Shown here one piece after another: positions 1 to 64,000 of a stretch of 64,000 nt of DNA. The notes below the pieces were generated by a model, which was given only the letters and a program-made list of their open reading frames with translations, was not told the origin of the DNA and ran no database searches. The position numbers and the translations under genes were made by a program. The DNA comes from Wenyingzhuangia fucanilytica (GTDB taxonomy: Bacteria; Bacteroidota; Bacteroidia; Flavobacteriales; Flavobacteriaceae), in NCBI RefSeq assembly GCF_001697185.1, contig NZ_CP014224.1, forward strand, positions 1,302,001 through 1,366,000. Reading direction: 5' to 3'. Each line of letters begins with the position of its first letter. Within the stretch, counting starts at the first letter, position 1.

Positions 1-433
1 CTCTTATTAAATGATTACTTGCACCAATATATCTTGCAATTTTAAGAATGGTAAAAATTCTTAATAATCTTAACGATCTTAAAATTAATAAAGCTTCGGT
101 TTTACCAATAAACAGTCCTAAATACTTAGGTAAAGTAGCTGCTAAATCTATCAATCCATATGCGCTAAAAATATATTTAAGAGGAGATTTAACAGTAAAA
201 ACTCTTAAAATATATTCAATGGTAAAAAGTATGGTGATGATCCATTCTATGATTTGAAAGTATGTTCCGTAAATAGCATTTAGAGACTCAACACTTTCTA
301 ACATCACTACCAAAACACTAATTAAAATTAGTATTAAAAGTATTACATCAAACAATTTTCCAGCAGGAGTATCTGCTTCGTAAATAATTTCATGTAACCT
401 TTTTTTTAAGGTTTTGTGTTCTTTGTTATTCAA
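1..433 (-). CDS. Ion transporter / voltage-gated potassium channel, N-terminal part
   Basis: Partial gene running off the left edge. The minus strand reads NNKEHKTLKKRLHEIIYEAD, then hydrophobic segments around residues 25-45 and 57-75, then a positively charged helix (residues near 118-135, with LRSLRLLRIFTILK) that looks like an S4 voltage sensor. This is the S1-S4 layout of the ion_trans family; the pore is off the window. No ATG is in frame at the beginning, so I place the start at TTG 433, overlapping the stop of the upstream exonuclease gene by 8 bases; the genes are probably co-transcribed. The potassium specificity is inference, since the selectivity filter is not visible. Confidence 0.8.
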   Translation of the reverse strand, partial: MNNKEHKTLKKRLHEIIYEADTPAGKLFDVILLILILISVLVVMLESVESLNAIYGTYFQIIEWIITILFTIEYILRVFTVKSPLKYIFSAYGLIDLAATLPKYLGLFIGKTEALLILRSLRLLRIFTILKIARYIGASNHLIR

Positions 434-1514
434 AACGAATGATTTTTTTGAATTTACCTGTATCTAAATACTTTTTAACTTGTTCTCTGTTATAAAGATT
501 ATCTTCTATAGGAGAGATAAGGTTTCTTACAATGTCTATATGTGTAATTTGATAGGCCAATTCTACATATCCATATCCTTTTAATTGTCCGTTTTCTAAT
601 AAGAAAATAGACTTTTCGGCAGTTCCTCTACCATTATCAATAAACAAAGCATTGTTTGAGTTAAAAACAGTAGTGGGAATATTTTTTTTGGAAACAGTAT
701 TAAATCTAGGTTTGTTTTTTTCTATGGCTTGGTAACTTTTAATGCTTGAAATTAATAAGCTACCGGTTTCTTCAAAAGTGATGTCGTAAATCTTTTTTTG
801 TAAAGATTTTGAACGGTTTGATTTTCTCATCAATAATTGATTGACACCCGTTCTCATGTTTTTGTTTTTACCGATGTAAATCACATCACCTTGTTCATTA
901 TGAACATAAAAAACACCGGTTTTTCTTGGAGATTTATCCAATAATTTTTGAAAATGGCTGCTCAGCTTGCTCTTGGTTTTTCCTTCGGCTTTTAAGTTTG
1001 CTTTAATAATAGTTTTATCAACATCTTTATTTAGCAACATTTTAAAAAGTTTGATGGTTGCCAAGGCATCTCCATTTGCTCTATGTCTTTCGCTCATTGG
1101 AATTCCAAGACTTTTGCAAAGTTTTCCTAAACTGTATGATTCTTGATCTGGAATTAGCTTTCTACTTAGTTCCACAGTACAAAGAGTATCTTTTACAAAA
1201 TTGTATCCTAAACGATTGAATTCATTTTTTAAAATTCTATAATCAAAACTAGAATTGTGAGCTACTATAACACAGTCTTCGGTAATTTCTATAATTTGTT
1301 TGGCTATTTCGTGAAACTTAGGAGCGTTACGCAACATTTTATTGTTAATACCTGTTAATTGTACCACAAAGGGTTGAATAGGAATTTCTGGATTGACCAA
1401 AGTAATAAATTTATCTACCACTTTTTTACCATCAAATTTATGAATGGCTATTTCAGTCATTCCTTCCTCATTATATTTTCCTCCAGTAGTTTCTATGTCT
1501 AGAATAGCGTACAT
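426..1514 (-). CDS. DnaQ-type 3'-5' exonuclease fused to a GIY-YIG domain
   Basis: A 362-residue two-domain nuclease. The N-terminal half is a DEDDh exonuclease as in PolIII epsilon: Exo I is ILDIETTGG (D6, E8), Exo II is VAHNSSFDYRIL, and Exo III is HRANGDA. Residues about 197-280 form a UvrC-like GIY-YIG domain, with GVFYVHNEQGDVIYIGK followed by an arginine-rich helix. The architecture is recurrent in Bacteroidota and resembles the Cho/DnaQ-UvrC proteins linked to DNA repair; the exact substrate is unknown. The gene heads a two-gene minus-strand unit with the ion channel. The start is ATG at 1514. Confidence 0.88.
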   Translation of the reverse strand: MYAILDIETTGGKYNEEGMTEIAIHKFDGKKVVDKFITLVNPEIPIQPFVVQLTGINNKMLRNAPKFHEIAKQIIEITEDCVIVAHNSSFDYRILKNEFNRLGYNFVKDTLCTVELSRKLIPDQESYSLGKLCKSLGIPMSERHRANGDALATIKLFKMLLNKDVDKTIIKANLKAEGKTKSKLSSHFQKLLDKSPRKTGVFYVHNEQGDVIYIGKNKNMRTGVNQLLMRKSNRSKSLQKKIYDITFEETGSLLISSIKSYQAIEKNKPRFNTVSKKNIPTTVFNSNNALFIDNGRGTAEKSIFLLENGQLKGYGYVELAYQITHIDIVRNLISPIEDNLYNREQVKKYLDTGKFKKIIRFE

Positions 1515-1656
1515 TTAATCAATTAACGGTTAGTATTAAGCTCTGTGTTTTTTCACAAATATAACATATCCTAGTTGATTCATGTTAGGACTAGCACAAC
1601 TATTTGAGATGCAGTACATATATGTTTTATAAATCATGGAGAACTTTTTGTTTTAG

Positions 1657-1664
1657 TACATTTG
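1657..1664 (+). promoter_or_regulatory. -7 promoter box (TACATTTG) of the AraC gene
   Basis: TACATTTG matches the Bacteroidota -7 consensus TAnnTTTG. I see no clear -33 TTG at the right distance. The box contains the TTG at 1662 that could be mistaken for a start codon, so the gene more likely starts at GTG 1686. Confidence 0.5.
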
Positions 1665-1685
1665 TATAGAACAAAACAAGATAAT

Positions 1686-2561
1686 GTGAAGATTTTTAAT
1701 ACGATTGATGAATTGTTAGTTGAATTAAACTTAACTAGAAAAAGTATTTCTCCTTATTTCTATATTTTTAAGTTTGAAGAAATTGATTATGCCAGGCGAA
1801 TTGAAAACTTTCCGCATTATAAAAGATTTTTTGAGATTTCTTTTTATGAAGAAAATAAGAATGAAATTCAAATAGGCCATACTACTTTACACGATTTAAA
1901 CAATACAATTACTTTTACTTCACCCATGCAATCCTTGTCTATTAACCGAATAGAAAGGCCTGTTGGGTATGCTATTTTTTTTAATGCTAAATTTTTTACT
2001 CCAGAAAGACATCAATATAACATACAGCAAGATTTTCCTTTTTTTAAATTAAATACCACACCTATTTATAAAATTAGCAAAGAAGAAAAAAGGTTTATAA
2101 AAAAAACGCTGGAGGCAATATTTGTTGAAAGCGAAGAAAATAAACCGCAATGTAAAGAAATGATTCAGGCTTACCTTTTGATTTTATTAAACTACATCAC
2201 TCGAATTTTAAAAGGGGATTCAGGAAACATTAAATTAAAACGTTACGAAGAAATAACATCAAAGTTTGAGGAACTAATTTTATTAGAGGATGAAAGTTAT
2301 AAAAGTATAGTATCCTACGCAAAGTTATTAGGAATTACTCCTTTGTATTTGTCAGAATGTGTTAAAAAATCTACGGGTTTATCCGCTAAAAAAGTATTGA
2401 CCAATTATCAAATTCTAAAAGCAAAATCATTATTGGTTCAAACCACCAAGTCTATTGACGAGATTGCGTATATGATGGGCTTTAAAGAAACTACTAATTT
2501 TATCAAATTTTTTAAAAAAGACCAAAACATTACTCCTTTGGCTTTTAGAAAACTACCATAA
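1686..2561 (+). CDS. AraC-family transcriptional regulator
   Basis: About 291 residues. An N-terminal cupin-like sensing region (residues 15-160) precedes a C-terminal double helix-turn-helix at about residues 195-288: IVSYAKLLGITPLYLSECVK, then the second helix pair with SIDEIAYMMGFKETTNFIKF and the PLAFRK ending typical of the family. The start is GTG 1686 because the alternative TTG at 1662 lies inside a promoter box. The next gene, 84 bases downstream on the same strand, is a Bcr/CflA exporter with its own -7 box, so this protein probably controls that exporter. The effector is unknown. Confidence 0.85.
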   Translation: MKIFNTIDELLVELNLTRKSISPYFYIFKFEEIDYARRIENFPHYKRFFEISFYEENKNEIQIGHTTLHDLNNTITFTSPMQSLSINRIERPVGYAIFFNAKFFTPERHQYNIQQDFPFFKLNTTPIYKISKEEKRFIKKTLEAIFVESEENKPQCKEMIQAYLLILLNYITRILKGDSGNIKLKRYEEITSKFEELILLEDESYKSIVSYAKLLGITPLYLSECVKKSTGLSAKKVLTNYQILKAKSLLVQTTKSIDEIAYMMGFKETTNFIKFFKKDQNITPLAFRKLP

Positions 2562-2578
2562 AAAGTATCATTTTAGTA

Positions 2579-2586
2579 TACTTTTG
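2579..2586 (+). promoter_or_regulatory. -7 promoter box (TACTTTTG) of the Bcr/CflA exporter gene
   Basis: TACTTTTG fits TAnnTTTG and lies between the AraC gene and the exporter, about 60 bases before the exporter ATG. No good -33 element is seen, which would suit an activator-dependent promoter. Confidence 0.45.
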
Positions 2587-2645
2587 TATTGCTGTGTTTT
2601 TGGTAAACACAATAACTTTGCTTGCTAAACAAAACTAGTTTAGTT

Positions 2646-3881
2646 ATGAAAAGTTTTAGGTTAGATAAAAGTAAAAATGTTGGAGTAATTACTGTGTTAA
2701 TTGCATCTCTTACAGCTTTGTCATCATTAGCAATAGATTCTTTTTTATCAGGAATGCCTTTAATGGCTCACTTTTTTGGAGTAGAAATTAATACCATAGA
2801 ATTAATTATAACTATTTATTTTTTAGGTTTTGCTGTTGGTAATTTTTTTGGTGGTCCATTGTCTGATGCTTTTGGAAGAAAAAAAATAGCATTAGCAGGA
2901 ATTGGAATTTATGGAGTATCTGCTTTATCTATTCCTTTTTGTGATACCATAGAAATGGTTTTATTATTGAGGTTTTTTCAAGCCTTTGGAGGAGGTTTTG
3001 CAACAGTTACTGCTAATTTATTTATAAAAGATTGGTACAAAGGAAAACAGGTGGCTAGGTTAATTACCATTACAGCAATGATTATGATGTTGGTTCCTTT
3101 GTTTGCTCCAGTTTTAGGAGGTTTTTTAATCAATCTACAAGGTTGGAAATTGGTGTTTTACTTTTTGTTTACAGTAGCTATTTTGTTATTTGCGATCTTT
3201 TATTTGCTTATTCCAGAGTCAAGAGAACAAAAAGAAATCACCAATAAAATTACTGCAAAGCAATTGGTAGCCAAATACAAAATATTATTATCAGATAAAA
3301 AAGCGGTAATCTTTTTATTTGCTTTGTGTTTTCCTGTATCTGGATTGTATGTGTTTATTACAAGTGCTTCCTTTATCTATTTAGAATATTTTAATGTAGA
3401 AGTGAGTGTTTTTCCTTTGATTTTTGCAATAAGTATTATTTTAAATGTATTGGCGTCATTTTCAAACACCTATTTATTAAGGGTGTACGATGCTAAAAAA
3501 CTATTTCAATTAGGAATAACCATACAGTTAATTTCAGGTTTTTCGTTGTTTATAATCACCTTGTTAGATTTGGTTACTTTTTGGAATGTATTTATTTTAA
3601 TTGCACTTTTTATTGGTAGTATTGGTTTTATTTTTGGAAATGGATCGGCAATTTTATTAGATATAAAACCAGAAGTAAGTGGTGCTGCAAACGCCGCTAT
3701 TGGTATTACAAGGTTTGTGTTAGGTTTTTTAGCAGGAACTTCCGTAGCCATTTTTCATACCAATGATTTGCTTCCTATTGGAATAGGAATGTTTGTTTGT
3801 TCTTTATTAGGAAACATCATTTTTATTGTGTTTAAAGCCACCAATAACAAATCTTTGGTATTGGCTAGTTCGTGTAGTTAA
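2646..3881 (+). CDS. Bcr/CflA-type MFS multidrug exporter
   Basis: A 411-residue inner-membrane protein with about 12 hydrophobic segments. The loop between helices 2 and 3 holds the MFS signature GGPLSDAFGRKK. The region from IDSFLSGMPLM through the first helices is typical of the drug-H+ antiporter-1 Bcr/CflA group, which pumps bicyclomycin, chloramphenicol or similar compounds out by proton antiport. I start at ATG 2646 (MKSFRLDK); a TTG 24 bases upstream is in frame but less likely. It follows an AraC regulator and ends just before a strong stem-loop. The substrate cannot be read from the sequence. Confidence 0.88.
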   Translation: MKSFRLDKSKNVGVITVLIASLTALSSLAIDSFLSGMPLMAHFFGVEINTIELIITIYFLGFAVGNFFGGPLSDAFGRKKIALAGIGIYGVSALSIPFCDTIEMVLLLRFFQAFGGGFATVTANLFIKDWYKGKQVARLITITAMIMMLVPLFAPVLGGFLINLQGWKLVFYFLFTVAILLFAIFYLLIPESREQKEITNKITAKQLVAKYKILLSDKKAVIFLFALCFPVSGLYVFITSASFIYLEYFNVEVSVFPLIFAISIILNVLASFSNTYLLRVYDAKKLFQLGITIQLISGFSLFIITLLDLVTFWNVFILIALFIGSIGFIFGNGSAILLDIKPEVSGAANAAIGITRFVLGFLAGTSVAIFHTNDLLPIGIGMFVCSLLGNIIFIVFKATNNKSLVLASSCS

Positions 3882-3904
3882 ATTTACTGAATCATCATAT
3901 TTAT

Positions 3905-3950
3905 AAAGCTTAGTTAAAAATGTTTAAAAACAGCGTTTTAACTAAGCTTT
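3905..3950 (+). terminator. 15-bp perfect inverted repeat terminator
   Basis: AAAGCTTAGTTAAAA at 3905-3919 pairs perfectly with 3936-3950 across a 16-base loop. T-rich sequence follows, so this is a likely terminator of the exporter gene. Confidence 0.75.
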
Positions 3951-4017
3951 TCTTTTGATTGCTTGGTAGTAATACTGTAAATTTAATGACTTATTTATAA
4001 AACAACACCCTGAGTTT

Positions 4018-5970
4018 ATGAAACAAGTTTTTAAATGGTCTGTATTAAGTCTGTTTTCCTTACAGATGTTTACTAGTACCGCACAAGAAGTAGTCCCTAA
4101 TAACCAAAGTGATTTTAATCCTATTATGTACCGCCAAGGCACGCCATTTAGGTCTGCATTAGGACAACCAGGAGATCAGTATTGGCAAAACCAAGCAGAT
4201 TATAATATTGAGGCTAATTTAGATCCTGTAAATAATACTATTACAGGTCATATCACCTTAACCTATCATAATAAAAGTCCATATGATTTAGATTATATAT
4301 GGATGTATGTTGAGCAAAATCGTTTTACAGAAACTTCTAGAGGAACTTTAACAACTCCTATTATGGGGAATCGTTATTCTGGCGATGTTGATGGAGGTTG
4401 TGATATTTCTAATCTTCAAGCTAAATCAAACAAAAGGAGTAAAGCTTCATCAAAACACATTATTTCTGATACCAGAATGCAAATCATTTTTAATGATCCT
4501 ATTCAAGCCAAAACAGGTGTTGCAACTGTAAGTATGGATTTTACTTATAAAATTCCTACATCTGGAATGGATAGAATGGGAAGGTTAGAAACAGAAAACG
4601 GAACAATTTATTCTTTAGCACAATGGTATCCTAGAGTTGCTGTTTTTGATGATGTAAAAGGATGGAATACAGAACCTTATTTAGGAGCAGGGGAGTTTTA
4701 TGTAGACTATGGAAATTATGATTATAAAATAACGGTGCCTTATGATTATATTGTAGTAGGTTCTGGAGAATTGGTGAATGATAAAGAGGTATTAACGTCA
4801 ACACAGATAAATCGTTTTGATAAAGCAGCAAAAAGTGATGACAGTGTTTATATTATTACACCTGATGAAGTAAACGATGTTGCCAAAACACGCCCTACAC
4901 AAAAGGGAACACTTACTTGGCATTTTAAAATGGAAAATTCTCGTGATGTTGCTTTTGCTGCCTCAAAAGCTTTTGTTTGGGATGCCGCAAGAATCAATTT
5001 ATCAAGCGGAAAAAAGAGTTTGGCTCAATCTGTATATCCTAAAGAAGTTTCAGGGACTGATGCTTGGGGACGTTCAACTGAATACACAAAAGCTTCTGTA
5101 GAGCATTATTCTAATCAATGGTTTGAGTATCCTTATCCAAATGCTGTAAATGTGGCGTCTAATGTTGGAGGAATGGAGTACCCGGGAGTGAGTTTCTGTA
5201 ATTCTAAAAGCAAAGGAAGAGGCTTGTGGGGAGTAACAGATCATGAATTTGGTCACAATTGGTTTCCAATGATTGTTGGTTCTAACGAGCGTTTATACCC
5301 TTGGATGGATGAAGGGTTTAATACCTTTATCAATTACTACAGTGCAAAAGCTTTTAACAACGGAGAATATCCAAACGATTTAATTAAAGGTAGAAATAAT
5401 TTAAGTTATTATAACTCTAAAAATAGAGAAGGGATTGATACTTATCCAGATATAGTAAATACTCGTAATTTGGGTAATACTGCTTATAGAAAACCTGGTG
5501 TGGGGTTAATTATGTTAAGAGAGTATATTTTAGGTGCAGAACGTTTTGATTATGCTTTTAAAGAGTACATTAAAAATTGGGTCTATAAGCATCCACAACC
5601 ATCAGATTTTTTTAACGCGATGGAGAATGGTGCAGGAGAGAACTTAAATTGGTTTTGGAGAGGATGGTTTTATGGAACAGGAAATATTGATTTGGCAATT
5701 TCTTATGTTCAACCATACAAAGGAAATTATGTAATTGTTTTAGAAAACAGGGGAGATATTCCTATGCCTGTAAAATTAAAAGTTACTTATGATGATGATA
5801 TTACTGAAGAAAAAAATATTCCCGTTGAAATTTGGCAAAGAGGAGATAGTTGGAATTATTTATTAAAAACCAATAAAAAGGTAAAATCAGTAGAAATAGA
5901 TCCTAATAAAATTTTACCAGACATCAATAGTTCTAATGATGTTTGGCCAAGCGAGGTTTATGAAAATTAA
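4018..5970 (+). CDS. Secreted M1-family zinc metallopeptidase
   Basis: A 650-residue protein with an N-terminal signal peptide (cleavage near TAQE, residue 23). The gluzincin zinc site is H409-E410-F-G-H413 with the third ligand E432 in WMDEGFN, 18 residues between H413 and E432 as in M1 aminopeptidases. The upstream GGMEYPG stands where M1 enzymes have the G-x-M-E-N substrate-binding loop. Residues 30-300 resemble the M1 N-terminal beta saddle. It probably trims peptides in the periplasm or outside the cell. It is a single gene between two terminators. No C-terminal sorting domain is evident. Confidence 0.9.
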
Positions 5971-5983
5971 GTAAAAGAAAAAG

Positions 5984-6105
5984 CTGTCTGAAAAGAATCA
6001 AAATACGTCATTCTGAATTTATTTCAGAATCACAACCTACTGAGTGATAGTAGTTATGAGAAACTGAAACAAGTTCAATTTGGCCAAATGTTCATTTTCA
6101 GACAG
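5984..6105. repeat. Intergenic palindromic repeat / bidirectional terminator
   Basis: CTGTCTGAAAA (5984-5994) and TTTTCAGACAG (6095-6105) are perfect inverted repeats bounding a 100-base core. The core contains nested hairpins: ATTCTGAA...TTCAGAAT, and GAAACTGAAACAAGTTCAA. T- and A-runs lie outside the arms. It sits between two convergent genes. The core resembles the small palindromic elements common between flavobacterial genes, but I cannot count its copies in the genome here. Confidence 0.6.
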
Positions 6106-6109
6106 TTTT

Positions 6110-6772
6110 TTATTGATGATAATTTCTATTACCAAATATGGCACTTCCAACACGTACCATATTACTGCCTTGTTCAATTGCTAATTCATAATCACCACTC
6201 ATTCCCATAGAAATGGTGTTAAATTGAGTATGATGAACTTTTAACTCATCATAAAAGGTTTTAAGAGTGGCAAATTCATTTTTAATTTGTTGTTCATCTT
6301 CTACAAAACTTGCCATTCCCATTAAACCAACTACTTTAATATTCTCCATGTTTTTGTAGTCATAGGAACTTAATATATTGTTGATTTCTTCTTTGGTTAA
6401 ACCGAATTTAGAATCTTCTTGAGCAATTTTTAGTTGTAGTAAACAGTTAATAACTCTGTTGTGTTTTTTGGCTTGTTTGTTAATTTCTATTAAAGTTGTA
6501 AAACTATCTACACCATGAATTAAATCAACAAAAAGAGCCATGTATTTTACCTTGTTACTTTGCAAATGACCAATCATATGCCAAGAAATATCTTTGGGTA
6601 ATTCATCGTACTTGGCAACCATTTCTTGAATCTTATTTTCGCCAAACACACGCTGACCAGCATCATACGCTTCTTGGATATCAGAAACGGGTTTGGTTTT
6701 AGAAACTGCTACTAAGGTAACTCCCTTTGGAATTGTATGTTTTATTGTAGATAGGTTTTGAAAAATGCTCAT
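6110..6772 (-). CDS. yggS: YggS/PROSC family pyridoxal-phosphate homeostasis protein
   Basis: A 220-residue single-domain alanine-racemase-fold protein that binds PLP without known catalysis and buffers the PLP pool and amino-acid balance. K25 in VAVSKTKP is the cofactor lysine. FGENKIQEM, WHMIGHLQSNKVK and the C-terminal MGMSGDYELAIEQGS are the family's signature blocks. Length is normal. Its ATG overlaps the TGA of the upstream gene (6769-8427) in an ATGA arrangement, so the two are probably translationally coupled. Confidence 0.93.
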   Translation of the reverse strand: MSIFQNLSTIKHTIPKGVTLVAVSKTKPVSDIQEAYDAGQRVFGENKIQEMVAKYDELPKDISWHMIGHLQSNKVKYMALFVDLIHGVDSFTTLIEINKQAKKHNRVINCLLQLKIAQEDSKFGLTKEEINNILSSYDYKNMENIKVVGLMGMASFVEDEQQIKNEFATLKTFYDELKVHHTQFNTISMGMSGDYELAIEQGSNMVRVGSAIFGNRNYHQ

Positions 6773-8427
6773 AAAGTATCTTTTTGTTTAAAATTAATCA
6801 TATTTAATTCTCCTTTTTTTGAATTCCTATTGTAAAAAAATAATTGATTATCAGTTCTTTTTGCACTTTCAAAAAGATAGTCAGTTTTTGTAGAAGTTGA
6901 TAGGTTTGAGAAATTTAAATCTCCGTTATTATTTATAATAGCTACAAAAGGTAACGTTTGATTATTGTCTATAGAACGATTATCATTTTTATTATAGATG
7001 AACTTTAAATAAGATTCTTTTTGATTAAATAAAATGAAGTTTTTATTATTTGAATAATATGATGTAAAAGAATTTGTTTGTTTAGAAAATTTTCTTCCTC
7101 CAATATAAATAGCTCTAGACCATAAGAGTTTATTGTCATTAGATATTTTTGCTGTAATTGCAAATGTATGTGTTTTTTTATATTGACTATTGATGCCGTA
7201 ATAATATTCATTCATGTTTATAATGCAATTATCATCTTCGTCAAAAAAAACTTTATCGGTATAAATATTGTCATATTTATTTTCAAAATCTTTACTGTTT
7301 ATAGAAGAACGAACATTTAATATATTGGCTTTTTTAGTGTTAAGCCTATCTAAATGAAACTCTTGAGAAAAAGGAAGTAAGTTAGTGTTTTTAAGGTTTA
7401 GGTTATTAACATCAATTTTAGCTTTTGCAAAACCTTCATATTTTTTTTGCTTTTCATCAGAAGCATACAAACCTGTTAAGTAAATATAATTTTTATGAAA
7501 ATTAATATCTAATGCTCCCAGGTATTTATTATTAAAAAATGCACCAATATTTTTTCTCAAAGTATTGTTTTTATTAACTCTTATAATACTTTTGGTATAT
7601 AATCTATAGTTTTTAAAATTAAAAAATTTAGTAGGTTCTAATTGTTCAGTTTCTAAAAACATAATGTCTCCATTAATGTCGTTTATTCGGAGTCTATAAA
7701 AATTTGGCCAACCAGATCCATGGTTAATGATTACATTTTTAGTGTATAATAAGTGATCTTTTTTACGTAAAATAAATCGATATACTTGACTATAAGTCTT
7801 TTCTTCAGAGGTTTTAAAATCACTTTCAATAAAATCAAAATTTTGTGATCCTGCTCTTATAGGAGCTTCGCATTTTTGAGTAAACAGAGTTAATTCATAT
7901 TCTTTATTATTACTTATAATTATTTCAGTTTGAATTGGACTTGAGAACGACATTTTTTTAAAATCAAAAAAAAGATCGTTTGATTTAATTTCGTAATGAG
8001 GCTTTATTTTAAAGTCTAATTTATTTATGGATGATACATAAGCCATTAAACTTACTTTATCTATTACTTTTTTTTGATTTTCTGTTTTAAGGGATTTTCT
8101 TAAACTATTTTCAAATAAAAAAATACTATCATTTTTAACTATTAGTTCAGAGATATATTTTTTGGTTTTTAAATTTTTGGTGTTTATTAATTTTAAATCA
8201 TTATTAAATACTTCAATTGTATATTTTTTAGTTGAAGAGTATGGGTTATTTAAATTTAAATATTTAACTATTACAGTAAAATCATCGTTACTGTCAACTA
8301 AATCTAGTTCTAAATGTTTTTTCTTATAATCTAATAAAGATGACTTTTTTATTTGATTTGTTATGCTCTCTTGAGCTTGAACAAACATATTTATTAGAAG
8401 AATAGTTAAAAGGATATATTTTTTCAT
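6769..8427 (-). CDS. Secreted protein of unknown function
   Basis: 552 residues that I do not recognise. A signal peptide (ILLTILLINMFVQAQ, residues 4-19) sends it to the periplasm or beyond. The rest is lysine- and asparagine-rich, predicted mostly beta, with short repeated stretches of the sort IYLTGLY / FLETEQ that could belong to a propeller-like fold. There is no lipobox, no C-terminal T9SS domain and no catalytic motif. The stop overlaps the yggS start by 4 bases. A terminator (8450-8478) separates it from serA upstream, so it likely has its own promoter in 8428-8449. Confidence 0.8.
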   Translation of the reverse strand: MKKYILLTILLINMFVQAQESITNQIKKSSLLDYKKKHLELDLVDSNDDFTVIVKYLNLNNPYSSTKKYTIEVFNNDLKLINTKNLKTKKYISELIVKNDSIFLFENSLRKSLKTENQKKVIDKVSLMAYVSSINKLDFKIKPHYEIKSNDLFFDFKKMSFSSPIQTEIIISNNKEYELTLFTQKCEAPIRAGSQNFDFIESDFKTSEEKTYSQVYRFILRKKDHLLYTKNVIINHGSGWPNFYRLRINDINGDIMFLETEQLEPTKFFNFKNYRLYTKSIIRVNKNNTLRKNIGAFFNNKYLGALDINFHKNYIYLTGLYASDEKQKKYEGFAKAKIDVNNLNLKNTNLLPFSQEFHLDRLNTKKANILNVRSSINSKDFENKYDNIYTDKVFFDEDDNCIINMNEYYYGINSQYKKTHTFAITAKISNDNKLLWSRAIYIGGRKFSKQTNSFTSYYSNNKNFILFNQKESYLKFIYNKNDNRSIDNNQTLPFVAIINNNGDLNFSNLSTSTKTDYLFESAKRTDNQLFFYNRNSKKGELNMINFKQKDTL

Positions 8428-8449
8428 AGTTTTTTTGGTAAAAATAAAA

Positions 8450-8478
8450 AATCCCCATGAACATTGTCCATGGGGATT
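8450..8478 (-). terminator. Terminator of serA
   Basis: Minus-strand stem AATCCCCATG / CATGGGGATT with a 9-base loop, followed by a T-run when read on the minus strand. It ends the serC-serA unit. Confidence 0.85.
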
Positions 8479-8498
8479 GATTTATATAGTTAAATAAA

Positions 8499-9449
8499 TT
8501 ACTTCAAAATAGAAATAATTTGATCTGCTAATTCAGTTCCAATACGGTCTTGAGCTTCTAAAGTAGCTGCACCAATATGTGGAGTTAATGAAACGTTAGG
8601 GTTCATTAATACTTTCATAGATGGAGTTGGTTCGTTTTCAAAAACATCTAAACCTGCTTTTGCAATTTCACCATTCTCTAAAGCTTCAATCAATGCAACT
8701 TCATCAATAACACCACCACGAGCAGCGTTAATTAAGATAGAAGAATTTTTCATGATTTTAAACTCAGGAGCTCCAATTACATATTCTTTTTGAGCAGGAA
8801 CGTGTAAGGTAATAAAGTCTGCATTCTTTAATACTTCTTCTTTAGAAACAGTGTTTACAGTAAAAGTAAGTTTTTGTCCATCAAAGAATTCTAAATCTAA
8901 ATCTACTTTGTCAAAGAAAGGATCAAAAGCAATAACTTTCATACCTAATCCTAAAGCGATTTTAGCTGTAGCTTGACCAATACGTCCAAAACCAATAACC
9001 CCTAAAGTTTGTCCTTTTAATTCAACACCTTTAGCGTATGATTTCTTTAAAGCACCAAATTTAGTATCTCCTTCTAATGGCATGTTACGGTTAGCATCTT
9101 GTAAGAAACGTACCAAACCAAATAAGTGAGCAAATACTAATTCTCCTACAGAGTGAGAAGAAGCTGCTGGAGTATTGATTACGTGTAATCCTTTGTCTTT
9201 AGCATATTGTACATCAATGTTATCCATTCCTACACCACCACGTCCGATGATTTTTAAAGATGGACAAGCATCAATTAACTCTTGTCTTACAGTTGTTGCA
9301 GATCTTACTAAGATAACATCAACGTTGTTTTCGTTAATGTAGTTTTCTAATTGATCTTGAGCAACTGTGTTTAAAATTACTTCAAATCCTGCTTTTTCTA
9401 AGGCATCAACACCTGATTGTGCTAAACCGTCGTTTGCTAAAACTTTCAT
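8499..9449 (-). CDS. serA: D-3-phosphoglycerate dehydrogenase
   Basis: A 316-residue D-2-hydroxyacid dehydrogenase oxidising 3-phosphoglycerate to 3-phosphohydroxypyruvate, the first step of serine synthesis. The NAD site is GFGRIGQATAK, around residue 155. The catalytic residues are the arginine in NAARGGVIDE, the glutamate in VFENEP and the histidine in TPHIGAAT. It is the short form without an ACT regulatory domain, common in Bacteroidota. It lies 33 bases after serC on the same strand, so the pathway assignment comes from context as well as family. Confidence 0.93.
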   Translation of the reverse strand: MKVLANDGLAQSGVDALEKAGFEVILNTVAQDQLENYINENNVDVILVRSATTVRQELIDACPSLKIIGRGGVGMDNIDVQYAKDKGLHVINTPAASSHSVGELVFAHLFGLVRFLQDANRNMPLEGDTKFGALKKSYAKGVELKGQTLGVIGFGRIGQATAKIALGLGMKVIAFDPFFDKVDLDLEFFDGQKLTFTVNTVSKEEVLKNADFITLHVPAQKEYVIGAPEFKIMKNSSILINAARGGVIDEVALIEALENGEIAKAGLDVFENEPTPSMKVLMNPNVSLTPHIGAATLEAQDRIGTELADQIISILK

Positions 9450-9482
9450 TTTATTATTGTTTGTGCTTAATTAAATTAAGCG

Positions 9483-10541
9483 TTAAAATTTTTTCATTAC
9501 ATCGATTAATGCCTGAACGCTTTCTATAGGCATTGCATTGTAAATAGAAGCTCTAAATCCTCCTACAGAACGGTGTCCTTTTACATTGCTAATTCCAGCT
9601 TCGTTACATGCTGCTAAGAATTCTGCATCTTTAGAAGCATCTTTTAATAAGAATACTACGTTCATTAAAGATCTGTCTTCTTTAGCTACATTGTTTATAA
9701 AAGATGGGTTGTTGTCTATCTCGTTATAAAGTAAAGCTGCTTTTTCTTCGTTCTTTTTAGCAATAGCTTCTAAACCACCTTGAGCTTTCATGTATTCTAA
9801 GTTTAACATAGAAACATAAATTGCAAATACAGGAGGTGTATTAAACATACTTTCTCCTTTAATGTGAATTTGGTAATCTAACATAGAAGGAATAGTTCTT
9901 CCTGTGTTACCTAAAATATCTTTTTTGATGATTACAAGAGTAGCTCCAGCAGGACCTAAGTTCTTTTGAGCTCCAGCGTATATAATTCCGAATTTAGAAA
10001 CATCTACTGGCTTAGAGAAAATGTCAGAAGACATATCAGCAACTAATACTGCATCTGTTTCTGGAGTTTCTTTAAACTGAGTTCCAAAAATGGTGTTGTT
10101 ACTTGTATAGTGTACATAATCTACATCGCTAGGAATGTTAAATCCTTTAGGAATGTAGTTATGGTTAGTATCTGCAGAAGAAGCAACTTCAATTACTTCA
10201 CCAAAATTTTTGGCTTCTTTTAAGGCCTTGTTACTCCAAGCTCCTGTATTGATGTATGCAGCTTTTCCTCCATCAACTTTCATTAAGTTAATAGCGGTCA
10301 TTAAGAATTGAGTAGAAGCACCACCTTGTAAAAATAAAACCTCGTGAGTAGCGGGTACATTCAAAATTTCTTTTACCAATGCAACGGCTTTGTCATATAC
10401 TGCAACAAACTCTTTGCTACGGTGTGATATTTCAATTAATGATAAACCTGTATTGTCAAAATCTAAGATAGCTTGACTAGCTTTCTGAAATACTTCTTGA
10501 GGGAGAATTGAAGGACCTGCGCTAAAATTATGTTTCTTCAT
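9483..10541 (-). CDS. serC: Phosphoserine aminotransferase
   Basis: A 352-residue class V PLP aminotransferase making phosphoserine from phosphohydroxypyruvate and glutamate. [14 protein letters not shown] at the N-terminus and GGASTQF are family blocks, and the PLP lysine lies in [12 protein letters not shown]. The start is ATG 10541. A longer frame opens at 10568, but that codon sits at the -7 promoter box (10566-10573), so the short start is right. It is the second enzyme of serine synthesis, directly ahead of serA. Confidence 0.95.
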
Positions 10542-10565
10542 TATATATTTAATTTTTGGAAAGCA

Positions 10566-10573
10566 CAAATTTA
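10566..10573 (-). promoter_or_regulatory. -7 promoter box of serC-serA
   Basis: Minus-strand TAAATTTG matches TAnnTTTG about 25 bases before the serC ATG, giving a short leader. No clear -33 TTG is seen. Confidence 0.55.
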
Positions 10574-10625
10574 TAAAATCTACTCGCTTTACCTTTACGT
10601 TTAACTATTTATTTTTAACGTTTTT

Positions 10626-11684
10626 TTATAATGTTATTAAAAATTTAACAGTATCAACGTTATCAGCATAATTCCACAATTTTGGCACCTGTGTTTGCCC
10701 AAATTTTACACTATCTTTAATATTTAACTCAGAAGTGATACATTGAATTTTATCTGATTCCTCTTTTAATTTGGTTTTAAGACTGTCTAAATCATGATAA
10801 TATTCATAGAATAAACTAGCGATAGGAGAGGCGTAGCTCTGATCTTCTTTTAACATTAAAAAACCATTCTCTTTAATATCAAATAAACTCATTAAATAAA
10901 CCGCTTTGTTGTAGTCGTAATTATTAGCGTATTTGGTATACTTAACAATATCTCTATGTTTATAAACTGCTTTAAAAAGTTTGTCAAAATCGTAGTTTTT
11001 AGGGACAAATATTTTAGAAACATTTCTGCATCCTAAACCGTAGTATCTAAAAATATCATCACTTAAAGCTTCTAGTTGCTCATGTGTTTCATTTCCATCT
11101 AAAACCGCTACTGAATTTCTACTTTTTCTAATAATATGTGGATGTTTTCCAAAATAATAATCAAAATAACGAGCGGTATTATTGCTTCCTGTAGCAATTA
11201 CAGCGTCATAATTTTGAAGTTTTTCTTCGGTAAATGTAAAAGTTCCTTTAAAACTTGGTTCTACATGTTCTAAATACTTTGCAATAAGTGGTATAAAATA
11301 TTTATCGTTTGAAGACAACTTAGCCAATACTTTGTTTCCACAAATAGCGACACATAAAAAGTCATGAAAACCTACCAAAGGAATGTTTCCTGCCATAATA
11401 ACAGCAATGGTTTTGTCTGTATGATCTGGAATACTATAGTCTTGTAGCCATTGATCAATATTTTTAGGGCTTAGTGTTTTGGCCCAACTTTCCATAGCAA
11501 ATAACACATTGTTTTGAGTAAACCAACTGTTGTATTCTTCTGCTCTTTTTATTTGCATGCTAAAAGCATCAAAAAATAAATCATTAAAAGGAACATCTTC
11601 TTTTTTAACAATTCCAGATGTTGTAAATTGCGAAAGGAAATGTCCTAAGGTAATAAATGCTTGTTTTCTCTTATCTAAACTCAT
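10626..11684 (-). CDS. LuxC-like acyl-CoA reductase
   Basis: A 352-residue protein of the acyl-CoA reductase (LuxC, PF05893) family. YGLGCRNVSKIFVP contains the likely nucleophilic cysteine, and the fold is that of aldehyde dehydrogenases (AVIMAGNIPLVGFHDF region, about residues 93-108). In many Bacteroidota it stands next to serC/serA and a divergent ferredoxin exactly as here, but its physiological substrate is not established. No luxAB or fatty-acid transferase genes are near, so luminescence is not implied. It is transcribed toward serC, separated by about 50 bases. Confidence 0.8.
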   Translation of the reverse strand: MSLDKRKQAFITLGHFLSQFTTSGIVKKEDVPFNDLFFDAFSMQIKRAEEYNSWFTQNNVLFAMESWAKTLSPKNIDQWLQDYSIPDHTDKTIAVIMAGNIPLVGFHDFLCVAICGNKVLAKLSSNDKYFIPLIAKYLEHVEPSFKGTFTFTEEKLQNYDAVIATGSNNTARYFDYYFGKHPHIIRKSRNSVAVLDGNETHEQLEALSDDIFRYYGLGCRNVSKIFVPKNYDFDKLFKAVYKHRDIVKYTKYANNYDYNKAVYLMSLFDIKENGFLMLKEDQSYASPIASLFYEYYHDLDSLKTKLKEESDKIQCITSELNIKDSVKFGQTQVPKLWNYADNVDTVKFLITL

Positions 11685-11702
11685 TATAAGTTAGTTTGTG
11701 GG

Positions 11703-11733
11703 TTTTGAATGAATACAAAATGTATTATTTTTG
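11703..11733 (+). promoter_or_regulatory. Promoter of the ferredoxin gene (-33 TTTTG, -7 TATTTTTG)
   Basis: TTTTG at 11703-11707 and TATTTTTG at 11726-11733 are separated by 18 bases, a textbook Bacteroidota promoter. ATG follows at 11761. Confidence 0.7.
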
Positions 11734-11760
11734 TGGCACAAATTTAAAGAAAAAAGAACG

Positions 11761-12111
11761 ATGGCAATTATAATAACAGACGAATGTATTAACTGTGGAG
11801 CTTGTGAACCAGAGTGTCCTAATAATGCAATATATGAAGGTGCTGAAGAATGGAAGTATTCTGAAGGTACTTCTTTAGAAGGAGATTTTGTTTTACCTAA
11901 CGGAAATAATGGGAATGCTGATGAAGAGCAAGAGCCTATTTCTGATGAAGTTTATTACATTGTACCTGATAAATGTACAGAATGTAAAGGATTCCACGAT
12001 GAGCCACAATGTGCAGCTGTTTGTCCAGTAGACTGTTGTGTACCTGATGAAGATGTGGTAGAGACTGAAGAAGAATTGTTAGCTAAGCAAGCATTTTTAC
12101 ATAAAGACTAA
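11761..12111 (+). CDS. Bacterial-type 2[4Fe-4S] ferredoxin
   Basis: 116 residues, very acidic. The first cluster motif is CINCGACEPECP near the N-terminus, and the second is CTECKG...CAAVCPVDCC. An insert of about 35 residues separates the halves, and the tail is acidic. It is an electron carrier of the 4Fe-4S dicluster type. The start is ATG 11761; an in-frame TTG/GTG region upstream overlaps the promoter. It is divergent from the acyl-CoA reductase, a conserved pairing that suggests electron delivery to a shared process (inference). Confidence 0.9.
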   Translation: MAIIITDECINCGACEPECPNNAIYEGAEEWKYSEGTSLEGDFVLPNGNNGNADEEQEPISDEVYYIVPDKCTECKGFHDEPQCAAVCPVDCCVPDEDVVETEEELLAKQAFLHKD

Positions 12112-12131
12112 GTTTTTAAAACATATAATGT

Positions 12132-12164
12132 AAAACGCCAATCATAATTTATGATTGGCGTTTT
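12132..12164 (+). terminator. Strong terminator after the ferredoxin gene
   Basis: A 14-bp perfect stem (AAAACGCCAATCAT / its complement at 12151-12164) with a 5-base loop, followed by a T-run. Possibly bidirectional with the convergent gene. Confidence 0.9.
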
Positions 12165-12185
12165 TTTTAACATTTAGAGTGTAGT

Positions 12186-12641
12186 TTAAAATAATCCTAG
12201 TTTTACACTTGGGGTATTTACACGTACATTGGTATTAATACTTCTGCTTCTAGGGGATCTTTCGTAGTAATAATCGTTATATCTATAGTAGTAAAAAGAT
12301 GCATGACTGTAATAATGATCACTATGATGACAATGGTGATTACATTCATTATAATGTTCCGCATAAGCATCTTTCTTTCCTTGCATATAGGCTTTGTATG
12401 CTTTTTTATCTTTCTTTTTTAGATTTTTTTCATACGCTTTTTGATCTTTCCAAAACTGTTTTTCTTCTTCTTTGGTTTTGGCGCTAAATTCTTGCTCGTA
12501 TTTAGCATCTTCTTTTGCTCTTTTTTGATAATAAGATTCTTTATCTAAACTAGATTTGTTTTCGTTTTCTGTGTTTTGAGCTTGTAAGGTCGATGCTAAA
12601 CTTATGGTAATAATTAATAATGTTCTTTTTAAAAGTTTCAT
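12186..12641 (-). CDS. Small secreted His/Tyr-rich protein under the ECF promoter
   Basis: 151 residues, function unknown. A signal peptide (residues 1-21, ending LQAQ) is followed by a charged Lys/Glu helix-prone stretch (about 25-95), a histidine- and cysteine-containing patch (NECNHHCHHSDHYYSH) that could bind metal, and a tyrosine-rich patch. The C-terminus is short and beta-like. Its promoter region holds the motif ATAGGGTA-N15-GTCTTAA, identical to that before the FecR gene, so it is a likely member of the same sigma regulon. The metal idea is inference from composition only. Confidence 0.75.
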   Translation of the reverse strand: MKLLKRTLLIITISLASTLQAQNTENENKSSLDKESYYQKRAKEDAKYEQEFSAKTKEEEKQFWKDQKAYEKNLKKKDKKAYKAYMQGKKDAYAEHYNECNHHCHHSDHYYSHASFYYYRYNDYYYERSPRSRSINTNVRVNTPSVKLGLF

Positions 12642-12680
12642 AATGGTATGTTTTTAAAGTGAATACTTCTGTTTCTATAT

Positions 12681-12710
12681 TTAAGACACTTCAATTATTT
12701 TTTACCCTAT
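12681..12710 (-). promoter_or_regulatory. Predicted ECF promoter, site A
   Basis: Minus strand: ATAGGGTA (12710-12703), 15-base spacer, GTCTTAA (12687-12681), 40 bases before the ATG at 12641. Same elements and same spacing as sites B and C. Confidence 0.7.
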
Positions 12711-12721
12711 GATTTTTCACA

Positions 12722-13492
12722 TTATTTTCCTCCATTGGCTTGTAAATCGGCGATGCATTGAGCATCTAGCGTAGGAGCTGAATTACTACCAAATAAATTA
12801 GATATTCCATCACCTGTTTCTGCAGACCAATACATTAAACAACTCTCCACGTTACAATGTTTAGCATGTTCTGTGTCTTCATGTTGGCTTTGTAAGCTTG
12901 CCCCTAAATTGGTTAAACCTAATATATGACCAAATTCATGAGTAATAACTGTGGTTTCTAAAACATCTCTACTCGGTTCAAAAGCACTATTGCTTAAGTT
13001 TTGAATGTTTTTTTGAAATATAACAAAGGAAGTATTTCGGTAAGCTGTTCCTAATACAGTACCTGTATCGGTGTTTTTATCAGATTCTCCATCTGTAAAA
13101 TATGCCCATACAGCAATTTCTTTTTCTGTATTGTAATGGGTTCTGTTGTTTTCTTCAATAGTAATGATGTCATTAATAGTATAGCGATTTTTTCCAGGAC
13201 TTGGAATCATTTTTTCTTCAACTATAATTCCTTCTGGTTTATAGGTGCGCTTTTCTAAAAATGATACAAAATTGTTGATCGCATTTTGTGTAGGTTTATA
13301 CCCATCAACATAAACTAATTCTACAATCATCTTTTTGTACTTGTCATCCGAAAGTAAATCATTAGAAGAGCTCCCAGTTGATTTTTGATTTAAAGTACGA
13401 TTGATTCCATTGCTAACCTCTGATTCATTTTCTTTAGTACAAGAAAATAGGAGTGAAATCAATAAAAAGGAAATGAGGTAAAAAGTTTTCAT
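12722..13492 (-). CDS. Surface lipoprotein zinc metalloprotease
   Basis: 256 residues. The start is ATG 13492 (MKTFYLISF); an upstream in-frame codon at 13525 is less likely. The signal peptide ends in a lipobox, LLFSC, so it is lipid-anchored. The active site is HEFGHILGLTNLG (HExxHxxG), followed by a downstream segment HEDTEHAKHC and a CLMYW Met-turn-like motif, as in the Bacteroidota membrane metalloproteases related to metzincins. The position where classic metzincins have the third His/Asp is Asn, so the third ligand may be one of the downstream His or Asp residues. It follows the 350-residue lipoprotein gene and is probably read from site B through a weak stem-loop. Confidence 0.85.
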   Translation of the reverse strand: MKTFYLISFLLISLLFSCTKENESEVSNGINRTLNQKSTGSSSNDLLSDDKYKKMIVELVYVDGYKPTQNAINNFVSFLEKRTYKPEGIIVEEKMIPSPGKNRYTINDIITIEENNRTHYNTEKEIAVWAYFTDGESDKNTDTGTVLGTAYRNTSFVIFQKNIQNLSNSAFEPSRDVLETTVITHEFGHILGLTNLGASLQSQHEDTEHAKHCNVESCLMYWSAETGDGISNLFGSNSAPTLDAQCIADLQANGGK

Positions 13493-13514
13493 CAGGTATC
13501 TTTTATAGTTTATA

Positions 13515-13543
13515 AAAACAGCCACTTAAAAAGCAGCTGTTTT
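13515..13543 (-). terminator. Stem-loop between lipoprotein and metalloprotease genes
   Basis: AAAACAGC / GCTGTTTT with a 13-base loop and a TA-rich tail on the minus strand. It could reduce read-through and set the ratio between the two gene products. Confidence 0.5.
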
Positions 13544-13572
13544 ATATGTACGTAACCTTTATTAATTAGGTT

Positions 13573-14625
13573 TTAAATTTGATTTAATACCAATGCGGTT
13601 GAAGTGTTGGTAGTACTTTGTAAAGTTATACTACTGCTAGAGTAGTTGGTTACTGTCCAAGTATCATTTAACAATTCAAAATTAGCTTCGCTAGAAAATT
13701 CTAAAGTTAAAAATACTTCCATTTCAGAAGTTACAGAAAATGTACCTTCTGCTTTTTCAGCCAATGCATTAGCGGTGTTTGTAGCAGAACAAGTTAAATC
13801 GTTTGCAAAGTCAATAGTATAATTTGCATAAGTGTTAGCGGTATCTACTCCTCCGTTTATATATGATTGTACTCTAAAAGTACCTTCTACTAAAATATTT
13901 TCTAAAGTTTCTGCATCTTCTTGAGCATCATCCATAGTATCTTCATCACCTAAACAATCAGAAATGTGAGATTTAAATTCAGCATCGCTAGAAATGTTTA
14001 CTTCAGTATCATTACTTAATGTTGCTGAGATTGGATATTTGATAGAGAATTTTTCATCTTCATTAAAATTACTCATATAAGTATATAGCTCTTGATTAGA
14101 CTCTATAACTGTAGTGCTAGTTTGTTCTAAGCTAATATTATAAGTTAAAATACTTATTGGGTAATTCATTTTTAAACAATTAATGGCATTTTCTTTTTCT
14201 GCCTCCGCCTCTTCACAAGTGTCTTTAATAGCATTGTATTCAGCTTGATTTTCTACTTGTACTTCTGTGTAGTTACTTAGTTTTACACTAATAGGGAACT
14301 GAAAAGTAATGGTATCTTCGTCATTAATCACTTCGCCTAAAATATTTAATACTAATTGATAATCGTTTTTGTTAGTTAATATTATTTTTTGATTGTTTAC
14401 CCAAACAGTTACAGGAAATAAAACAGAAGAGCAAGAAGTTCCATCTAAAAAGTCATCAAAACTACCATCGTACATTGCAGTACGTTGTAAGTTTTTTGCT
14501 GTTTCTGAATTTACTGAGTTTGTATTTGGGTTTTGTCCGTTTTCCTCATCAATTTCTTTTTGACAAGAAATAAATCCTAAGAAGGAAACAAACATAAGAG
14601 CTGTAATTAATTTTAAAGTTTTCAT
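13573..14625 (-). CDS. Surface lipoprotein with internal repeats
   Basis: 350 residues, unknown function. The signal peptide ends in a lipobox (GFISCQKE). From about residue 70 four diverged repeats can be seen, each beginning FPVTV, FPISV, YPISI or YPISA and ending in a short acidic or polar helix with N-A-E-Y/F; three carry a nearby cysteine. The last 90 residues form a separate beta domain (about 255-350). Its promoter region carries ECF site B. The neighbouring metalloprotease and TonB receptor suggest a surface complex, possibly as substrate, partner or uptake component (inference). Confidence 0.8.
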   Translation of the reverse strand: MKTLKLITALMFVSFLGFISCQKEIDEENGQNPNTNSVNSETAKNLQRTAMYDGSFDDFLDGTSCSSVLFPVTVWVNNQKIILTNKNDYQLVLNILGEVINDEDTITFQFPISVKLSNYTEVQVENQAEYNAIKDTCEEAEAEKENAINCLKMNYPISILTYNISLEQTSTTVIESNQELYTYMSNFNEDEKFSIKYPISATLSNDTEVNISSDAEFKSHISDCLGDEDTMDDAQEDAETLENILVEGTFRVQSYINGGVDTANTYANYTIDFANDLTCSATNTANALAEKAEGTFSVTSEMEVFLTLEFSSEANFELLNDTWTVTNYSSSSITLQSTTNTSTALVLNQI

Positions 14626-14677
14626 TGATACTTATTTTTAGGTTAAACATAAAAGCGATTTTTTCGCCTTTCTGTAT

Positions 14678-14707
14678 TTAAGACTCTTAAGCTTAAATTT
14701 ACCCTAT
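14678..14707 (-). promoter_or_regulatory. Predicted ECF promoter, site B
   Basis: Minus strand: ATAGGGTA (14707-14700), 15-base spacer, GTCTTAA (14684-14678), 52 bases before the lipoprotein ATG. Confidence 0.7.
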
Positions 14708-14755
14708 AGTTTTTTTAATTTTTTTAAATTAAAAAGTTAAATACTTAAAATACTG

Positions 14756-14789
14756 TTGTTTATAAGTATGTTTATAATTCCTACTTTTG
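14756..14789 (+). promoter_or_regulatory. Housekeeping promoter of the ECF sigma gene
   Basis: TTG at 14756-14758 and TACTTTTG at 14782-14789 with a 23-base gap. The sigma gene thus appears to be made from the main sigma factor, not from its own motif. Confidence 0.5.
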
Positions 14790-14816
14790 TACAAATCTAC
14801 ATTATAAAGAGAATTT

Positions 14817-15338
14817 ATGAATAAACCCAAGCATAAACTTTGCGAAGAATCTTATTTTAATAGCTTTTATATAAAACATATTCAGGCCGCTAGTAATTTT
14901 GCTTTTTATAAATCTGGAAATCATGCTGCCTCTTTAGACTTGGTACAAGATGCTTTTGCTAAAATATGGGAAAATTGTGCTAAGATTGATTTTGAAAAAG
15001 CAAAGACCTATTTGTTTACAACGGTAAATAATTTATTCTTAAATACGATTAGACATCAAAAAGTTGTGATGTCTTATGCAAAGGAATCTCCCTATATAGA
15101 CAAAACGAATTTAAATCCAGAATATATTTTGGAAGAAGAGGAGTTTAAACAAAAATTATTGAACACCATTGCTGATTTAAGCGAAGAACAAAGAGAAGTT
15201 TTTTTGTTAAATAGAATAGAGGGAAAAAAATATAGAGAAATAGCAGAGCTGTTAGGAATATCTCAAAAAACGGTAGAGAAAAGAATGTCTTTAGCCTTAA
15301 AATTTCTACGCAGTAAAATGAATAAAGTAAATATTTAG
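14817..15338 (+). CDS. ECF RNA polymerase sigma factor (FecI-like)
   Basis: 173 residues. Sigma region 2 covers about residues 20-85 (DLVQDAFAKIWEN, then the FTTVNNLFLNTIRH helix). Region 4 covers about 115-168 (LSEEQREVFLLNRIEG, KYREIAELLGISQKTVEKR). The length is normal. It is followed by an anti-sigma FecR and a TonB receptor, the standard cell-surface signalling arrangement: ligand at the receptor leads FecR to free the sigma factor. It probably recognises the ATAGGGTA-N15-GTCTTAA motif seen at three places around it, including the one between this gene and fecR. Confidence 0.93.
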   Translation: MNKPKHKLCEESYFNSFYIKHIQAASNFAFYKSGNHAASLDLVQDAFAKIWENCAKIDFEKAKTYLFTTVNNLFLNTIRHQKVVMSYAKESPYIDKTNLNPEYILEEEEFKQKLLNTIADLSEEQREVFLLNRIEGKKYREIAELLGISQKTVEKRMSLALKFLRSKMNKVNI

Positions 15339-15346
15339 ACATTAGT

Positions 15347-15376
15347 ATAGGGTAATATATAAAATAGGTGTCTTAA
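15347..15376 (+). promoter_or_regulatory. Predicted ECF promoter, site C
   Basis: ATAGGGTA (15347-15354), 15-base spacer, GTCTTAA (15370-15376), 18 bases before the FecR ATG. It drives the anti-sigma/receptor pair separately from the sigma gene. Confidence 0.75.
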
Positions 15377-15394
15377 TTATAGAATGCATTGAAA

Positions 15395-16309
15395 ATGAAT
15401 AAAGAAAACGACATATTAAAATGGTTTGATGGTGAGATTTCTACAGAAATGATACAGCAAAAGTATCCTGATGAAGATTTTTCAACTCTTAAAAAAGCAA
15501 GTTTCTATACAAAGCAAATAGAAGTGCCTAAAGTAGATGCAGAAAAAGCTTTGGAGGAATTTAAAACTAGAACTTTTCATAAAAAAGAAGTTAAAGTGGT
15601 TTCGTTTAACGCACAGTTCTTCTTAAAAATAGCGGCTATTTTAGTAGTCTTGTTTGGTGCATCGTATTTTTTCTTTTTTAACAATACGGCATCTTATAAT
15701 ACAACAATAGCCCAAACAGAAACGTTCTTTTTGCCAGATAACTCAGAGGTAGTGTTAAATGCGCAATCTGAATTAAATTACAATAAAAAAGAATGGCAAA
15801 ATAACAGAACACTTGAGCTTGATGGAGAAGCCTTTTTTAAAGTCACCAAAGGAAATACATTTACAGTGTTTACTGATGCGGGAAGCATTCAGGTTTTGGG
15901 AACACAATTTAATGTTAAAGAACGTGAACGTTATTTTGAGGTGCAATGTTACGAAGGTTCTGTAAGTGTAACTTATCAGGATAAAAAAACAATTTTATCT
16001 CCTGGTAAATCTTTTAGAGTGATAGATGGAAAAGTAATAGATACAAAAGATTTTAATGCCGAAAATCCTTCGTGGTTGGCTAAAGAAACTACTTTTGATC
16101 ACGTTCCTTTATGGCAAGTAATAAACGAATTAGAAATACAATACAACATAAAAATAGAAGCTAAAAACGTGGATGTAACTAAAATATTCTCAGGAAGTTT
16201 TACACATACTAACCAAAATATAGCTTTACAATCGGTAACCATACCGCTTAAATTAAGTTATAAAATACAAGGAAATAAAGTTGAGTTTTATAACTATGAA
16301 ACAAAGTAA
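15395..16309 (+). CDS. FecR-type anti-sigma factor
   Basis: 304 residues from ATG 15395. A short cytoplasmic N-terminus (about 75 residues) would hold the sigma factor. One membrane helix at about 78-97 (LKIAAILVVLFGASYFFFF) follows. The periplasmic part has the FecR beta domain (about 105-205, with LPDNSEVVLNAQS, LDGEAFFKV, VLGTQFNV) and a C-terminal DUF4974-like secretin-type domain (about 225-300). It receives the signal from the STN domain of the receptor encoded next. Its end overlaps the receptor start by 14 bases. Confidence 0.93.
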   Translation: MNKENDILKWFDGEISTEMIQQKYPDEDFSTLKKASFYTKQIEVPKVDAEKALEEFKTRTFHKKEVKVVSFNAQFFLKIAAILVVLFGASYFFFFNNTASYNTTIAQTETFFLPDNSEVVLNAQSELNYNKKEWQNNRTLELDGEAFFKVTKGNTFTVFTDAGSIQVLGTQFNVKERERYFEVQCYEGSVSVTYQDKKTILSPGKSFRVIDGKVIDTKDFNAENPSWLAKETTFDHVPLWQVINELEIQYNIKIEAKNVDVTKIFSGSFTHTNQNIALQSVTIPLKLSYKIQGNKVEFYNYETK

Positions 16310-18824
16310 ACTATTTTTAATTCTATGTATTACTTATGGTTGTTTTTCTTTTGCAATTTCAATGCAAGAAAGAATACAGCTCATCTATCTACTCCCTAAT
16401 TTAGAGGCTAAGTTTGATGTTAAGTTTTCTTATGCTGTAGAAGATGTAGATGGGGTTTGGGTTACACAACCAAATAAAAATTTTACTTTAAACCAAGTCA
16501 TAGATTTTTTAAATAAGACTACCGTATTAAACTTTAAGTTTTTAACAGATCGTTATATTACGGTATCTACTTTGCAAAAAAAGGTAAGCATTTGTGGGGT
16601 TTTAACAAATCAAAATAAAGCACCTTTGTTGGGTGCTACCCTAATGCTTTCTAGGGCTAATAAGGGAGTGGTAACCAATGTAAATGGGGAGTTTTTAATA
16701 GAAAACGTTGATATAAATGAAGATGTAAACATTTCTTATATAGGATATCAAACCTTAAGTTTAAAAGCAAAAGATTTAAGAAGTTGTCAAGAAATTGTGT
16801 TGATAGAGCAGGCAGAAATGTTAAATCCAATACTAATTTCTAAATTTTTAACCACCGGTTTGCAAAAACGAGTTGATGGTAGTACTGTTTTAAATACAGA
16901 AAAATTTGGGATATTACCAGGTCTTACAGAACCTGATATTTTACAATCTATTCAAGCCTTACCAGGGGTAGAAAGTGTTAATGAAAGTATTGCCAATATC
17001 AATGTAAGAGGTGGTAGTAACGATCAAAATTTAATTCTTTGGGATGGTATTAAAATGTATCATGCAGGACATTTTTTTGGATTGATTTCTGCTTATAACC
17101 CTAATTTAACCCAAAGTGTTGTGGTAACTAAAAACGGAACTTCTAGCGAGTTTAGTGATGGGGTTTCTAGTATCATTAACATGTTTACAAAAAATGAAAT
17201 TGGCAAAGAAATTAATGGGGGATTGGGAGTAAACCTGTTAAATACAGATGTTTTTTTAGAAATTCCCATCAACAAAAAATTGGCTGTCCACGTTTCTGGA
17301 AGAAGATCTTTTACTGATGTGTTTACCTCACCAACTTATGATACTTATTTTAAAAGAAGTTTTCAAAATAGCGAATTAACCAGTTCTGATAATATTAGTG
17401 AAAGTAATAAATCTTCAGACTTTTACTTTTATGATTATACTGCCAAACTGTTGTATGATGTTAATCAAAACCATAAAATACGAGCTAATATTATTGGAAT
17501 TTATAATCACCTTGATTATACAGAAAGTGATACCAACACGCAGAATGAAACGATTTCTAGAACCAATAATTTACAACAACAAAATTTGGGAGCAGGGTTT
17601 CAGTGGAATGCCATTTGGACAAATAAATTCAAAACGGATATTGTTGCTTTTTATTCTAAATACAATATTGATGCAATAGATTATAAAATTGAATCTGATC
17701 AAAAATTAACCCAAGCCAATGAGGTGATTGAAACAGGTTTAAAGTTGAAAACAACATATAAAATTCATAAAAATGTTTCACTTTTAAATGGATATCAATT
17801 TAGCGAAACAGGAATTTTAAATCAAACTACAGTAAATGTTCCCTCTTATTCTAAAACTAAAAAAGATGTTTTACTAAACCACGCATTGTTTAGTGAAATT
17901 GAATTTAACAATGGAAGTACCTATGCTAGACTTGGATTTAGAGCAAATTACTTTCAGAAGTTTAACAAGTTTATTTTAGAACCTAGATTTAATTTTAGAC
18001 AAACATTAAACAAGCAATTTGCTGTAAAAATTCAAGGAGAGTTTAAAAATCAATCTGCTACTCAGGTAATCGACTTTCAAGACAATTTTTTAGGGGTAGA
18101 AAAAAGACGTTGGATTTTAGCCAACAATCAAAATATTCCAATTTCTAAAAGTAAACAAGGTTCTTTGGGTGTAGAGTTTCATCAACATAATTGGGTGTTA
18201 AGCACCGATGGTTTTTACAAGTTTGTTAATGGTATTACAGCTTCTAATCAAGGGTTTTACAATAGTTTTCAAAACCTAAGAGCTACAGGGAATTATCAGG
18301 TAAAAGGAATTGAGTTTTTAGCCAATAAAACAAGTAATAAATACAGTACTTGGTTTAGTTATACTTATAGTGTAAATCAATATGAATTTAAAAGTTTTAC
18401 TCCTTCTGTTTTTCCTAATAATGTAGATATAAAACATTCTGTTTCTTTGGCTTTTAATTATAATTTATTAGAAAATTTAGAAATGTCTTTAGGTGGGGTT
18501 TTAAGATCGGGGCAACCGTATACAAAACCTATTGAGGGCAAAGAAACTATTCAGAATGGAAATAATACTGTTGTAAATTACGATGTGCCTAATGATGAAA
18601 ATTTGCCAAATTTCATGAGGCTAGATGCTTCTATAAAATATCATTTTACTTGGTTTAATACCATTAAAAATTCTTTAACGTTAGGAGTGATAAATCTAAC
18701 TAACAGAGAAAATATCATCAATAGATATTATGAAGTAGATACTAATAATACCGATAAAACCATTGAGGTAAATCAAAAATCTTTAGGGTTTATGCCTAAT
18801 ATTAGTTTTAGGATTAAATTTTAA
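16296..18824 (+). CDS. TonB-dependent receptor with STN signalling domain
   Basis: 842 residues from ATG 16296. After the signal peptide come an STN domain (about residues 28-95), a carboxypeptidase-regulatory-like beta domain (about 100-175, VNGEFLIENV, SYIGYQTLSL), a plug domain (about 190-320, ALPGVESVNE, VRGGSNDQNLILWDG) and an outer-membrane barrel ending in SFRIKF with terminal Phe. The STN domain makes it a transducer that signals through FecR. The cargo is unknown; no SusD partner is next to it, which argues against a glycan system. Confidence 0.92.
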   Translation: MKQSKLFLILCITYGCFSFAISMQERIQLIYLLPNLEAKFDVKFSYAVEDVDGVWVTQPNKNFTLNQVIDFLNKTTVLNFKFLTDRYITVSTLQKKVSICGVLTNQNKAPLLGATLMLSRANKGVVTNVNGEFLIENVDINEDVNISYIGYQTLSLKAKDLRSCQEIVLIEQAEMLNPILISKFLTTGLQKRVDGSTVLNTEKFGILPGLTEPDILQSIQALPGVESVNESIANINVRGGSNDQNLILWDGIKMYHAGHFFGLISAYNPNLTQSVVVTKNGTSSEFSDGVSSIINMFTKNEIGKEINGGLGVNLLNTDVFLEIPINKKLAVHVSGRRSFTDVFTSPTYDTYFKRSFQNSELTSSDNISESNKSSDFYFYDYTAKLLYDVNQNHKIRANIIGIYNHLDYTESDTNTQNETISRTNNLQQQNLGAGFQWNAIWTNKFKTDIVAFYSKYNIDAIDYKIESDQKLTQANEVIETGLKLKTTYKIHKNVSLLNGYQFSETGILNQTTVNVPSYSKTKKDVLLNHALFSEIEFNNGSTYARLGFRANYFQKFNKFILEPRFNFRQTLNKQFAVKIQGEFKNQSATQVIDFQDNFLGVEKRRWILANNQNIPISKSKQGSLGVEFHQHNWVLSTDGFYKFVNGITASNQGFYNSFQNLRATGNYQVKGIEFLANKTSNKYSTWFSYTYSVNQYEFKSFTPSVFPNNVDIKHSVSLAFNYNLLENLEMSLGGVLRSGQPYTKPIEGKETIQNGNNTVVNYDVPNDENLPNFMRLDASIKYHFTWFNTIKNSLTLGVINLTNRENIINRYYEVDTNNTDKTIEVNQKSLGFMPNISFRIKF

Positions 18825-19036
18825 TTCATCATCATTAATACTAAGAAAAATGATATACTCAGCAATATTTTTATCAAAGTGATGATTGTTTTTCTTCTTC
18901 TTAAATTAAGACTAAAAATAGGGTTTTCATCATCTTTTTGAATAAAAAATAAACCAGCAAAAGACAAAAATAGTAGCAACATAATAATTAAATTATAGCT
19001 GCAAATAACCATTACATAGGTGTAGTGATTCTGCAT
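18821..19036 (-). CDS. Small membrane protein
   Basis: 71 residues with two hydrophobic segments (about 8-30 and 51-69) and an arginine/lysine-rich link, RRRKT, between them. I do not recognise it. It is convergent with the receptor gene, overlapping its stop by 4 bases, and divergent from satD, so its promoter region would overlap the satD operators. Support is limited to the open frame, the clear hydrophobic pattern and the tight fit between neighbours. Confidence 0.5.
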   Translation of the reverse strand: MQNHYTYVMVICSYNLIIMLLLFLSFAGLFFIQKDDENPIFSLNLRRRKTIITLIKILLSISFFLVLMMMN

Positions 19037-19051
19037 ATATCTATTTTCGAT

Positions 19052-19127
19052 TATATGATAAATAGAATATATTCTTATTTATATGATAAAAAGCATATAT
19101 TTGTATTTATATGATAAAAAGCATATA
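19052..19127. promoter_or_regulatory. Triple palindromic operator with -7 box before satD
   Basis: Three copies of TATATG-N8-CATATA start at 19052, 19080 and 19108, exactly 28 bases apart; the first copy has AATATA as its right half. A perfect -7 box TATATTTG (19096-19103) lies in copy 2 and the gap before copy 3. Copy 3 ends two bases before the satD ATG. A repressor here would cover the promoter and the start site. Confidence 0.7.
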
Positions 19128-19129
19128 AT

Positions 19130-19735
19130 ATGATGGAGGCAGTAATTACAGCAGATATTATCAATTCAAGAGAAGTTTCTCCAGAGGTTTGGTTAACAAC
19201 GTTAACAAAAACTTTGCAAAATATAGGGGAGGAGTATACTACTTGGGAAATATTTAGAGGAGATAGCATACAAATTATAACAGCGCCTAAAAAAGCGTTA
19301 GAATTGGCTATTTTATTAAAATCAGTTATTAAACAAACCCCCAATTTAGATATTAGAATTGGTATTGGTATTGGAGAAATTAGTTATAGGTCAGAAAAAG
19401 TAACTACATCAAATGGTGCTGCATTTATACATGCAGGAGAAGCTTTTGATGGTTTAAAGAAAAATACTTTAGCCATAAAATCGCCTTGGAAAACGTTTGA
19501 TAAAACGTTAAACATTATGCTAAATTTGGCAACCTTAACCATGGATAATTGGAAACCAGCCATGGCCGAAATTGTAACCCAGCAATTAGAACACCCAGAA
19601 AGTAAACAAATTGAGATTGCTAAAGCTTTACAAAAAAAACAGAGCAATGTTAGTTATAGTTTAAAAAAAGCGGGATATGATGAAATTTTAGATTGTATTC
19701 AATTTTACAAACAAAAAATTAGTGAATTATGTTAG
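19130..19735 (+). CDS. SatD-family protein with C-terminal helix-turn-helix
   Basis: 201 residues. The N-terminal part (VITADIINSREV, residues 4-15; FRGDSIQII; IRIGIGIGEI) matches the SatD family and has a nucleotidyl-cyclase-like look. The C-terminal 55 residues contain a winged-helix-like segment, KQIEIAKALQKKQSNVSYSL. Members are usually found with DUF3307 proteins, as here with a 7-base overlap. The helix-turn-helix and the operators in front suggest self-regulation. The physiological role is not known to me. Confidence 0.8.
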   Translation: MMEAVITADIINSREVSPEVWLTTLTKTLQNIGEEYTTWEIFRGDSIQIITAPKKALELAILLKSVIKQTPNLDIRIGIGIGEISYRSEKVTTSNGAAFIHAGEAFDGLKKNTLAIKSPWKTFDKTLNIMLNLATLTMDNWKPAMAEIVTQQLEHPESKQIEIAKALQKKQSNVSYSLKKAGYDEILDCIQFYKQKISELC

Positions 19736-20439
19736 TGTTAAAATTACTAATTGCTCATGTATTAGGCGATTTTGTATTGCAGTCTAGTAAATGGGTAAAA
19801 GACAAAGAAAAGAAAAAGTTTGCCTCAAAATACTTATATATTCACACTGCAATTCATGCTTTGTTGTTGTTAATCGCTTTTGGTTTTCAAACAAAATATT
19901 TGTGGACGGTTATATTGATAAGTATTTCTCATTTGCTAATAGATGGAATTAAATTACTAAAACCTATTAAAAATACTAGAGTGTTGTTTTTTGCAGATCA
20001 AATAGCACATTTAATAGTAATTGGTTTGGTTGCGCTACAATGGGGCAATTTAAAGTTTGATGTGAAAACAATTATTACGGAGCAAAATTTATTATTAGTA
20101 TTTGCTTTATTGCTGTTAACCTCGGTAACTTCTATAGTATTAAAAGTAATTTTTAGCGTATGGCATAAGGAAATAGAAGAAGTAAGTAAAGAGGATAGTT
20201 CTTTAAAAAATGCAGGAAAATATATTGGGATTTTAGAACGTTTGTTTGTGTTTACTTTTGTGGTGCTAAATCAGTGGCAAGCCATTGGTTTTTTATTGGC
20301 AGCAAAATCTGTATTTCGTTTTGGCGATTTAACCAAAGCCAAAGACCGAAAATTAACAGAATATATATTGGTGGGGACTTTGTTAAGTTTTGGAATAGCC
20401 ATTGTAATAGGAATTGTTTATCAATATTTAAGCGTCTAA
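19729..20439 (+). CDS. DUF3307 integral membrane protein
   Basis: 236 residues with about 6 hydrophobic segments. The N-terminal LLIAHVLGDFVLQSSKWVKDK and the histidine-containing IHTAIHALL / SHLLIDGIKL motifs define DUF3307; conserved His and Asp residues within the membrane could bind metal. It overlaps satD by 7 bases, so the pair is one transcription unit. Function unknown. It overlaps the convergent pseudouridine synthase by 12 bases. Confidence 0.8.
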   Translation: MLVLKLLIAHVLGDFVLQSSKWVKDKEKKKFASKYLYIHTAIHALLLLIAFGFQTKYLWTVILISISHLLIDGIKLLKPIKNTRVLFFADQIAHLIVIGLVALQWGNLKFDVKTIITEQNLLLVFALLLLTSVTSIVLKVIFSVWHKEIEEVSKEDSSLKNAGKYIGILERLFVFTFVVLNQWQAIGFLLAAKSVFRFGDLTKAKDRKLTEYILVGTLLSFGIAIVIGIVYQYLSV

Positions 20440-21114
20440 TAAGTTTATGACTCTTTTCCAATTTTCTGGAAAATCTGTTTCTAGTAAATGATTTTCATTG
20501 GTAAAAGGGTTTGTAAAAGCTAAAGTTTTGGCATGCAAAAACATGGCTTGATTGTTAAATTTTTCTTCAAACATTCTGTTGTGAAAACGATCACCATATT
20601 TAGGATCACCAATTAAAGGGTGACTAATTTTGTTCATGTGAATTCGCAATTGATGCAAACGACCGGTTTTGGGTTCAAGCTCTACTAAGCTATAACGAGA
20701 AACATCATAAGGTCCAACTTTTATAGGAACTTCAAAGGTTTTGATGCGTTTATAATAAGTAAGCGCTTCTTTATGAACATTGGCATCACGTCCTTTTACA
20801 GGGCTATCTATTTTTCCTTCTTCGGGAATAAATCCACGAACCAATCCGTAATATGTTTTCTGAATTTGATTATTAATGAATAAATTCTGAAAAGATTTTA
20901 CAAACTCTTTTTCTTTAGCAAATAAAATAATTCCAGAGGTTTTTCTATCTAATCTATGTATGGGATAAAATTTAGCACCCAGCTCATCATTTAATAACTG
21001 CACCAAAGATTTTTCTTCTAGTTGATTATTTGCCATTACAGAATGATGAACCAATATATTGTTAGGTTTGTGTACAGCTAAAATATAATCGTCTTGAAAA
21101 AGAATTTTTAACAT
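20428..21114 (-). CDS. TruC-like RNA pseudouridine synthase
   Basis: 228 residues of the RluA/TruC superfamily. The catalytic aspartate is in HRLDRKTSGIILFAK (about residue 55), and YGLVRGFIPEEG and GRLHQLRIHMNKISHPLIGD are family blocks. It lacks an S4 domain, fitting TruC (tRNA U65) more than RluD; the exact target cannot be proved. It sits on the minus strand ahead of a membrane-protein gene. Confidence 0.85.
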   Translation of the reverse strand: MLKILFQDDYILAVHKPNNILVHHSVMANNQLEEKSLVQLLNDELGAKFYPIHRLDRKTSGIILFAKEKEFVKSFQNLFINNQIQKTYYGLVRGFIPEEGKIDSPVKGRDANVHKEALTYYKRIKTFEVPIKVGPYDVSRYSLVELEPKTGRLHQLRIHMNKISHPLIGDPKYGDRFHNRMFEEKFNNQAMFLHAKTLAFTNPFTNENHLLETDFPENWKRVINLLDA

Positions 21115-21135
21115 ACAAAATAAATTAAGATTGGG

Positions 21136-21615
21136 CTATTTAATAAAATACCAACCATGACTTCCTGCTACAGCACCAAAAATAGTGATGAGACTTAAGA
21201 TTAATAAAACCCAATGAGCCCTGTGAATAATTTTGAATGTTTTTTCAGGATTTTCATTTGCATATTTCTTGTACAATTTGTGCAGTAATAAAGGTTCTAA
21301 AATGTAAATAATTACTGTAAAAATTATCCAAACCAATGTCATGGCATGTACCCACCAAAAACGATAATCTAAAAAACGATTCCAAGCATTTAGTTCATAA
21401 AGCATATAAAACCCTGTAATTCCGGTAAGCAAAGTGGTGATTTTTGCTTGTATAGAAAAACGTCCTTCAATCTCCTCAAAAGTTTTGATTTGATCTTCTT
21501 TAGACTTTAATCTTTTTACAGCGGGAATTATTACGGTGGTAACCATAGAAACTCCACCAATCCATAAAACTACTGCAAGGATGTGGATTACTCTAGCAAA
21601 AGTTAAGTGTGCCAT
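21136..21615 (-). CDS. Four-helix membrane protein, CopD-like
   Basis: 159 residues with four hydrophobic segments (about 8-30, 57-75, 85-108, 133-153). Conserved histidines near the membrane (RVIHILAVVLWIGG, WVHAMTL, HRAHWVLL) resemble CopD/DUF2269-type or haem-binding small membrane proteins. It is one gene upstream of the pseudouridine synthase. I give no function beyond the fold type; the copper link is only by similarity. Confidence 0.6.
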   Translation of the reverse strand: MAHLTFARVIHILAVVLWIGGVSMVTTVIIPAVKRLKSKEDQIKTFEEIEGRFSIQAKITTLLTGITGFYMLYELNAWNRFLDYRFWWVHAMTLVWIIFTVIIYILEPLLLHKLYKKYANENPEKTFKIIHRAHWVLLILSLITIFGAVAGSHGWYFIK

Positions 21616-21686
21616 TGTGTTTATTGTTTATATACCTAAGAATTAAAAATAATCAAATAAGTTGAGATAATTTTATCATGAAAAGC

Positions 21687-24668
21687 TTAGTTTAAAGAAG
21701 CCATTTCCAAAACACTCAAATGTTTTTTTAAGACTCCAGAAGGGGTTTGTTTACTTTCATCAAACACTCTAGTATCTCCAAACAATATAAAACTATCTTT
21801 GGCTCTAGAAACCGCAACATTTAACATGTTGGGTTTGTCATCTTTGTCAAAAAACAAAGTTCCTTCATCTAAATTACTATAAACAGAACTAAATAAAACA
21901 ATATCTCTTTCGGCTCCTTGTAAAGCGTGAACTGTTCCTAGTTTGATGTCGTTAATATTGTACCCAGCCTCAATTAAAGCTTTAGATAATTCGTTTTTTT
22001 GACTGGCAAATGGCGTAATTATTCCTAAAACTTTTTCAATAGTTTCTACCTCATAAGCTTCTTGAATGGCAACTTCGTTTTGTCTTAACCACTTAATAAT
22101 GGCGTTTACTTCGTTTAAGTTACATCTGCTATTGTATCTGCGTTCGCTAACACCTTCTATATGATAAGCCAACATTGATGGGAAAATTTGATGCTCGGGA
22201 GCAGTTCCCTTCATTGGTTTTAATATTCCACCATAAGCCAACTCATTGCAAAAACCAATAATTTCATCATTACACCTACGATGTTCTAACAATACCATTC
22301 CTGGCTGAGAACCTGTGGGCAACATGGTTTTAAATTCACAAGCGTTTTGAGCCATTTTCATGATGCTTCCGTTTGACGCTAAAAAACCTAATTCTTTTAA
22401 AACTTCTGTTTGATCGTAATGAGTAATAATATTTTGGTTGACTAAATTCCCTTGATCAATTTTTGTAGGGATGGACCAAATAGGTTCTATTTGTTGTAAA
22501 TCTCCCACGACTATTGCTTTTTTAGCTAATGAAAATAGGGGAATACTTACTTCAGGAGTTACCTGTCCTGCTTCATCAATAATTAATAAATCTATAAAAT
22601 TAAAGAGCGGAAGGTATTCAAAAATTGGTTTTCCTTCTGGATTTTCTCCTTGGAACTGACTGTAAATAAAATGTGGAGGAGCCATATAAAAGGTAGCAAC
22701 AAAGCAAGGCGTTAGCATAGCTCTACGTCTCCATTTTTCACTAATGGCTTTTTCTCCAGTACCTTTTTCTGTTTCGTTTTCTAAAGCTTCTTTTGTAGCC
22801 TCTAACCATCTGGCTTCCCAATAATGAGTGGCTAATAAAAATGCTTTATGGCGTAAACTAACGTCTAATTCATCATAAAAATATTGATGTTTTTTTGTGC
22901 TAGCGTTCATTTTTTCATACTCAAAATCCCACATTTGTTCTTCAGAAACAAAAGGGTATCCTTTAATGTTATTCCTTTGTTTCCAATCGTTTAATTTGAT
23001 GTTTGATTGTATGGCCAAATTAAAATTGGCCAAACAATCTTTTACAAATTCCAATGCTAGTTTTTCATCGGCAATAATTGTTTCACTTACATAAAAAGTA
23101 TATTCAAGATGATGAGGGTCTTGAGGATTGGTACTAAAAACTTTTTTTACCTGTTCAATAAAATCAGCATTTTTAGCCGCTAACTTTAGCTTGTTTATTT
23201 GATTTCTCCATTCTTTTAAATTTAAAATATGGATTTTATCTTTTTCTATTTTGTCTTTAGGATGAATCAGAATTTCGTTGATTTTATCAATAGAATTGAT
23301 GTAATCACTACAAATGCGTGTTCCATTATTTAGTTCATCATCTATCAATATAATTTCTTCCTGAAGATGGTTATAAACATCTTCTAAAGTTTCTGGTTCA
23401 AACTCATAATAATCTCTAAATCTGTTTAAAAAGAAAGTTTCTGCATCAGCAATATAATTTTCATTTTCTAAATCGCATAAAGTTCCTTCGTGACCAAACA
23501 AGTTTCCTTTTAAGTAATTAATATTTACTAAAGATTTTGGACTTTTAGAATTAGAAGGCAAATAGGTTGCATAACCGTTAAAATCTGGAATCCATCGATT
23601 AGATAAACTTTTTAAGGTACTTTCTGAATTGATAAAACTATCAATAATATTGGTTACCGCTTGGTTGTTACTAGAACAAGCTAAAATTACAGGAGGCTCT
23701 TCTCCAATAATAGCAGATTTTACAAATTCGGTAGCTACAACACTTTGTAATAAAGTAGTTTTTCCAGTTCCAGGAGGTCCATTTACAGCGGTTACTGCAT
23801 TTTCTTCGGATGTTAAATAAGACAACAAGGTTTTACGTTGACTAATAGACAAAGGAAATTGATTAGACATTTGCCCGGAATGAAAATGATTATAACTTAA
23901 AAATCCATCATTTGTAATGGCATTTTTACGTTCTCTATTTACAGGGTTGATAATTTTAGATAACAAAGGAAGTTCCTCAACTTCATTGATAATATTATCA
24001 TATAAAAACAAAATACTTTTTGCGGTAGCTATTTTAGAACTGGTGGCAAAATACATCACTTCGTGAACTGTTTGATAATCTTCAGTTCTATAATTACTAA
24101 TATTTCTGTAAGTAATATTCTTAAAAACCTGATTGGCATAAGCCCAATATTCATCCCAAGGAATAGCAGTTTCTTCGTCATCAGAAAAAGGTTGTTCTAT
24201 TTCTCTTGCATCTAAAATGTTTTCTGTAGACGAAAAAATAAAATCATTTTGAACATCAGCAATAGGAGCTAAGTAATTCCTAACAATTAAAGGGAATAAT
24301 TCTTTAGAAGTAGACAATTGCCCAGAACGATTTACTTTGGCAGGAATCCAAAAAGGTCTAATGGTTTTGTTTTGAAAAGAAGTGTTTTCTGATAAATGTT
24401 CTAAATAAAATGGAGCAATTAATATTTCGGTTTCGGTTATTTCTCTCCAATTACTACTGTCTTTTTTACTAATTCCTTTCAGTCGGTTTATCCTGCGTTC
24501 TTCGGCATCTAACATTTCTGTAGCATGCTTGGCACTAATGGTTCCATTACCAATAAAACAAGTTTTTTCTTGATATAAATTTTTAATTCTATTGATATCA
24601 ATAGCTAGGTTTTCACTATCCGTTAAGCTGTTTTTATAATATTGTAACCAGTTTTTTTCGTTAGCCAT
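21687..24668 (-). CDS. Large SF1 helicase, Upf1/Dna2-like
   Basis: 993 residues. Walker A is GPPGTGKTTL near residue 296, Walker B is LLIIDEAGQ near 699, motif III is VVGDLQQIEPIW near 722, and motif VI is NVAVSRAKDSFILFGD near 945. A long insert of about 370 residues separates motifs I and II, and the first 270 residues are a specific N-terminal region. It is an ATP-dependent nucleic-acid translocase. It stands alone, not in a defence cluster, and no nuclease motif is visible, although related stand-alone helicases occur in phage defence. The role is unknown. Confidence 0.85.
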   Translation of the reverse strand: MANEKNWLQYYKNSLTDSENLAIDINRIKNLYQEKTCFIGNGTISAKHATEMLDAEERRINRLKGISKKDSSNWREITETEILIAPFYLEHLSENTSFQNKTIRPFWIPAKVNRSGQLSTSKELFPLIVRNYLAPIADVQNDFIFSSTENILDAREIEQPFSDDEETAIPWDEYWAYANQVFKNITYRNISNYRTEDYQTVHEVMYFATSSKIATAKSILFLYDNIINEVEELPLLSKIINPVNRERKNAITNDGFLSYNHFHSGQMSNQFPLSISQRKTLLSYLTSEENAVTAVNGPPGTGKTTLLQSVVATEFVKSAIIGEEPPVILACSSNNQAVTNIIDSFINSESTLKSLSNRWIPDFNGYATYLPSNSKSPKSLVNINYLKGNLFGHEGTLCDLENENYIADAETFFLNRFRDYYEFEPETLEDVYNHLQEEIILIDDELNNGTRICSDYINSIDKINEILIHPKDKIEKDKIHILNLKEWRNQINKLKLAAKNADFIEQVKKVFSTNPQDPHHLEYTFYVSETIIADEKLALEFVKDCLANFNLAIQSNIKLNDWKQRNNIKGYPFVSEEQMWDFEYEKMNASTKKHQYFYDELDVSLRHKAFLLATHYWEARWLEATKEALENETEKGTGEKAISEKWRRRAMLTPCFVATFYMAPPHFIYSQFQGENPEGKPIFEYLPLFNFIDLLIIDEAGQVTPEVSIPLFSLAKKAIVVGDLQQIEPIWSIPTKIDQGNLVNQNIITHYDQTEVLKELGFLASNGSIMKMAQNACEFKTMLPTGSQPGMVLLEHRRCNDEIIGFCNELAYGGILKPMKGTAPEHQIFPSMLAYHIEGVSERRYNSRCNLNEVNAIIKWLRQNEVAIQEAYEVETIEKVLGIITPFASQKNELSKALIEAGYNINDIKLGTVHALQGAERDIVLFSSVYSNLDEGTLFFDKDDKPNMLNVAVSRAKDSFILFGDTRVFDESKQTPSGVLKKHLSVLEMASLN

Positions 24669-24880
24669 AAAAAGAGGAAGTAGGTGATTTTAAGGCTGAC
24701 TAAAATAATTGTTTCGTCCTTGTTTTGACCTGTTTTTTTAGAAGAAAAAAATAAATTTATAAACAATCTAAGCTCGTGTGGTGATAATTTTTTTGAATCT
24801 TCTATTTTTAAGGGTAGGGTATTTCTATAATTTCCTGTTTTATAAATAAATACTGTTTTAAAAAATAAGATAAATTAAAG

Positions 24881-25999
24881 ATGAATAAAAAACATTTGAT
24901 TGTTGGGGCAGTTGTCCTAAGCGTTTTAGCAAGTTGTCATAGTCATAAAAAGAGCAATACTCATAGTCATGATGGACACACCCATGGAGCTGATGAAGCT
25001 CATCAACACGATTATTTTGGCGATTATGATTTAGAAGATGAAAGTTTTGGAACCAAAACCAAAGTAACAATTACCAATAACAAACGTGTTATGGTTACTA
25101 ATTCTTTACCAGATCACGAAACTGGTGAGTTTCCAAGAAAAGGAAATCCAAACCGTATTTCTGCGCAAAATAAAACTTATGAATTCCCTTTACAACCCAA
25201 GTGGATTGGAGAGCCACAATGGGTAAGAGAACCAGGGGTAGCTATAAATGGTGTAAAGTTTGAGCCTGGAACTGCCGAAGTTGTGGTTTGTGAAACAGGA
25301 GAAAATTATAAAGTAGAAGCTTTTCAGAATTTAATTGATTTAGGTCTTGATTTTAACAATGCTCACGTGCAGCCTACAGGTGCGTATCATTATCACGGTA
25401 GTCCAACTTCTATGATAAAAAATAATGATACAGGCGAGGATTTAATCCATATAGGTTTTGCTCACGATGGATATCCTATTTACTATTCTAAAAGCAAAAC
25501 TTACAAGTCAAGTTACAAGTTGGTTGATGGAAATAGAGAAGGAGAAGATTGTACTTACTCTAATCCAAAGAAAACTATTGATGTTCCAGTTGTAGATCAT
25601 CACGATGGAACTTATACTTCGGATTTTGAATATGTTGAAGGAGCAGGTGATTTAGATGAGTGTAACGGAATTACTATTGATGGAAAATACATGTATTTGG
25701 TTACAGATGAATTTCCTTATGTAAGTCGTTGTTTGATGGGAGAAGTAGCGCAAGAAGAACGCAGAAGACCAAGAGATGGAAATTCACAAAGAGGACGTAG
25801 AGAAGGAGGAGAGCGACCTAACTTTACTCAGATTTTACAGCATATGGATGCTAATAAAGATGGAAAATTATCTAAAGATGAAGTAAAAGGACCTTTAAAA
25901 GATGGTTTTTCTAAGTTAGATACAGATGAAGATGGATTTATTTCGGAACAAGAATTTGATAATGCTCCAAGACCTACAAACGGATCGCAAAGGAGATAA
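24881..25999 (+). CDS. YHYH-domain lipoprotein with two EF-hands
   Basis: 372 residues. The signal peptide ends in the lipobox LASC, followed by a histidine-rich linker (residues 21-45) that may bind metal. The central YHYH domain (about 90-285) contains AYHYHGSP and DLDECNG. A basic RRPRDG linker leads to two EF-hands near the C-terminus: DANKDGKLSKDE and DTDEDGFISEQE, both with full calcium-ligand patterns. It is probably a secreted or surface metal-binding protein; the reaction is unknown. It is monocistronic with a terminator behind it. Confidence 0.85.
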   Translation: MNKKHLIVGAVVLSVLASCHSHKKSNTHSHDGHTHGADEAHQHDYFGDYDLEDESFGTKTKVTITNNKRVMVTNSLPDHETGEFPRKGNPNRISAQNKTYEFPLQPKWIGEPQWVREPGVAINGVKFEPGTAEVVVCETGENYKVEAFQNLIDLGLDFNNAHVQPTGAYHYHGSPTSMIKNNDTGEDLIHIGFAHDGYPIYYSKSKTYKSSYKLVDGNREGEDCTYSNPKKTIDVPVVDHHDGTYTSDFEYVEGAGDLDECNGITIDGKYMYLVTDEFPYVSRCLMGEVAQEERRRPRDGNSQRGRREGGERPNFTQILQHMDANKDGKLSKDEVKGPLKDGFSKLDTDEDGFISEQEFDNAPRPTNGSQRR

Positions 26000-26019
26000 T
26001 GGTTAAATTATTTATGTTA

Positions 26020-26050
26020 AAATGCCCTTTTGATTTTCAAAAGGGCATTT
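26020..26050 (+). terminator. Terminator after the YHYH gene
   Basis: AAATGCCCTTTT / AAAAGGGCATTT, a 12-bp perfect stem with a 7-base loop. Confidence 0.85.
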
Positions 26051-26123
26051 ACTGTTTTTATACTTACGTGTTTTAAGTGTATTTTTGAAAAACGATTTTG
26101 TAAAAGAGATGAGTAATTAGTTG

Positions 26124-26798
26124 ATGAATAATAAAAAGGATATACCTAAAATTAAAAAGCCTTGGCCAACTAAGGATGCGATGGAACAGGTGTATGAGAT
26201 GAAACTTTGGGGAGGTAATGATGATTTGTTTTATTCTGGAGAAGGATCACATTTGCCTGAAATTGTAAATCCATATGTTCAAGCACTAAAAACTTTTTTA
26301 TCCTCTTTTAAAGAACCTCTTACACTATGTGATTTAGGCTGCGGAGATTTTAATATTGGTAAAAACTTGGTGCAATTTTGCAAAAATTACATTGCCGTAG
26401 ATATTGTAAAAAGTTTAATTGATTACAATCAAAAACAATTTAAGATTGAAAATTTAGCCTTTAAATGTTTAGATATTGCTGTAGATGATTTACCAACTGC
26501 TGATTGTGTAATTGTAAGACAAGTTTTACAACATTTATCTAATAAAGAGGTTCAAGAAGTATTGAAAAAACTAGCTTTATATAAATATATTGTGCTAACA
26601 GAGCATATTCCTAAAGGTGATTTTATTCCTAATAAAGATATTATTTCTGGTCAAGGAATTAGAATAAAAAAACAAAGTGGCTTAAATATATTAGCACATC
26701 CTTTTAATTTTAAAGTAAAGGAAGCAAGGGAGTTAAATTCGGTTGTATTAAAAAATAATAAAGGAATTATTGTAACAACACTTTATACCGTTTTTTAG
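26124..26798 (+). CDS. Class I SAM-dependent methyltransferase
   Basis: 224 residues from ATG 26124 (a TTG just upstream is in frame). Motif I is LCDLGCGDFNIGK around residue 72, followed by an acidic loop (VAVDIVK-like IAVDIVKS) and VIVRQVLQHL where motif IV/post-IV is expected. The substrate is unknown. The stop overlaps the convergent hydrolase-like gene by 4 bases. It carries no membrane or signal segment. Confidence 0.8.
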   Translation: MNNKKDIPKIKKPWPTKDAMEQVYEMKLWGGNDDLFYSGEGSHLPEIVNPYVQALKTFLSSFKEPLTLCDLGCGDFNIGKNLVQFCKNYIAVDIVKSLIDYNQKQFKIENLAFKCLDIAVDDLPTADCVIVRQVLQHLSNKEVQEVLKKLALYKYIVLTEHIPKGDFIPNKDIISGQGIRIKKQSGLNILAHPFNFKVKEARELNSVVLKNNKGIIVTTLYTVF

Positions 26799-27793
26799 TT
26801 TCCCTTTATTCTTGTCCACAATTCTGATAGCATTTTTTTACCATCCTTTTTGTTTTTAGGAACTTCTATAAAATTGACTTTTCCTGTTATATCTACTTCT
26901 ATTTTGTATTGAAATACAAAGTTTGTAGCATCGGGGTTAAAGTTTAAAAGACCAAACCTTAAATCGTTAAAATATAGATTCCCATTTTTTTGACTAATGG
27001 TGTACCAACCTTCGGAAATAGCAATCATTTGCTTAACCTTAGGGTTTGTTTTTAACTTTCCTAAAAGATCATGATTTTTAGGGTAATTTATAAAGGTGAT
27101 TGGTTGACTATCAAAAAAAGAATAATTTCCTAATAAGTAAGCATCTTTGGTTTCTACATTGGCACTCCAAAGTATGGTGCTTAACGGAGCAGGTCTAGTA
27201 TCTATTTGTAAATAAGTTATGTTTTTACTCTCTAAATCAGTTTTAAATTGTTTATAAGCAATAGCTTTTAAAAGGAAAGTGAGTGCTAAATAAGTAGTAC
27301 TGATAATCAATCCAGTTTTGTTGTAAATACTACGTTTGTTAGTGTTTCTTTTTTGTTTAAAAGCAAGAATTAAAAACACTAAAAAAGGTAAGGTGTATAA
27401 TGGATCAACAACAAATATGGTTTTAAAGGCCAATCTTATATCAAAAGGCCAAAATAATTGTGTTCCCCATGTAGTATGTGCATCTAATATAGGGTGTGTG
27501 ATAAAGGCACCAAAAAACAGCCAAGACCAGTTTTTAAAGTTTTTATACTTTTCATAACGAGAAACAATCCAACCGAAAATAGGTGCAAATAGGACAGAAA
27601 ATAAAATAGAGTGGGTAAACCCTCTATGTATAGAAAGTGCGGTTACTGTATCTGTAAAATAAGAAGCCAATACATCTAAATCTGGAAGGGTTCCAGCAAT
27701 GGCTCCATAAAGTATGGCTTTGTTACCTACTTTTTTTCCTAATATGGCCTCTCCAACGGCAGCCCCTAATACTATTTGTGTTAATGAATCCAT
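26795..27793 (-). CDS. YdjM/DUF457-like metal-dependent membrane hydrolase
   Basis: 332 residues. The N-terminus MDSLTQIVLGAAVGEAILGKK, PDLDVLA, HRGFTHSILF and HPILDAHTTWG are the conserved His/Asp blocks of the LexA-regulated membrane hydrolase family (YdjM, PF04307). Four to five hydrophobic segments lie in residues 25-180. The C-terminal about 130 residues are soluble and beta-rich. The family's substrate remains unknown; some members are called phospholipase-like. Confidence 0.8.
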   Translation of the reverse strand: MDSLTQIVLGAAVGEAILGKKVGNKAILYGAIAGTLPDLDVLASYFTDTVTALSIHRGFTHSILFSVLFAPIFGWIVSRYEKYKNFKNWSWLFFGAFITHPILDAHTTWGTQLFWPFDIRLAFKTIFVVDPLYTLPFLVFLILAFKQKRNTNKRSIYNKTGLIISTTYLALTFLLKAIAYKQFKTDLESKNITYLQIDTRPAPLSTILWSANVETKDAYLLGNYSFFDSQPITFINYPKNHDLLGKLKTNPKVKQMIAISEGWYTISQKNGNLYFNDLRFGLLNFNPDATNFVFQYKIEVDITGKVNFIEVPKNKKDGKKMLSELWTRIKGN

Positions 27794-27890
27794 AAGGTTT
27801 GTAAAAGTAAGTTAATCTTGTGAAAGTATTTTCTAATAAGACAATAAGAAGTATTTTAGTAATGTAAAATTCAAGTTTAATCAAAGGGAA

Positions 27891-29351
27891 GTGAATAAGG
27901 AGGAAAGTAAAAAGGAATATTGGTCAACTTGCAAATCGTGTTATGGACAAGGTAAAAAAAGACGAAGAATTCAAAAGAAAGTTCGTCTTCAATACCAAAG
28001 AGCATTAGAGCAGTTTGAAAAATCAAAAGGAGAAGGAAAACTTCCAGTTCGTCCAAAGGGGCAGCTTTATGTTTGCCATGATTGTAAGGGTTCAGGCTTG
28101 ATTTTTTCTGAAATAAAACCTCTTATAGACACTGACAACTATCCGCATATTGCCATAGTTGGAGCCGGAATTGGGGGAGTGGCATTGGCTGTGGCTTGTT
28201 TACACAGAGGAATTCCTTTTACTCTTTATGAGCGTGATGATCGTTTTGATGCCAGATCTCAAGGTTATGGACTTACTTTACAACAGGCGAGTAAAGCAAT
28301 TGAGGGCTTTGGTATTTTCGCATTAAAAGATGGGGTGGTGTCTACTAGGCATGTGGTACACACAATGGAAGGAGAAATAATAGGAGAATGGGGAATGAGA
28401 AAATGGTTAGAAACCGACGATGTTGCGACATCATCAAAACGAACAAATGTTCATATTCCAAGACAATCTTTACGTTTAGCATTGTTAGAGCAACTTGACA
28501 AACACAATACAGTACAATGGGGACATCAATTGGTTGATTTTAAACAACAAGAAAATGATGAAGTAACTCTTGATTTTCAGGTAAATGGAAAGATGAAAAC
28601 AGCCAAATCAGATCTTTTGGTTGGTGCAGATGGTATTCGTAGTTCTGTAAGAAAATTGTTGATTGGTGATGAAATTACTCCTTTACGTTATTTGGGGTGC
28701 ATTGTAATATTAGGAATTTGTCCTTTAAATTTTTTAGAGGGAGTAAGTAGTCCTTTGTTAGATTCAGCAACGGTATTTCAAACAGCTAATGGGAATGAGC
28801 GTATTTATATGATGCCTTTTACAAAAGATTCTGTAATGTGGCAATTAAGTTTTCCGATGTTAGAAGATGAGGCAAAAGAGTTAAGCGCTAAAGGGGCTAA
28901 AGCTTTAAAAGCAGAGGCTTATACTAGGGTTCCTTGGCATCATCCTATTCCTCAGATTTTGGAAGCGACCTTAGAATCTGAAATCACTGGATATCCGGTG
29001 TATGATAGAGCGTTGCTTAAACCAGAATTTTTAGAGCAAGGAAAACAGGTAACATTGATTGGCGATGCAGCGCATCCCATGAGTCCTTTTAAAGGACAAG
29101 GAGCCAATCAGGCTTTGTTGGATGCATTAGCTTTAGCACGTGGCATATCAAAAGGTTGTAGGCCTTTATCTTTGTGGAAAGAAGTTGGAATTAGGACTTC
29201 GGTATTAAAAGATTTTGAATCAGAAATGTTAAAAAGAAGTGCTATAAAAGTAAAAGATTCTGCAGCAGCAGCAGAATTTTTACATTCAGATATTGTGCTT
29301 CACAAAAGTGATGAGCCAAGAGGAAGAGTGTTTAAGAAAAAAAAGGGATAA
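27891..29351 (+). CDS. FAD-dependent monooxygenase with N-terminal zinc ribbon
   Basis: 486 residues from GTG 27891. Residues 14-17 (CKSCYGQG) and 62-65 (CHDCKGSG) are two CxxCxGxG knuckles as in the DnaJ zinc finger, with a basic coiled linker between. The FAD monooxygenase part begins at about residue 86: GAGIGG at 91-96, then GADGIRS and GDAAHPMSPFKGQGANQALLDA, the NADH/FAD signature blocks of the PHBH/TetX class. It would hydroxylate an aromatic or polycyclic substrate. The knuckle may bind zinc and control stability or partner choice. Monocistronic. Confidence 0.85.
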   Translation: MNKEESKKEYWSTCKSCYGQGKKRRRIQKKVRLQYQRALEQFEKSKGEGKLPVRPKGQLYVCHDCKGSGLIFSEIKPLIDTDNYPHIAIVGAGIGGVALAVACLHRGIPFTLYERDDRFDARSQGYGLTLQQASKAIEGFGIFALKDGVVSTRHVVHTMEGEIIGEWGMRKWLETDDVATSSKRTNVHIPRQSLRLALLEQLDKHNTVQWGHQLVDFKQQENDEVTLDFQVNGKMKTAKSDLLVGADGIRSSVRKLLIGDEITPLRYLGCIVILGICPLNFLEGVSSPLLDSATVFQTANGNERIYMMPFTKDSVMWQLSFPMLEDEAKELSAKGAKALKAEAYTRVPWHHPIPQILEATLESEITGYPVYDRALLKPEFLEQGKQVTLIGDAAHPMSPFKGQGANQALLDALALARGISKGCRPLSLWKEVGIRTSVLKDFESEMLKRSAIKVKDSAAAAEFLHSDIVLHKSDEPRGRVFKKKKG

Positions 29352-29387
29352 CAATTTAGTTGAATAATTATAAGTTAGATTCTAAAT

Positions 29388-29422
29388 AAAAACCTCATAA
29401 TCTATATGATTATGAGGTTTTT
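29388..29422. terminator. Bidirectional terminator
   Basis: A 15-bp stem, AAAAACCTCATAATC with its complement at 29408-29422, and a 5-base loop, between convergent genes. Confidence 0.9.
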
Positions 29423-29426
29423 TGTT

Positions 29427-32400
29427 TTAATTCATCAGTTTTTTAATAAGGATAATTTCTTCTTGAATTTCGTTAAATATCATATCTAAATCAACTTCGT
29501 CAATAGCGTTTATTTGTTCTAATCGTGTTGCCATTTCAGACAACTTACTCATTCCAGCAGTAGAGGTAGTTCCTCTTAATTTATGACCTATTTGTTTAAG
29601 TCCCTCAAGACTTTTGTTATTGATATGGTTTTTAAGAGTATTTATAGATTCTTCTAATTGTTCTTTAACCAATTGCTGTACTTGATTTAAAGCTTCTTGG
29701 TCATCACCATAATAGGTTTTAAGTTGATTGATATCAAAATGTTCATTACTTTCTTCTAAAGTAAGTTTCTTTTCTATATTCTTTTCACTTGTTTCTTTTA
29801 TGGAAAGCCACTCATCAAACACTAATATTAGATTGTTTTCTACAATAGGTTTTACTAAAAAATCATCCATACCTATACCTAAACATTTTTCTCTTTCTCC
29901 TTTAACATTTCCTGCAGTAACGGCAATAATAGGAGTGTGGGTTCCATTTTCTTTTTCAAGTTCTCTTATTTTTAATGTCGCTTCATACCCATTCATTTCT
30001 GGCATTTGTATGTCCATTAAAATCATGTCAAATTTATCTTCTTTATAATATTTAACAGCTTCTAATCCGTTTACAGCTTCTGTTATAATGGCTTGAGGTA
30101 ATTGTTTACTAACAATTGTTTTGGCTAAAAATCTATTAACACTATTATCTTCTACAATTAAGATTTTAAATTCGCTATCAAGAATTGGTTTGTCTTTTGT
30201 TTCAGTTTCTAAAATGATGTTAGATTCATTGTTTTGGTTTCGCAACTGAGATAAAGTCGCATAAATATCATGTGCTTTAACAGGTTTAGTTAAACGTTTT
30301 GCAACCCCAAGTTCTTTGCATTTTGGGAATATATCTGAGTCGTTAGAAGAGCTATAAAGCAAAATGATAGGAGAATCTTTAGGAGAAGGATAAAAACTAT
30401 TCCTAATTTTTTGAATGGTTTCAATTCCATCCATATATGGCATATGATAATCCATGATAATTACATCATATATTTTGTTATCTGCCAAATGTTGTAATGC
30501 TTCAAAACCGTTTTTAGCTTCATCGGAGTGAATGTTTTTAAGTTTTAATATTTGTTTTAAAATACTTCGGTTATTGTCGTTGTCGTCTACAATTAAAGCA
30601 CTATGAATTGAATCTAAATTTTCCCAAACAATTTCTTTTCCTCGCTCTGTATCTAGCGTAAGATCAAAATAGAAAATACTTCCAACACCAGGTGTACTTG
30701 TTAATTCAAGTTTACTATTCATCATTAACAAAAGTTTGTTAGAAATGGTTAACCCTAAACCAGTTCCACCATACTTTTTGGTAGTAGAAGAGTCTTCTTG
30801 AGAAAAGGCTTCAAATATTTTTTGTTGTTTGTCTAATTTGATTCCTACACCAGTATCTCTTACACTAAATCTGATGGTTTTTAAGTTTTCTTTACTTTCT
30901 AAAATCTCCATTTTTAATTCAATTTCTCCTCTTTCAGTAAACTTAGTAGCATTTCCTAATAAGTTGATTAGGATTTGTTTTAGCCTGATAGCATCAGCCC
31001 AAATAAATCTTGGGATATCTGGAGAAATGTTTAGTAACATCTCTAGGTTTTTTTTCTGGATTTGATAATTGACAATGTCGGTAGAATGTGCTCCAATTTC
31101 ATAAACGTCACATTTTTCAATATCCAATTCCAATTTACCAGCTTCAATTTTAGAAAAGTCTAAAATGTCGTTAATAATATTTAACAATCCATTTGCAGAT
31201 TGATTAACAATATTTAAGTATTGTTGTTGTGTTTCTGTTAGGTTGGTTTTTAAAACCAAATCAGTAAAACCAATCACTCCATTTAAAGGAGTTCTAATTT
31301 CATGACTCATATTGGCTAAAAATTCAGATTTAGCAATACTAGCTTGTTCTGCTAGTGTTATTGCTTTTCTAAGTTCTTCCTTTTGTTTAATCATGGTACT
31401 GATGTTTTGTGTAAAAATCATCATACCTCCAATTTTTTGATCAAAAGTATACCACGGCCTCATTACCCAGGTAATAAAATGTTTGTTTCCTGAGGTTTTA
31501 GAAACATATTGGTCTTCTTCTTTTTTATGAACAACACCTTTTGTTAATACATCTTTATGAACATCTTTTAGTTCAGCTCCTAATACAGGATTAATATCGT
31601 AATGCGATTTTCCTATGATATCTTCTTTTTCTAAGTGATAATCATCAATCCATTTTTTACTGACCTCTATGTAGTTCATGTTATTATCTAACATAGCAAC
31701 TGCAGCTGGAGCATTTTTTACAAAGGCAGATAGCCTAGCTTTTTCGGCTAGTAAATCATTTTCAATTTGTTTTCTTATGGTGATATTGGTTGCTACTCCT
31801 AAATATCCAATAATTTGATTGTTACTATCTTTTATGGCGGTAACCACTAATGATACAATTAGTTTTTTACCATCTTTAGCTATATAAGTCCATTCTCTTT
31901 GTTCAGAACCGTTTTTTTCGGCCATATGAACAAAAACTCTAAAACCTTCTATTTTTTCACCCTCTGATTCACTTAGCTCAACACTTCTTTTTTGGACTTC
32001 ATCTATACTGTGTATAATAGCTGGACTTTGCTTACCAACCATTTCTTCGCTAGTGTATCCTAATAAGTTTTCGGCACCTTTGTTAAAAACGGTTATAATT
32101 CCTTCTAAGTCGGTTGCTATAATACTTACTTGTGTAGCAGCATTTACTACATCATCTAATAATTTTTTAGACTCTTTGATTTGAATTTCTGCAAGTTTAC
32201 GGACATTGATGTCTTGAAAAGTACCGAAAATCTTTACACATTTTCCGTCTTTAAATTCAGGATTACCTATGGCTCTTACCCATATTTCTTTTCCTTTTTG
32301 GGTGATAAGTTGTAACTCTACATCCCAACTTTTACCTTGGGTAATAGCCTCTTCAATTGCTTTTGAAATGATTTCTCTTGAAATACCTTCTTTATAAAAA

Positions 32401-33791
32401 TTGATTCCTGTTTCTACGTTAGGTTCAAAGTCGTCATCAACTTCGTGAATCTCTCTGGTCATATTTGTCCAGTGAACTTTGTTGGTAATTAAATTAACTT
32501 CCCATCCACCAATTCTAGAAACTTTATTAGTTTCTTCTAATAAGATTTTTGTTTTGGTTAAATCTTTTTCAAGTAAATATTGCTCTGTAATATCTACGGC
32601 ATTACCAATAATGTAATCATCTCCTAGTTCGTTGTCTTGAAGAGTGTTGCTAAAAAACCATATACGTTTTGACCCATCTTTAGATATCGTAACCATTTGA
32701 CCTTTAAATATCTTATTTTGCTTAATGGCTATTAAGTAATTGTCTATGTTTTCGTGTCTTTCTTTGGGAACAATATCATATAAGGTAAAGTTAAGTACTT
32801 CTTTAACAGTATATCCAATGGCCTTAGCACCGGACTCATTTACGGTAAGTAATTTTCCATTTAAATCGTGGGTACACATCAAACCTTGAGAGTTTTCAAA
32901 AAAGGATTTGAATCTTTTTTCGCTATTGGCTAACTTTAGGGTTAGACTAATATCTTCGGTAATATCTCGTGCATTGGCAAATATATTATCTGTCTTAGGC
33001 TCAAGCGTTGCTACCCATTGTAAAACTTTGTAATCCCCATCTTTAGTTTTAAATCTATGAGTAAAGTTTATGGCTTCTTCACCTTCTCTAAGTTTTTTAA
33101 TTTCTTCTTGAGTACTTTTTACATCGTCTGGGTGAATAAAATCATAAAAGGAATTCTTTAATAATTTATCGGATTCCCATCCTAAACGATCGGTAAAAGC
33201 AGGGTTTACTTTTTTAAAGAAACCTTTGGTATTTGCAATACAGATTAAGTCTTTAGAAAGTAAAAACAATTTTCCAAAGTGCTTGTGTTCTTCTATTTTT
33301 CTTCTTTTAACAATTAATTCGGTAGCTTCTTTTGCTAGTATTTCTAAAGCCTCAGCTTGTTGATCTGTAATTTTTCTAGCAACAGTATCTATAACACATA
33401 AAGTTCCTAAGGCATTTCCGTTAGGATCTACTAGTGGCTGCCCGGCATAATATTTAACATTAGGGTTTCCAGTAACCAAAGGATTGTTTTTAAACCTATC
33501 ATCTTTTGTAGCATCTTCTACCACAAAAACATCTTCTTGCATAATGGCATGATTACAAAAAGCAATCTCTCTAGGAGTTTCTGTAGCATCTATCCCTTGT
33601 TTAGATTTAAACCACTGTCTATTTCCATCTAATAAAGAAATCAAACAAATAGGGGTTTCACATATTAAAGATGCTAGTCTGGTAATTCTATCAAAATCTT
33701 CTTCATCTTCGGTATCTAAGATTTCGTAATCAAGTAAGGCTTGTAGTCTTTCAATTTCTTTTTGATTCGTGTTTTTATCTAAGTTACTCAT
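29427..33791 (-). CDS. Hybrid sensor histidine kinase (GAF, five PAS, two receivers, HPt)
   Basis: 1454 residues from ATG 33791 (MSNLDKN); an upstream in-frame start would add 55 residues that look unlike a domain. Order: GAF (about 10-155), five PAS/PAC units (about 165-825), HisKA with [14 protein letters not shown], HATPase with [15 protein letters not shown] and GGTGLGL, a receiver with [13 protein letters not shown], a second with [13 protein letters not shown], and a C-terminal HPt with GHKLRGTT. There is no membrane segment, so it senses cytoplasmic signals. The HPt can pass phosphate to a separate receiver; a stand-alone receiver lies at 40881-41246 in the same region. Confidence 0.93.
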
Positions 33792-33939
33792 AGAGGTTAC
33801 TGTTTTTATAGAAATGATTAATTTATAAGAGAATTTCTTATAGATAAGTTTTAATGAAAATAAGAATATATTATGAGATAAAACATAGCTAAAGCCTACT
33901 TTTTTCCTAACTTTATTAATCATTAAATAATTTCCCCTT

Positions 33940-35202
33940 ATGAGGCATAATTGCATGACTTTTAAAAAAGTTACTTTGTTTTTAATATTTATTTGTTGTT
34001 GTCAATTTGGTTTTGCTCAAGATTTTTCATCGGATGAACTTTTTTTACAAGCTAGAACAGCTGCTTTTGATGAAGATAATTATCCAAAAGCAATACAGTT
34101 AAGCAAACAAGCTTTAGAAAAAAGTCCGGATTACGCTGATATTAGAATTTTTTTAGGGAGAATTTATACTTGGTCTGACAAAGTAGAAGATGCTAGAAAA
34201 GAGTTTAAAAGAGTGTTAGCAAAAAGTCCAGATAATGAAGAAGCTAGTGTTGCATATGCCAACTTAGAATTTTGGAACAATAATTCTAGAGAGGCTTTAA
34301 AAGTGATTAATTCTGGGTTGTCACATCATCCTAACTCCATAGATTTATTGTTGTACAAAGCAAGGTTGTTAAATGATATAAAAAAATGGCCTGAGGCAGA
34401 AGAAGTTGTAGAGTCTATTTTAGAAAAAGATGATAAAAACGAAAAAGCTAGAGCCATGCTAATTAAAATTAAAGACAATTCTTTTAAACGTCAAGTGGGT
34501 GTGTCTTATGAGTATGTTTATTTTGATGATGGTTTTAATGGTAGAGATCCTTGGCAATTGGCAAGTGTAGATTTTAGCACCCAAACGCCAATAGGTTCTG
34601 TAATTGCTAGAGTAAATTATGCGAATAGATTTTTAACCAACGGATTTCAATACGAAATAGATGCCTATCCAAGTTTTACAGAAAATTTTAGGGCTTATAT
34701 GAATGTTGGTTATTCCAATGCTAGTATTTTTCCTAATTACAGAGTTGGACTTTCTTTGTATCATGATTTACCAAAAAGTTTTGAGATAGAAGCAGGTTTT
34801 AGATATTTAAACTTTAGTAGTGATACTTGGATTTATACTGCATCTGTTGGTAAATATTACAAAAGTTTTTGGTTTAATTTTAGAACTTATTTAACTCCAT
34901 CAGAAAGTGATTTATCTAAATCTATTTCTTTTTCAACAAGATATTATTACAGTGGTACAGATGATTATATAGGAATTAGAGTTGGTACAGGTTTGTCTCC
35001 CGATGATTCTTCTAACGCTAATACTATTGGGAATTCGGGTAATAATTTATCAGCTAGTAACATCAACTTAAACTACAGAAAAACCATTAAAAAACTTAAT
35101 GTAATTACTTTAAGTTTTGGTTTTGAAAATCAAGAGTATAGATTAGATACAAGAGGAAATCAAATTGATTTTGGAGTGACTTATTCAAGACGTTTTAGAT
35201 AA
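33940..35202 (+). CDS. YaiO-family TPR/outer-membrane beta-barrel protein
   Basis: 420 residues. A signal peptide of about 25 residues (second ATG at 33955 is an alternative start) is followed by TPR-like repeats (about 30-155, with [24 protein letters not shown]) and a C-terminal barrel (about 165-420) in YaiO style ending [10 protein letters not shown]. The TPR-plus-barrel design matches PgaA, AlgK/E and BcsC, which export synthase-dependent exopolysaccharides. It is directly followed, with no gap, by a membrane-anchored gene and then convergent glycan genes. I infer an export port. Confidence 0.82.
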
Positions 35203-36363
35203 ATGAAAAAAAAACATATATATATTATTGGAGCTGTTGTGTTGTTTCTTCCTTTGTGGATGTGGTTGTTTTGGCTATTTACTCCTAAAACCCATTTATT
35301 AGGTTCTATTGTAGATAAAACGGTTTTGACCAATAGTGGTCAAGAACACATTTCGCTTACTTGGATGTTAAACCATAAAAAGCTAACCAAAACACCAACA
35401 AAACTATATAAAGTAGACCATGATTATTTTGGTTTTTTTCCTAAAGAGGATGAAAAATTTAGAACCAAAGGTTTAGAAAGATTTACAGGAGATCAATTAG
35501 AAAAATTAAGTAAAGATGTTGATTTTGCTTACTATACAGATACTTATGGAATTTATAATAATGAGTGGTATACCAAAGATTCTACTAAAATAAGATATGG
35601 TAAATTATACGGAGGTTTAAGTCAAGAAGACTTAGAGTTTTTAACTCATATGAAAGCTAAAAAGAAATTGATTTTAGCGGAGTTTAATACCATTGCTTCT
35701 CCAACAACTTTAAGTAATAGACGTGGTTTTGAAAAGCTTTTTGGTATGCAATGGACAGGGTGGACAGGTCGTTATTTTGATAGTTTTGATACTATTAAAA
35801 ATTTAGAACTTCCTAAATGGTTAGTTAAGAACTACGAAAAATACAATGATGAAGGATGGAAATTTAAAAAGTCTGGAATTGCCTTTGTAAATAATGGGGG
35901 AAGAGTTGTGGTTTTAGAAGATAGTTTAGATTTAAATAAAGAATTGCCTTATATCCATTCAGGTAAAAAAGGTCAAGAACAATTTGGCTTACCAGAAAAA
36001 ATAAAATATTCTTTTTGGTTTGATATTATCAATATAGATCCAAATGTTAACGAAATAATTTCTGGCTATCAATTAGAGGTAAATGAGCATGGTGCAAAAA
36101 AACTAAAGGCTAATAAAATTCCTAAAAACTTTCCTGCAGTGATTAGACATAAAAGGGGAGGATATAGGTTTTATTACTTTTCTGGAGATTTTTCTGATAA
36201 TCCAATCAGCATAACTAGTTCATATTTTAAAGGAATTGAATATTTTAAATGGATGTTCTTTGATGAATCTAGACCTATGGAAAGAAAAAGTTTCTTTTGG
36301 CAATTTTACTTTCCATTGCTAAATACCATTCTTGATGAAGAACAACTTATCTTAAATAAATAA
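35203..36363 (+). CDS. Membrane-anchored periplasmic protein of unknown function
   Basis: 386 residues. A single membrane helix sits at about residues 7-27. The soluble part faces the periplasm and is rich in Trp and Tyr: YYTDTYGIYNNEW, WTGWTGRYFDSFD, YRFYYFSGDFSD. I see no known catalytic signature. It starts one base after the YaiO gene stop, so the two are co-made, and it ends 6 bases from the convergent LTA-synthase-like gene. A polymer-modifying or polymer-binding role would fit but is inference. Confidence 0.75.
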   Translation: MKKKHIYIIGAVVLFLPLWMWLFWLFTPKTHLLGSIVDKTVLTNSGQEHISLTWMLNHKKLTKTPTKLYKVDHDYFGFFPKEDEKFRTKGLERFTGDQLEKLSKDVDFAYYTDTYGIYNNEWYTKDSTKIRYGKLYGGLSQEDLEFLTHMKAKKKLILAEFNTIASPTTLSNRRGFEKLFGMQWTGWTGRYFDSFDTIKNLELPKWLVKNYEKYNDEGWKFKKSGIAFVNNGGRVVVLEDSLDLNKELPYIHSGKKGQEQFGLPEKIKYSFWFDIINIDPNVNEIISGYQLEVNEHGAKKLKANKIPKNFPAVIRHKRGGYRFYYFSGDFSDNPISITSSYFKGIEYFKWMFFDESRPMERKSFFWQFYFPLLNTILDEEQLILNK

Positions 36364-36368
36364 AACAA

Positions 36369-38402
36369 TTATTTTGTGTATTTCTGGTATATAGAATCAG
36401 GGATAATAGCTTTATCAACAGTAATGCTTTGACTTTTTCTTTTAAAGGTATTAAATAAGTTTTGTATTCTGTTTTTAATGTCTTCATCCTGTAAATTAGC
36501 TTCCCCCATATTTTGATTTAATTCAAATAAATTATCTCCGTTTAAATGATAATTCCCTAAAACGTAATCATTAATATCTGTTTTGGTTTGTATTAAAGGA
36601 TAGCTATGGATGTTTCTAAAACTGCGAATAGTATCTAATCCATCACCCATCCAACTGGCAACACTAGGAGTTTTAATATTATAGCTATTTTTTAAATAAG
36701 ATAATAGGCTAGGAGCAATATCAAAATGTGTAGAAACAGAAGCAAACATTTCGGTTCTTTTTAGCATAGGAGAATATATGATTAAAGGAACATGATACCT
36801 GTCTATTTTAGTAGCCATAGGAATTTCTGGTAATCTGTGATCACCGGTAATTAAAAATATGGTATTATCAAAGTCTGGTCTTTTTTTGTACTCGTTTATA
36901 AATTCCTTAACAGCATCATCAGCATATAAAACAGAAGCAAATTGAGCTTTATAGTTTCTGCGAGTATTTTTTGTTTTTTCATCAAGATTAAGTTCATCTA
37001 ATCTTTCTTCAAATCGTTGGTTGTACCTATCTTGTTCTTCTACTAAAAATGGACTGTGTGTGGCAACGGTTAATAATACACTTAAACTAGGTTTATCGTT
37101 TTGTTTTTGGTTGTTTAAAAAATGTTTAAACATGGCTTTGTCACTGTAACCCCAAGAAAATCCACTAGTAGATGAGGCAGGTAATTTAACTGCATTGCTA
37201 GGGAAACTATCGTAATCATTTATGGCTACATTGTTTAGTTGTAAAAACAATTTCATGTTATCAAACCTAGACTCACCTCCGTAGTAAAAAGAAGTTTGAT
37301 ATCCGTTATTATTTAAAATATTAAACAAGGATAAATGTTTAGGCATTTTATCTCCAAGTGCTAAAAATCCATTCTCTCCAAATGGGAGTGAAGCCATTAA
37401 TGAAGGTAGTACCGCAAAGGTTCTTCCTCCTTGACTTAAAAAGTTTTTCCAATACAAACTTTGGTTTGATAATGAATCTAAAAAAGGAGTAAAGTTTCCT
37501 AAATATGCTCCTTTGTTGGTAAAAGCCCTTCCTAATCCCTCAACTAAAATGATTACAATATTGGGTTTTTTCTCAGATTTATTAAAAAAAGTACTAAGTA
37601 CATCGGGACTGTTGTTTTGATGTAAGAATGGATAATTTTCTTCATCAATATATTCAAAAGACAATATTTTTACTTCGTCACCTTCATAATCTCCAATATA
37701 ACTATCAGCATAAATATCCATTTCATATACCTCAGGATAAAAATGTTTGTAAGTGCTTTTGTAAAAAAAATCACTTTTGTTTAGTACCAAGTTGTTTTCA
37801 AAATCTGAATTTAATTTTAAAGATTGTGAAATGCTGTTGGTATTAACAAAAAGCAATAGAATAGAAATAATAGGGAATAAAAAAGCAACTTTATAAGGTA
37901 GCTTTAAAAATTTATAACCAATATGTAGTACAAATATTAATAAAGCAGAAAAAATTAGTATTCCTATCACAGGCAAAACACCAACACCTCCAGCGGAACC
38001 TAAAGTTTGTTTAATATCTGCTATAGAATAGCTATAAATATCTGCCCCTAAAGGAACTAAAGCTGTGTTAAAATATTGTATCAAACACAAATGGATAATT
38101 GCCAATATCAGAATAAATATATAGGCAGTAATTTTGGCAATTCTTTTATTTATCATAAATAAAATGGTGTAGATAGTATATTCATAAAACAACCATTTTA
38201 TCCAAAAGACTATATTTAGGGTAATTGACCAAAAACCAACTTTAACAATGTTTTTAGGGTATTCGTTAGTAATACCATTGTAAATAATTTCTCCAATAGA
38301 TACAAAACAAAGTACCATAAGCCAAACAGAGAAAATACCAACAAAAGTTCTGTTGGCTTCTAAAAACTGATGAAATTTGGAGGTTTCTTTTATTGATTTC
38401 AT
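36369..38402 (-). CDS. LTA-synthase-like sulfatase-fold membrane enzyme
   Basis: 677 residues. Five hydrophobic segments (about 15-210) precede a periplasmic alkaline-phosphatase-fold domain (about 270-600): PNIVIILVEGLG with the metal-binding glutamate, GGRTFAVLPSLMAS with the likely catalytic threonine, and ITGDHRLPEIP with Asp/His ligands. Family members transfer phosphoglycerol or phosphoethanolamine onto polymers. Gram-negative cells lack LTA, so here it probably decorates a glycan or membrane-derived oligosaccharide. Its ATG overlaps the stop of the GT2 gene by 4 bases. Confidence 0.88.
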   Translation of the reverse strand: MKSIKETSKFHQFLEANRTFVGIFSVWLMVLCFVSIGEIIYNGITNEYPKNIVKVGFWSITLNIVFWIKWLFYEYTIYTILFMINKRIAKITAYIFILILAIIHLCLIQYFNTALVPLGADIYSYSIADIKQTLGSAGGVGVLPVIGILIFSALLIFVLHIGYKFLKLPYKVAFLFPIISILLLFVNTNSISQSLKLNSDFENNLVLNKSDFFYKSTYKHFYPEVYEMDIYADSYIGDYEGDEVKILSFEYIDEENYPFLHQNNSPDVLSTFFNKSEKKPNIVIILVEGLGRAFTNKGAYLGNFTPFLDSLSNQSLYWKNFLSQGGRTFAVLPSLMASLPFGENGFLALGDKMPKHLSLFNILNNNGYQTSFYYGGESRFDNMKLFLQLNNVAINDYDSFPSNAVKLPASSTSGFSWGYSDKAMFKHFLNNQKQNDKPSLSVLLTVATHSPFLVEEQDRYNQRFEERLDELNLDEKTKNTRRNYKAQFASVLYADDAVKEFINEYKKRPDFDNTIFLITGDHRLPEIPMATKIDRYHVPLIIYSPMLKRTEMFASVSTHFDIAPSLLSYLKNSYNIKTPSVASWMGDGLDTIRSFRNIHSYPLIQTKTDINDYVLGNYHLNGDNLFELNQNMGEANLQDEDIKNRIQNLFNTFKRKSQSITVDKAIIPDSIYQKYTK

Positions 38403-39835
38403 GATGTTGTATTTTGGTCAGTATTTCCAAAGCCTGTTCTGGTCATTTCTCCCCAGCTTTTCTTTTTTCTTAGGTAATCTATATTTCCTCTAATTGCTGA
38501 ATAGACAACAAAAGGATGAAAGAAAATAGGTTCTAACATGGCAGTAAACACTAGTTTTATAATTTCACTTTGTTTTTTGTATTGGTTATAAGTTAGTACT
38601 TCCATTAAGATAGCAAATACTGAATATAAAACCCCAAAACTAAAAACCATTAAAAGGAGGTGGATAAAATAGCTCCAATTAATCAATCCAAAAGCAGCAA
38701 AAAGGATAAAAGTAATCAGTCCTAAAAATTCTATGATAGGTGCTAAAAATTCAAAGAAAAACCAATAAGGATAGCTTAGTACTCCTAAAATTCCATAATC
38801 TGGATTAAAAAACATTTTTTTATGAATTTTAAGTGTTTCAATAGTTCCTCTGGTCCATCTGTTTCTTTGTCTTCCTAATATTTTAAAACTATCAGGAGCT
38901 TCAGTCCAACACAAAGGATCGGGAATAAAACTAACTTTATAAGGTAAATCGAGTTCTTCCATATAACGCCTCATTCTTACCACTAATTCAATATCCTCAC
39001 CAACAGTTTCTGTATCATAACCACCACATTTAATGGCGATTTCTTTATCAAAAGCACCAAAAGCTCCAGAAATTAACAACAAACCATTTAATCTACTCCA
39101 GGCCATACGACCTAATAAAAAAGCTCTAATATATTCTAGCGTTTGTACTCTAGGTAAAAACTTTTTAGGGAGGTTTACTTTAATCAATCTACCATTTTCT
39201 ATAACACAACTATTGGCAATTCTAATTACTCCACCAGTAGCAATTACTTTTTCCTCAGTGTTTTCTAAAAATGGTTTTACTAGTTTTAAAAGAGAGTCTT
39301 GTTCTAAAATACAATCAACATCAACACAAACAGTGTATTCATAACTAGAAATATTAATACCTGTATTTAAAGCATCTGCTTTACCACCGTTTTCTTTATC
39401 AACAACAATTAGTTTTCTGTAAATTAGTTTCCTACTTCTATATACTCCTTTAACAGGCTTTGTTTTGATTTGTGAATCAACAAAATATGAGGTTTTATAT
39501 AGATCGTATTTGGCTATTAATTTTTCTAAAGAATCATCGGAACTACCATCGTTTACTATAATTAATTCTAGGTTGTTGTAATGTAAAGAAAGTAAGGATC
39601 TTACATTTTCAATAATTGTGGCGCCCTCGTTATATGCAGGGGCAATGATAGATACTCTAGGAGCTTCTGATGAGGAAGAAATAGCATTGTAATCTGTAAA
39701 GCTATTTTTATTTAGATAATATCTAGTTTCTCCAATGGAGTATATACCAATAAATATATAGGAAGTGATGAGTATGATAGAATACATCATTATTCCAAAA
39801 CTGAAAAAATCAAATAATAAAGACTGCCAACTCAT
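38399..39835 (-). CDS. Processive GT2 membrane glycosyltransferase
   Basis: 478 residues with an N-terminal helix and about three C-terminal helices. VSIIAPAYNEG, VNDGSSDDS (UDP-sugar site), VDVDC (D-x-D), GEDIE (catalytic base) and QRNRW (Q-x-x-R-W) make it a processive synthase in the PgaC/BcsA style. No PilZ domain is present, so c-di-GMP control is not seen. It overlaps its two neighbours by 4 bases each, so it is translated as part of a four-gene operon. Confidence 0.9.
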   Translation of the reverse strand: MSWQSLLFDFFSFGIMMYSIILITSYIFIGIYSIGETRYYLNKNSFTDYNAISSSSEAPRVSIIAPAYNEGATIIENVRSLLSLHYNNLELIIVNDGSSDDSLEKLIAKYDLYKTSYFVDSQIKTKPVKGVYRSRKLIYRKLIVVDKENGGKADALNTGINISSYEYTVCVDVDCILEQDSLLKLVKPFLENTEEKVIATGGVIRIANSCVIENGRLIKVNLPKKFLPRVQTLEYIRAFLLGRMAWSRLNGLLLISGAFGAFDKEIAIKCGGYDTETVGEDIELVVRMRRYMEELDLPYKVSFIPDPLCWTEAPDSFKILGRQRNRWTRGTIETLKIHKKMFFNPDYGILGVLSYPYWFFFEFLAPIIEFLGLITFILFAAFGLINWSYFIHLLLMVFSFGVLYSVFAILMEVLTYNQYKKQSEIIKLVFTAMLEPIFFHPFVVYSAIRGNIDYLRKKKSWGEMTRTGFGNTDQNTTS

Positions 39836-40881
39836 ATGGTAATTTCTTCTTTTATTTGTTTAACAATTAAATCCATTGGATAATGGTTGGAAATTGAGTT
39901 ATTACAGATATCCTCAAATTGATTGGGGTTGATTTTTGCAATAGTCCTTGTTAGTATTGTTTTTAATTGAATGTTTTCTGTTTGTAGTTTTTCAATTAAA
40001 AAAGGAATTTCATTATCTGTTCCAATTTCTTGTAGTGCAATTGCAATGACTAGTTTATTAGCATATACTTCTTTGTCAAAAATATTTATAAATAAACTAG
40101 GAGTGGTGCTGTTAAATATTTTAGCAATGGTTTTAATAGCTTGTTGTCTAATTTTTTCTGATTGATGTTCTATACATAATAAAACTTCGTTATAAAGTTC
40201 AAAAAGGTGATATTCATCAATCAATTTTAAAGCAAATATTACCACACTATTATTTTTAGATTTTAACCAAATATCAATACCATTAAAACTATCATAGGTA
40301 AAATGTGATAGTTCTCTTAGCAATATAATTTGATACCATTCTGATATAGGTTGAGTTAATGTGTCTAAGAATTTTAACCCTTCAAAACCAGTTAATCTGA
40401 TGATGGTAATTTGAGATTCTGCTCTAACCAAATCGTTTTTATGATTGGTGTTTTTATAGACCTTATCTTGCATACCCTCTAGTTTCATCACTCCAATTTC
40501 TTGAATAGCTTTTGCTTTAATATGCCAGTTTTTTGCATCAATGTTTTTTAAAACATATTTGTCAAGTTTTAACTGTAGGTATAGGTCTTTTAAGGATTCA
40601 CTAGCATTTCCTGAAAAGCTTTTTGTAGCTAATAATATTTTGTTGGTAATTAATTTTCTAAAAGTTTTTAGAACAAGTAAGTTTTTAATTCGCTTTTTAT
40701 CTTGTTCAATACCTTTATTATCAAAATATACAGTATTGTTTATGATATTATTACAGATTGATGTCCAACGTATGTATTTTTTTCTGTTTATATTTTTTAA
40801 TAACAAAATAACAAGCATGTAAAGAAGCAAGACCAATGAAGTACCCAAAAATAGATATATTAAAGGTTTTAATTGTATCAT
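39832..40881 (-). CDS. Membrane-anchored HEAT-repeat protein
   Basis: 349 residues. One helix near the N-terminus (about 6-28) anchors it, and the rest is alpha-solenoid: EIGVMKLEGMQDKVYK, RAESQITIIRLTGFEG and EIGTDNEIPFLIEKL are HEAT-type units. It lies between the stand-alone receiver and the GT2, overlapping the latter. Likely a scaffold that links the phosphorylated receiver to the synthase (inference). It is common beside such glycosyltransferases. Confidence 0.72.
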   Translation of the reverse strand: MIQLKPLIYLFLGTSLVLLLYMLVILLLKNINRKKYIRWTSICNNIINNTVYFDNKGIEQDKKRIKNLLVLKTFRKLITNKILLATKSFSGNASESLKDLYLQLKLDKYVLKNIDAKNWHIKAKAIQEIGVMKLEGMQDKVYKNTNHKNDLVRAESQITIIRLTGFEGLKFLDTLTQPISEWYQIILLRELSHFTYDSFNGIDIWLKSKNNSVVIFALKLIDEYHLFELYNEVLLCIEHQSEKIRQQAIKTIAKIFNSTTPSLFINIFDKEVYANKLVIAIALQEIGTDNEIPFLIEKLQTENIQLKTILTRTIAKINPNQFEDICNNSISNHYPMDLIVKQIKEEITI

Positions 40882-41246
40882 TACTTTCTTCTTAAGGCAA
40901 ATCTTTTAATTCTAATAGATAATTCACTTGGACTAAAAGGTTTAGGAATAAAGTCATCAGCACCTAATTGAAATGCTTCTAAGACAACTTCTTCTTGTCC
41001 CATTGTGGTTAAGATAATAATAGCAATTTGGTCTTTATATTTTTCTTTAACAGCTCCAACAATTTCTAATCCTGAAACATAAGGCATCATAATATCAGAA
41101 ATAATTAAGTCTGGCATATGTTCTTCGGTTTTTTTTAAAGCCTCACGTCCGTCTACTGCGGTTATCACTTCATAGCCATCTTTTTTTAATCTAAATTCTA
41201 AAGTACTCAATATTAATGCATCATCCTCTGCAATTAAAATTTTCAT
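40881..41246 (-). CDS. Receiver-only response regulator
   Basis: 121 residues, one CheY-like domain. Acidic E7/D8/D9, phosphoacceptor D51 in SDIMMPY, T80/T81 and K102 in FIPKPF are all present. There is no DNA-binding output domain, so it acts by protein contact. It is the first gene of the operon with HEAT, GT2 and the LTA-synthase-like enzyme, and shares a base with the HEAT start, so it probably gates the synthase. Confidence 0.9.
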   Translation of the reverse strand: MKILIAEDDALILSTLEFRLKKDGYEVITAVDGREALKKTEEHMPDLIISDIMMPYVSGLEIVGAVKEKYKDQIAIIILTTMGQEEVVLEAFQLGADDFIPKPFSPSELSIRIKRFALRRK

Positions 41247-41407
41247 AGCATAATTTTTTATAGAGGTAATTAACTAATGGTTATTCATAGGGGTAACACT
41301 AATATAGGGGTTTCTTTTTAGATTAGTTATTTCTATGTTTATTTTTTAGACGTATCTTTTTTAGCTAAAAATGATCAACAAAAAATTTAAAAAAAGAGGA
41401 ATGTGAC

Positions 41408-41437
41408 TTGTATAACAAAAAAGACTTGTTATATTTG
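41408..41437 (+). promoter_or_regulatory. Promoter of tRNA-Ser (-33 TTG, -7 TATATTTG)
   Basis: TTG at 41408-41410 and TATATTTG at 41430-41437 with a 19-base spacer. Confidence 0.7.
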
Positions 41438-41468
41438 CACTCGCAAACGAGAAATCGTGAGACGCTCA

Positions 41469-41553
41469 GGAGAAATGGCAGAGTGGTCGAATGCGGCAGT
41501 CTTGAAAACTGTTGACTGTAACAGGTCCGGGGGTTCGAATCCCTCTTTCTCCG
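41469..41553 (+). tRNA. tRNA-Ser (anticodon TGA)
   Basis: 85 bases. The acceptor GGAGAAA pairs with TTTCTCC, discriminator G. The anticodon loop is CTTGAAA with TGA at 41503-41505, followed by a long variable arm as in class II tRNAs and the GGTTCGAATCC T-arm. The 3' CCA is not encoded. The plus-strand reading frame through it is not a gene. It is the likely integration target of the element to its right. Confidence 0.95.
41534..41553 (+). other. Putative attL in the 3' end of tRNA-Ser
   Basis: The integrase gene lies 250 bases downstream of a complete tRNA 3' half, the usual arrangement for tRNA-targeting tyrosine recombinases. The matching copy (attR) is not within the window, so the exact core is inferred. 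Confidence 0.4.
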
Positions 41554-41576
41554 CTAAGAGTTTGAAAAACTCAACC

Positions 41577-41610
41577 AAAACGCTGTAAAACTTATGTTTT
41601 ACGGCGTTTT
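41577..41610 (+). terminator. Terminator of tRNA-Ser
   Basis: AAAACGCTGTAAAA / TTTTACGGCGTTTT with one G-U type mismatch, a 6-base loop and trailing T-run. Confidence 0.75.
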
Positions 41611-41655
41611 TTCATTTGTGACTATCCCATAAAGTTCATTAAATGGTATGCTTTC

Positions 41656-41701
41656 AGTGACCTATTTAGTGACCTATTGTTTAAAATTCAAATAGGTCAC
41701 T
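41656..41701. repeat. Three AGTGACCTATT repeats between tRNA-Ser and integrase
   Basis: AGTGACCTATT at 41656-41666 and 41668-41678 (12-base period), and its complement at 41691-41701. Placement between the attachment site and int suggests recombinase or excisionase binding sites. Confidence 0.5.
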
Positions 41702-41803
41702 AGAAAACGCTGAAACACTTGTATAATAAGGAGTTCACGTTTTGAACATCTTGTTTCAAGTGGTTTTAAGAGATAGTTTTATCAACCTAAAAAGTTACCA
41801 CAA

Positions 41804-43084
41804 ATGACCAAAACATTCAACTTACTCTTCTTGATTAAGAAAAGTAAAATCAAAGCCAATGGCACAGCCCCAATTTATTTAAGGATAACCATTAACGGAA
41901 AACCAAAAGAAATTGCATCAAAAAGATATGTAGCACCCGATTTATGGGATAGTAAACTTCAGAAAGTGATAGGTAAATCCGAAGAAGTAAAATCTTTAAA
42001 TAGGTATCTTAAAACGTTAGAGCAGCAAGTTTATGATACACACCACACAATATTAAAAGACAAAATAACTGCAACCTCAGCAGTTTTAAAATCTAAACTT
42101 CAAGGTGTTGATGATAAACAAAGAATGTTAATTCCAATCTTCAAAGATCATAATAACAAAATTAAAGAACTGGTTGGAAAAGAATATGCTCCAGGAACAT
42201 TAGAGCGTTACAAAACATCTTTAAAACACACAATAGCTTTTTTAGAATGGAAATATCAAATATCGGATATAGATATTGCAAAAATCAATCATGCTTTCAT
42301 AACAGAGTATGAATTTTATTTAAGAAGCGTTAGAAATTGTAATAATAACACAGCAGTCAAGTACATCAAGAATTTCGGTAAAATCATAAAGATATGTTTG
42401 GCCAATGATTGGCTAGACAAAAATCCATTCGCCAATTATAAAGCAAAAGTTAGAGAAGTTGAGCGTGTCTATTTAACAGAAGAAGAAATCCAAACCATAT
42501 TGAATAAAGATTTTAAGACAGAAAGATTATCGCTAGTTCGTGATATCTTCCTTTTTAGTTGCTTTACAGGATTAGCATACATTGATGTCAAAAATTTAAC
42601 AAAACTGCATATAAGTATTGGAATCGATGGAGAGAAATGGATATTTACTCACAGACAAAAAACAGAATCCGCTTCAAAAATCCCCATACTCCCTGTTACA
42701 CAAATGATAATTGATAAGTACGCACAGCACCCGCAATGTATAAACGAAAACAGACTGCTCCCTATTTTGAGTAATCAAAAAATGAATGCCTATCTTAAAG
42801 AAATTGCAGGTGTTTGTGAAATTGAAAAAGATTTAACTTTTCATATTGCACGCCACACTTTTGCAACCACCGTAACACTTACAAATGGCGTTCCTATAGA
42901 AAGCGTAAGTAAAATGTTGGGGCATAAAAATTTACGGACTACCCAACATTATGCAAAAATTTTGGATAAAAAAGTAAGTGAGGATATGAAGGTTTTGAGA
43001 GATAAATTCAGTTTAACCGATATAAAATCTCATAAAAAAAATAATTTAACTTATTATAATAAACTACTATCAAATAACTTATAA
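41804..43084 (+). CDS. Tyrosine site-specific integrase of an integrative element
   Basis: 426 residues. An N-terminal arm-binding domain (about 5-85), a SAM-like core-binding domain (about 105-205) and a catalytic domain (about 215-405) are present. The catalytic residues are Arg in LVRDIFLFSCFTGLAY, HxxR in FHIARHTFATT, His in LGHKNL and Tyr in TTQHYAKI. The set is complete, so the enzyme should be active. It resembles the integrases of CTnDOT-like Bacteroidota elements. It is next to tRNA-Ser, and an RteC gene is at the right edge. Confidence 0.93.
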   Translation: MTKTFNLLFLIKKSKIKANGTAPIYLRITINGKPKEIASKRYVAPDLWDSKLQKVIGKSEEVKSLNRYLKTLEQQVYDTHHTILKDKITATSAVLKSKLQGVDDKQRMLIPIFKDHNNKIKELVGKEYAPGTLERYKTSLKHTIAFLEWKYQISDIDIAKINHAFITEYEFYLRSVRNCNNNTAVKYIKNFGKIIKICLANDWLDKNPFANYKAKVREVERVYLTEEEIQTILNKDFKTERLSLVRDIFLFSCFTGLAYIDVKNLTKLHISIGIDGEKWIFTHRQKTESASKIPILPVTQMIIDKYAQHPQCINENRLLPILSNQKMNAYLKEIAGVCEIEKDLTFHIARHTFATTVTLTNGVPIESVSKMLGHKNLRTTQHYAKILDKKVSEDMKVLRDKFSLTDIKSHKKNNLTYYNKLLSNNL

Positions 43085-43157
43085 CTATGATTGTTTTTCT
43101 AAATATCTTTTCTTTGTAATTCAAAACAAACATTAACTATATAAGAATAGAGATTTA

Positions 43158-44049
43158 ATGAAAGAGAAAAGTATTCCTTTTTATACTTCTATTAATGATT
43201 TTCTAGAATCAATACCTGTCAATCATAGGACTAAAAATCCTATGTTTTATTGTATGCGTTTAGAAGAGCCATAAAGATGAAATTTACAAAGCTCCATTTC
43301 GTAGAGATTTCTTTTTTATCGGTTTAATAACATCTAATGGAAAAACCAATGTTATATATAACAATTAAGATGACCATATAAAAGAGTCATTTCTCACCTT
43401 TCAATGTTCAAACTTGATTTATAGTTTTTACAAAGAAAAAAATACGGAAGGTTATCTCATTTATTTTAAACAGGAATACTTTAATTTTTTAAAATTTGAT
43501 TTTTTTAATGAATTCCCATTTTTTAATATTTTAAACATCAACTTATTTCAACTAGAAAATAATAAATATCAAGAATTATTACCAGTATTTGAAGAGGTAT
43601 TTAAATCTTATGAAAATATAGATGTCTTTTCCAAAGTTACTACACATAAATTTCTTGCTTTACTCTATAATCTAAAAGAATTTACTAAGATTCAAAATGA
43701 ATTACAACCATTAATAAATTCTAGTCATTCCATTACAAATCAATATTTAAAATTGGTGAATGTTCATTACCTCGAAAAACGAACAGTTAAAGAATATGCT
43801 ACCTTATTAAATATCAGTGCTAGTCACTTATCTAAAACCGTTAAAACTGAAACAAATAAAAAAGCACTTTCGCATATTAATGGCAGGCTTATAAAGGAGG
43901 CAAAATCACTGATTCAATTCACTAATTTAAGCATAGCTGAAATAGCGCATCAATTAGGCTTTTCTGACGCTTCTAATTTTGGTAACTTCTTCCGTAAGCA
44001 TACTTCAACCAGTCCACTAACATTCAGAAAAAACTACACAACCCGATAA
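43158..44049 (+). pseudogene. AraC-family regulator, frameshifted
   Basis: ATG 43158 opens 38 residues (MKEKSIPFYTSINDFLES...RLEEP), then TAA at 43272. The +1 frame continues the same protein (HKDEIYKAPFRRDFFFIGLI), meets a second stop at 43366-43368 and then runs open to 44049, ending in a full helix-turn-helix pair (SASHLSKTVKTE, SIAEIAHQLGFSDASNFGNF). At least two lesions separate the halves. The 3' part alone (from about 43414) could still be translated from TTG but lacks the N-terminal sensing half. Confidence 0.82.
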
Positions 44050-44082
44050 ACACCATTTATTCCCGCTTTTGCACCATTTTAT

Positions 44083-44104
44083 AAAATAAGGTTAACCTTA
44101 TTTT
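44083..44104. terminator. 22-base perfect palindrome
   Basis: AAAATAAGGTT followed directly by its complement, with no loop. It could end transcription from the AraC remnant or act as an operator for the following ArsR set. Confidence 0.5.
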
Positions 44105-44130
44105 GTAATGAAATTATATTTACAATTTGC

Positions 44131-44173
44131 GTAGCCAAATAACTTCACATATATTTGTAGTCAAATAACTTCA
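44131..44173. promoter_or_regulatory. Paired operator and -7 box before the first ArsR gene
   Basis: GTAGCCAAATAACTTCA (44131-44147) and GTAGTCAAATAACTTCA (44157-44173) are 26 bases apart and flank TATATTTG (44150-44157). The ArsR ATG follows two bases later. Confidence 0.65.
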
Positions 44174-44175
44174 TA

Positions 44176-44508
44176 ATGAAATTAAGACGAGATATTTTCC
44201 AAGCCATTAGCGATCCAACAAGAAGAGCAATATTGGTACTACTTACTTCACAATCCATGACAGCAGGAGCAATTGCTGAAAATTTTGATGCTGCGAGGCC
44301 TACTATTTCTAAACACATTCAAATTTTAAATGAATGTGACTTGGTTGATGCAAACCAACAAGGTCGAGAAATATACTACGAGTTAAAAGTTGAAAAAATG
44401 AAAGAAATCGACAAATGGTTAGAGCAATTTAGAGCCATTTGGGAAAATAGATTTAACCAACTAGATAATTTATTAGAAACACTTAAAAACAAAAATAATG
44501 AAGAGTAA
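44176..44508 (+). CDS. ArsR-type winged-helix repressor (first copy)
   Basis: 110 residues. [20 protein letters not shown] is the start common to the ArsR repressors that precede AHSA1/SRPBCC genes, and [15 protein letters not shown] is the recognition helix. No cysteine pair for metals is present, so it likely senses something else. It heads a tightly packed operon of at least eight genes (to 47507) and is paralogous to the ArsR at 51747. The operators in front suggest autorepression. Confidence 0.9.
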
Positions 44509-45007
44509 TTTATTATTCAATTTTTCCGTGAATAAGGAAAATAAAACTATTAACATTCAGCGAGAGTTTAATGCTAATCTTGAATTGGTTTGGAAAGCTT
44601 GGACAGAACCAGAATTATTAAACCAGTGGTGGGCACCAAAACCCTATCATATTGTAACTAAAACTTTAGATTTAGAAATTGGCGGAATGTGGCTTTATGC
44701 AATGGTAAGCCCTGAAAACGAAAAGACCTGGTGTAAAGCTGATTATAAAGGAATTGAAATAAACAAGTTATTATCTTGGTTAGATGCCTTTTGTGACGAA
44801 AATGGAAATGAAAATACAATAAAACCACGCTCATTATGGACAAATATTTTTACAGAAAAAAATGACATTACATTAGTAGATGTTACCTTAAAACACGATA
44901 AACTAGAAGACATTGAAACATTGATTAAAATGGGCTTTAAGGAAGGTTTCGGAATGGCTCTTTTAAACTTAGACCAATTATTATTAACTAAAAATAAAAA
45001 ACAATGA
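44498..45007 (+). CDS. SRPBCC/AHSA1-domain protein
   Basis: 169 residues. [23 protein letters not shown] and the [11 protein letters not shown] block are typical of the activator of Hsp90 ATPase-like START/Bet v1 fold, which binds hydrophobic ligands. Its start overlaps ArsR by 11 bases. It is paralogous to the next gene. The ligand is unknown. Confidence 0.85.
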
Positions 45008-45504
45008 ATAAACTACAATTTGACTTCTTAGTAAACAAGAAAGATAACACACTTACTATTGTGCGTGAATTTAACGCAGAAAGAGAACTTGTTTGGGATT
45101 GCTACACGAAAAGTGAATTATTAGAAAAGTGGTTTGCACCAAAACCATTGACGGCCAAAACAAAGACGATGGATTTTAAGGAAGGCGGTTATTGGTTATA
45201 CGCTATGATAGAACCAAACGGAACTGAGCACTGGGGACGAACAGATTTTACAGAAATTAAACCTATTGATTATTATAGATCATTAGATGGGTTTTGTGAT
45301 AAAAATGGAAATCTAAACTCAGGTTTGCCAAGAGCAAAATGGCATGTGAGTTTTTTAGATTTGAATGAAAAATCAAAAGTTGAGACCATTGTAACCTACA
45401 ATTCTCTAAAAGATTTAGAAACTATAATAGAAATGGGAATGGAAGATGGACTTAAATCAACGTTAGAAAGATTGGATGAGTTATTAATAAATGTAAGAAA
45501 ATGA
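45004..45504 (+). CDS. SRPBCC/AHSA1-domain protein, tandem paralogue
   Basis: 166 residues, same family as the previous gene (EFNAERELVWDCYTKSELLEKW, GGYWLYAMIEPNG), and overlapping it by four bases (ATGA). Tandem duplication within the operon is likely. Confidence 0.85.
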   Translation: MNKLQFDFLVNKKDNTLTIVREFNAERELVWDCYTKSELLEKWFAPKPLTAKTKTMDFKEGGYWLYAMIEPNGTEHWGRTDFTEIKPIDYYRSLDGFCDKNGNLNSGLPRAKWHVSFLDLNEKSKVETIVTYNSLKDLETIIEMGMEDGLKSTLERLDELLINVRK

Positions 45505-45884
45505 AAAAGATTAAAATCATATTTTGGATAGCAACTTCCATCATTTTTGCGTTAGAGGCCCTAATGCCATTGGCAACGCTTTTATTCGCACACGAATATT
45601 TTAACGCAGGAACTAAACCTTTGGGCTATCCCGATTACTTCGCCTACGCTTTAATTGTTTGCAAAATATTAGGAGCAACCGCGATAATGCTTCCAAAACT
45701 TCCAGTTAAACTAAAGGAATGGGCGTATGCCGGTTTAACATTCAATTTAATTTTTGCAGCTATAAGTCATATAGCGGTAGACCAAGTCATAGCCAACATT
45801 GTAATGCCTATAGTGGTAGGAATTGTTCTAAGTGTATCTTATGTCTACTCACAAAAAATTAATCATAAATCTAAAACTATATAA
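45501..45884 (+). CDS. DoxX-like membrane protein (first copy)
   Basis: 127 residues with four hydrophobic segments. GYPDYFAYALIVCKILGATAIMLPK and LKEWAYAGLTF are DoxX-like family blocks. It overlaps the SRPBCC gene by four bases. A paralogue follows the second ArsR/SRPBCC pair at 52547. Possibly a quinone-linked membrane protein; function unproved. Confidence 0.82.
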   Translation: MKKIKIIFWIATSIIFALEALMPLATLLFAHEYFNAGTKPLGYPDYFAYALIVCKILGATAIMLPKLPVKLKEWAYAGLTFNLIFAAISHIAVDQVIANIVMPIVVGIVLSVSYVYSQKINHKSKTI

Positions 45885-45886
45885 TT

Positions 45887-46099
45887 ATGTCATTCCAAAC
45901 ATACATCAAAAACATAGAAGATAAAACAGGTAAAACCGCAGAAGATTTTCAAACATTAGCAGAACAAAAAGGCTTTACCAGGAATGGAGAATTAGTTGTA
46001 AAGGCTACCGAAGTGACCAATTGGTTGAAAGAAGACTTTCAGTTAGGCCATGGTCATGCAATGGCTATGTATGCCTATATAAAAGGGAAAAGAGAATAA
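45887..46099 (+). CDS. DUF4287 small protein
   Basis: 70 residues: KTGKTAEDFQTLAEQKGF, VTNWLKEDFQLGHGHAMAMY is the DUF4287 signature. It is a helical single-domain protein in the same operon, two bases after DoxX. Function unknown. Confidence 0.85.
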   Translation: MSFQTYIKNIEDKTGKTAEDFQTLAEQKGFTRNGELVVKATEVTNWLKEDFQLGHGHAMAMYAYIKGKRE

Positions 46100-46125
46100 A
46101 CTACCATCCTTAAAATTATAATTAA

Positions 46126-46761
46126 ATGAACAAGTTAACTGTCACAAAAATAAGTGCTATCGGATTTGTTGTCCTATTAGTCATTTTACATTTCATAAAC
46201 ACATCAGTAAATCCAATATGGCAACCCATTAGCGAATATGCATTAGGAAATACAGGTTGGTTAATGCAGATTGTATTCTTTTTACTTGGTATAAGTTTTT
46301 TAACCTTAGGCTTATATCTAATTAAATACTTACCCAAAATAGGTTCTAAAATTGGAGGAGTGTTGTTAGTAATAGCATCTCTTGGTAATTTCTTAGCAGG
46401 CATTTTTAATACTGATCCTGTAGATACTTTACCCGAGTACATGACTATGAGTGGCCAAATTCATAACGCAGCAGCAGGACTATTAGGTTTTATGATTTTG
46501 GCTACGGTGTTTATTACTTATCAATTTAGAAAACAGGAACAGCTTAAACCATTTAGAAAAAATATGTTTGTATTTACTATAATTCTTTGGGGTTTAGAGG
46601 TTGCTTTAATAATTGTCATGGGTGTTTATTTGAGTGAAACGGATGGTATGATTACACCAGAGACTCCTATTGGTTGGCTTGGTAGAATCGTTATCGTATT
46701 TTGTGCTATTTGGGTTTGGAGTTGTGCTCATTATCTCCAAAAATCTAATTTCAAAAATTAG
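46126..46761 (+). CDS. DUF998 membrane protein
   Basis: 211 residues with about six hydrophobic segments. PISEYALGNTGWLMQ and FNTDPVDTLPEYMT, then QIHNAAAGLLGF, are DUF998 blocks, with the conserved Ser/Asp/His positions facing the membrane. Same strand and spacing as the operon. Function unknown. Confidence 0.82.
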   Translation: MNKLTVTKISAIGFVVLLVILHFINTSVNPIWQPISEYALGNTGWLMQIVFFLLGISFLTLGLYLIKYLPKIGSKIGGVLLVIASLGNFLAGIFNTDPVDTLPEYMTMSGQIHNAAAGLLGFMILATVFITYQFRKQEQLKPFRKNMFVFTIILWGLEVALIIVMGVYLSETDGMITPETPIGWLGRIVIVFCAIWVWSCAHYLQKSNFKN

Positions 46762-46766
46762 CTCAT

Positions 46767-47129
46767 ATGAATATCATCAATCAATTCATAAAAGATAAAA
46801 TTAAGGAAGAGCATCAACCTATTTTTTTAAAGTTTAGGAGCTTGATTAAAGCAAAATTCCCAACACTAAAAGAAGAAATGCGAGGAGGAACCGAAAAATA
46901 TTATGGTGTCCCAGTTTATAGACACAATAGAATTATCATCTCCGTGAGCCCTACCCTAAAAGGAATTACCTTTTCTTTTACGGATGGTAAACAGTTTGAA
47001 GACAAGTATAAACTACTTGAAGGAGTCGGAAAAAAATCATTAAATTTAAGATTGAGTGACCCCAAAGATTATAAAGATGAAATACTTGAGTATTATATTT
47101 TACAAGCGATTGAATTAGATAACAAATAA
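46767..47129 (+). CDS. DUF1801 (YdhG-like) protein, first copy
   Basis: 120 residues, small alpha/beta protein. GGTEKYYGVPVYRHNRIIISVSP and SLNLRLSDPKDYK fit the DUF1801 family. Only 5 bases after DUF998. A diverged paralogue is encoded at 52927. Function unknown. Confidence 0.75.
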   Translation: MNIINQFIKDKIKEEHQPIFLKFRSLIKAKFPTLKEEMRGGTEKYYGVPVYRHNRIIISVSPTLKGITFSFTDGKQFEDKYKLLEGVGKKSLNLRLSDPKDYKDEILEYYILQAIELDNK

Positions 47130-47138
47130 AGATGTGTA

Positions 47139-47507
47139 ATGAAAACAACCATTCTAAGAATAGTTCCTAACATTTATTCCAATGATGTGGAAGCAAGCAA
47201 AAAGTTTTATACTCAGTTTTTAGAGATGAAATTGGTGATGGATATGGAATGGGTTTTAACTTTTGCATCCAAAGAAAACCCAAAGGCTCAAATCACAATT
47301 ATTCAAAATACGGAGAACAAACCACTGGATAATAAAGCCATTTTTCTATCCATAGAAGTGGTGAATATTGACCAATGGTATGAACGAGCAAAAACACAAG
47401 ATATTGAAATAGTTTACCCAATAACAACCGAATCTTGGGGTGTAAAACGATTTTTTGTCAAAGATCCCAACGGAGCAACAATCAATTTATTGTCACATTG
47501 TGTTTAG
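47139..47507 (+). CDS. VOC/glyoxalase-like protein
   Basis: 122 residues. Vicinal oxygen chelate fold: IVPNIYSNDVEASKKFYTQF at the N-terminus and SWGVKRFFVKDPNGATINLL at the C-terminus. The usual metal ligands (His at the start, Glu near the end) are not all seen, which suits non-enzymatic bleomycin-resistance-type binding proteins. Last gene of the ArsR-led set. Confidence 0.82.
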   Translation: MKTTILRIVPNIYSNDVEASKKFYTQFLEMKLVMDMEWVLTFASKENPKAQITIIQNTENKPLDNKAIFLSIEVVNIDQWYERAKTQDIEIVYPITTESWGVKRFFVKDPNGATINLLSHCV

Positions 47508-47590
47508 TTTTTTTTAAATAAAAAAAGACTGTCAAAGGGTTGTCACAATTCCTAGTTTTCTTTGTTGTATAAAATTATAATTGTTATAAA

Positions 47591-47830
47591 ATGATAGAAG
47601 TATATAAAACTAATATCTTAAAAAAGAAACAAGCTAGGAGAATAAAGAAACAAATAAAAAATAGGTTTCCTAATTACTGTATTGATTTTGATCTTGAAGA
47701 TTGTGATCATATTTTAAGAATCGAAAATTTTAACGATATATTAGACAATGATGTTATTATTAATATGGTTCAAAAACAAGGTTTTAATATTGAAATTCTA
47801 ACAGATGAAATTTCTATAGTAAACATTTAA
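47591..47830 (+). CDS. Small FDLEDCD-family protein, first copy
   Basis: 79 residues. VYKTNILKKKQ..., FPNYCIDFDLEDCDHILRIENF is shared with a second gene at 50935. The fold looks like a small beta-alpha-beta (HMA-like) domain, but the CxxC metal motif is absent. It precedes the WYL regulator by 12 bases. Function unknown. Confidence 0.65.
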   Translation: MIEVYKTNILKKKQARRIKKQIKNRFPNYCIDFDLEDCDHILRIENFNDILDNDVIINMVQKQGFNIEILTDEISIVNI

Positions 47831-47842
47831 AATACTATTGTG

Positions 47843-48910
47843 ATGGCATATACAGATAACATTTCAAGACTTTCACGGTTAACGGCAATTCATTTAAAAT
47901 TACAGTCTAATTTATATGTGACAGTAGAACAATTGTCGGAGCAATTCAATATTAGCAAAAGAACTGTTTATAGAGATTTACACGCTTTAGAGCAAGCCAA
48001 TGTTCCTATTGTGGCTGTGGAGGGAAAAGGTTATACTTTAATGGACGGGTATAAAATTCCACCTGTAATGTTTACAGAAACTGAAGCAAATGCACTCATT
48101 TTTGCACAAAAGATAATGGCAAAAACCAAAGATGAATCTTTGATAAATGAATTTAATAATGCCATAGATAAAGTAAAAGCAGTATTACGAAGTGAAGAAA
48201 AATCAAAAGCTGATTTTTTAGCGAATAGAACATTTATAGGAAAGAATTGGCAAAATGAAAAAACAAGTAATTTTCTTTCTGTAGTACAACGTGCTTTAAC
48301 AAATTTTAATGTATTAAAAATAGCCTATAAAAAAGAATCTGACTTAGAACCAATTCTAAGAGAAATAGAACCTTTTGCTATTTACCATAGTTCTTCAGAA
48401 GATTGGATTATAGTAGCTTGGTGCAGGTTGAGAAATGAATTTAGAAATTTTAGAATAGACAGGATAAAAACCATCGTTAATTTACCCGAAAAATTCGTTC
48501 CACACCAAATGACAATGGAAGAATATGGTGAAATCCAGCGGAAAAAATATTTAGAAGGAAATAGTTTACATTATAAAAATATAAAAACAACCAAAATGAT
48601 AACCGTAAAAGTAACGTACACTGTAAAACCTGATTTTGTTCAGAAGAACCAAGAAAACATTAACTTGTTTATGACTGATTTCAAAAAAATGGACACTAAT
48701 GAATTCCGCTACGGTTCCTATGTGTGTGGAGACGGCAAAACATTTGTTCACCTATCTCATTACAAAAATGAGAACATTCAAAAAAAAATGCTTCAGGTGC
48801 CTTCATTTTTGTCTTTTCAGAAACAAAGAGATGAAAGTGGTTTAGAAGACTTGCCAGAAATTGAAGTAATGGAAGTAGTTGCTTCTTCACATGATATTTT
48901 TAAGTTTTAA
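47843..48910 (+). CDS. WYL-domain regulator fused to an ABM-like domain
   Basis: 355 residues. An N-terminal HTH_11 (about 8-60: TVEQLSEQFNISKRTVYRDL) and WYL effector domain (about 140-245: IEPFAIYHSSSEDWIIVAWCR, RNFRIDRIKTI) are followed by about 103 C-terminal residues (ITVKVTYTVKPDFVQKNQEN...) almost identical to the stand-alone protein at 59870-60184. ATG 48596 is in frame at the junction, so the tail may also be made alone. The DNA identity extends upstream of that ATG (see findings). The first 250 residues are an ordinary YafY-type repressor. Confidence 0.85.
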   Translation: MAYTDNISRLSRLTAIHLKLQSNLYVTVEQLSEQFNISKRTVYRDLHALEQANVPIVAVEGKGYTLMDGYKIPPVMFTETEANALIFAQKIMAKTKDESLINEFNNAIDKVKAVLRSEEKSKADFLANRTFIGKNWQNEKTSNFLSVVQRALTNFNVLKIAYKKESDLEPILREIEPFAIYHSSSEDWIIVAWCRLRNEFRNFRIDRIKTIVNLPEKFVPHQMTMEEYGEIQRKKYLEGNSLHYKNIKTTKMITVKVTYTVKPDFVQKNQENINLFMTDFKKMDTNEFRYGSYVCGDGKTFVHLSHYKNENIQKKMLQVPSFLSFQKQRDESGLEDLPEIEVMEVVASSHDIFKF

Positions 48911-48996
48911 AACCTATATATAAAAAGGAATGTTTACCTACTCCAATTTTAAGATTATTGAATCTCAATATTTTGTATTTTTAAACCAAAAAAATA

Positions 48997-49590
48997 ATGA
49001 CAGATTCCTTTTTTGAAAGTATTTATAACTATCCAAGTATTAAAAAAGAGGACTATAAAGCTATTATGTCCGCCCACACCAAAGTTGAGTTTGTAAAAAA
49101 TGAAATCATACTTAATGAAGGCAAAATAAGTAATGAATATTTTTTGATAAAAAAAGGTTTGTTTCGTTCATTTGTTATTGACTATAAAGGCAACGAGATT
49201 ACTACCGATTTTTTTAGTCCTAATGATATTTTAATTGAAGTAGCTTCTTTATTTCTTCGTACACCTTCTAATGAATCCATACAAGCATTAACAGACTGTG
49301 AAGTTTATAAAATTGAGTTCAATGATTTTCAAAAATTGTATAGCACTATAGAAGGCTTTACCGAATGGGGTCGCAGCTGGATGTCTCAGCAACTTTTTAT
49401 GGCAAAACATCGTGCTGTAAATATGCATACACAAAGTGCTTCTCAACGCTATTTAGAACTAATGATTCAGAACCCACAAATAATCAAAGAAGTACCCTTA
49501 AAATATATTGCGACTTATTTAGGGATTACCGATACGTCTTTAAGTAGGATAAGAAAAGAAGTATTGTCTCAATCAGAGAACTTGCCATAG
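48997..49590 (+). CDS. Crp/Fnr-family regulator
   Basis: 197 residues. A cyclic-nucleotide-binding-like beta roll (about 25-115, NEIILNEGKISNEYFLIKKG) and a C-terminal winged helix (PLKYIATYLGITDTSLSRIRKE) are present. No iron-sulphur cysteines. It precedes a VOC, NTF2-like and DUF1569 set on the same strand, which it may control. Confidence 0.85.
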   Translation: MTDSFFESIYNYPSIKKEDYKAIMSAHTKVEFVKNEIILNEGKISNEYFLIKKGLFRSFVIDYKGNEITTDFFSPNDILIEVASLFLRTPSNESIQALTDCEVYKIEFNDFQKLYSTIEGFTEWGRSWMSQQLFMAKHRAVNMHTQSASQRYLELMIQNPQIIKEVPLKYIATYLGITDTSLSRIRKEVLSQSENLP

Positions 49591-49654
49591 GACAAGATTT
49601 TTTCGCTTTCCTTTTTTCATTTTTGTAATCATAACAATTAAATAAATAGATAAG

Positions 49655-50038
49655 ATGAAAAAATTTAATCCTGTAGTGTGGTTCGAAATTTATGTAAATG
49701 ACATAGATAGAGCTGTAAAGTTTTACCAAAATGTATTTCAAGTTACATTGGAAGATATGAGTGACCCAACAAATAAAAATGTTCAAATGAAATGTTTCCC
49801 TAGTGATATGGAAAATTACGGTGCAGCTGGAGCTTTAATGAAAATGGATGGGATAACACCTTCTACAAATGGTAGTCTTGTTTATTTTGGTTGTGAAGAT
49901 TGTAAAATTTTAGAAAATCGAGCAGCTGAAAATGGAGCTGAAATTATTCAAGCGAAAATGGGAATTGGAGAACACGGCTTTGTATCTATTGTTAAAGATA
50001 CTGAAGGGAATTCTATTGGGTTTCATTCATTGAACTAG
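49655..50038 (+). CDS. VOC/glyoxalase-like protein
   Basis: 127 residues. WFEIYVNDIDRAVKFYQNVF at the N-terminus, and GIGEHGFVSIVKDTEGNSIGFHS at the C-terminus with a glutamate-containing end. Of the PhnB/bleomycin-resistance type. First gene after the Crp/Fnr regulator. Confidence 0.82.
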   Translation: MKKFNPVVWFEIYVNDIDRAVKFYQNVFQVTLEDMSDPTNKNVQMKCFPSDMENYGAAGALMKMDGITPSTNGSLVYFGCEDCKILENRAAENGAEIIQAKMGIGEHGFVSIVKDTEGNSIGFHSLN

Positions 50039-50058
50039 GAAATAAAAATGATTTAAAA

Positions 50059-50436
50059 ATGACCAAAATAATATCAAGTCCCAATTGCGGTAATTCTCCC
50101 AAAATGGAATTTTTAAAACAATTTAATATTGCCTTTGTCGAAGGGAATGTTGCCTTTTTAACAGAAAATGTAACAGACGACATCGTTTGGAATATGATTG
50201 GCGACAAAAAATTAAAAGGAATAAAAGCGTTTACGGAAGAATTAGAAAAAATGCAATCTGTAAAAGCATCTGAATTGATATTAAATCAAATCCTATCCCA
50301 CGGTAAAGAAGGTGCAGCAAATGGGGTAATGACAATGGAAAATGGAAAACAGTATGCGTTTTCTGATTTTTATCTGTTTCAGAGTGCTAAAGGAGAGAAA
50401 TTAAAAGAAATAACATCATACTGCATAAAATTATAA
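50059..50436 (+). CDS. NTF2/SnoaL-like protein
   Basis: 125 residues. FLKQFNIAFVEGNVAFLTENVTDD, followed by VWNMIGDKKLKG and the beta sheet of the NTF2-like cone fold. Often binds small hydrophobic ligands or acts as a polyketide-type cyclase. The substrate is unknown. Confidence 0.78.
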   Translation: MTKIISSPNCGNSPKMEFLKQFNIAFVEGNVAFLTENVTDDIVWNMIGDKKLKGIKAFTEELEKMQSVKASELILNQILSHGKEGAANGVMTMENGKQYAFSDFYLFQSAKGEKLKEITSYCIKL

Positions 50437-50438
50437 AG

Positions 50439-50894
50439 ATGAAAACCATTTTTGACCCGAACATCAGACTACAGCTAATCAAACGAATTGAACAAATCAA
50501 TGCAGACAGTAAAGCGCAATGGGGTAAAATGAATGTTTACCAAATGATAAAACATTTGAATATTTGGAATCAATGGGTGCTAGGTATTGATAACAATATA
50601 CCTTATAAACAAGACTTTCTTGGTAAACTTATTGGAAAAATGGTCTTAAAGGCCAACACCAAAAACGACAAACCGATGGGTAAAGGTGCACCAGCAGGTT
50701 CAAACTTTACCATCAAAGAGAAAAGTGGAGATTTTGAGAAGCAAAAACAAAAATTGTTTGATTTAACTGAACATTACGGGTGCTATAACAACCTAGATTT
50801 TATTCACGGTTTTTTCGGTAGAATGACCAAAGAACAAATTGGAATTTTCGCTTATAAGCATTATGATCATCATTTAAGACAGTTTGGAGTTTGA
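50439..50894 (+). CDS. DUF1569 protein
   Basis: 151 residues. QWGKMNVYQMIKHLNIWNQW and FFGRMTKEQIGIFAYKHYDHHLRQFG are DUF1569 blocks, with His residues placed as in the DinB-like four-helix fold. It is likely a metal-binding helical protein. Function unknown. It starts two bases after the NTF2-like gene. Confidence 0.8.
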   Translation: MKTIFDPNIRLQLIKRIEQINADSKAQWGKMNVYQMIKHLNIWNQWVLGIDNNIPYKQDFLGKLIGKMVLKANTKNDKPMGKGAPAGSNFTIKEKSGDFEKQKQKLFDLTEHYGCYNNLDFIHGFFGRMTKEQIGIFAYKHYDHHLRQFGV

Positions 50895-50934
50895 CTTACA
50901 TTCATTGTATAGAAGTATAAATCTCTTGAAGAAA

Positions 50935-51186
50935 ATGAAAGTGAATCCCCAGATTAATACTACCTCTGCCACTGTCGAGATTTTCAAAACCAATGTCACG
51001 CATAATCAGTTAGCCAACAAAATAGTAGCTGATTTCAAGCAATTATATCCTGAGTATCACATCAATTTTGATTTAGAGGATTGTGATAAAGTACTTCGTA
51101 TAGAAAGTTATACAGGTATTGATATTTTAGGCATTCTCAACTATGGCAGTTTAAACAATTTAGAAATAAATCTTATTGACTATTAG
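50935..51186 (+). CDS. Small FDLEDCD-family protein, second copy
   Basis: 83 residues from ATG 50935; an in-frame TTG further upstream lies in the end of the previous gene. VEIFKTNVTHNQLA and YHINFDLEDCDKVLRIESY match the 47591 protein through most of the length. Function unknown. Confidence 0.65.
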   Translation: MKVNPQINTTSATVEIFKTNVTHNQLANKIVADFKQLYPEYHINFDLEDCDKVLRIESYTGIDILGILNYGSLNNLEINLIDY

Positions 51187-51190
51187 ATGC

Positions 51191-51613
51191 TTAAAATTTT
51201 ATTTCAGAGCTTGGTAGCAAACGTGAATCTTCAAGTGCAGCAGTTCTATGACCAGCATTTTTTAGATAATCTTCACTTTGAGCAAATTCCATAAATTTTA
51301 GTACCGATTGATGTTTAACCAATAATATTGCATCCCATTTTTCAGTTTCAGGTCCTATTAAAAAATCTTTTCCCTTTCCATAATATACAATTTCACTACC
51401 TGCTTTTAGAAATTGTGATTTTGTGGTATCGAGATATAGCTGATAGGCTTCTTCTCCACTAATTTCTTGTTTGGGTCTTAGATGTTTTAAATCTGTATAA
51501 TCAGCTATTTCTTTAAATTTTAATAGATTTAACATTACTATTTCTCCCCTGTCCTTAAAGTTTTGATAAAATTGTTTACCACTATTGGTTGTGGCTTCTA
51601 AATATTTTTCCAT
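51191..51613 (-). CDS. DUF1330-like protein
   Basis: 140 residues of the ferredoxin-like alpha/beta dimer type: EIVMLNLLKFKEIADY, ISGEEAYQLYLDTTK, AILLVKHQSVLKFMEFAQSE. It is the only minus-strand gene in the cargo, divergent from the second ArsR gene, so the two promoters share 130 bases. Function unknown. Confidence 0.75.
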   Translation of the reverse strand: MEKYLEATTNSGKQFYQNFKDRGEIVMLNLLKFKEIADYTDLKHLRPKQEISGEEAYQLYLDTTKSQFLKAGSEIVYYGKGKDFLIGPETEKWDAILLVKHQSVLKFMEFAQSEDYLKNAGHRTAALEDSRLLPSSEIKF

Positions 51614-51701
51614 TACAAATTATTTAATCTAACCATTCATTTACAGTTGTCTAATTTAAAATAATACACTTTTTTTATCGTATTTTTCTTAAAAAAATTG
51701 C

Positions 51702-51744
51702 GCAATTAAATAACTGCACTTATATTTGCAGTCAAATAACTGCG
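51702..51744. promoter_or_regulatory. Paired operator and -7 box before the second ArsR gene
   Basis: GCAATTAAATAACTGCA (51702-51718) and GCAGTCAAATAACTGCG (51728-51744), 26 bases apart, flank TATATTTG (51721-51728). The second copy contains the inverted arms GCAGT-N6-ACTGC. Same layout as at 44131. Confidence 0.65.
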
Positions 51745-51746
51745 TA

Positions 51747-52073
51747 ATGAAATTAAGGAGAGATGTATTTCAAGCTATAGCCGACCCAACACGAAGAACC
51801 ATTATCACGTTGGTTGCGGCAAGTGCAATGACACCGAGTGCTATTGCCGAAAACTTTGATTATTCCAGACAAACCATTTCCAAACACATTCAAATTCTTA
51901 CCGAATGTGAATTGTTGAAACAGGAACAAAAGGGAAGGGAAATCTATTATCAACTAAATCCTGATGGGATGAAGGAAATAGCTGAGTTTATAGAACCGTT
52001 TAGAAAATTATGGGATGAACGATTTAATTCATTGGAAGCTGTTATGAAGAAACATCAATCAAATATTAAATAG
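51747..52073 (+). CDS. ArsR-type winged-helix repressor (second copy)
   Basis: 108 residues from ATG 51747. [20 protein letters not shown] and [20 protein letters not shown] show it is a paralogue of the 44176 repressor. It heads a second set: SRPBCC, DoxX-like, DUF1801, YdeI-like. The operator is similar in design to that of the first copy but with GC at the ends, so the two repressors may read distinct sites. Confidence 0.9.
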
Positions 52074-52076
52074 ACA

Positions 52077-52535
52077 ATGGAGCAAAAAACTAAAATCAAT
52101 GCCCTAGAAGGTAAGCAAGAGCTAACTATCACGAGAGAATTTGACCTTCCTGTTGAACTTGTTTACAAAGCCTATACCGAAGCAGAATTTGTAGCAGAAT
52201 GGATGGGAACCAACGTACTAAAACTGGAAAACAAAAATCACGGAAGTTATGCATTTGAAACCTCACACGAAGGAAACGTAATGTTTAAGGCAAACGGAAC
52301 AATTCACAAAATCGTACCAAATCAAGAGATAGTAAGAACTTTTGAAATGGAAAATATGTCGATAGGCGTACAATTGGAGTTCTTGAATTTTGAAAAAGTT
52401 ACAGAAGACAAAAGCATGTTAACCATTCAGATTATATACAAATCAGAAAAACACCGTGCTGAGCAATTAAAACTACCTTTTGCTTATGGTTTAAATATGG
52501 CTCACGATAAATTAGAGGTAATATTTACAAATTAA
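52077..52535 (+). CDS. SRPBCC/AHSA1-domain protein (second set)
   Basis: 152 residues: ITREFDLPVELVYKAYTEAEFVAEWMG is the AHSA1 start. Three bases after the ArsR stop. Binds a hydrophobic ligand by fold; the ligand is unknown. Confidence 0.85.
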   Translation: MEQKTKINALEGKQELTITREFDLPVELVYKAYTEAEFVAEWMGTNVLKLENKNHGSYAFETSHEGNVMFKANGTIHKIVPNQEIVRTFEMENMSIGVQLEFLNFEKVTEDKSMLTIQIIYKSEKHRAEQLKLPFAYGLNMAHDKLEVIFTN

Positions 52536-52546
52536 AAAAAGTCATA

Positions 52547-52924
52547 ATGAAAAAAAGAGACAAAATCATTTATTGGATAGCCACAGTTTGGCTTTCCTTA
52601 GGGATGTTATCAACAGGAATTGTACAATTGTTGCAATTAGAAGAAAATATTCAAAGTATGGAATTACTAGGTTATCCTATGTATTTGTTAAGTATTCTAG
52701 GTGTATGGAAAATTCTGGGAGTTATAACCATCTTAATTCCTAAATCCCCATTACTTAAAGAGTGGGCATACGCAGGATTTTTCTTTGTAATGTCAGGAGC
52801 TATTGTTTCACATTTAGCAGTTGGAGATGAAACGGTAACACTTTTTGGGCCTACCTTACTTTTGGTTCTTACAATTGTATCTTGGTATTTTAGACCAGCA
52901 AGCAGAAAATCAGAAAAACTATAA
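52547..52924 (+). CDS. DoxX-like membrane protein (second copy)
   Basis: 125 residues with four hydrophobic segments. LGYPMYLLSILGVWKILGVITILIPK and LKEWAYAGFFF align with the first copy at 45501. Operon with SRPBCC and DUF1801. Confidence 0.82.
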   Translation: MKKRDKIIYWIATVWLSLGMLSTGIVQLLQLEENIQSMELLGYPMYLLSILGVWKILGVITILIPKSPLLKEWAYAGFFFVMSGAIVSHLAVGDETVTLFGPTLLLVLTIVSWYFRPASRKSEKL

Positions 52925-52926
52925 AT

Positions 52927-53283
52927 ATGGCAGATTTAAAACCTAAAACAGTTGATGAGTTTATTGATATTTCACCACAAGAATCTCAAGAAGTAATGAT
53001 TAAGCTGAAAAAGCTAATTGAAGCTACTGAACCAAATGCAGAAAGTGGTATTAGTTGGAATGTGCCCATCTATAAATACAATGGCATTCTTGCTGGATTT
53101 TCCTTGGCTAAAAAACACGTAAGTTTTGGCATAGACTCATTAACAGAAGAAATGCGTAAAATATTGGAAGAAAAGGGATATAAAACAGGAAAAAAAACCA
53201 TTCAAATAAAATTTAACCAAGATATTCCTTCAGAAGAACTGATAAGCTTGGTAAAAGAGCAAGCTAAATTAAACGAAATTTAA
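52927..53283 (+). CDS. DUF1801 protein, second copy
   Basis: 118 residues. GISWNVPIYKYNGILAGFSL and KKHVSFGIDSL are DUF1801 blocks. Two bases after the DoxX-like gene and contiguous with the YdeI-like gene (stop TAA then ATG). Function unknown. Confidence 0.82.
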   Translation: MADLKPKTVDEFIDISPQESQEVMIKLKKLIEATEPNAESGISWNVPIYKYNGILAGFSLAKKHVSFGIDSLTEEMRKILEEKGYKTGKKTIQIKFNQDIPSEELISLVKEQAKLNEI

Positions 53284-53859
53284 ATGGAAAAAGTAGACCA
53301 ATACATCGAAAAGATAAAGAACTGGAAAGAAGAAACCATTCTATTGCGAGAAATCTGTTTAGAATGTGGTCTCGAAGAGGATTTTAAATGGATGCATCCT
53401 TGTTATACTTTTCAAGGTAAAAACATTGTACTTATTCACGGTTTTAAGGAGTATTGTGCCTTGTTATTTCATAAAGGAGCATTACTTAATGATGCTAACA
53501 ACCTTTTAATTCAACAAACCGAAAACGTGCAGTCAGCTCGTCAAATTCGATTTAGAAACAAACAGGAGATTGTTGACTTAAAAGTAGTTATAAAAACCTA
53601 TATATTTGAAGCCATAGAGGTGGAAAAAGCAGGATTGGAAGTAAAAATGAAAAAGACTTCTGAATATGAAATTCCTCAAGAACTTGAAGAAGCATTAAAA
53701 AGTAATCCCGAATTAGAGACAGCATTTTATGACCTAACCCTAGGGAGACAAAGAGGATATTTACTCTACTTCTCACAAGCCAAACAATCCAAAACACGAA
53801 TATCAAGAATTGAAAAAGCAAAACCGAAAATTTTTGAGGGAAAAGGATTAAATGATTGA
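53284..53859 (+). CDS. YdeI/OmpD-associated family protein
   Basis: 191 residues. An N-terminal DUF1801-like region (about 5-120: LREICLECGLEEDFKWMHPCYTF, VLIHGFKEYCALLFHKGALL) is followed by the C-terminal YdeI tail (PQELEEALKSNPELETAFYDL, RGYLLYFSQAKQSKTRISRIEK). Two decayed copies of this tail occur at 61832-61997 and 63284-63340. The family is associated with envelope stress in enterobacteria; the function here is unknown. Confidence 0.82.
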   Translation: MEKVDQYIEKIKNWKEETILLREICLECGLEEDFKWMHPCYTFQGKNIVLIHGFKEYCALLFHKGALLNDANNLLIQQTENVQSARQIRFRNKQEIVDLKVVIKTYIFEAIEVEKAGLEVKMKKTSEYEIPQELEEALKSNPELETAFYDLTLGRQRGYLLYFSQAKQSKTRISRIEKAKPKIFEGKGLND

Positions 53860-53883
53860 GAAGTATAAAACATCCAATTAGCT

Positions 53884-54087
53884 ATGGAAAACTATCCTAA
53901 AGACAAATTAATACAAGCCTCAACAGTTATTGAGTCACTACTACATAAATGTGAAAAGTCCAGGCTAAAACTTACGGATAGAACATCACAACATACTTTA
54001 CTAAAAAATAGAATTGAGGCTCTCAAAATTGCTTTAAAACTTATAGAAAGTGAGGTTGAAAACAAATTGATAGACAATGGGAAATAA
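53884..54087 (+). CDS. Small coiled-coil-like protein
   Basis: 67 residues: SLLHKCEKSRLKLTDRTSQ and LIESEVENKL are amphipathic helices. Unknown. Support: an open frame with its ATG 24 bases after the YdeI-like stop. Confidence 0.5.
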   Translation: MENYPKDKLIQASTVIESLLHKCEKSRLKLTDRTSQHTLLKNRIEALKIALKLIESEVENKLIDNGK

Positions 54088-54190
54088 AAAAGAACTGATC
54101 AATCAAATAGAATTTTTAAGAATCCCATTTACAATTATTATTTTAGTTCTTATAAGTAGAATAGCATCAATGATTTTATTCAATTGTTAG
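54077..54190 (+). CDS. Possible 37-residue membrane peptide
   Basis: ATG 54077 to TAG, overlapping the previous gene's end by 11 bases. One strongly hydrophobic segment (FTIIILVLISRIASMILF). Could be a small membrane protein or chance. Confidence 0.3.
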   Translation: MGNKKELINQIEFLRIPFTIIILVLISRIASMILFNC

Positions 54191-54240
54191 CTGCAAGCTG
54201 AAAATAGATCGTGCCAAACAACAAAATTAAAATCTGAACA

Positions 54241-54630
54241 ATGAACGACATCAAATTTAATGGCGGAATAAATATCGCAATAAAAATCCCGAAATCTAAA
54301 TATCAGGAAACTGTGAAATTTTATAGAGAAATCCTGAAATTGGAAGTGACCGAAAAAGAAATAAAGAACCCAACAGTTTCTAAAACTCACGAAGTTAAAT
54401 TTGGAAATAATATAATTTGGTTGGATTGCGTAGACAATTATACTCATTCGGAAACTTGGTTGGAGCTGAAAACGCCAAATGTGGAAAAAGCGACAGAATA
54501 TTTGAAATCCAACGGAATTGAAACTTGCGATGAATTGGAAGAAATACCAAAAGATAATCATTGGATAATGGACCCAGCAGGTAGTGTATTTATAATCGGA
54601 AAAGATAATTCGGAATATTCACTCGACTGA
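54241..54630 (+). CDS. VOC/glyoxalase-like protein (third)
   Basis: 129 residues. GINIAIKIPKSKYQETVKFY, CVDNYTHSETWLELK, HWIMDPAGSVFIIG. A VOC fold without clear metal ligands. Followed by a gene-free spacer with nested palindromes. Confidence 0.78.
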   Translation: MNDIKFNGGINIAIKIPKSKYQETVKFYREILKLEVTEKEIKNPTVSKTHEVKFGNNIIWLDCVDNYTHSETWLELKTPNVEKATEYLKSNGIETCDELEEIPKDNHWIMDPAGSVFIIGKDNSEYSLD

Positions 54631-54636
54631 AAAAAA

Positions 54637-54764
54637 GCGAACAAGTTACACGTATAAAAAATGCTAGGTTTAGCTAAACCAAAATTAGTTGCTCGTTTGC
54701 TAGCTTCTAATTTTTCTTTAGGAAATCTTCACACACACACAACTTTTATACATAAATGTTCTGC
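54637..54764. repeat. Nested palindromic spacer
   Basis: GCGAACAAGTTACACGTATA at 54637-54656 (arm continues to 54659) and the arm 54744-54764 (TTTTATACATAAATGTTCTGC) are imperfect inverted repeats. Inside are the perfect palindrome GGTTTAGCTAAACC (54667-54680) and AAAATTAG / CTAATTTT (54681-54688, 54707-54714). No gene is present. Confidence 0.5.
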
Positions 54765-54875
54765 ATAATGTAAAATTAGACTGGTGTATTCAAAATACCG
54801 CAATAAAAAACGAATAACTTTAGAAATTAGGGCGAAACAAGTTAAACAACAATTAAACTTCTTATAGTTTTATCA

Positions 54876-55613
54876 ATGATGTATAAAGAAATAAATCCAA
54901 GTCGTAACCTCCAAAATCAAATTCACAGCTATTGGAAAATAAGGGGTGATACATCGAGTAATCATTGGGAACGTATTTTTCCTGATGGTTGCCCAGGTTT
55001 GATTATGAACCTTGGAGACAACTGTACCACCGATAATGGCACAGTAAAAATGGAACACGGTAAAACCTATCTCGTTGGAGCAATGACTACTTTTAAAGAA
55101 AGTTACATCAATGAAAACACACACCTCATAGGAGTTTGTCTTAAACCTTCAGCTTTTGCATCATTTTTCTCTTATTGCTCTCTCAGCGAGATAAAAAATA
55201 ATACAGTTCTATTTGATAAAAATCTCTCTTTTGATAGAGACCATTTTTTTAAGGATAACCACACCAATTATTTAAATCAATTTTTTACGGATAGAAAAAA
55301 TAATAAGGCCGCAAAATTATGTTCAGTCATAGATGACATACAGGTATCAAGAGGTTTAATGACTATTGATGAATTGTCAAAACAAAATGGAATTTCAATA
55401 AGGCAATTAGAGAGGTTATTTAACAGCTTTATAGGGTTAACCCCAAAAGAATACGCAAACATTATTCGTCTACAAAAAGCCTTAAATTTAATTACATCAC
55501 AAAAGGAACATACCTCATTATCAGATATAGCTTTTGAATGTGGATATTATGACCATTCGCATCTCACCAATGCTATAAAACGTCATACAGGGTATTTACC
55601 CTCCGAACTTTAA
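54876..55613 (+). CDS. AraC-family regulator with DUF6597-like N-terminus
   Basis: 245 residues. ERIFPDGCPGLIMNLGDN and LIGVCLKPSAFASFF are DUF6597 blocks; the C-terminal AraC domain (about 160-243) has IDELSKQNGISIRQLERLF and LSDIAFECGYYDHSHLTNAI. It precedes a dihydrofolate-reductase-like gene with its own -7 box, its likely target. Confidence 0.85.
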   Translation: MMYKEINPSRNLQNQIHSYWKIRGDTSSNHWERIFPDGCPGLIMNLGDNCTTDNGTVKMEHGKTYLVGAMTTFKESYINENTHLIGVCLKPSAFASFFSYCSLSEIKNNTVLFDKNLSFDRDHFFKDNHTNYLNQFFTDRKNNKAAKLCSVIDDIQVSRGLMTIDELSKQNGISIRQLERLFNSFIGLTPKEYANIIRLQKALNLITSQKEHTSLSDIAFECGYYDHSHLTNAIKRHTGYLPSEL

Positions 55614-55653
55614 AATGTCGTTTTTTTCCAAAGAAAAACACTAGACAACTTTC

Positions 55654-55661
55654 TATTTTTG
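55654..55661 (+). promoter_or_regulatory. -7 box (TATTTTTG) of the RibD-like reductase gene
   Basis: TATTTTTG fits TAnnTTTG, 25 bases before the ATG at 55686. Confidence 0.5.
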
Positions 55662-55685
55662 TAGAAAATTAAAATTTAACACAAA

Positions 55686-56219
55686 ATGAGAAAAATAAAA
55701 CTATTTATAGCAACCAGTTTAGACGGATTTATAGCTCAACCAAATGATGACCTTAGTTTTTTAAAGTTAGTTGAAAAAGAAGGAGAAGATTATGGTTATG
55801 CAGCATTTACTTCAACCATTGATACTATTATGATTGGTCGTAAAACCTATGATTATGTGGTAAAGGAGATTGGAGCTTCGCATTACGATAATGGCGAAAG
55901 AGATGTCTATGTCATTACGCGAACAGAACGTTCTGACAACGGTAGAATTAAATTTTATACAGGTAATATAAAAGACTTAGTAACCAAGCTTAAAGGCGAT
56001 GAGGGAAAAGATATTTATTGTGATGGTGGTGCTGAAGTAGTTAACGAACTTTTAAAAGATGACTTGATTGATGAATTTATTATTTCTGTCATTCCAATAT
56101 TATTAGGTAATGGTACAAGATTATTTAAAGAAGGCAGACCAGAACAACTATTGGAATTCGTAAGTGCCAAAACATTTGATACGGGATTGGTGCGGTTGTA
56201 TTACAAGCGAAAAAAATAA
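55686..56219 (+). CDS. Dihydrofolate reductase / RibD C-terminal-like oxidoreductase
   Basis: 177 residues. KIKLFIATSLDGFIAQPND, TIMIGRKTYDYV, IYCDGGAEVVNELL and PILLGNGTRLF are the family blocks of stand-alone RibD-C/YyaP-type reductases. It likely binds NADPH; the substrate is unknown. It may be controlled by the AraC gene before it. Confidence 0.87.
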   Translation: MRKIKLFIATSLDGFIAQPNDDLSFLKLVEKEGEDYGYAAFTSTIDTIMIGRKTYDYVVKEIGASHYDNGERDVYVITRTERSDNGRIKFYTGNIKDLVTKLKGDEGKDIYCDGGAEVVNELLKDDLIDEFIISVIPILLGNGTRLFKEGRPEQLLEFVSAKTFDTGLVRLYYKRKK

Positions 56220-56701
56220 GAAAAGGAAATAAGGTCTTCGGTTTTTCATCACCCCTCTCACAAAAATAGACCTGCAAGGGCAGATAAATGCTCCTATCGT
56301 CGCACCCTTGAATTATTTTCATCTGTGTCCTATCATAACCTAATATGAATATTCTAAATTTTCCTTACATTTATCTCATGACAAACGACCATATATTAGA
56401 AATAGAATCAATTACAAACGGTTATTATCGGGTAAAAGAGTGGTTAATATACTAATGGAATAATAGGAACGTTCCTATTAGCCATTTGTTGGCGGTCATT
56501 GTAAGGACGACACCCGAAACAATGAATCAGACTTGAAAATTGATAAAACGAGTGTGCCAACATTAATGACTGATTACAACTGTTGGATGGTCAATCACAA
56601 CCAAAAGTAGCGATTATACAACTATAAGTATTTGCAAATTTTCGATTCGGCTGAATGTCCAAAATATCTTTGTAGCATTAAAATTTTAAAAGAAAGAAGA
56701 G
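56220..56701. other. Gene-free stretch with a 20-bp perfect palindrome
   Basis: No gene found. A 25-codon frame from an ATG near 56380 (TNDHILEIESITNGYYRV) looks like the start of a broken gene. TAATAGGAACGTTCCTATTA at 56461-56480 is a perfect palindrome. From about 56485 the sequence is less A+T-rich than its surroundings, up to the next gene. Confidence 0.5.
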
Positions 56702-57622
56702 ATGTTAAGTACAAAAACCATTGGCAATAAGATTGTCGAAGCGAGAAAGAAAATGAAGCTTTCACAAGCCGAGTTGGCACAAAGAGTAGCTATTAGTGCA
56801 CAGGCAGTGGGCAAATGGGAACGTGGCGAATCCATGCCTGATATTGCGACCTTTAGTAGGTTGGCGCTTATACTGGATGTAGACCTGAACTACTTTGCAT
56901 ATACTACCACAGAGCCAACTGGGACTACAAAAGATACTGAAGTGAGTAAGGAGGAAATCGAAACCATTAAAAACAATCCTGCAGGAAGACAAAATCTTAG
57001 CTTTAACGCCATTGACCTTCGCAATAGTGATTTTGCCGGTGTTACTATGCTTAAATCAAGATTTAAAGTTTGCCCGCTAATCAATGCTAATTTTCAAGGT
57101 GCAGATTTATCGGGAAGCATATTTCAAGTGCTGGATGCCCAAAATGCAAATTTTGACAAAGCCAACCTTACCGATTGTGTTTTCTCGATCTCCGAATTGC
57201 AGGGTGCGAGTTTTGACAAGTCGACTTTAACAGGTACAACTTTTACGCTTTCTGGCAAAGGTGCAATATTTAGCAATGCAAAATTTGATGGTGCTACTTT
57301 CACAACAGTTGATTTAAAAGGTACTAGTTTTCAAAAATGCAAATTCCATGGGACCACATTTCGATTATGCGAAATGGAGGAAATGAACCTAGCAAATAAT
57401 TATTTTACCGATGTAGAATTTGAGAAATGTAGTCTAGAGAATTTATCCTTTGAAGGAGCGACACTTAATAATGTAAGATTTACTAGCCCTTGGTCTATAA
57501 CCAATAAGTACTATAAAAAACTAACCACTATAAAATTTAAAGGTGCTATCATGGATAAGGTTACTTATGCCATGTTTCAAAACATGAGAATTCTTGATTT
57601 AACAGGAGTAATTATTAAATAA
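56702..57622 (+). CDS. Xre helix-turn-helix fused to pentapeptide repeats
   Basis: 306 residues. Residues about 9-63 are a Cro/C1 helix-turn-helix (KLSQAELAQRVAISAQAVGK, SMPDIATFSRLALILDVDL). From about 100 to 285 the protein is a run of A(N/D)LxX-type pentapeptides (DLRNSDFAG, DLSGSIFQV, ANLTDCVFS, GTSFQKCKF), expected to form a right-handed quadrilateral helix like the DNA-mimicking Qnr/MfpA proteins. The fusion suggests a DNA-binding factor whose repeat module binds a partner; whether it protects gyrase is unknown. Confidence 0.87.
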   Translation: MLSTKTIGNKIVEARKKMKLSQAELAQRVAISAQAVGKWERGESMPDIATFSRLALILDVDLNYFAYTTTEPTGTTKDTEVSKEEIETIKNNPAGRQNLSFNAIDLRNSDFAGVTMLKSRFKVCPLINANFQGADLSGSIFQVLDAQNANFDKANLTDCVFSISELQGASFDKSTLTGTTFTLSGKGAIFSNAKFDGATFTTVDLKGTSFQKCKFHGTTFRLCEMEEMNLANNYFTDVEFEKCSLENLSFEGATLNNVRFTSPWSITNKYYKKLTTIKFKGAIMDKVTYAMFQNMRILDLTGVIIK

Positions 57623-57654
57623 TGGATTTTTATAACCTATAAAAATACTCCCCA

Positions 57655-57707
57655 CCCTACTAACACACGGGCATAAAATAGTAGGGGTTAGGAGATTTTC
57701 CGTGTGT
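57655..57707. repeat. Interleaved inverted repeats (pseudoknot-like)
   Basis: CCCTACT (57655-57661), ACACACGG (57663-57670), AGTAGGG (57680-57686) and CCGTGTGT (57700-57707). Arms 1/3 and 2/4 pair and are interleaved, the order of an H-type pseudoknot. It lies 33 bases after the Xre-pentapeptide stop and 155 bases before the next gene. Confidence 0.45.
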
Positions 57708-57861
57708 ATCGCCCCGTTGGCAATGTTTTTAGAGTTAATATGTCGCAGCTCCAAAATCCCCAAAACTTCGTACCTCCAAACAGCCTTTTGATAAGATCCT
57801 GATAACAAGTAATGAAAGTTGAAGCTGAATTGAAAATACTTCGGTGAAATAAAATAATAAA

Positions 57862-58668
57862 ATGATGACAAAGCCTAATGCATTTGAACCCTGGTCTGGC
57901 TTGGTTCCTTTTGAAGATACAAAATTATTCGTTAAGGACACTGGTGGTTCAGGTATTCCAATACTTTACCTGAACGGACAATTCGCTAATCAATCCTACT
58001 GGAAAAGAGTAATAGCTGAACTAGGCTCTGGTTATAGACACATAACTTTTGACGAACGGGCACGGGGCAAAAAATCAGGTAAGTCATCCGATTACTCTTT
58101 TGAATCATGTGTCCGAGATGTTGATGCTGTTAGGTCAGCAAGAGGTGTAAAGAAGTGTATAGTTGTCGGTTGGTCTTATGGGGCATTTGTTGCAGCGCAC
58201 TGGGCGAGTAGAAACCCCGGCTCCTGTCTAGGTGCAGTTCTAGTCGATGGTGCACAACCATACGACTGGTTAACCGAAGATATTAAGGAAAGGATAAGAA
58301 GACTCTTCAAACTGTTGAATCCTCTAATGTGGCTACTTCGACCAACAGGTCTAACACCAAGATTGAGTGCTACACAGATGGGAGAAATTAATATTGAACT
58401 TGGAAAGATAGCTAGAGAAAAAGAATTAGGTCCGGTTTTAGACAGAATCATTGCCCCAACACGCTATGTACTTGCATCTGGAGTATCTTTCGGGAGCAAA
58501 GGTGCTGAGCAAGAACAAATCCGTACCGGAGTTAATCCAGTGGTTGAGCGTAATCAGAATATCAAAATAAGTGCAAAGGTTCCCAGCAATCACGGGGCAA
58601 TTCTTAAAAATGACTTTCGTGCTGTGGCAAGCGCTATATTAGAAATTATCAATCTCATAAAGTCATAG
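57862..58668 (+). CDS. Alpha/beta hydrolase
   Basis: 268 residues. PILYLNGQFANQSYWKRV (oxyanion block), VVGWSYGAFVAAHWA with the nucleophile Ser in GWSYG, and VPSNHGAILKND with the catalytic His. The third acid is probably in the IAPTRYV/NPVVERNQ area but unclear. Cytoplasmic. GC content is visibly higher than that of its neighbours, pointing to separate acquisition. The substrate is unknown. Confidence 0.85.
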   Translation: MMTKPNAFEPWSGLVPFEDTKLFVKDTGGSGIPILYLNGQFANQSYWKRVIAELGSGYRHITFDERARGKKSGKSSDYSFESCVRDVDAVRSARGVKKCIVVGWSYGAFVAAHWASRNPGSCLGAVLVDGAQPYDWLTEDIKERIRRLFKLLNPLMWLLRPTGLTPRLSATQMGEINIELGKIAREKELGPVLDRIIAPTRYVLASGVSFGSKGAEQEQIRTGVNPVVERNQNIKISAKVPSNHGAILKNDFRAVASAILEIINLIKS

Positions 58669-58791
58669 CCTTGATTCATTTCGATATTGAAAGATAATTA
58701 AACAAAATATGATTAGTAGAATGTAACCTAGTATTAATAAAGTTTAGCTCATTAACGTGAGGAAAGAAAAAAACAACGAACCGCCAAGAAT

Positions 58792-58899
58792 GCATGTACA
58801 AAATAGGCGAAATAGTTGTAAATTTAGCGGTTGTAGCCCGCTTCAACTTTTCAATAGTTTGATAGGCTGGAATCCTGTAATCGCCTACTTTGCATATGC
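58792..58899. repeat. Long imperfect palindrome before the ECF41-type sigma gene
   Basis: GCATGTACAAAATAGGCGA (58792-58810) and TCGCCTACTTTGCATATGC (58881-58899) pair at 16 of 19 positions around a 70-base centre that itself holds AGCGG/CCGCT. No gene is seen in 58669-58960. Confidence 0.55.
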
Positions 58900-58960
58900 T
58901 CAACGTTATTCGTCAGCTTCACGAACCTTACAATTATTTAACCAAAGAAATCTAAAGTAA

Positions 58961-59794
58961 ATGAACTTAAATACTAATTATCAAAATACATTATTTCCTT
59001 ATGCCTACAATATTCTAGGTTCTGTTGATGATGCTATGGATGCCATTCAAGACGTGATAACTAAATATATTTCATCCTCCAAACCAAACATCGAAAATGA
59101 GATTAGCTATCTTATCAAAGGTGTAATCAATCAGTCAATCAATATCAAAAAACGAAATCAAAAAACTATTGGTGATAAAATATGGCTTCCAGAACCTATT
59201 TCAAAGGAAAAAGCGGACACAAACATAAACCGTGAGGAAATTATTTCCTATTCTATGTTGGTACTTTTAGAAAAATTGAATCCCAAAGAAAGGGCTGTTT
59301 TTATATTAAAAGAAGCTTTTGATTATTCTCACGAAGAAATTGCTACAGCTATGTCATTTTCTATCGAAAATTCGCGAAAATTATTAAGTAGAGCAAAAAA
59401 AGCACTAGAAAAAATGAAAAAGGATTTTGAACCTTCACCAATGGCTTCTCCAACTTTTTTGAAAGAATACATAACCAGTATCAAGACTGGTAATGTCAGT
59501 GCATTAGAAAAATTATTATCAGATGATATCATGGTTAAAACGGATGGCGGCAATGTTTCAATTGTAAGTGAGTTGATGGTCGGAATTAAAGAAGTTATTA
59601 AACTTATGATATACGTATATAATACGTACCAAAAATCTTTTTCTATAGTAGAGAGCACAGTAAACCATCAACCTGCATTAATGTTTTATAACGATGGCAA
59701 ACTTGTTAATTGTCAGGTATTTGAATTGGAAAAAGATAATGAAAAAATAATGACGATTTATTCAATTGTTGACCCTGAAAAGTTAAAAAAATAA
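58961..59794 (+). CDS. ECF41-like sigma factor with SnoaL-like C-terminus
   Basis: 277 residues. Region 2 at about 1-70 (NTLFPYAYNILGSVDDAMDA), region 4 at about 90-150 (LNPKERAVFILKEAFDYSHEE, SRKLLSRAKKAL), then a SnoaL-like domain of about 110 residues (PTFLKEYITSIKTGNVSALEK, DDIMVKTDGG). Fused SnoaL sigmas of this kind usually regulate a neighbouring oxidoreductase without an anti-sigma. The next genes, an ABM-like protein and an FMN reductase, are candidates. Confidence 0.87.
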   Translation: MNLNTNYQNTLFPYAYNILGSVDDAMDAIQDVITKYISSSKPNIENEISYLIKGVINQSINIKKRNQKTIGDKIWLPEPISKEKADTNINREEIISYSMLVLLEKLNPKERAVFILKEAFDYSHEEIATAMSFSIENSRKLLSRAKKALEKMKKDFEPSPMASPTFLKEYITSIKTGNVSALEKLLSDDIMVKTDGGNVSIVSELMVGIKEVIKLMIYVYNTYQKSFSIVESTVNHQPALMFYNDGKLVNCQVFELEKDNEKIMTIYSIVDPEKLKK

Positions 59795-59869
59795 ATCAAT
59801 TAGTAGCTTTTGTCACGTTTTACATCACTCGTTTGTTTTATAAGTAATAGTAATTTAAAAACAAACAAA

Positions 59870-60184
59870 ATGATAAGCGTAAAAGTAACGTACACCGTAA
59901 AACCTGATTTCGTTCAGAAGAACCAAGAAAACATAAACTTGTTTATGGTTGATTTTAAAAAAATGAACACCAATGAATTTAGCTACGTTTCCTATATATG
60001 CGGAGACGGCAAAACTTTTGTTCATCTTTCTCATTACAAAAATGAGGACATTCAAAACAGATTGCTTCAGGTACCCTCATTTCTATCTTTCCAAAAACAA
60101 AGGGACGATAGTGGTTTGGAAAATTTACCACAAATTGAAATAATGCAAGTAGTCGCTTCTTCAGGAGATATTTTTAATGGTTAA
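59870..60184 (+). CDS. ABM-like stand-alone protein
   Basis: 104 residues from ATG 59870. VKVTYTVKPDFVQKNQENIN, FVHLSHYKNEDIQ, PSFLSFQKQRDDSGLE resemble a ferredoxin-like (antibiotic-biosynthesis-monooxygenase type) dimer fold. It is nearly identical to the C-terminal part of the WYL regulator at 47843. The next gene starts 10 bases on. Confidence 0.8.
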   Translation: MISVKVTYTVKPDFVQKNQENINLFMVDFKKMNTNEFSYVSYICGDGKTFVHLSHYKNEDIQNRLLQVPSFLSFQKQRDDSGLENLPQIEIMQVVASSGDIFNG

Positions 60185-60194
60185 AACTTGGAAT

Positions 60195-60743
60195 ATGAAA
60201 ATTTTAGCATTCTCCGGAAGCAATAGTAGGACTTCCATCAATCAGGAACTCATTAAATATAGTACACAATTTCTTAATGTGCCTGTTGATATTATTGATT
60301 TACGTGATTACGAGCTTCCAATGTTTAGCATCGAAGAAGAACAACAAAACGGACATTCAAATGTATTGATGTCGCTTTATAATACCGTAATTGGTTATGA
60401 CGCTTATATCATTGCCATACCTGAACACAATGGAAATTATCCAGCGTTTTTTAAAAATGTTTTAGATTGGCTTACAAGAGTTGAACGTTCTTTTTTTAGA
60501 GGGAAGCCTATTTTATTGTTCAATGCAGCTCCGGGTCCGAACGGTGGTCAGTCTGTATTAAGTATAGCTGAAAAATCTTTTCCTTTTTTCAACGGAAACA
60601 TTATTGGAACTTTTAAACTTCCGGAATTCAGTTCATTTTTAAAGAAGGGTAAGGTTTTTATACATGATGAAATGATTCTTAATATTTTAAAAGAACAAAT
60701 ATTAAAGATTGAAAACGCTTTAAATTTGAAAACCGCGCCTTAA
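60195..60743 (+). CDS. NADPH-dependent FMN reductase
   Basis: 182 residues from ATG 60195 (MKILAFSGSNS). The flavodoxin-like FMN site is ILAFSGSNSRTSIN, and IIAIPEHNGNYPAFFKNVLDWL is the second block of the azoreductase/chromate-reductase type. It follows the ABM-like gene closely, so both are probably a unit under the ECF41-like sigma factor. Confidence 0.88.
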   Translation: MKILAFSGSNSRTSINQELIKYSTQFLNVPVDIIDLRDYELPMFSIEEEQQNGHSNVLMSLYNTVIGYDAYIIAIPEHNGNYPAFFKNVLDWLTRVERSFFRGKPILLFNAAPGPNGGQSVLSIAEKSFPFFNGNIIGTFKLPEFSSFLKKGKVFIHDEMILNILKEQILKIENALNLKTAP

Positions 60744-60764
60744 AATAATGGGACTAGTTATTAT

Positions 60765-60799
60765 AAGAACTCTTATGGATAAACCACATGAGAGTTCTT
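60765..60799 (+). terminator. Terminator after the FMN reductase
   Basis: AAGAACTCTTATG / CATGAGAGTTCTT with a single mismatch and a trailing T-run. Confidence 0.8.
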
Positions 60800-60939
60800 T
60801 TTAAATTTGATCAGGCTATTGTAGCTTTACAATTCATTAACAATAAAAAATTAATTTTAGCATAACAATTATACTTAAAATGTATATTAAGAATATCTTA
60901 ATTTTATAAAATATAAGTACATATATAAATTATCACAAG

Positions 60940-61725
60940 ATGATACAAGAAATCTTTGCAAATCAAGCATCGCGAATTTTAGAAAAAGATAATGAAATAA
61001 TTGGATTGGCAGTCGGAGGATCCTGGTTATCTAATGAAATTGATGAATATTCCGATTTAGATTTAATTCTAGTAACGAAAGAAAAAATCTCAGATGATAA
61101 AGTTAAAATGCTAGATGTTGCAAATCGAATAGGAAACCTATTATCAGGATTTACAGGTGAGCATGTCGGTGAACCAAGGGTTTTAATTTGCCTTTATGAC
61201 AATCCGCTCCTTCATGTGGACATTAAATTTTTAACACTTTCAGAGTTAAGCCATAGGGTTGAAACACCTCACATACTGTTTGACAGAGAGAATCAAGTTA
61301 AAAACATCTTAAAGCAATCAGAAGAACATTTTCCATTACCAGATTACCAATGGATTGAAGATCGATTTTGGATATGGGTACATTATTCTTTACTTAAAAT
61401 CGGTAGGGGCGAATATTTCGAGGCATTGGACTTTTTTGGTTTTTTAAGAATGGTCGTACTTGGACCATTATTGCATATTAAAAATGGTAATCTTCCGCGG
61501 GCAGTCAGAAAGGTAGAAATGGAAATAGATAAAAACGACTTAGCAGAATTGAAAGGAACAATTCCAAAATACGAAAAACAATCTCTATTAGATAGTTTGC
61601 GTAATTCAGTTGAACTTTATCGAGATTTAAGAAAATCACTTTTTGATGAAAATATAAAGTTACAAAGCGAAACTGAAGAAAAAGTAATGGAATATTTTAA
61701 ATCAATCGAAAAGTTGAAAAAATAG
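60940..61725 (+). CDS. Nucleotidyltransferase-like protein
   Basis: 261 residues. GLAVGGSWLSNEIDEYSDLDLILVT is the nucleotidyltransferase signature: GGS...SDLDL, with two Asp for metal. The rest is helical. It resembles aminoglycoside adenylyltransferase-like families, but a resistance role is only a possibility. Confidence 0.82.
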   Translation: MIQEIFANQASRILEKDNEIIGLAVGGSWLSNEIDEYSDLDLILVTKEKISDDKVKMLDVANRIGNLLSGFTGEHVGEPRVLICLYDNPLLHVDIKFLTLSELSHRVETPHILFDRENQVKNILKQSEEHFPLPDYQWIEDRFWIWVHYSLLKIGRGEYFEALDFFGFLRMVVLGPLLHIKNGNLPRAVRKVEMEIDKNDLAELKGTIPKYEKQSLLDSLRNSVELYRDLRKSLFDENIKLQSETEEKVMEYFKSIEKLKK

Positions 61726-62094
61726 GCAAAAGCAGTAATAAAAACAAAGGTTTTTCACACATATCAAAATTTATCCTTAACCAAAAATTTAATGTTTCGA
61801 AATTACCTATTTTTCATGTACGGAGGTTCATGAGTTGGAAACTAAACCAGAATTAAAAACCGCATTTTCCAATCTAACCCCATGGAGACAAAGAGAGTAC
61901 CTACTCTACTTTTCAAAGGCAAAAATCTAAAACGCTGATTTCAAGAATTGAAAAATCTATCCCTAAAACCCTAGAAGGAACGGGCATAAATGATTGACTT
62001 AAAGCGTAAACAGGTTACATTGTAACTAGAAAAACAAGTTTCTCTCAATTATTTTAAATGCAAAACCTCAATTTTCACTAACAATGTTTTTTTT
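61726..62094. other. Gene-free stretch with a YdeI-tail remnant
   Basis: No intact gene. Contains the decayed YdeI-like tail (61832-61997); the remainder has no recognisable coding or structural signal. Confidence 0.55.
61832..61997 (+). pseudogene. Remnant of a YdeI-like gene (3' end)
   Basis: ELETKPELKTAFSNLTPWRQ, then REYLLYFSKAKI and a stop; the other frame continues KTLISRIEKSIPKTLEGTGIND and a TGA. It matches the C-terminal 55 residues of the gene at 53284 with a frameshift at about 61928. Only the 3' tail remains. Confidence 0.78.
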
Positions 62095-62128
62095 ATTAAC
62101 ACTGTTAATTATATTTGCAGTGTTAAAT
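62095..62128. promoter_or_regulatory. TetR operator and -7 box
   Basis: ATTAACACTGTTAAT (62095-62109) is a perfect palindrome about a central C. TATATTTG (62110-62117) follows directly, then a half-site CAGTGTTAAAT (62118-62128). The TetR ATG is at 62136, so autorepression is likely. Confidence 0.72.
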
Positions 62129-62135
62129 CGTATAC

Positions 62136-62729
62136 ATGAAAAACAAAGAAATTCAAGAAAAAAGAATGAAAGGGTACTTCATTCAGGCCACAAAAGAAAT
62201 ATTAAAAGGAGAAGGTATTCAGTCATTAAGCGTAAGAAACATTGCAAATCGAGCGGGTTATTCCTATGCTACGTTGTATAATTACTTCAAAGATGTTAAT
62301 GAGTTATTGTTTTATTGCATACAAGATTTTCAAGAAGAGTGTCAGCAATTTGTAGAGAAAAATACCAGTAAAAAAACAAAAGGAATTGAGCATTTATCTG
62401 CAACGGTACTAGCTTATATCCATTATTTTATGGAATATCCAGGAATTTTTGATTTATTCTATATTGTAAAAATGGATGGAATCCATACAAAAGCATCAAT
62501 TATTACTATTATCAATGCATCATTGGAAAATGTATGCAAATTGGATTGGGTTTATTGTGAATCAAAAAATTTAATTAATAAGGATGAAATTGAGTCTTTA
62601 AAAGCACAGTTAAAATATACAACTATAGGATTACTTGTGTTTTATTTAAATAGAACAGAACCTGTAACATATTTAGAATTTATAGAAAAGTCAAAAACAC
62701 AAATAAACAATATCTTAAACTTGAAATAA
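62136..62729 (+). CDS. TetR-family repressor
   Basis: 197 residues. QATKEILKGEGIQSLSVRNI and NRAGYSYATLYNYFKDVNEL form the standard helix-turn-helix (about 12-60). The remaining helical ligand domain carries YFMEYPGIFDLFY. It overlaps the downstream GIY-YIG protein in a TAATG arrangement. Near the RteC gene it is probably an element regulator. Confidence 0.88.
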   Translation: MKNKEIQEKRMKGYFIQATKEILKGEGIQSLSVRNIANRAGYSYATLYNYFKDVNELLFYCIQDFQEECQQFVEKNTSKKTKGIEHLSATVLAYIHYFMEYPGIFDLFYIVKMDGIHTKASIITIINASLENVCKLDWVYCESKNLINKDEIESLKAQLKYTTIGLLVFYLNRTEPVTYLEFIEKSKTQINNILNLK

Positions 62730-63082
62730 TGATGAAAACCAAAAAAGAAATAAAAGACGAATACAAATTAAAAAAGTTTCCAATTGGCGTTTTTCAAATA
62801 AGAAATACAATTAATAATAAGGTTTTTATTGATAGCAGTATTGATCTTGATTCAATATGGAATAGACATCGTTTTCAATTAAACTTTGGTATTCATACAA
62901 ATAAAAATCTTCAAAAAGAATGGAAACAATTTGGAGAAGAAAATTTTGTGTATGAAATACTAAGCACATTAAAACAAGATACTGAAACAGCAAAAAGAGT
63001 TAATTATGATAAAGAAGCAAAAGAACTTGCTTTAATGATCATTGAAGATATTCAGCCTTATGGTGAAAATGGGTATATGTAA
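62729..63082 (+). CDS. GIY-YIG-type protein of ICE regulatory region
   Basis: 117 residues. PIGVFQIRNTINNKVFIDSS and WNRHRFQLNFGIHTNKNLQKEW resemble the small GIY-YIG nuclease family found beside rteC in Bacteroidota elements. The classical GIY is GVF here and the YIG is FID, so catalytic activity may be lost. It overlaps the TetR stop by one base. Confidence 0.72.
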   Translation: MMKTKKEIKDEYKLKKFPIGVFQIRNTINNKVFIDSSIDLDSIWNRHRFQLNFGIHTNKNLQKEWKQFGEENFVYEILSTLKQDTETAKRVNYDKEAKELALMIIEDIQPYGENGYM

Positions 63083-63099
63083 AAAAGATAAAATATCAA

Positions 63100-63267
63100 A
63101 TGGAAAATAATATAATTACCATATCAGAATTAAAAAACTTAAAGTTTGAATACATTAAAAATGAATATGTGATAGCTTTAGTTGATAACCAAGGTTTTGA
63201 AATATTAAAAGGGTATGGTATTTCAATTGTAGATGCAATCAATGATTTACATCAAAATTTAATTTGA
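63100..63267 (+). CDS. Short 55-residue protein
   Basis: ATG 63100, TGA 63267: ENNIITISELKNLKFEYIKN, then VIALVDNQGFEILKGYGISI and VDAINDLHQNLI. 17 bases after the GIY-YIG gene on the same strand. A regular alpha/beta pattern suggests a real small protein; function unknown. Confidence 0.5.
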   Translation: MENNIITISELKNLKFEYIKNEYVIALVDNQGFEILKGYGISIVDAINDLHQNLI

Positions 63268-63283
63268 AAATGAATTTAAATTT

Positions 63284-63340
63284 AACTCAGAATTAAAAAA
63301 CGGATTTTACAATCTAACCCCAGGGACACCATACTTTAGT
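63284..63340 (+). pseudogene. Second remnant of a YdeI-like gene
   Basis: NSELKNGFYNLTPGTPYFS matches residues of the YdeI tail (NPELETAFYDLTLGRQRGYL) with a loss in the middle. Only about 19 codons remain. Confidence 0.55.
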
Positions 63341-63498
63341 AAATCTATTTAATTTAAGAAAAGAAAGTGTAAACCAATAAACACCATTATGTACCACTTT
63401 TTCACCATTCCATAAGGTATGGTTTATTTAATTTTGTTAAAAAACAACCCAACACATATGTCAACCATTTAGTTCCCCCAAAAAAAATACAATATAGT

Positions 63499-64000
63499 TT
63501 GCAACCCCCAATCAACAAACTACTAATAGACCTACAAGAACAACTCAATTTTATAAATATTGAGATTGATGACCCTATTGTGGCATGTGAGCAAGCCATT
63601 GAAATAACCTTAAGATCTTTAGAGCAATTAAAGAAGTTTGTGTTAAAAAGAAAATTCAAATCAACAAACGAAGAAATTAATTTTTTCAAAGAAATCAAGC
63701 CTCAATTTTCCTCCAAATTTATTTATTACAACAAAATATATAAAATGGAAACCAAAAGACCTTATGGAGGTCAAAGAGTGGTGAAAAAATTTTATAGAAA
63801 TGAATTGCGAAAACTAAAATTGTTTTTTGATAGCGAACTAGAGTTTTATAGATACTTCCGAACAGGAAGCAATTATTTAGATCATAAATATTTTGTACGC
63901 GGTAAGTTAGATGTAAAATTAAGCTTAAACTCCTTTTATTTCGAATCTGATAAAAACTTTGCAACCACACATAGTTACAAAGTCGCTAAAATTATAGCGC
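63499..64000 (+). CDS. rteC: RteC-family regulator of element excision, N-terminal part
   Basis: Partial, open to the right edge (167 residues visible). No ATG near the start; I take TTG 63499. METKRPYGGQ, FYRYFRTGSNYLDHKYFVRG and SHSYKVAKII-like THSYKVAKII are blocks of the RteC protein (PF09357), which in CTnDOT controls excision genes. The alternative start at ATG 63745 would remove the first 82 residues, which still fit the family. It supports the view that 41.5-64 kb is one integrative element. Confidence 0.85.
   Translation, partial: MQPPINKLLIDLQEQLNFINIEIDDPIVACEQAIEITLRSLEQLKKFVLKRKFKSTNEEINFFKEIKPQFSSKFIYYNKIYKMETKRPYGGQRVVKKFYRNELRKLKLFFDSELEFYRYFRTGSNYLDHKYFVRGKLDVKLSLNSFYFESDKNFATTHSYKVAKIIA

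Follow-up and report, generated by a model that had tools for sequence, protein, structure and literature searches.

Three predicted ECF promoters of a probable small regulon at a probable FecI/FecR-type surface signalling locus of Wenyingzhuangia fucanilytica, with a sister system that differs mainly at one −10 base

In FecI/FecR/FecA signalling, an ECF sigma factor, a FecR regulator with a FecR_C domain, and a TonB-dependent receptor are encoded side by side, and the receptor operon is under an ECF-type promoter. The same regulator pair and signalling logic are found in the ECF sigma/FecR glycan loci of Bacteroides, which carry SusC/SusD (PMC3878776). Within the family to which Wenyingzhuangia belongs, the SM6 class of ECF-type promoters of Flavobacterium psychrophilum has been mapped by transcript starts; its promoters contain a CGT box and drive T9SS genes (PMC9723704). 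In the Dma/Das (ECF21) system of Bacteroides, an ECF sigma factor is joined to a membrane anti-sigma factor that senses the envelope, Dma being one protein that reaches the outer membrane (PMC13088901).

The locus described here lies in a 64,000-nucleotide stretch of the W. fucanilytica genome (hereafter the window) and shares with FecI/FecR/FecA all of the features named above, but its promoter sits between the sigma gene and fecR, and the regulon would also take in a divergently transcribed operon for the lipoprotein and metalloprotease as well as the gene for a His/Tyr-rich secreted protein. It has the regulator pair of the Bacteroides glycan loci without a SusD partner or glycan enzymes; a SusC/SusD uptake locus was rejected as a description, as the receptor scores only 56 bits against the SusC/RagA cut-off of 368 and no SusD family match or SusD-like lipoprotein was found in the locus. 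Whereas Dma is a single protein, FecR and the receptor are here separate proteins, and the predicted promoters belong to a GTC class that differs from SM6 and is not reported in PMC9723704. The His/Tyr-rich, metalloprotease, and lipoprotein genes, all on the minus strand, are followed by the divergent sigma, FecR, and TonB-dependent receptor genes on the plus strand:

12186–12641, minus strand: His/Tyr-rich secreted protein, 151 aa, with an ECNHHCHHSDxYY...SFYYY core (alignment of 21 homologues)
12681–12710, minus strand: predicted ECF promoter of the His/Tyr-rich secreted protein gene (exact match, N15)
12722–13492, minus strand: predicted lipoprotein, 256 aa, with HEFGHILGLTNLG and CLMYW motifs, a putative metzincin-like zinc protease
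13573–14625, minus strand: predicted lipoprotein, 350 aa, with cysteine-bounded repeats and a C-terminal beta-rich domain
14678–14707, minus strand: predicted ECF promoter of the lipoprotein-metalloprotease operon (exact match, N15)
14782–14789, plus strand: sigma-A type −7 box TACTTTTG of the sigma gene, Bacteroidota form (TAnnTTTG pattern)
14817–15338, plus strand: ECF sigma factor, 173 aa (TIGR02985, 128.8 bits, cut-off 126.4; Pfam sigma70 regions 2 and 4)
15347–15376, plus strand: predicted ECF promoter of the fecR-receptor operon (ATAGGGTA-N15-GTCTTAA, exact)
15395–16309, plus strand: FecR-type anti-sigma factor/regulator, 304 aa (PF04773, 65.7 bits, cut-off 24; PF16344, 30.4 bits, cut-off 24.4)
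16296–18824, plus strand: TonB-dependent receptor, 842 aa, with CarboxypepD-like and plug domains (PF13715 and PF07715, above cut-off)

By its TIGR02985 score, the sigma factor belongs to the FecI-like Bacteroidota group. The FecR regulator gene adjoins the sigma gene, and the receptor gene is in the fecR operon, overlapping fecR by 14 nt. Residues 1–101 of the receptor gave a sub-threshold FecR_C match (16.1 bits, cut-off 24.4) and a family profile search returned no STN domain match; the receptor N-terminus is probably a signalling domain. The 350-aa lipoprotein matched no known family, and its structure prediction from 7 sequences was too poor for a fold search (mean pLDDT 43.8). Of 299 family genomes, 200 have homologues of this lipoprotein; in 25 genomes these are close orthologues (E below 1e-100; 48–63% identity outside the window genome), and many others are more distant. 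In the putative metalloprotease, the residues of the HEFGH..GL..LG and CLMY motifs are largely invariant among 7 sequences; family matches were all below their cut-offs, a search of PDB sequences with its profile gave nothing credible, and its model (mean pLDDT 55.9) gave weak metzincin-like fold matches, none with E below 0.001. Archaemetzincin was rejected as an identification (family model 25.2 bits against 145; a weak fold match, E 0.02, from a low-confidence model). The His/Tyr-rich protein had no real Pfam or NCBIfam match, and its CxHHCHH-type core may bind metal.

The initial annotation had described three identical two-part elements with a fixed 15-base spacer, and this was borne out: both elements and the N15 spacing are identical at 12681–12710, 14678–14707, and 15347–15376, the last ending 18 nt before the fecR ATG (15395), and the 64-kb window holds no fourth exact copy. 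Genome-wide counts were obtained by pattern searches. In the whole genome (one contig, 3,427,057 bp) ATAGGGTA-N15-GTCTTAA occurs in 3 copies, all at the locus, and the reversed pattern, used as a control, in none; the expectation by chance, calculated from base composition (GC about 0.30–0.34), is roughly 0.01–0.02 copies per genome. A scan of the same genome allowing one mismatch gave 12 sites against 17 in the control, which is background, and the informative matches are thus the near-exact ones only.

The sites recur well beyond this genome. A congener, G001, which matches W. aestuarii (L034), has the same three sites with diverged spacers. Taking the best fixed-N15 site of at least 12/14 letters, an equivalent site precedes fecR in 30/30 related loci (8–23 nt upstream, mostly 18–21). 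The count is likewise 30/30 for the lipoprotein gene and 19/19 for the His/Tyr-rich gene, a total of 79/79 gene starts, but 0/30 for each of the metalloprotease, sigma, and receptor genes; the 30 loci share ancestry and include some near-duplicates, and so do not amount to 30 independent cases. The scores observed at the three positive positions were never reached by shuffled upstream sequences. Aligning 80 sites gave the consensus GTAGGGTAAA-N13-GTCTTA, with 1.85 bits of information per motif column against 0.57 in the spacer. The supposition that short repeats or mere chance account for the sites, and that they have no regulatory role, for which only their small number speaks, is scarcely credible when the spacers vary around fixed elements and the same three positions are kept in about 25 genera.

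Across the 299 family genomes, TAGGGTAAA-N13-GTCTTA yielded 64 sites against 1 for its reversed control, and the site is present in 24 of the 25 genomes with an orthologous lipoprotein as opposed to 3 of the 274 others. The same gene order is found in about 25 genera, and in two genera in which the His/Tyr gene has been relocated far from the locus, the site is retained 45–48 nt upstream of it. Since the sites are conserved in about 25 genera, track the orthologous system, and follow the moved His/Tyr gene, the proposal that the adjacent ECF sigma factor governs them as a single small regulon is supported; in the window genome it would comprise three promoters and five genes. The metalloprotease had also been linked to the motif: it has no site of its own, but would belong to the regulon because it is the second gene behind the lipoprotein gene, across an 80-nt gap and in the same order in relatives.

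The locus varies among relatives. Most have an extra gene after the metalloprotease, encoding a small outer-membrane beta-barrel protein (PF13568, about 194 aa), which is missing from the window locus and which we read as lost there. In two diverged genus relatives (G005 and G006) the genes are arranged differently and fecR lacks a clear site upstream. In seven loci (L037, L038, L039, L044, L053, L055, and L079), two GTC-type sites in the same direction lie upstream of the lipoprotein gene, about 162–168 bp apart. Off the locus, genomes G169 and G030 (L093 and L095), from two genera, each have a GTC-type site 36–37 nt upstream of a gene for a small membrane protein (144 and 149 aa); the two proteins are homologous to each other (E 7.7e-21) and have no homologue in the window genome. 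Extra GTC-type sites in five genomes (G077, G116, G121, G125, and G275) were dismissed as chance, being intragenic or lacking a plausible downstream gene.

A paralogous sigma factor, 49% identical, is encoded at 3.259 Mb of the same genome, next to a FecR, a receptor, and a divergently encoded repeat lipoprotein that belong to it. Its presumptive promoters, before fecR and the lipoprotein gene and in relatives as well, keep GTAGGGTA and N15, with GTT in place of GTC; in the aligned sets, 78 of 80 GTC-class sites have C as the third −10 base, and 23 of 23 GTT-class sites have T. One GTT-type site falls within the window:

24814–24842, plus strand: GTT-type promoter-like site GTAGGGTA-N15-GTTTTA, 38 nt before 24881
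24881–25999, plus strand: YHYH-domain, EF-hand lipoprotein, 372 aa (PF14240, 187 bits, and EF-hands)

With 3 mismatches to the GTC-type pattern (24814–24843), this site is the nearest partial match of note in the window. The orthologue of the YHYH lipoprotein gene in G001 keeps a site (L123), and the sister sigma factor probably acts on the gene at 24881. Searching the genus for the GTT class gave 24 sites against 2 in the control; such sites precede genes for YHYH lipoproteins, a sulfatase-family lipoprotein (in three species), and a CotH protein (L119, L120, L121–L125, and L127), which suggests that these genes form one surface regulon. In the wider family, many GTT-type sites stand before fecR or a repeat lipoprotein gene. 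Two loci mix the classes. Upstream of a 112-aa ORF in G005 (L073), two sites stand in tandem, one of GTT type and one GTC-like at 12/14 (ATAGGGAA-N15-GTCTTA, identified by eye), ahead of an operon with a second, diverged sigma gene, and a sigma cascade is possible. In G014, a sister-type locus with a GTT-class sigma factor (L097) has a 91-aa ORF carrying a GTC-type site; this genome also has a GTC-class sigma factor, which could possibly exert cross-control on the ORF.

The sister system bears on which factor would read the three sites. They might be driven by a different ECF sigma factor encoded in this genome, for example the paralogue at 3.259 Mb, given that the −35 element and spacing are common to both systems and that the genome has 8 detectable sigma homologues; we consider this unlikely, however, as the motif tracks the orthologous locus in the family-wide comparison above, the congeners G002–G004, which have neither the motif nor a close sigma orthologue, keep the sister sigma factor without any GTC-type site, and the promoters of the sister system carry GTT throughout. 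It is likewise quite improbable that the sites are operators of a transcription factor, activator or repressor, in place of sigma promoters. A long two-part conserved motif would suit an operator, but the motif has the form of an ECF promoter (a −35-like G-run, a fixed N15, and a GTC −10 like that of other ECF promoters), is neither a palindrome nor a direct repeat, is always oriented the same way toward each gene at a distance that suits a promoter, and changes its −10 together with the sigma paralogue. The locus, moreover, has no further conserved regulator gene. Control by the adjacent sigma factor stays our preferred reading.

When 29 sigma factors of the GTC type were aligned with 12 of the GTT type, few columns had disjoint residues between the classes, and two of these are in DNA-binding parts of region 2. 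Position 58 is Asp or Glu in the GTC type and Ile, Ala, Pro, Ser, or Thr in the GTT type; position 79, in region 2.4, is Arg or Lys in the former and Ala in the latter, and the diverged GTC-type factor of L082 retains Asp and Lys. From the alignment offset and the E. coli sigma E sequence, we take position 58 to fall in loop L3. Loop L3 comprises residues 63–72 of E. coli sigma E (PMC6372665). On the tree the C/T state needs one change, and the correlation between residue and base therefore derives from one event and not from independent repeats.

The sigma gene itself had been assigned a housekeeping promoter, and it does have a −7 box of that type at 14782–14789 and no ATAGGGTA-N15-GTCTTAA site upstream. 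Of 31 loci, 25 have TAnnTTTG no more than 130 nt upstream of the sigma gene's start, and in 11 of the 30 GTC-type loci (L038, L039, L042, L046–L048, L053–L055, L079, and L081) the −7 box overlaps the −35 of a divergent ECF-type element. This overlap suggests that the sigma gene may be repressed by its own holoenzyme, a possible built-in negative feedback. Together with the sister system, it leads to a broader proposal, to which we give an even chance: a duplicated signalling system may have split into two insulated regulons mainly through a single −10 substitution, GTC to GTT, while retaining the −35 and spacer and acquiring matching changes at sigma residues 58 and 79, the −7 box overlap adding negative feedback.

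Our main reading, held at a probability of roughly 85%, is that the locus encodes cell-surface signalling of the FecI/FecR type and controls a few nearby genes: fecR and the receptor gene, the lipoprotein and metalloprotease genes, and the His/Tyr-rich protein gene. The sites with their spacing, uniqueness, conservation, and gene order are read directly from the sequence; on this reading the three sites would be active promoters, the adjacent sigma factor their cognate, and ligand the driver of the switch. Against it stand the sub-threshold score of the receptor's signalling domain and the altered gene order, with no clear fecR site, in G005 and G006. The sigma-A promoter would maintain some ECF sigma factor in the cell, and FecR would hold or license it at the inner membrane. 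The TonB-dependent receptor would signal ligand binding to FecR through its N-terminal domain, and the active sigma factor would then transcribe from exactly the three GTAGGGTAAA-N13-GTCTTA promoters, with that of fecR and the receptor as the feedback arm. The products may well work together at the surface and in the periplasm to capture or process the ligand, perhaps a metal-bearing or protein-derived compound; this step is a guess, and a doubtful one. Of the two roles offered by the initial annotation, uptake is plausible from the TonB-dependent receptor, and uptake or processing of some sensed compound would be the reading that comes most naturally, although the protein features do not fix the ligand; surface repair found no evidence in its support.

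The same annotation had taken the system to be undescribed, which holds in part: the FecI/FecR/TonB-receptor logic is well known, whereas a search of the accessible part of the literature returned no report of the promoter class with its GTC motif, of the set of genes, or of sister systems divided by GTC and GTT.

ECF promoter prediction in Bacteroidota has been called hard and in need of start-site data (PMC3878776). Here, comparative genomics alone defined a promoter class so sharply that regulon members can be listed for each genome, even those at a distance from the sigma gene. It has been discussed that loop L3 may determine which −10 base is recognised (PMC6372665), and the sister pair would offer a natural test of this idea, with two sigma factors in one organism that share a −35 and spacer and differ in C versus T. 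The GTT regulon, for its part, would tie poorly understood surface proteins, namely the YHYH, CotH, and sulfatase-family lipoproteins, to one signalling system.
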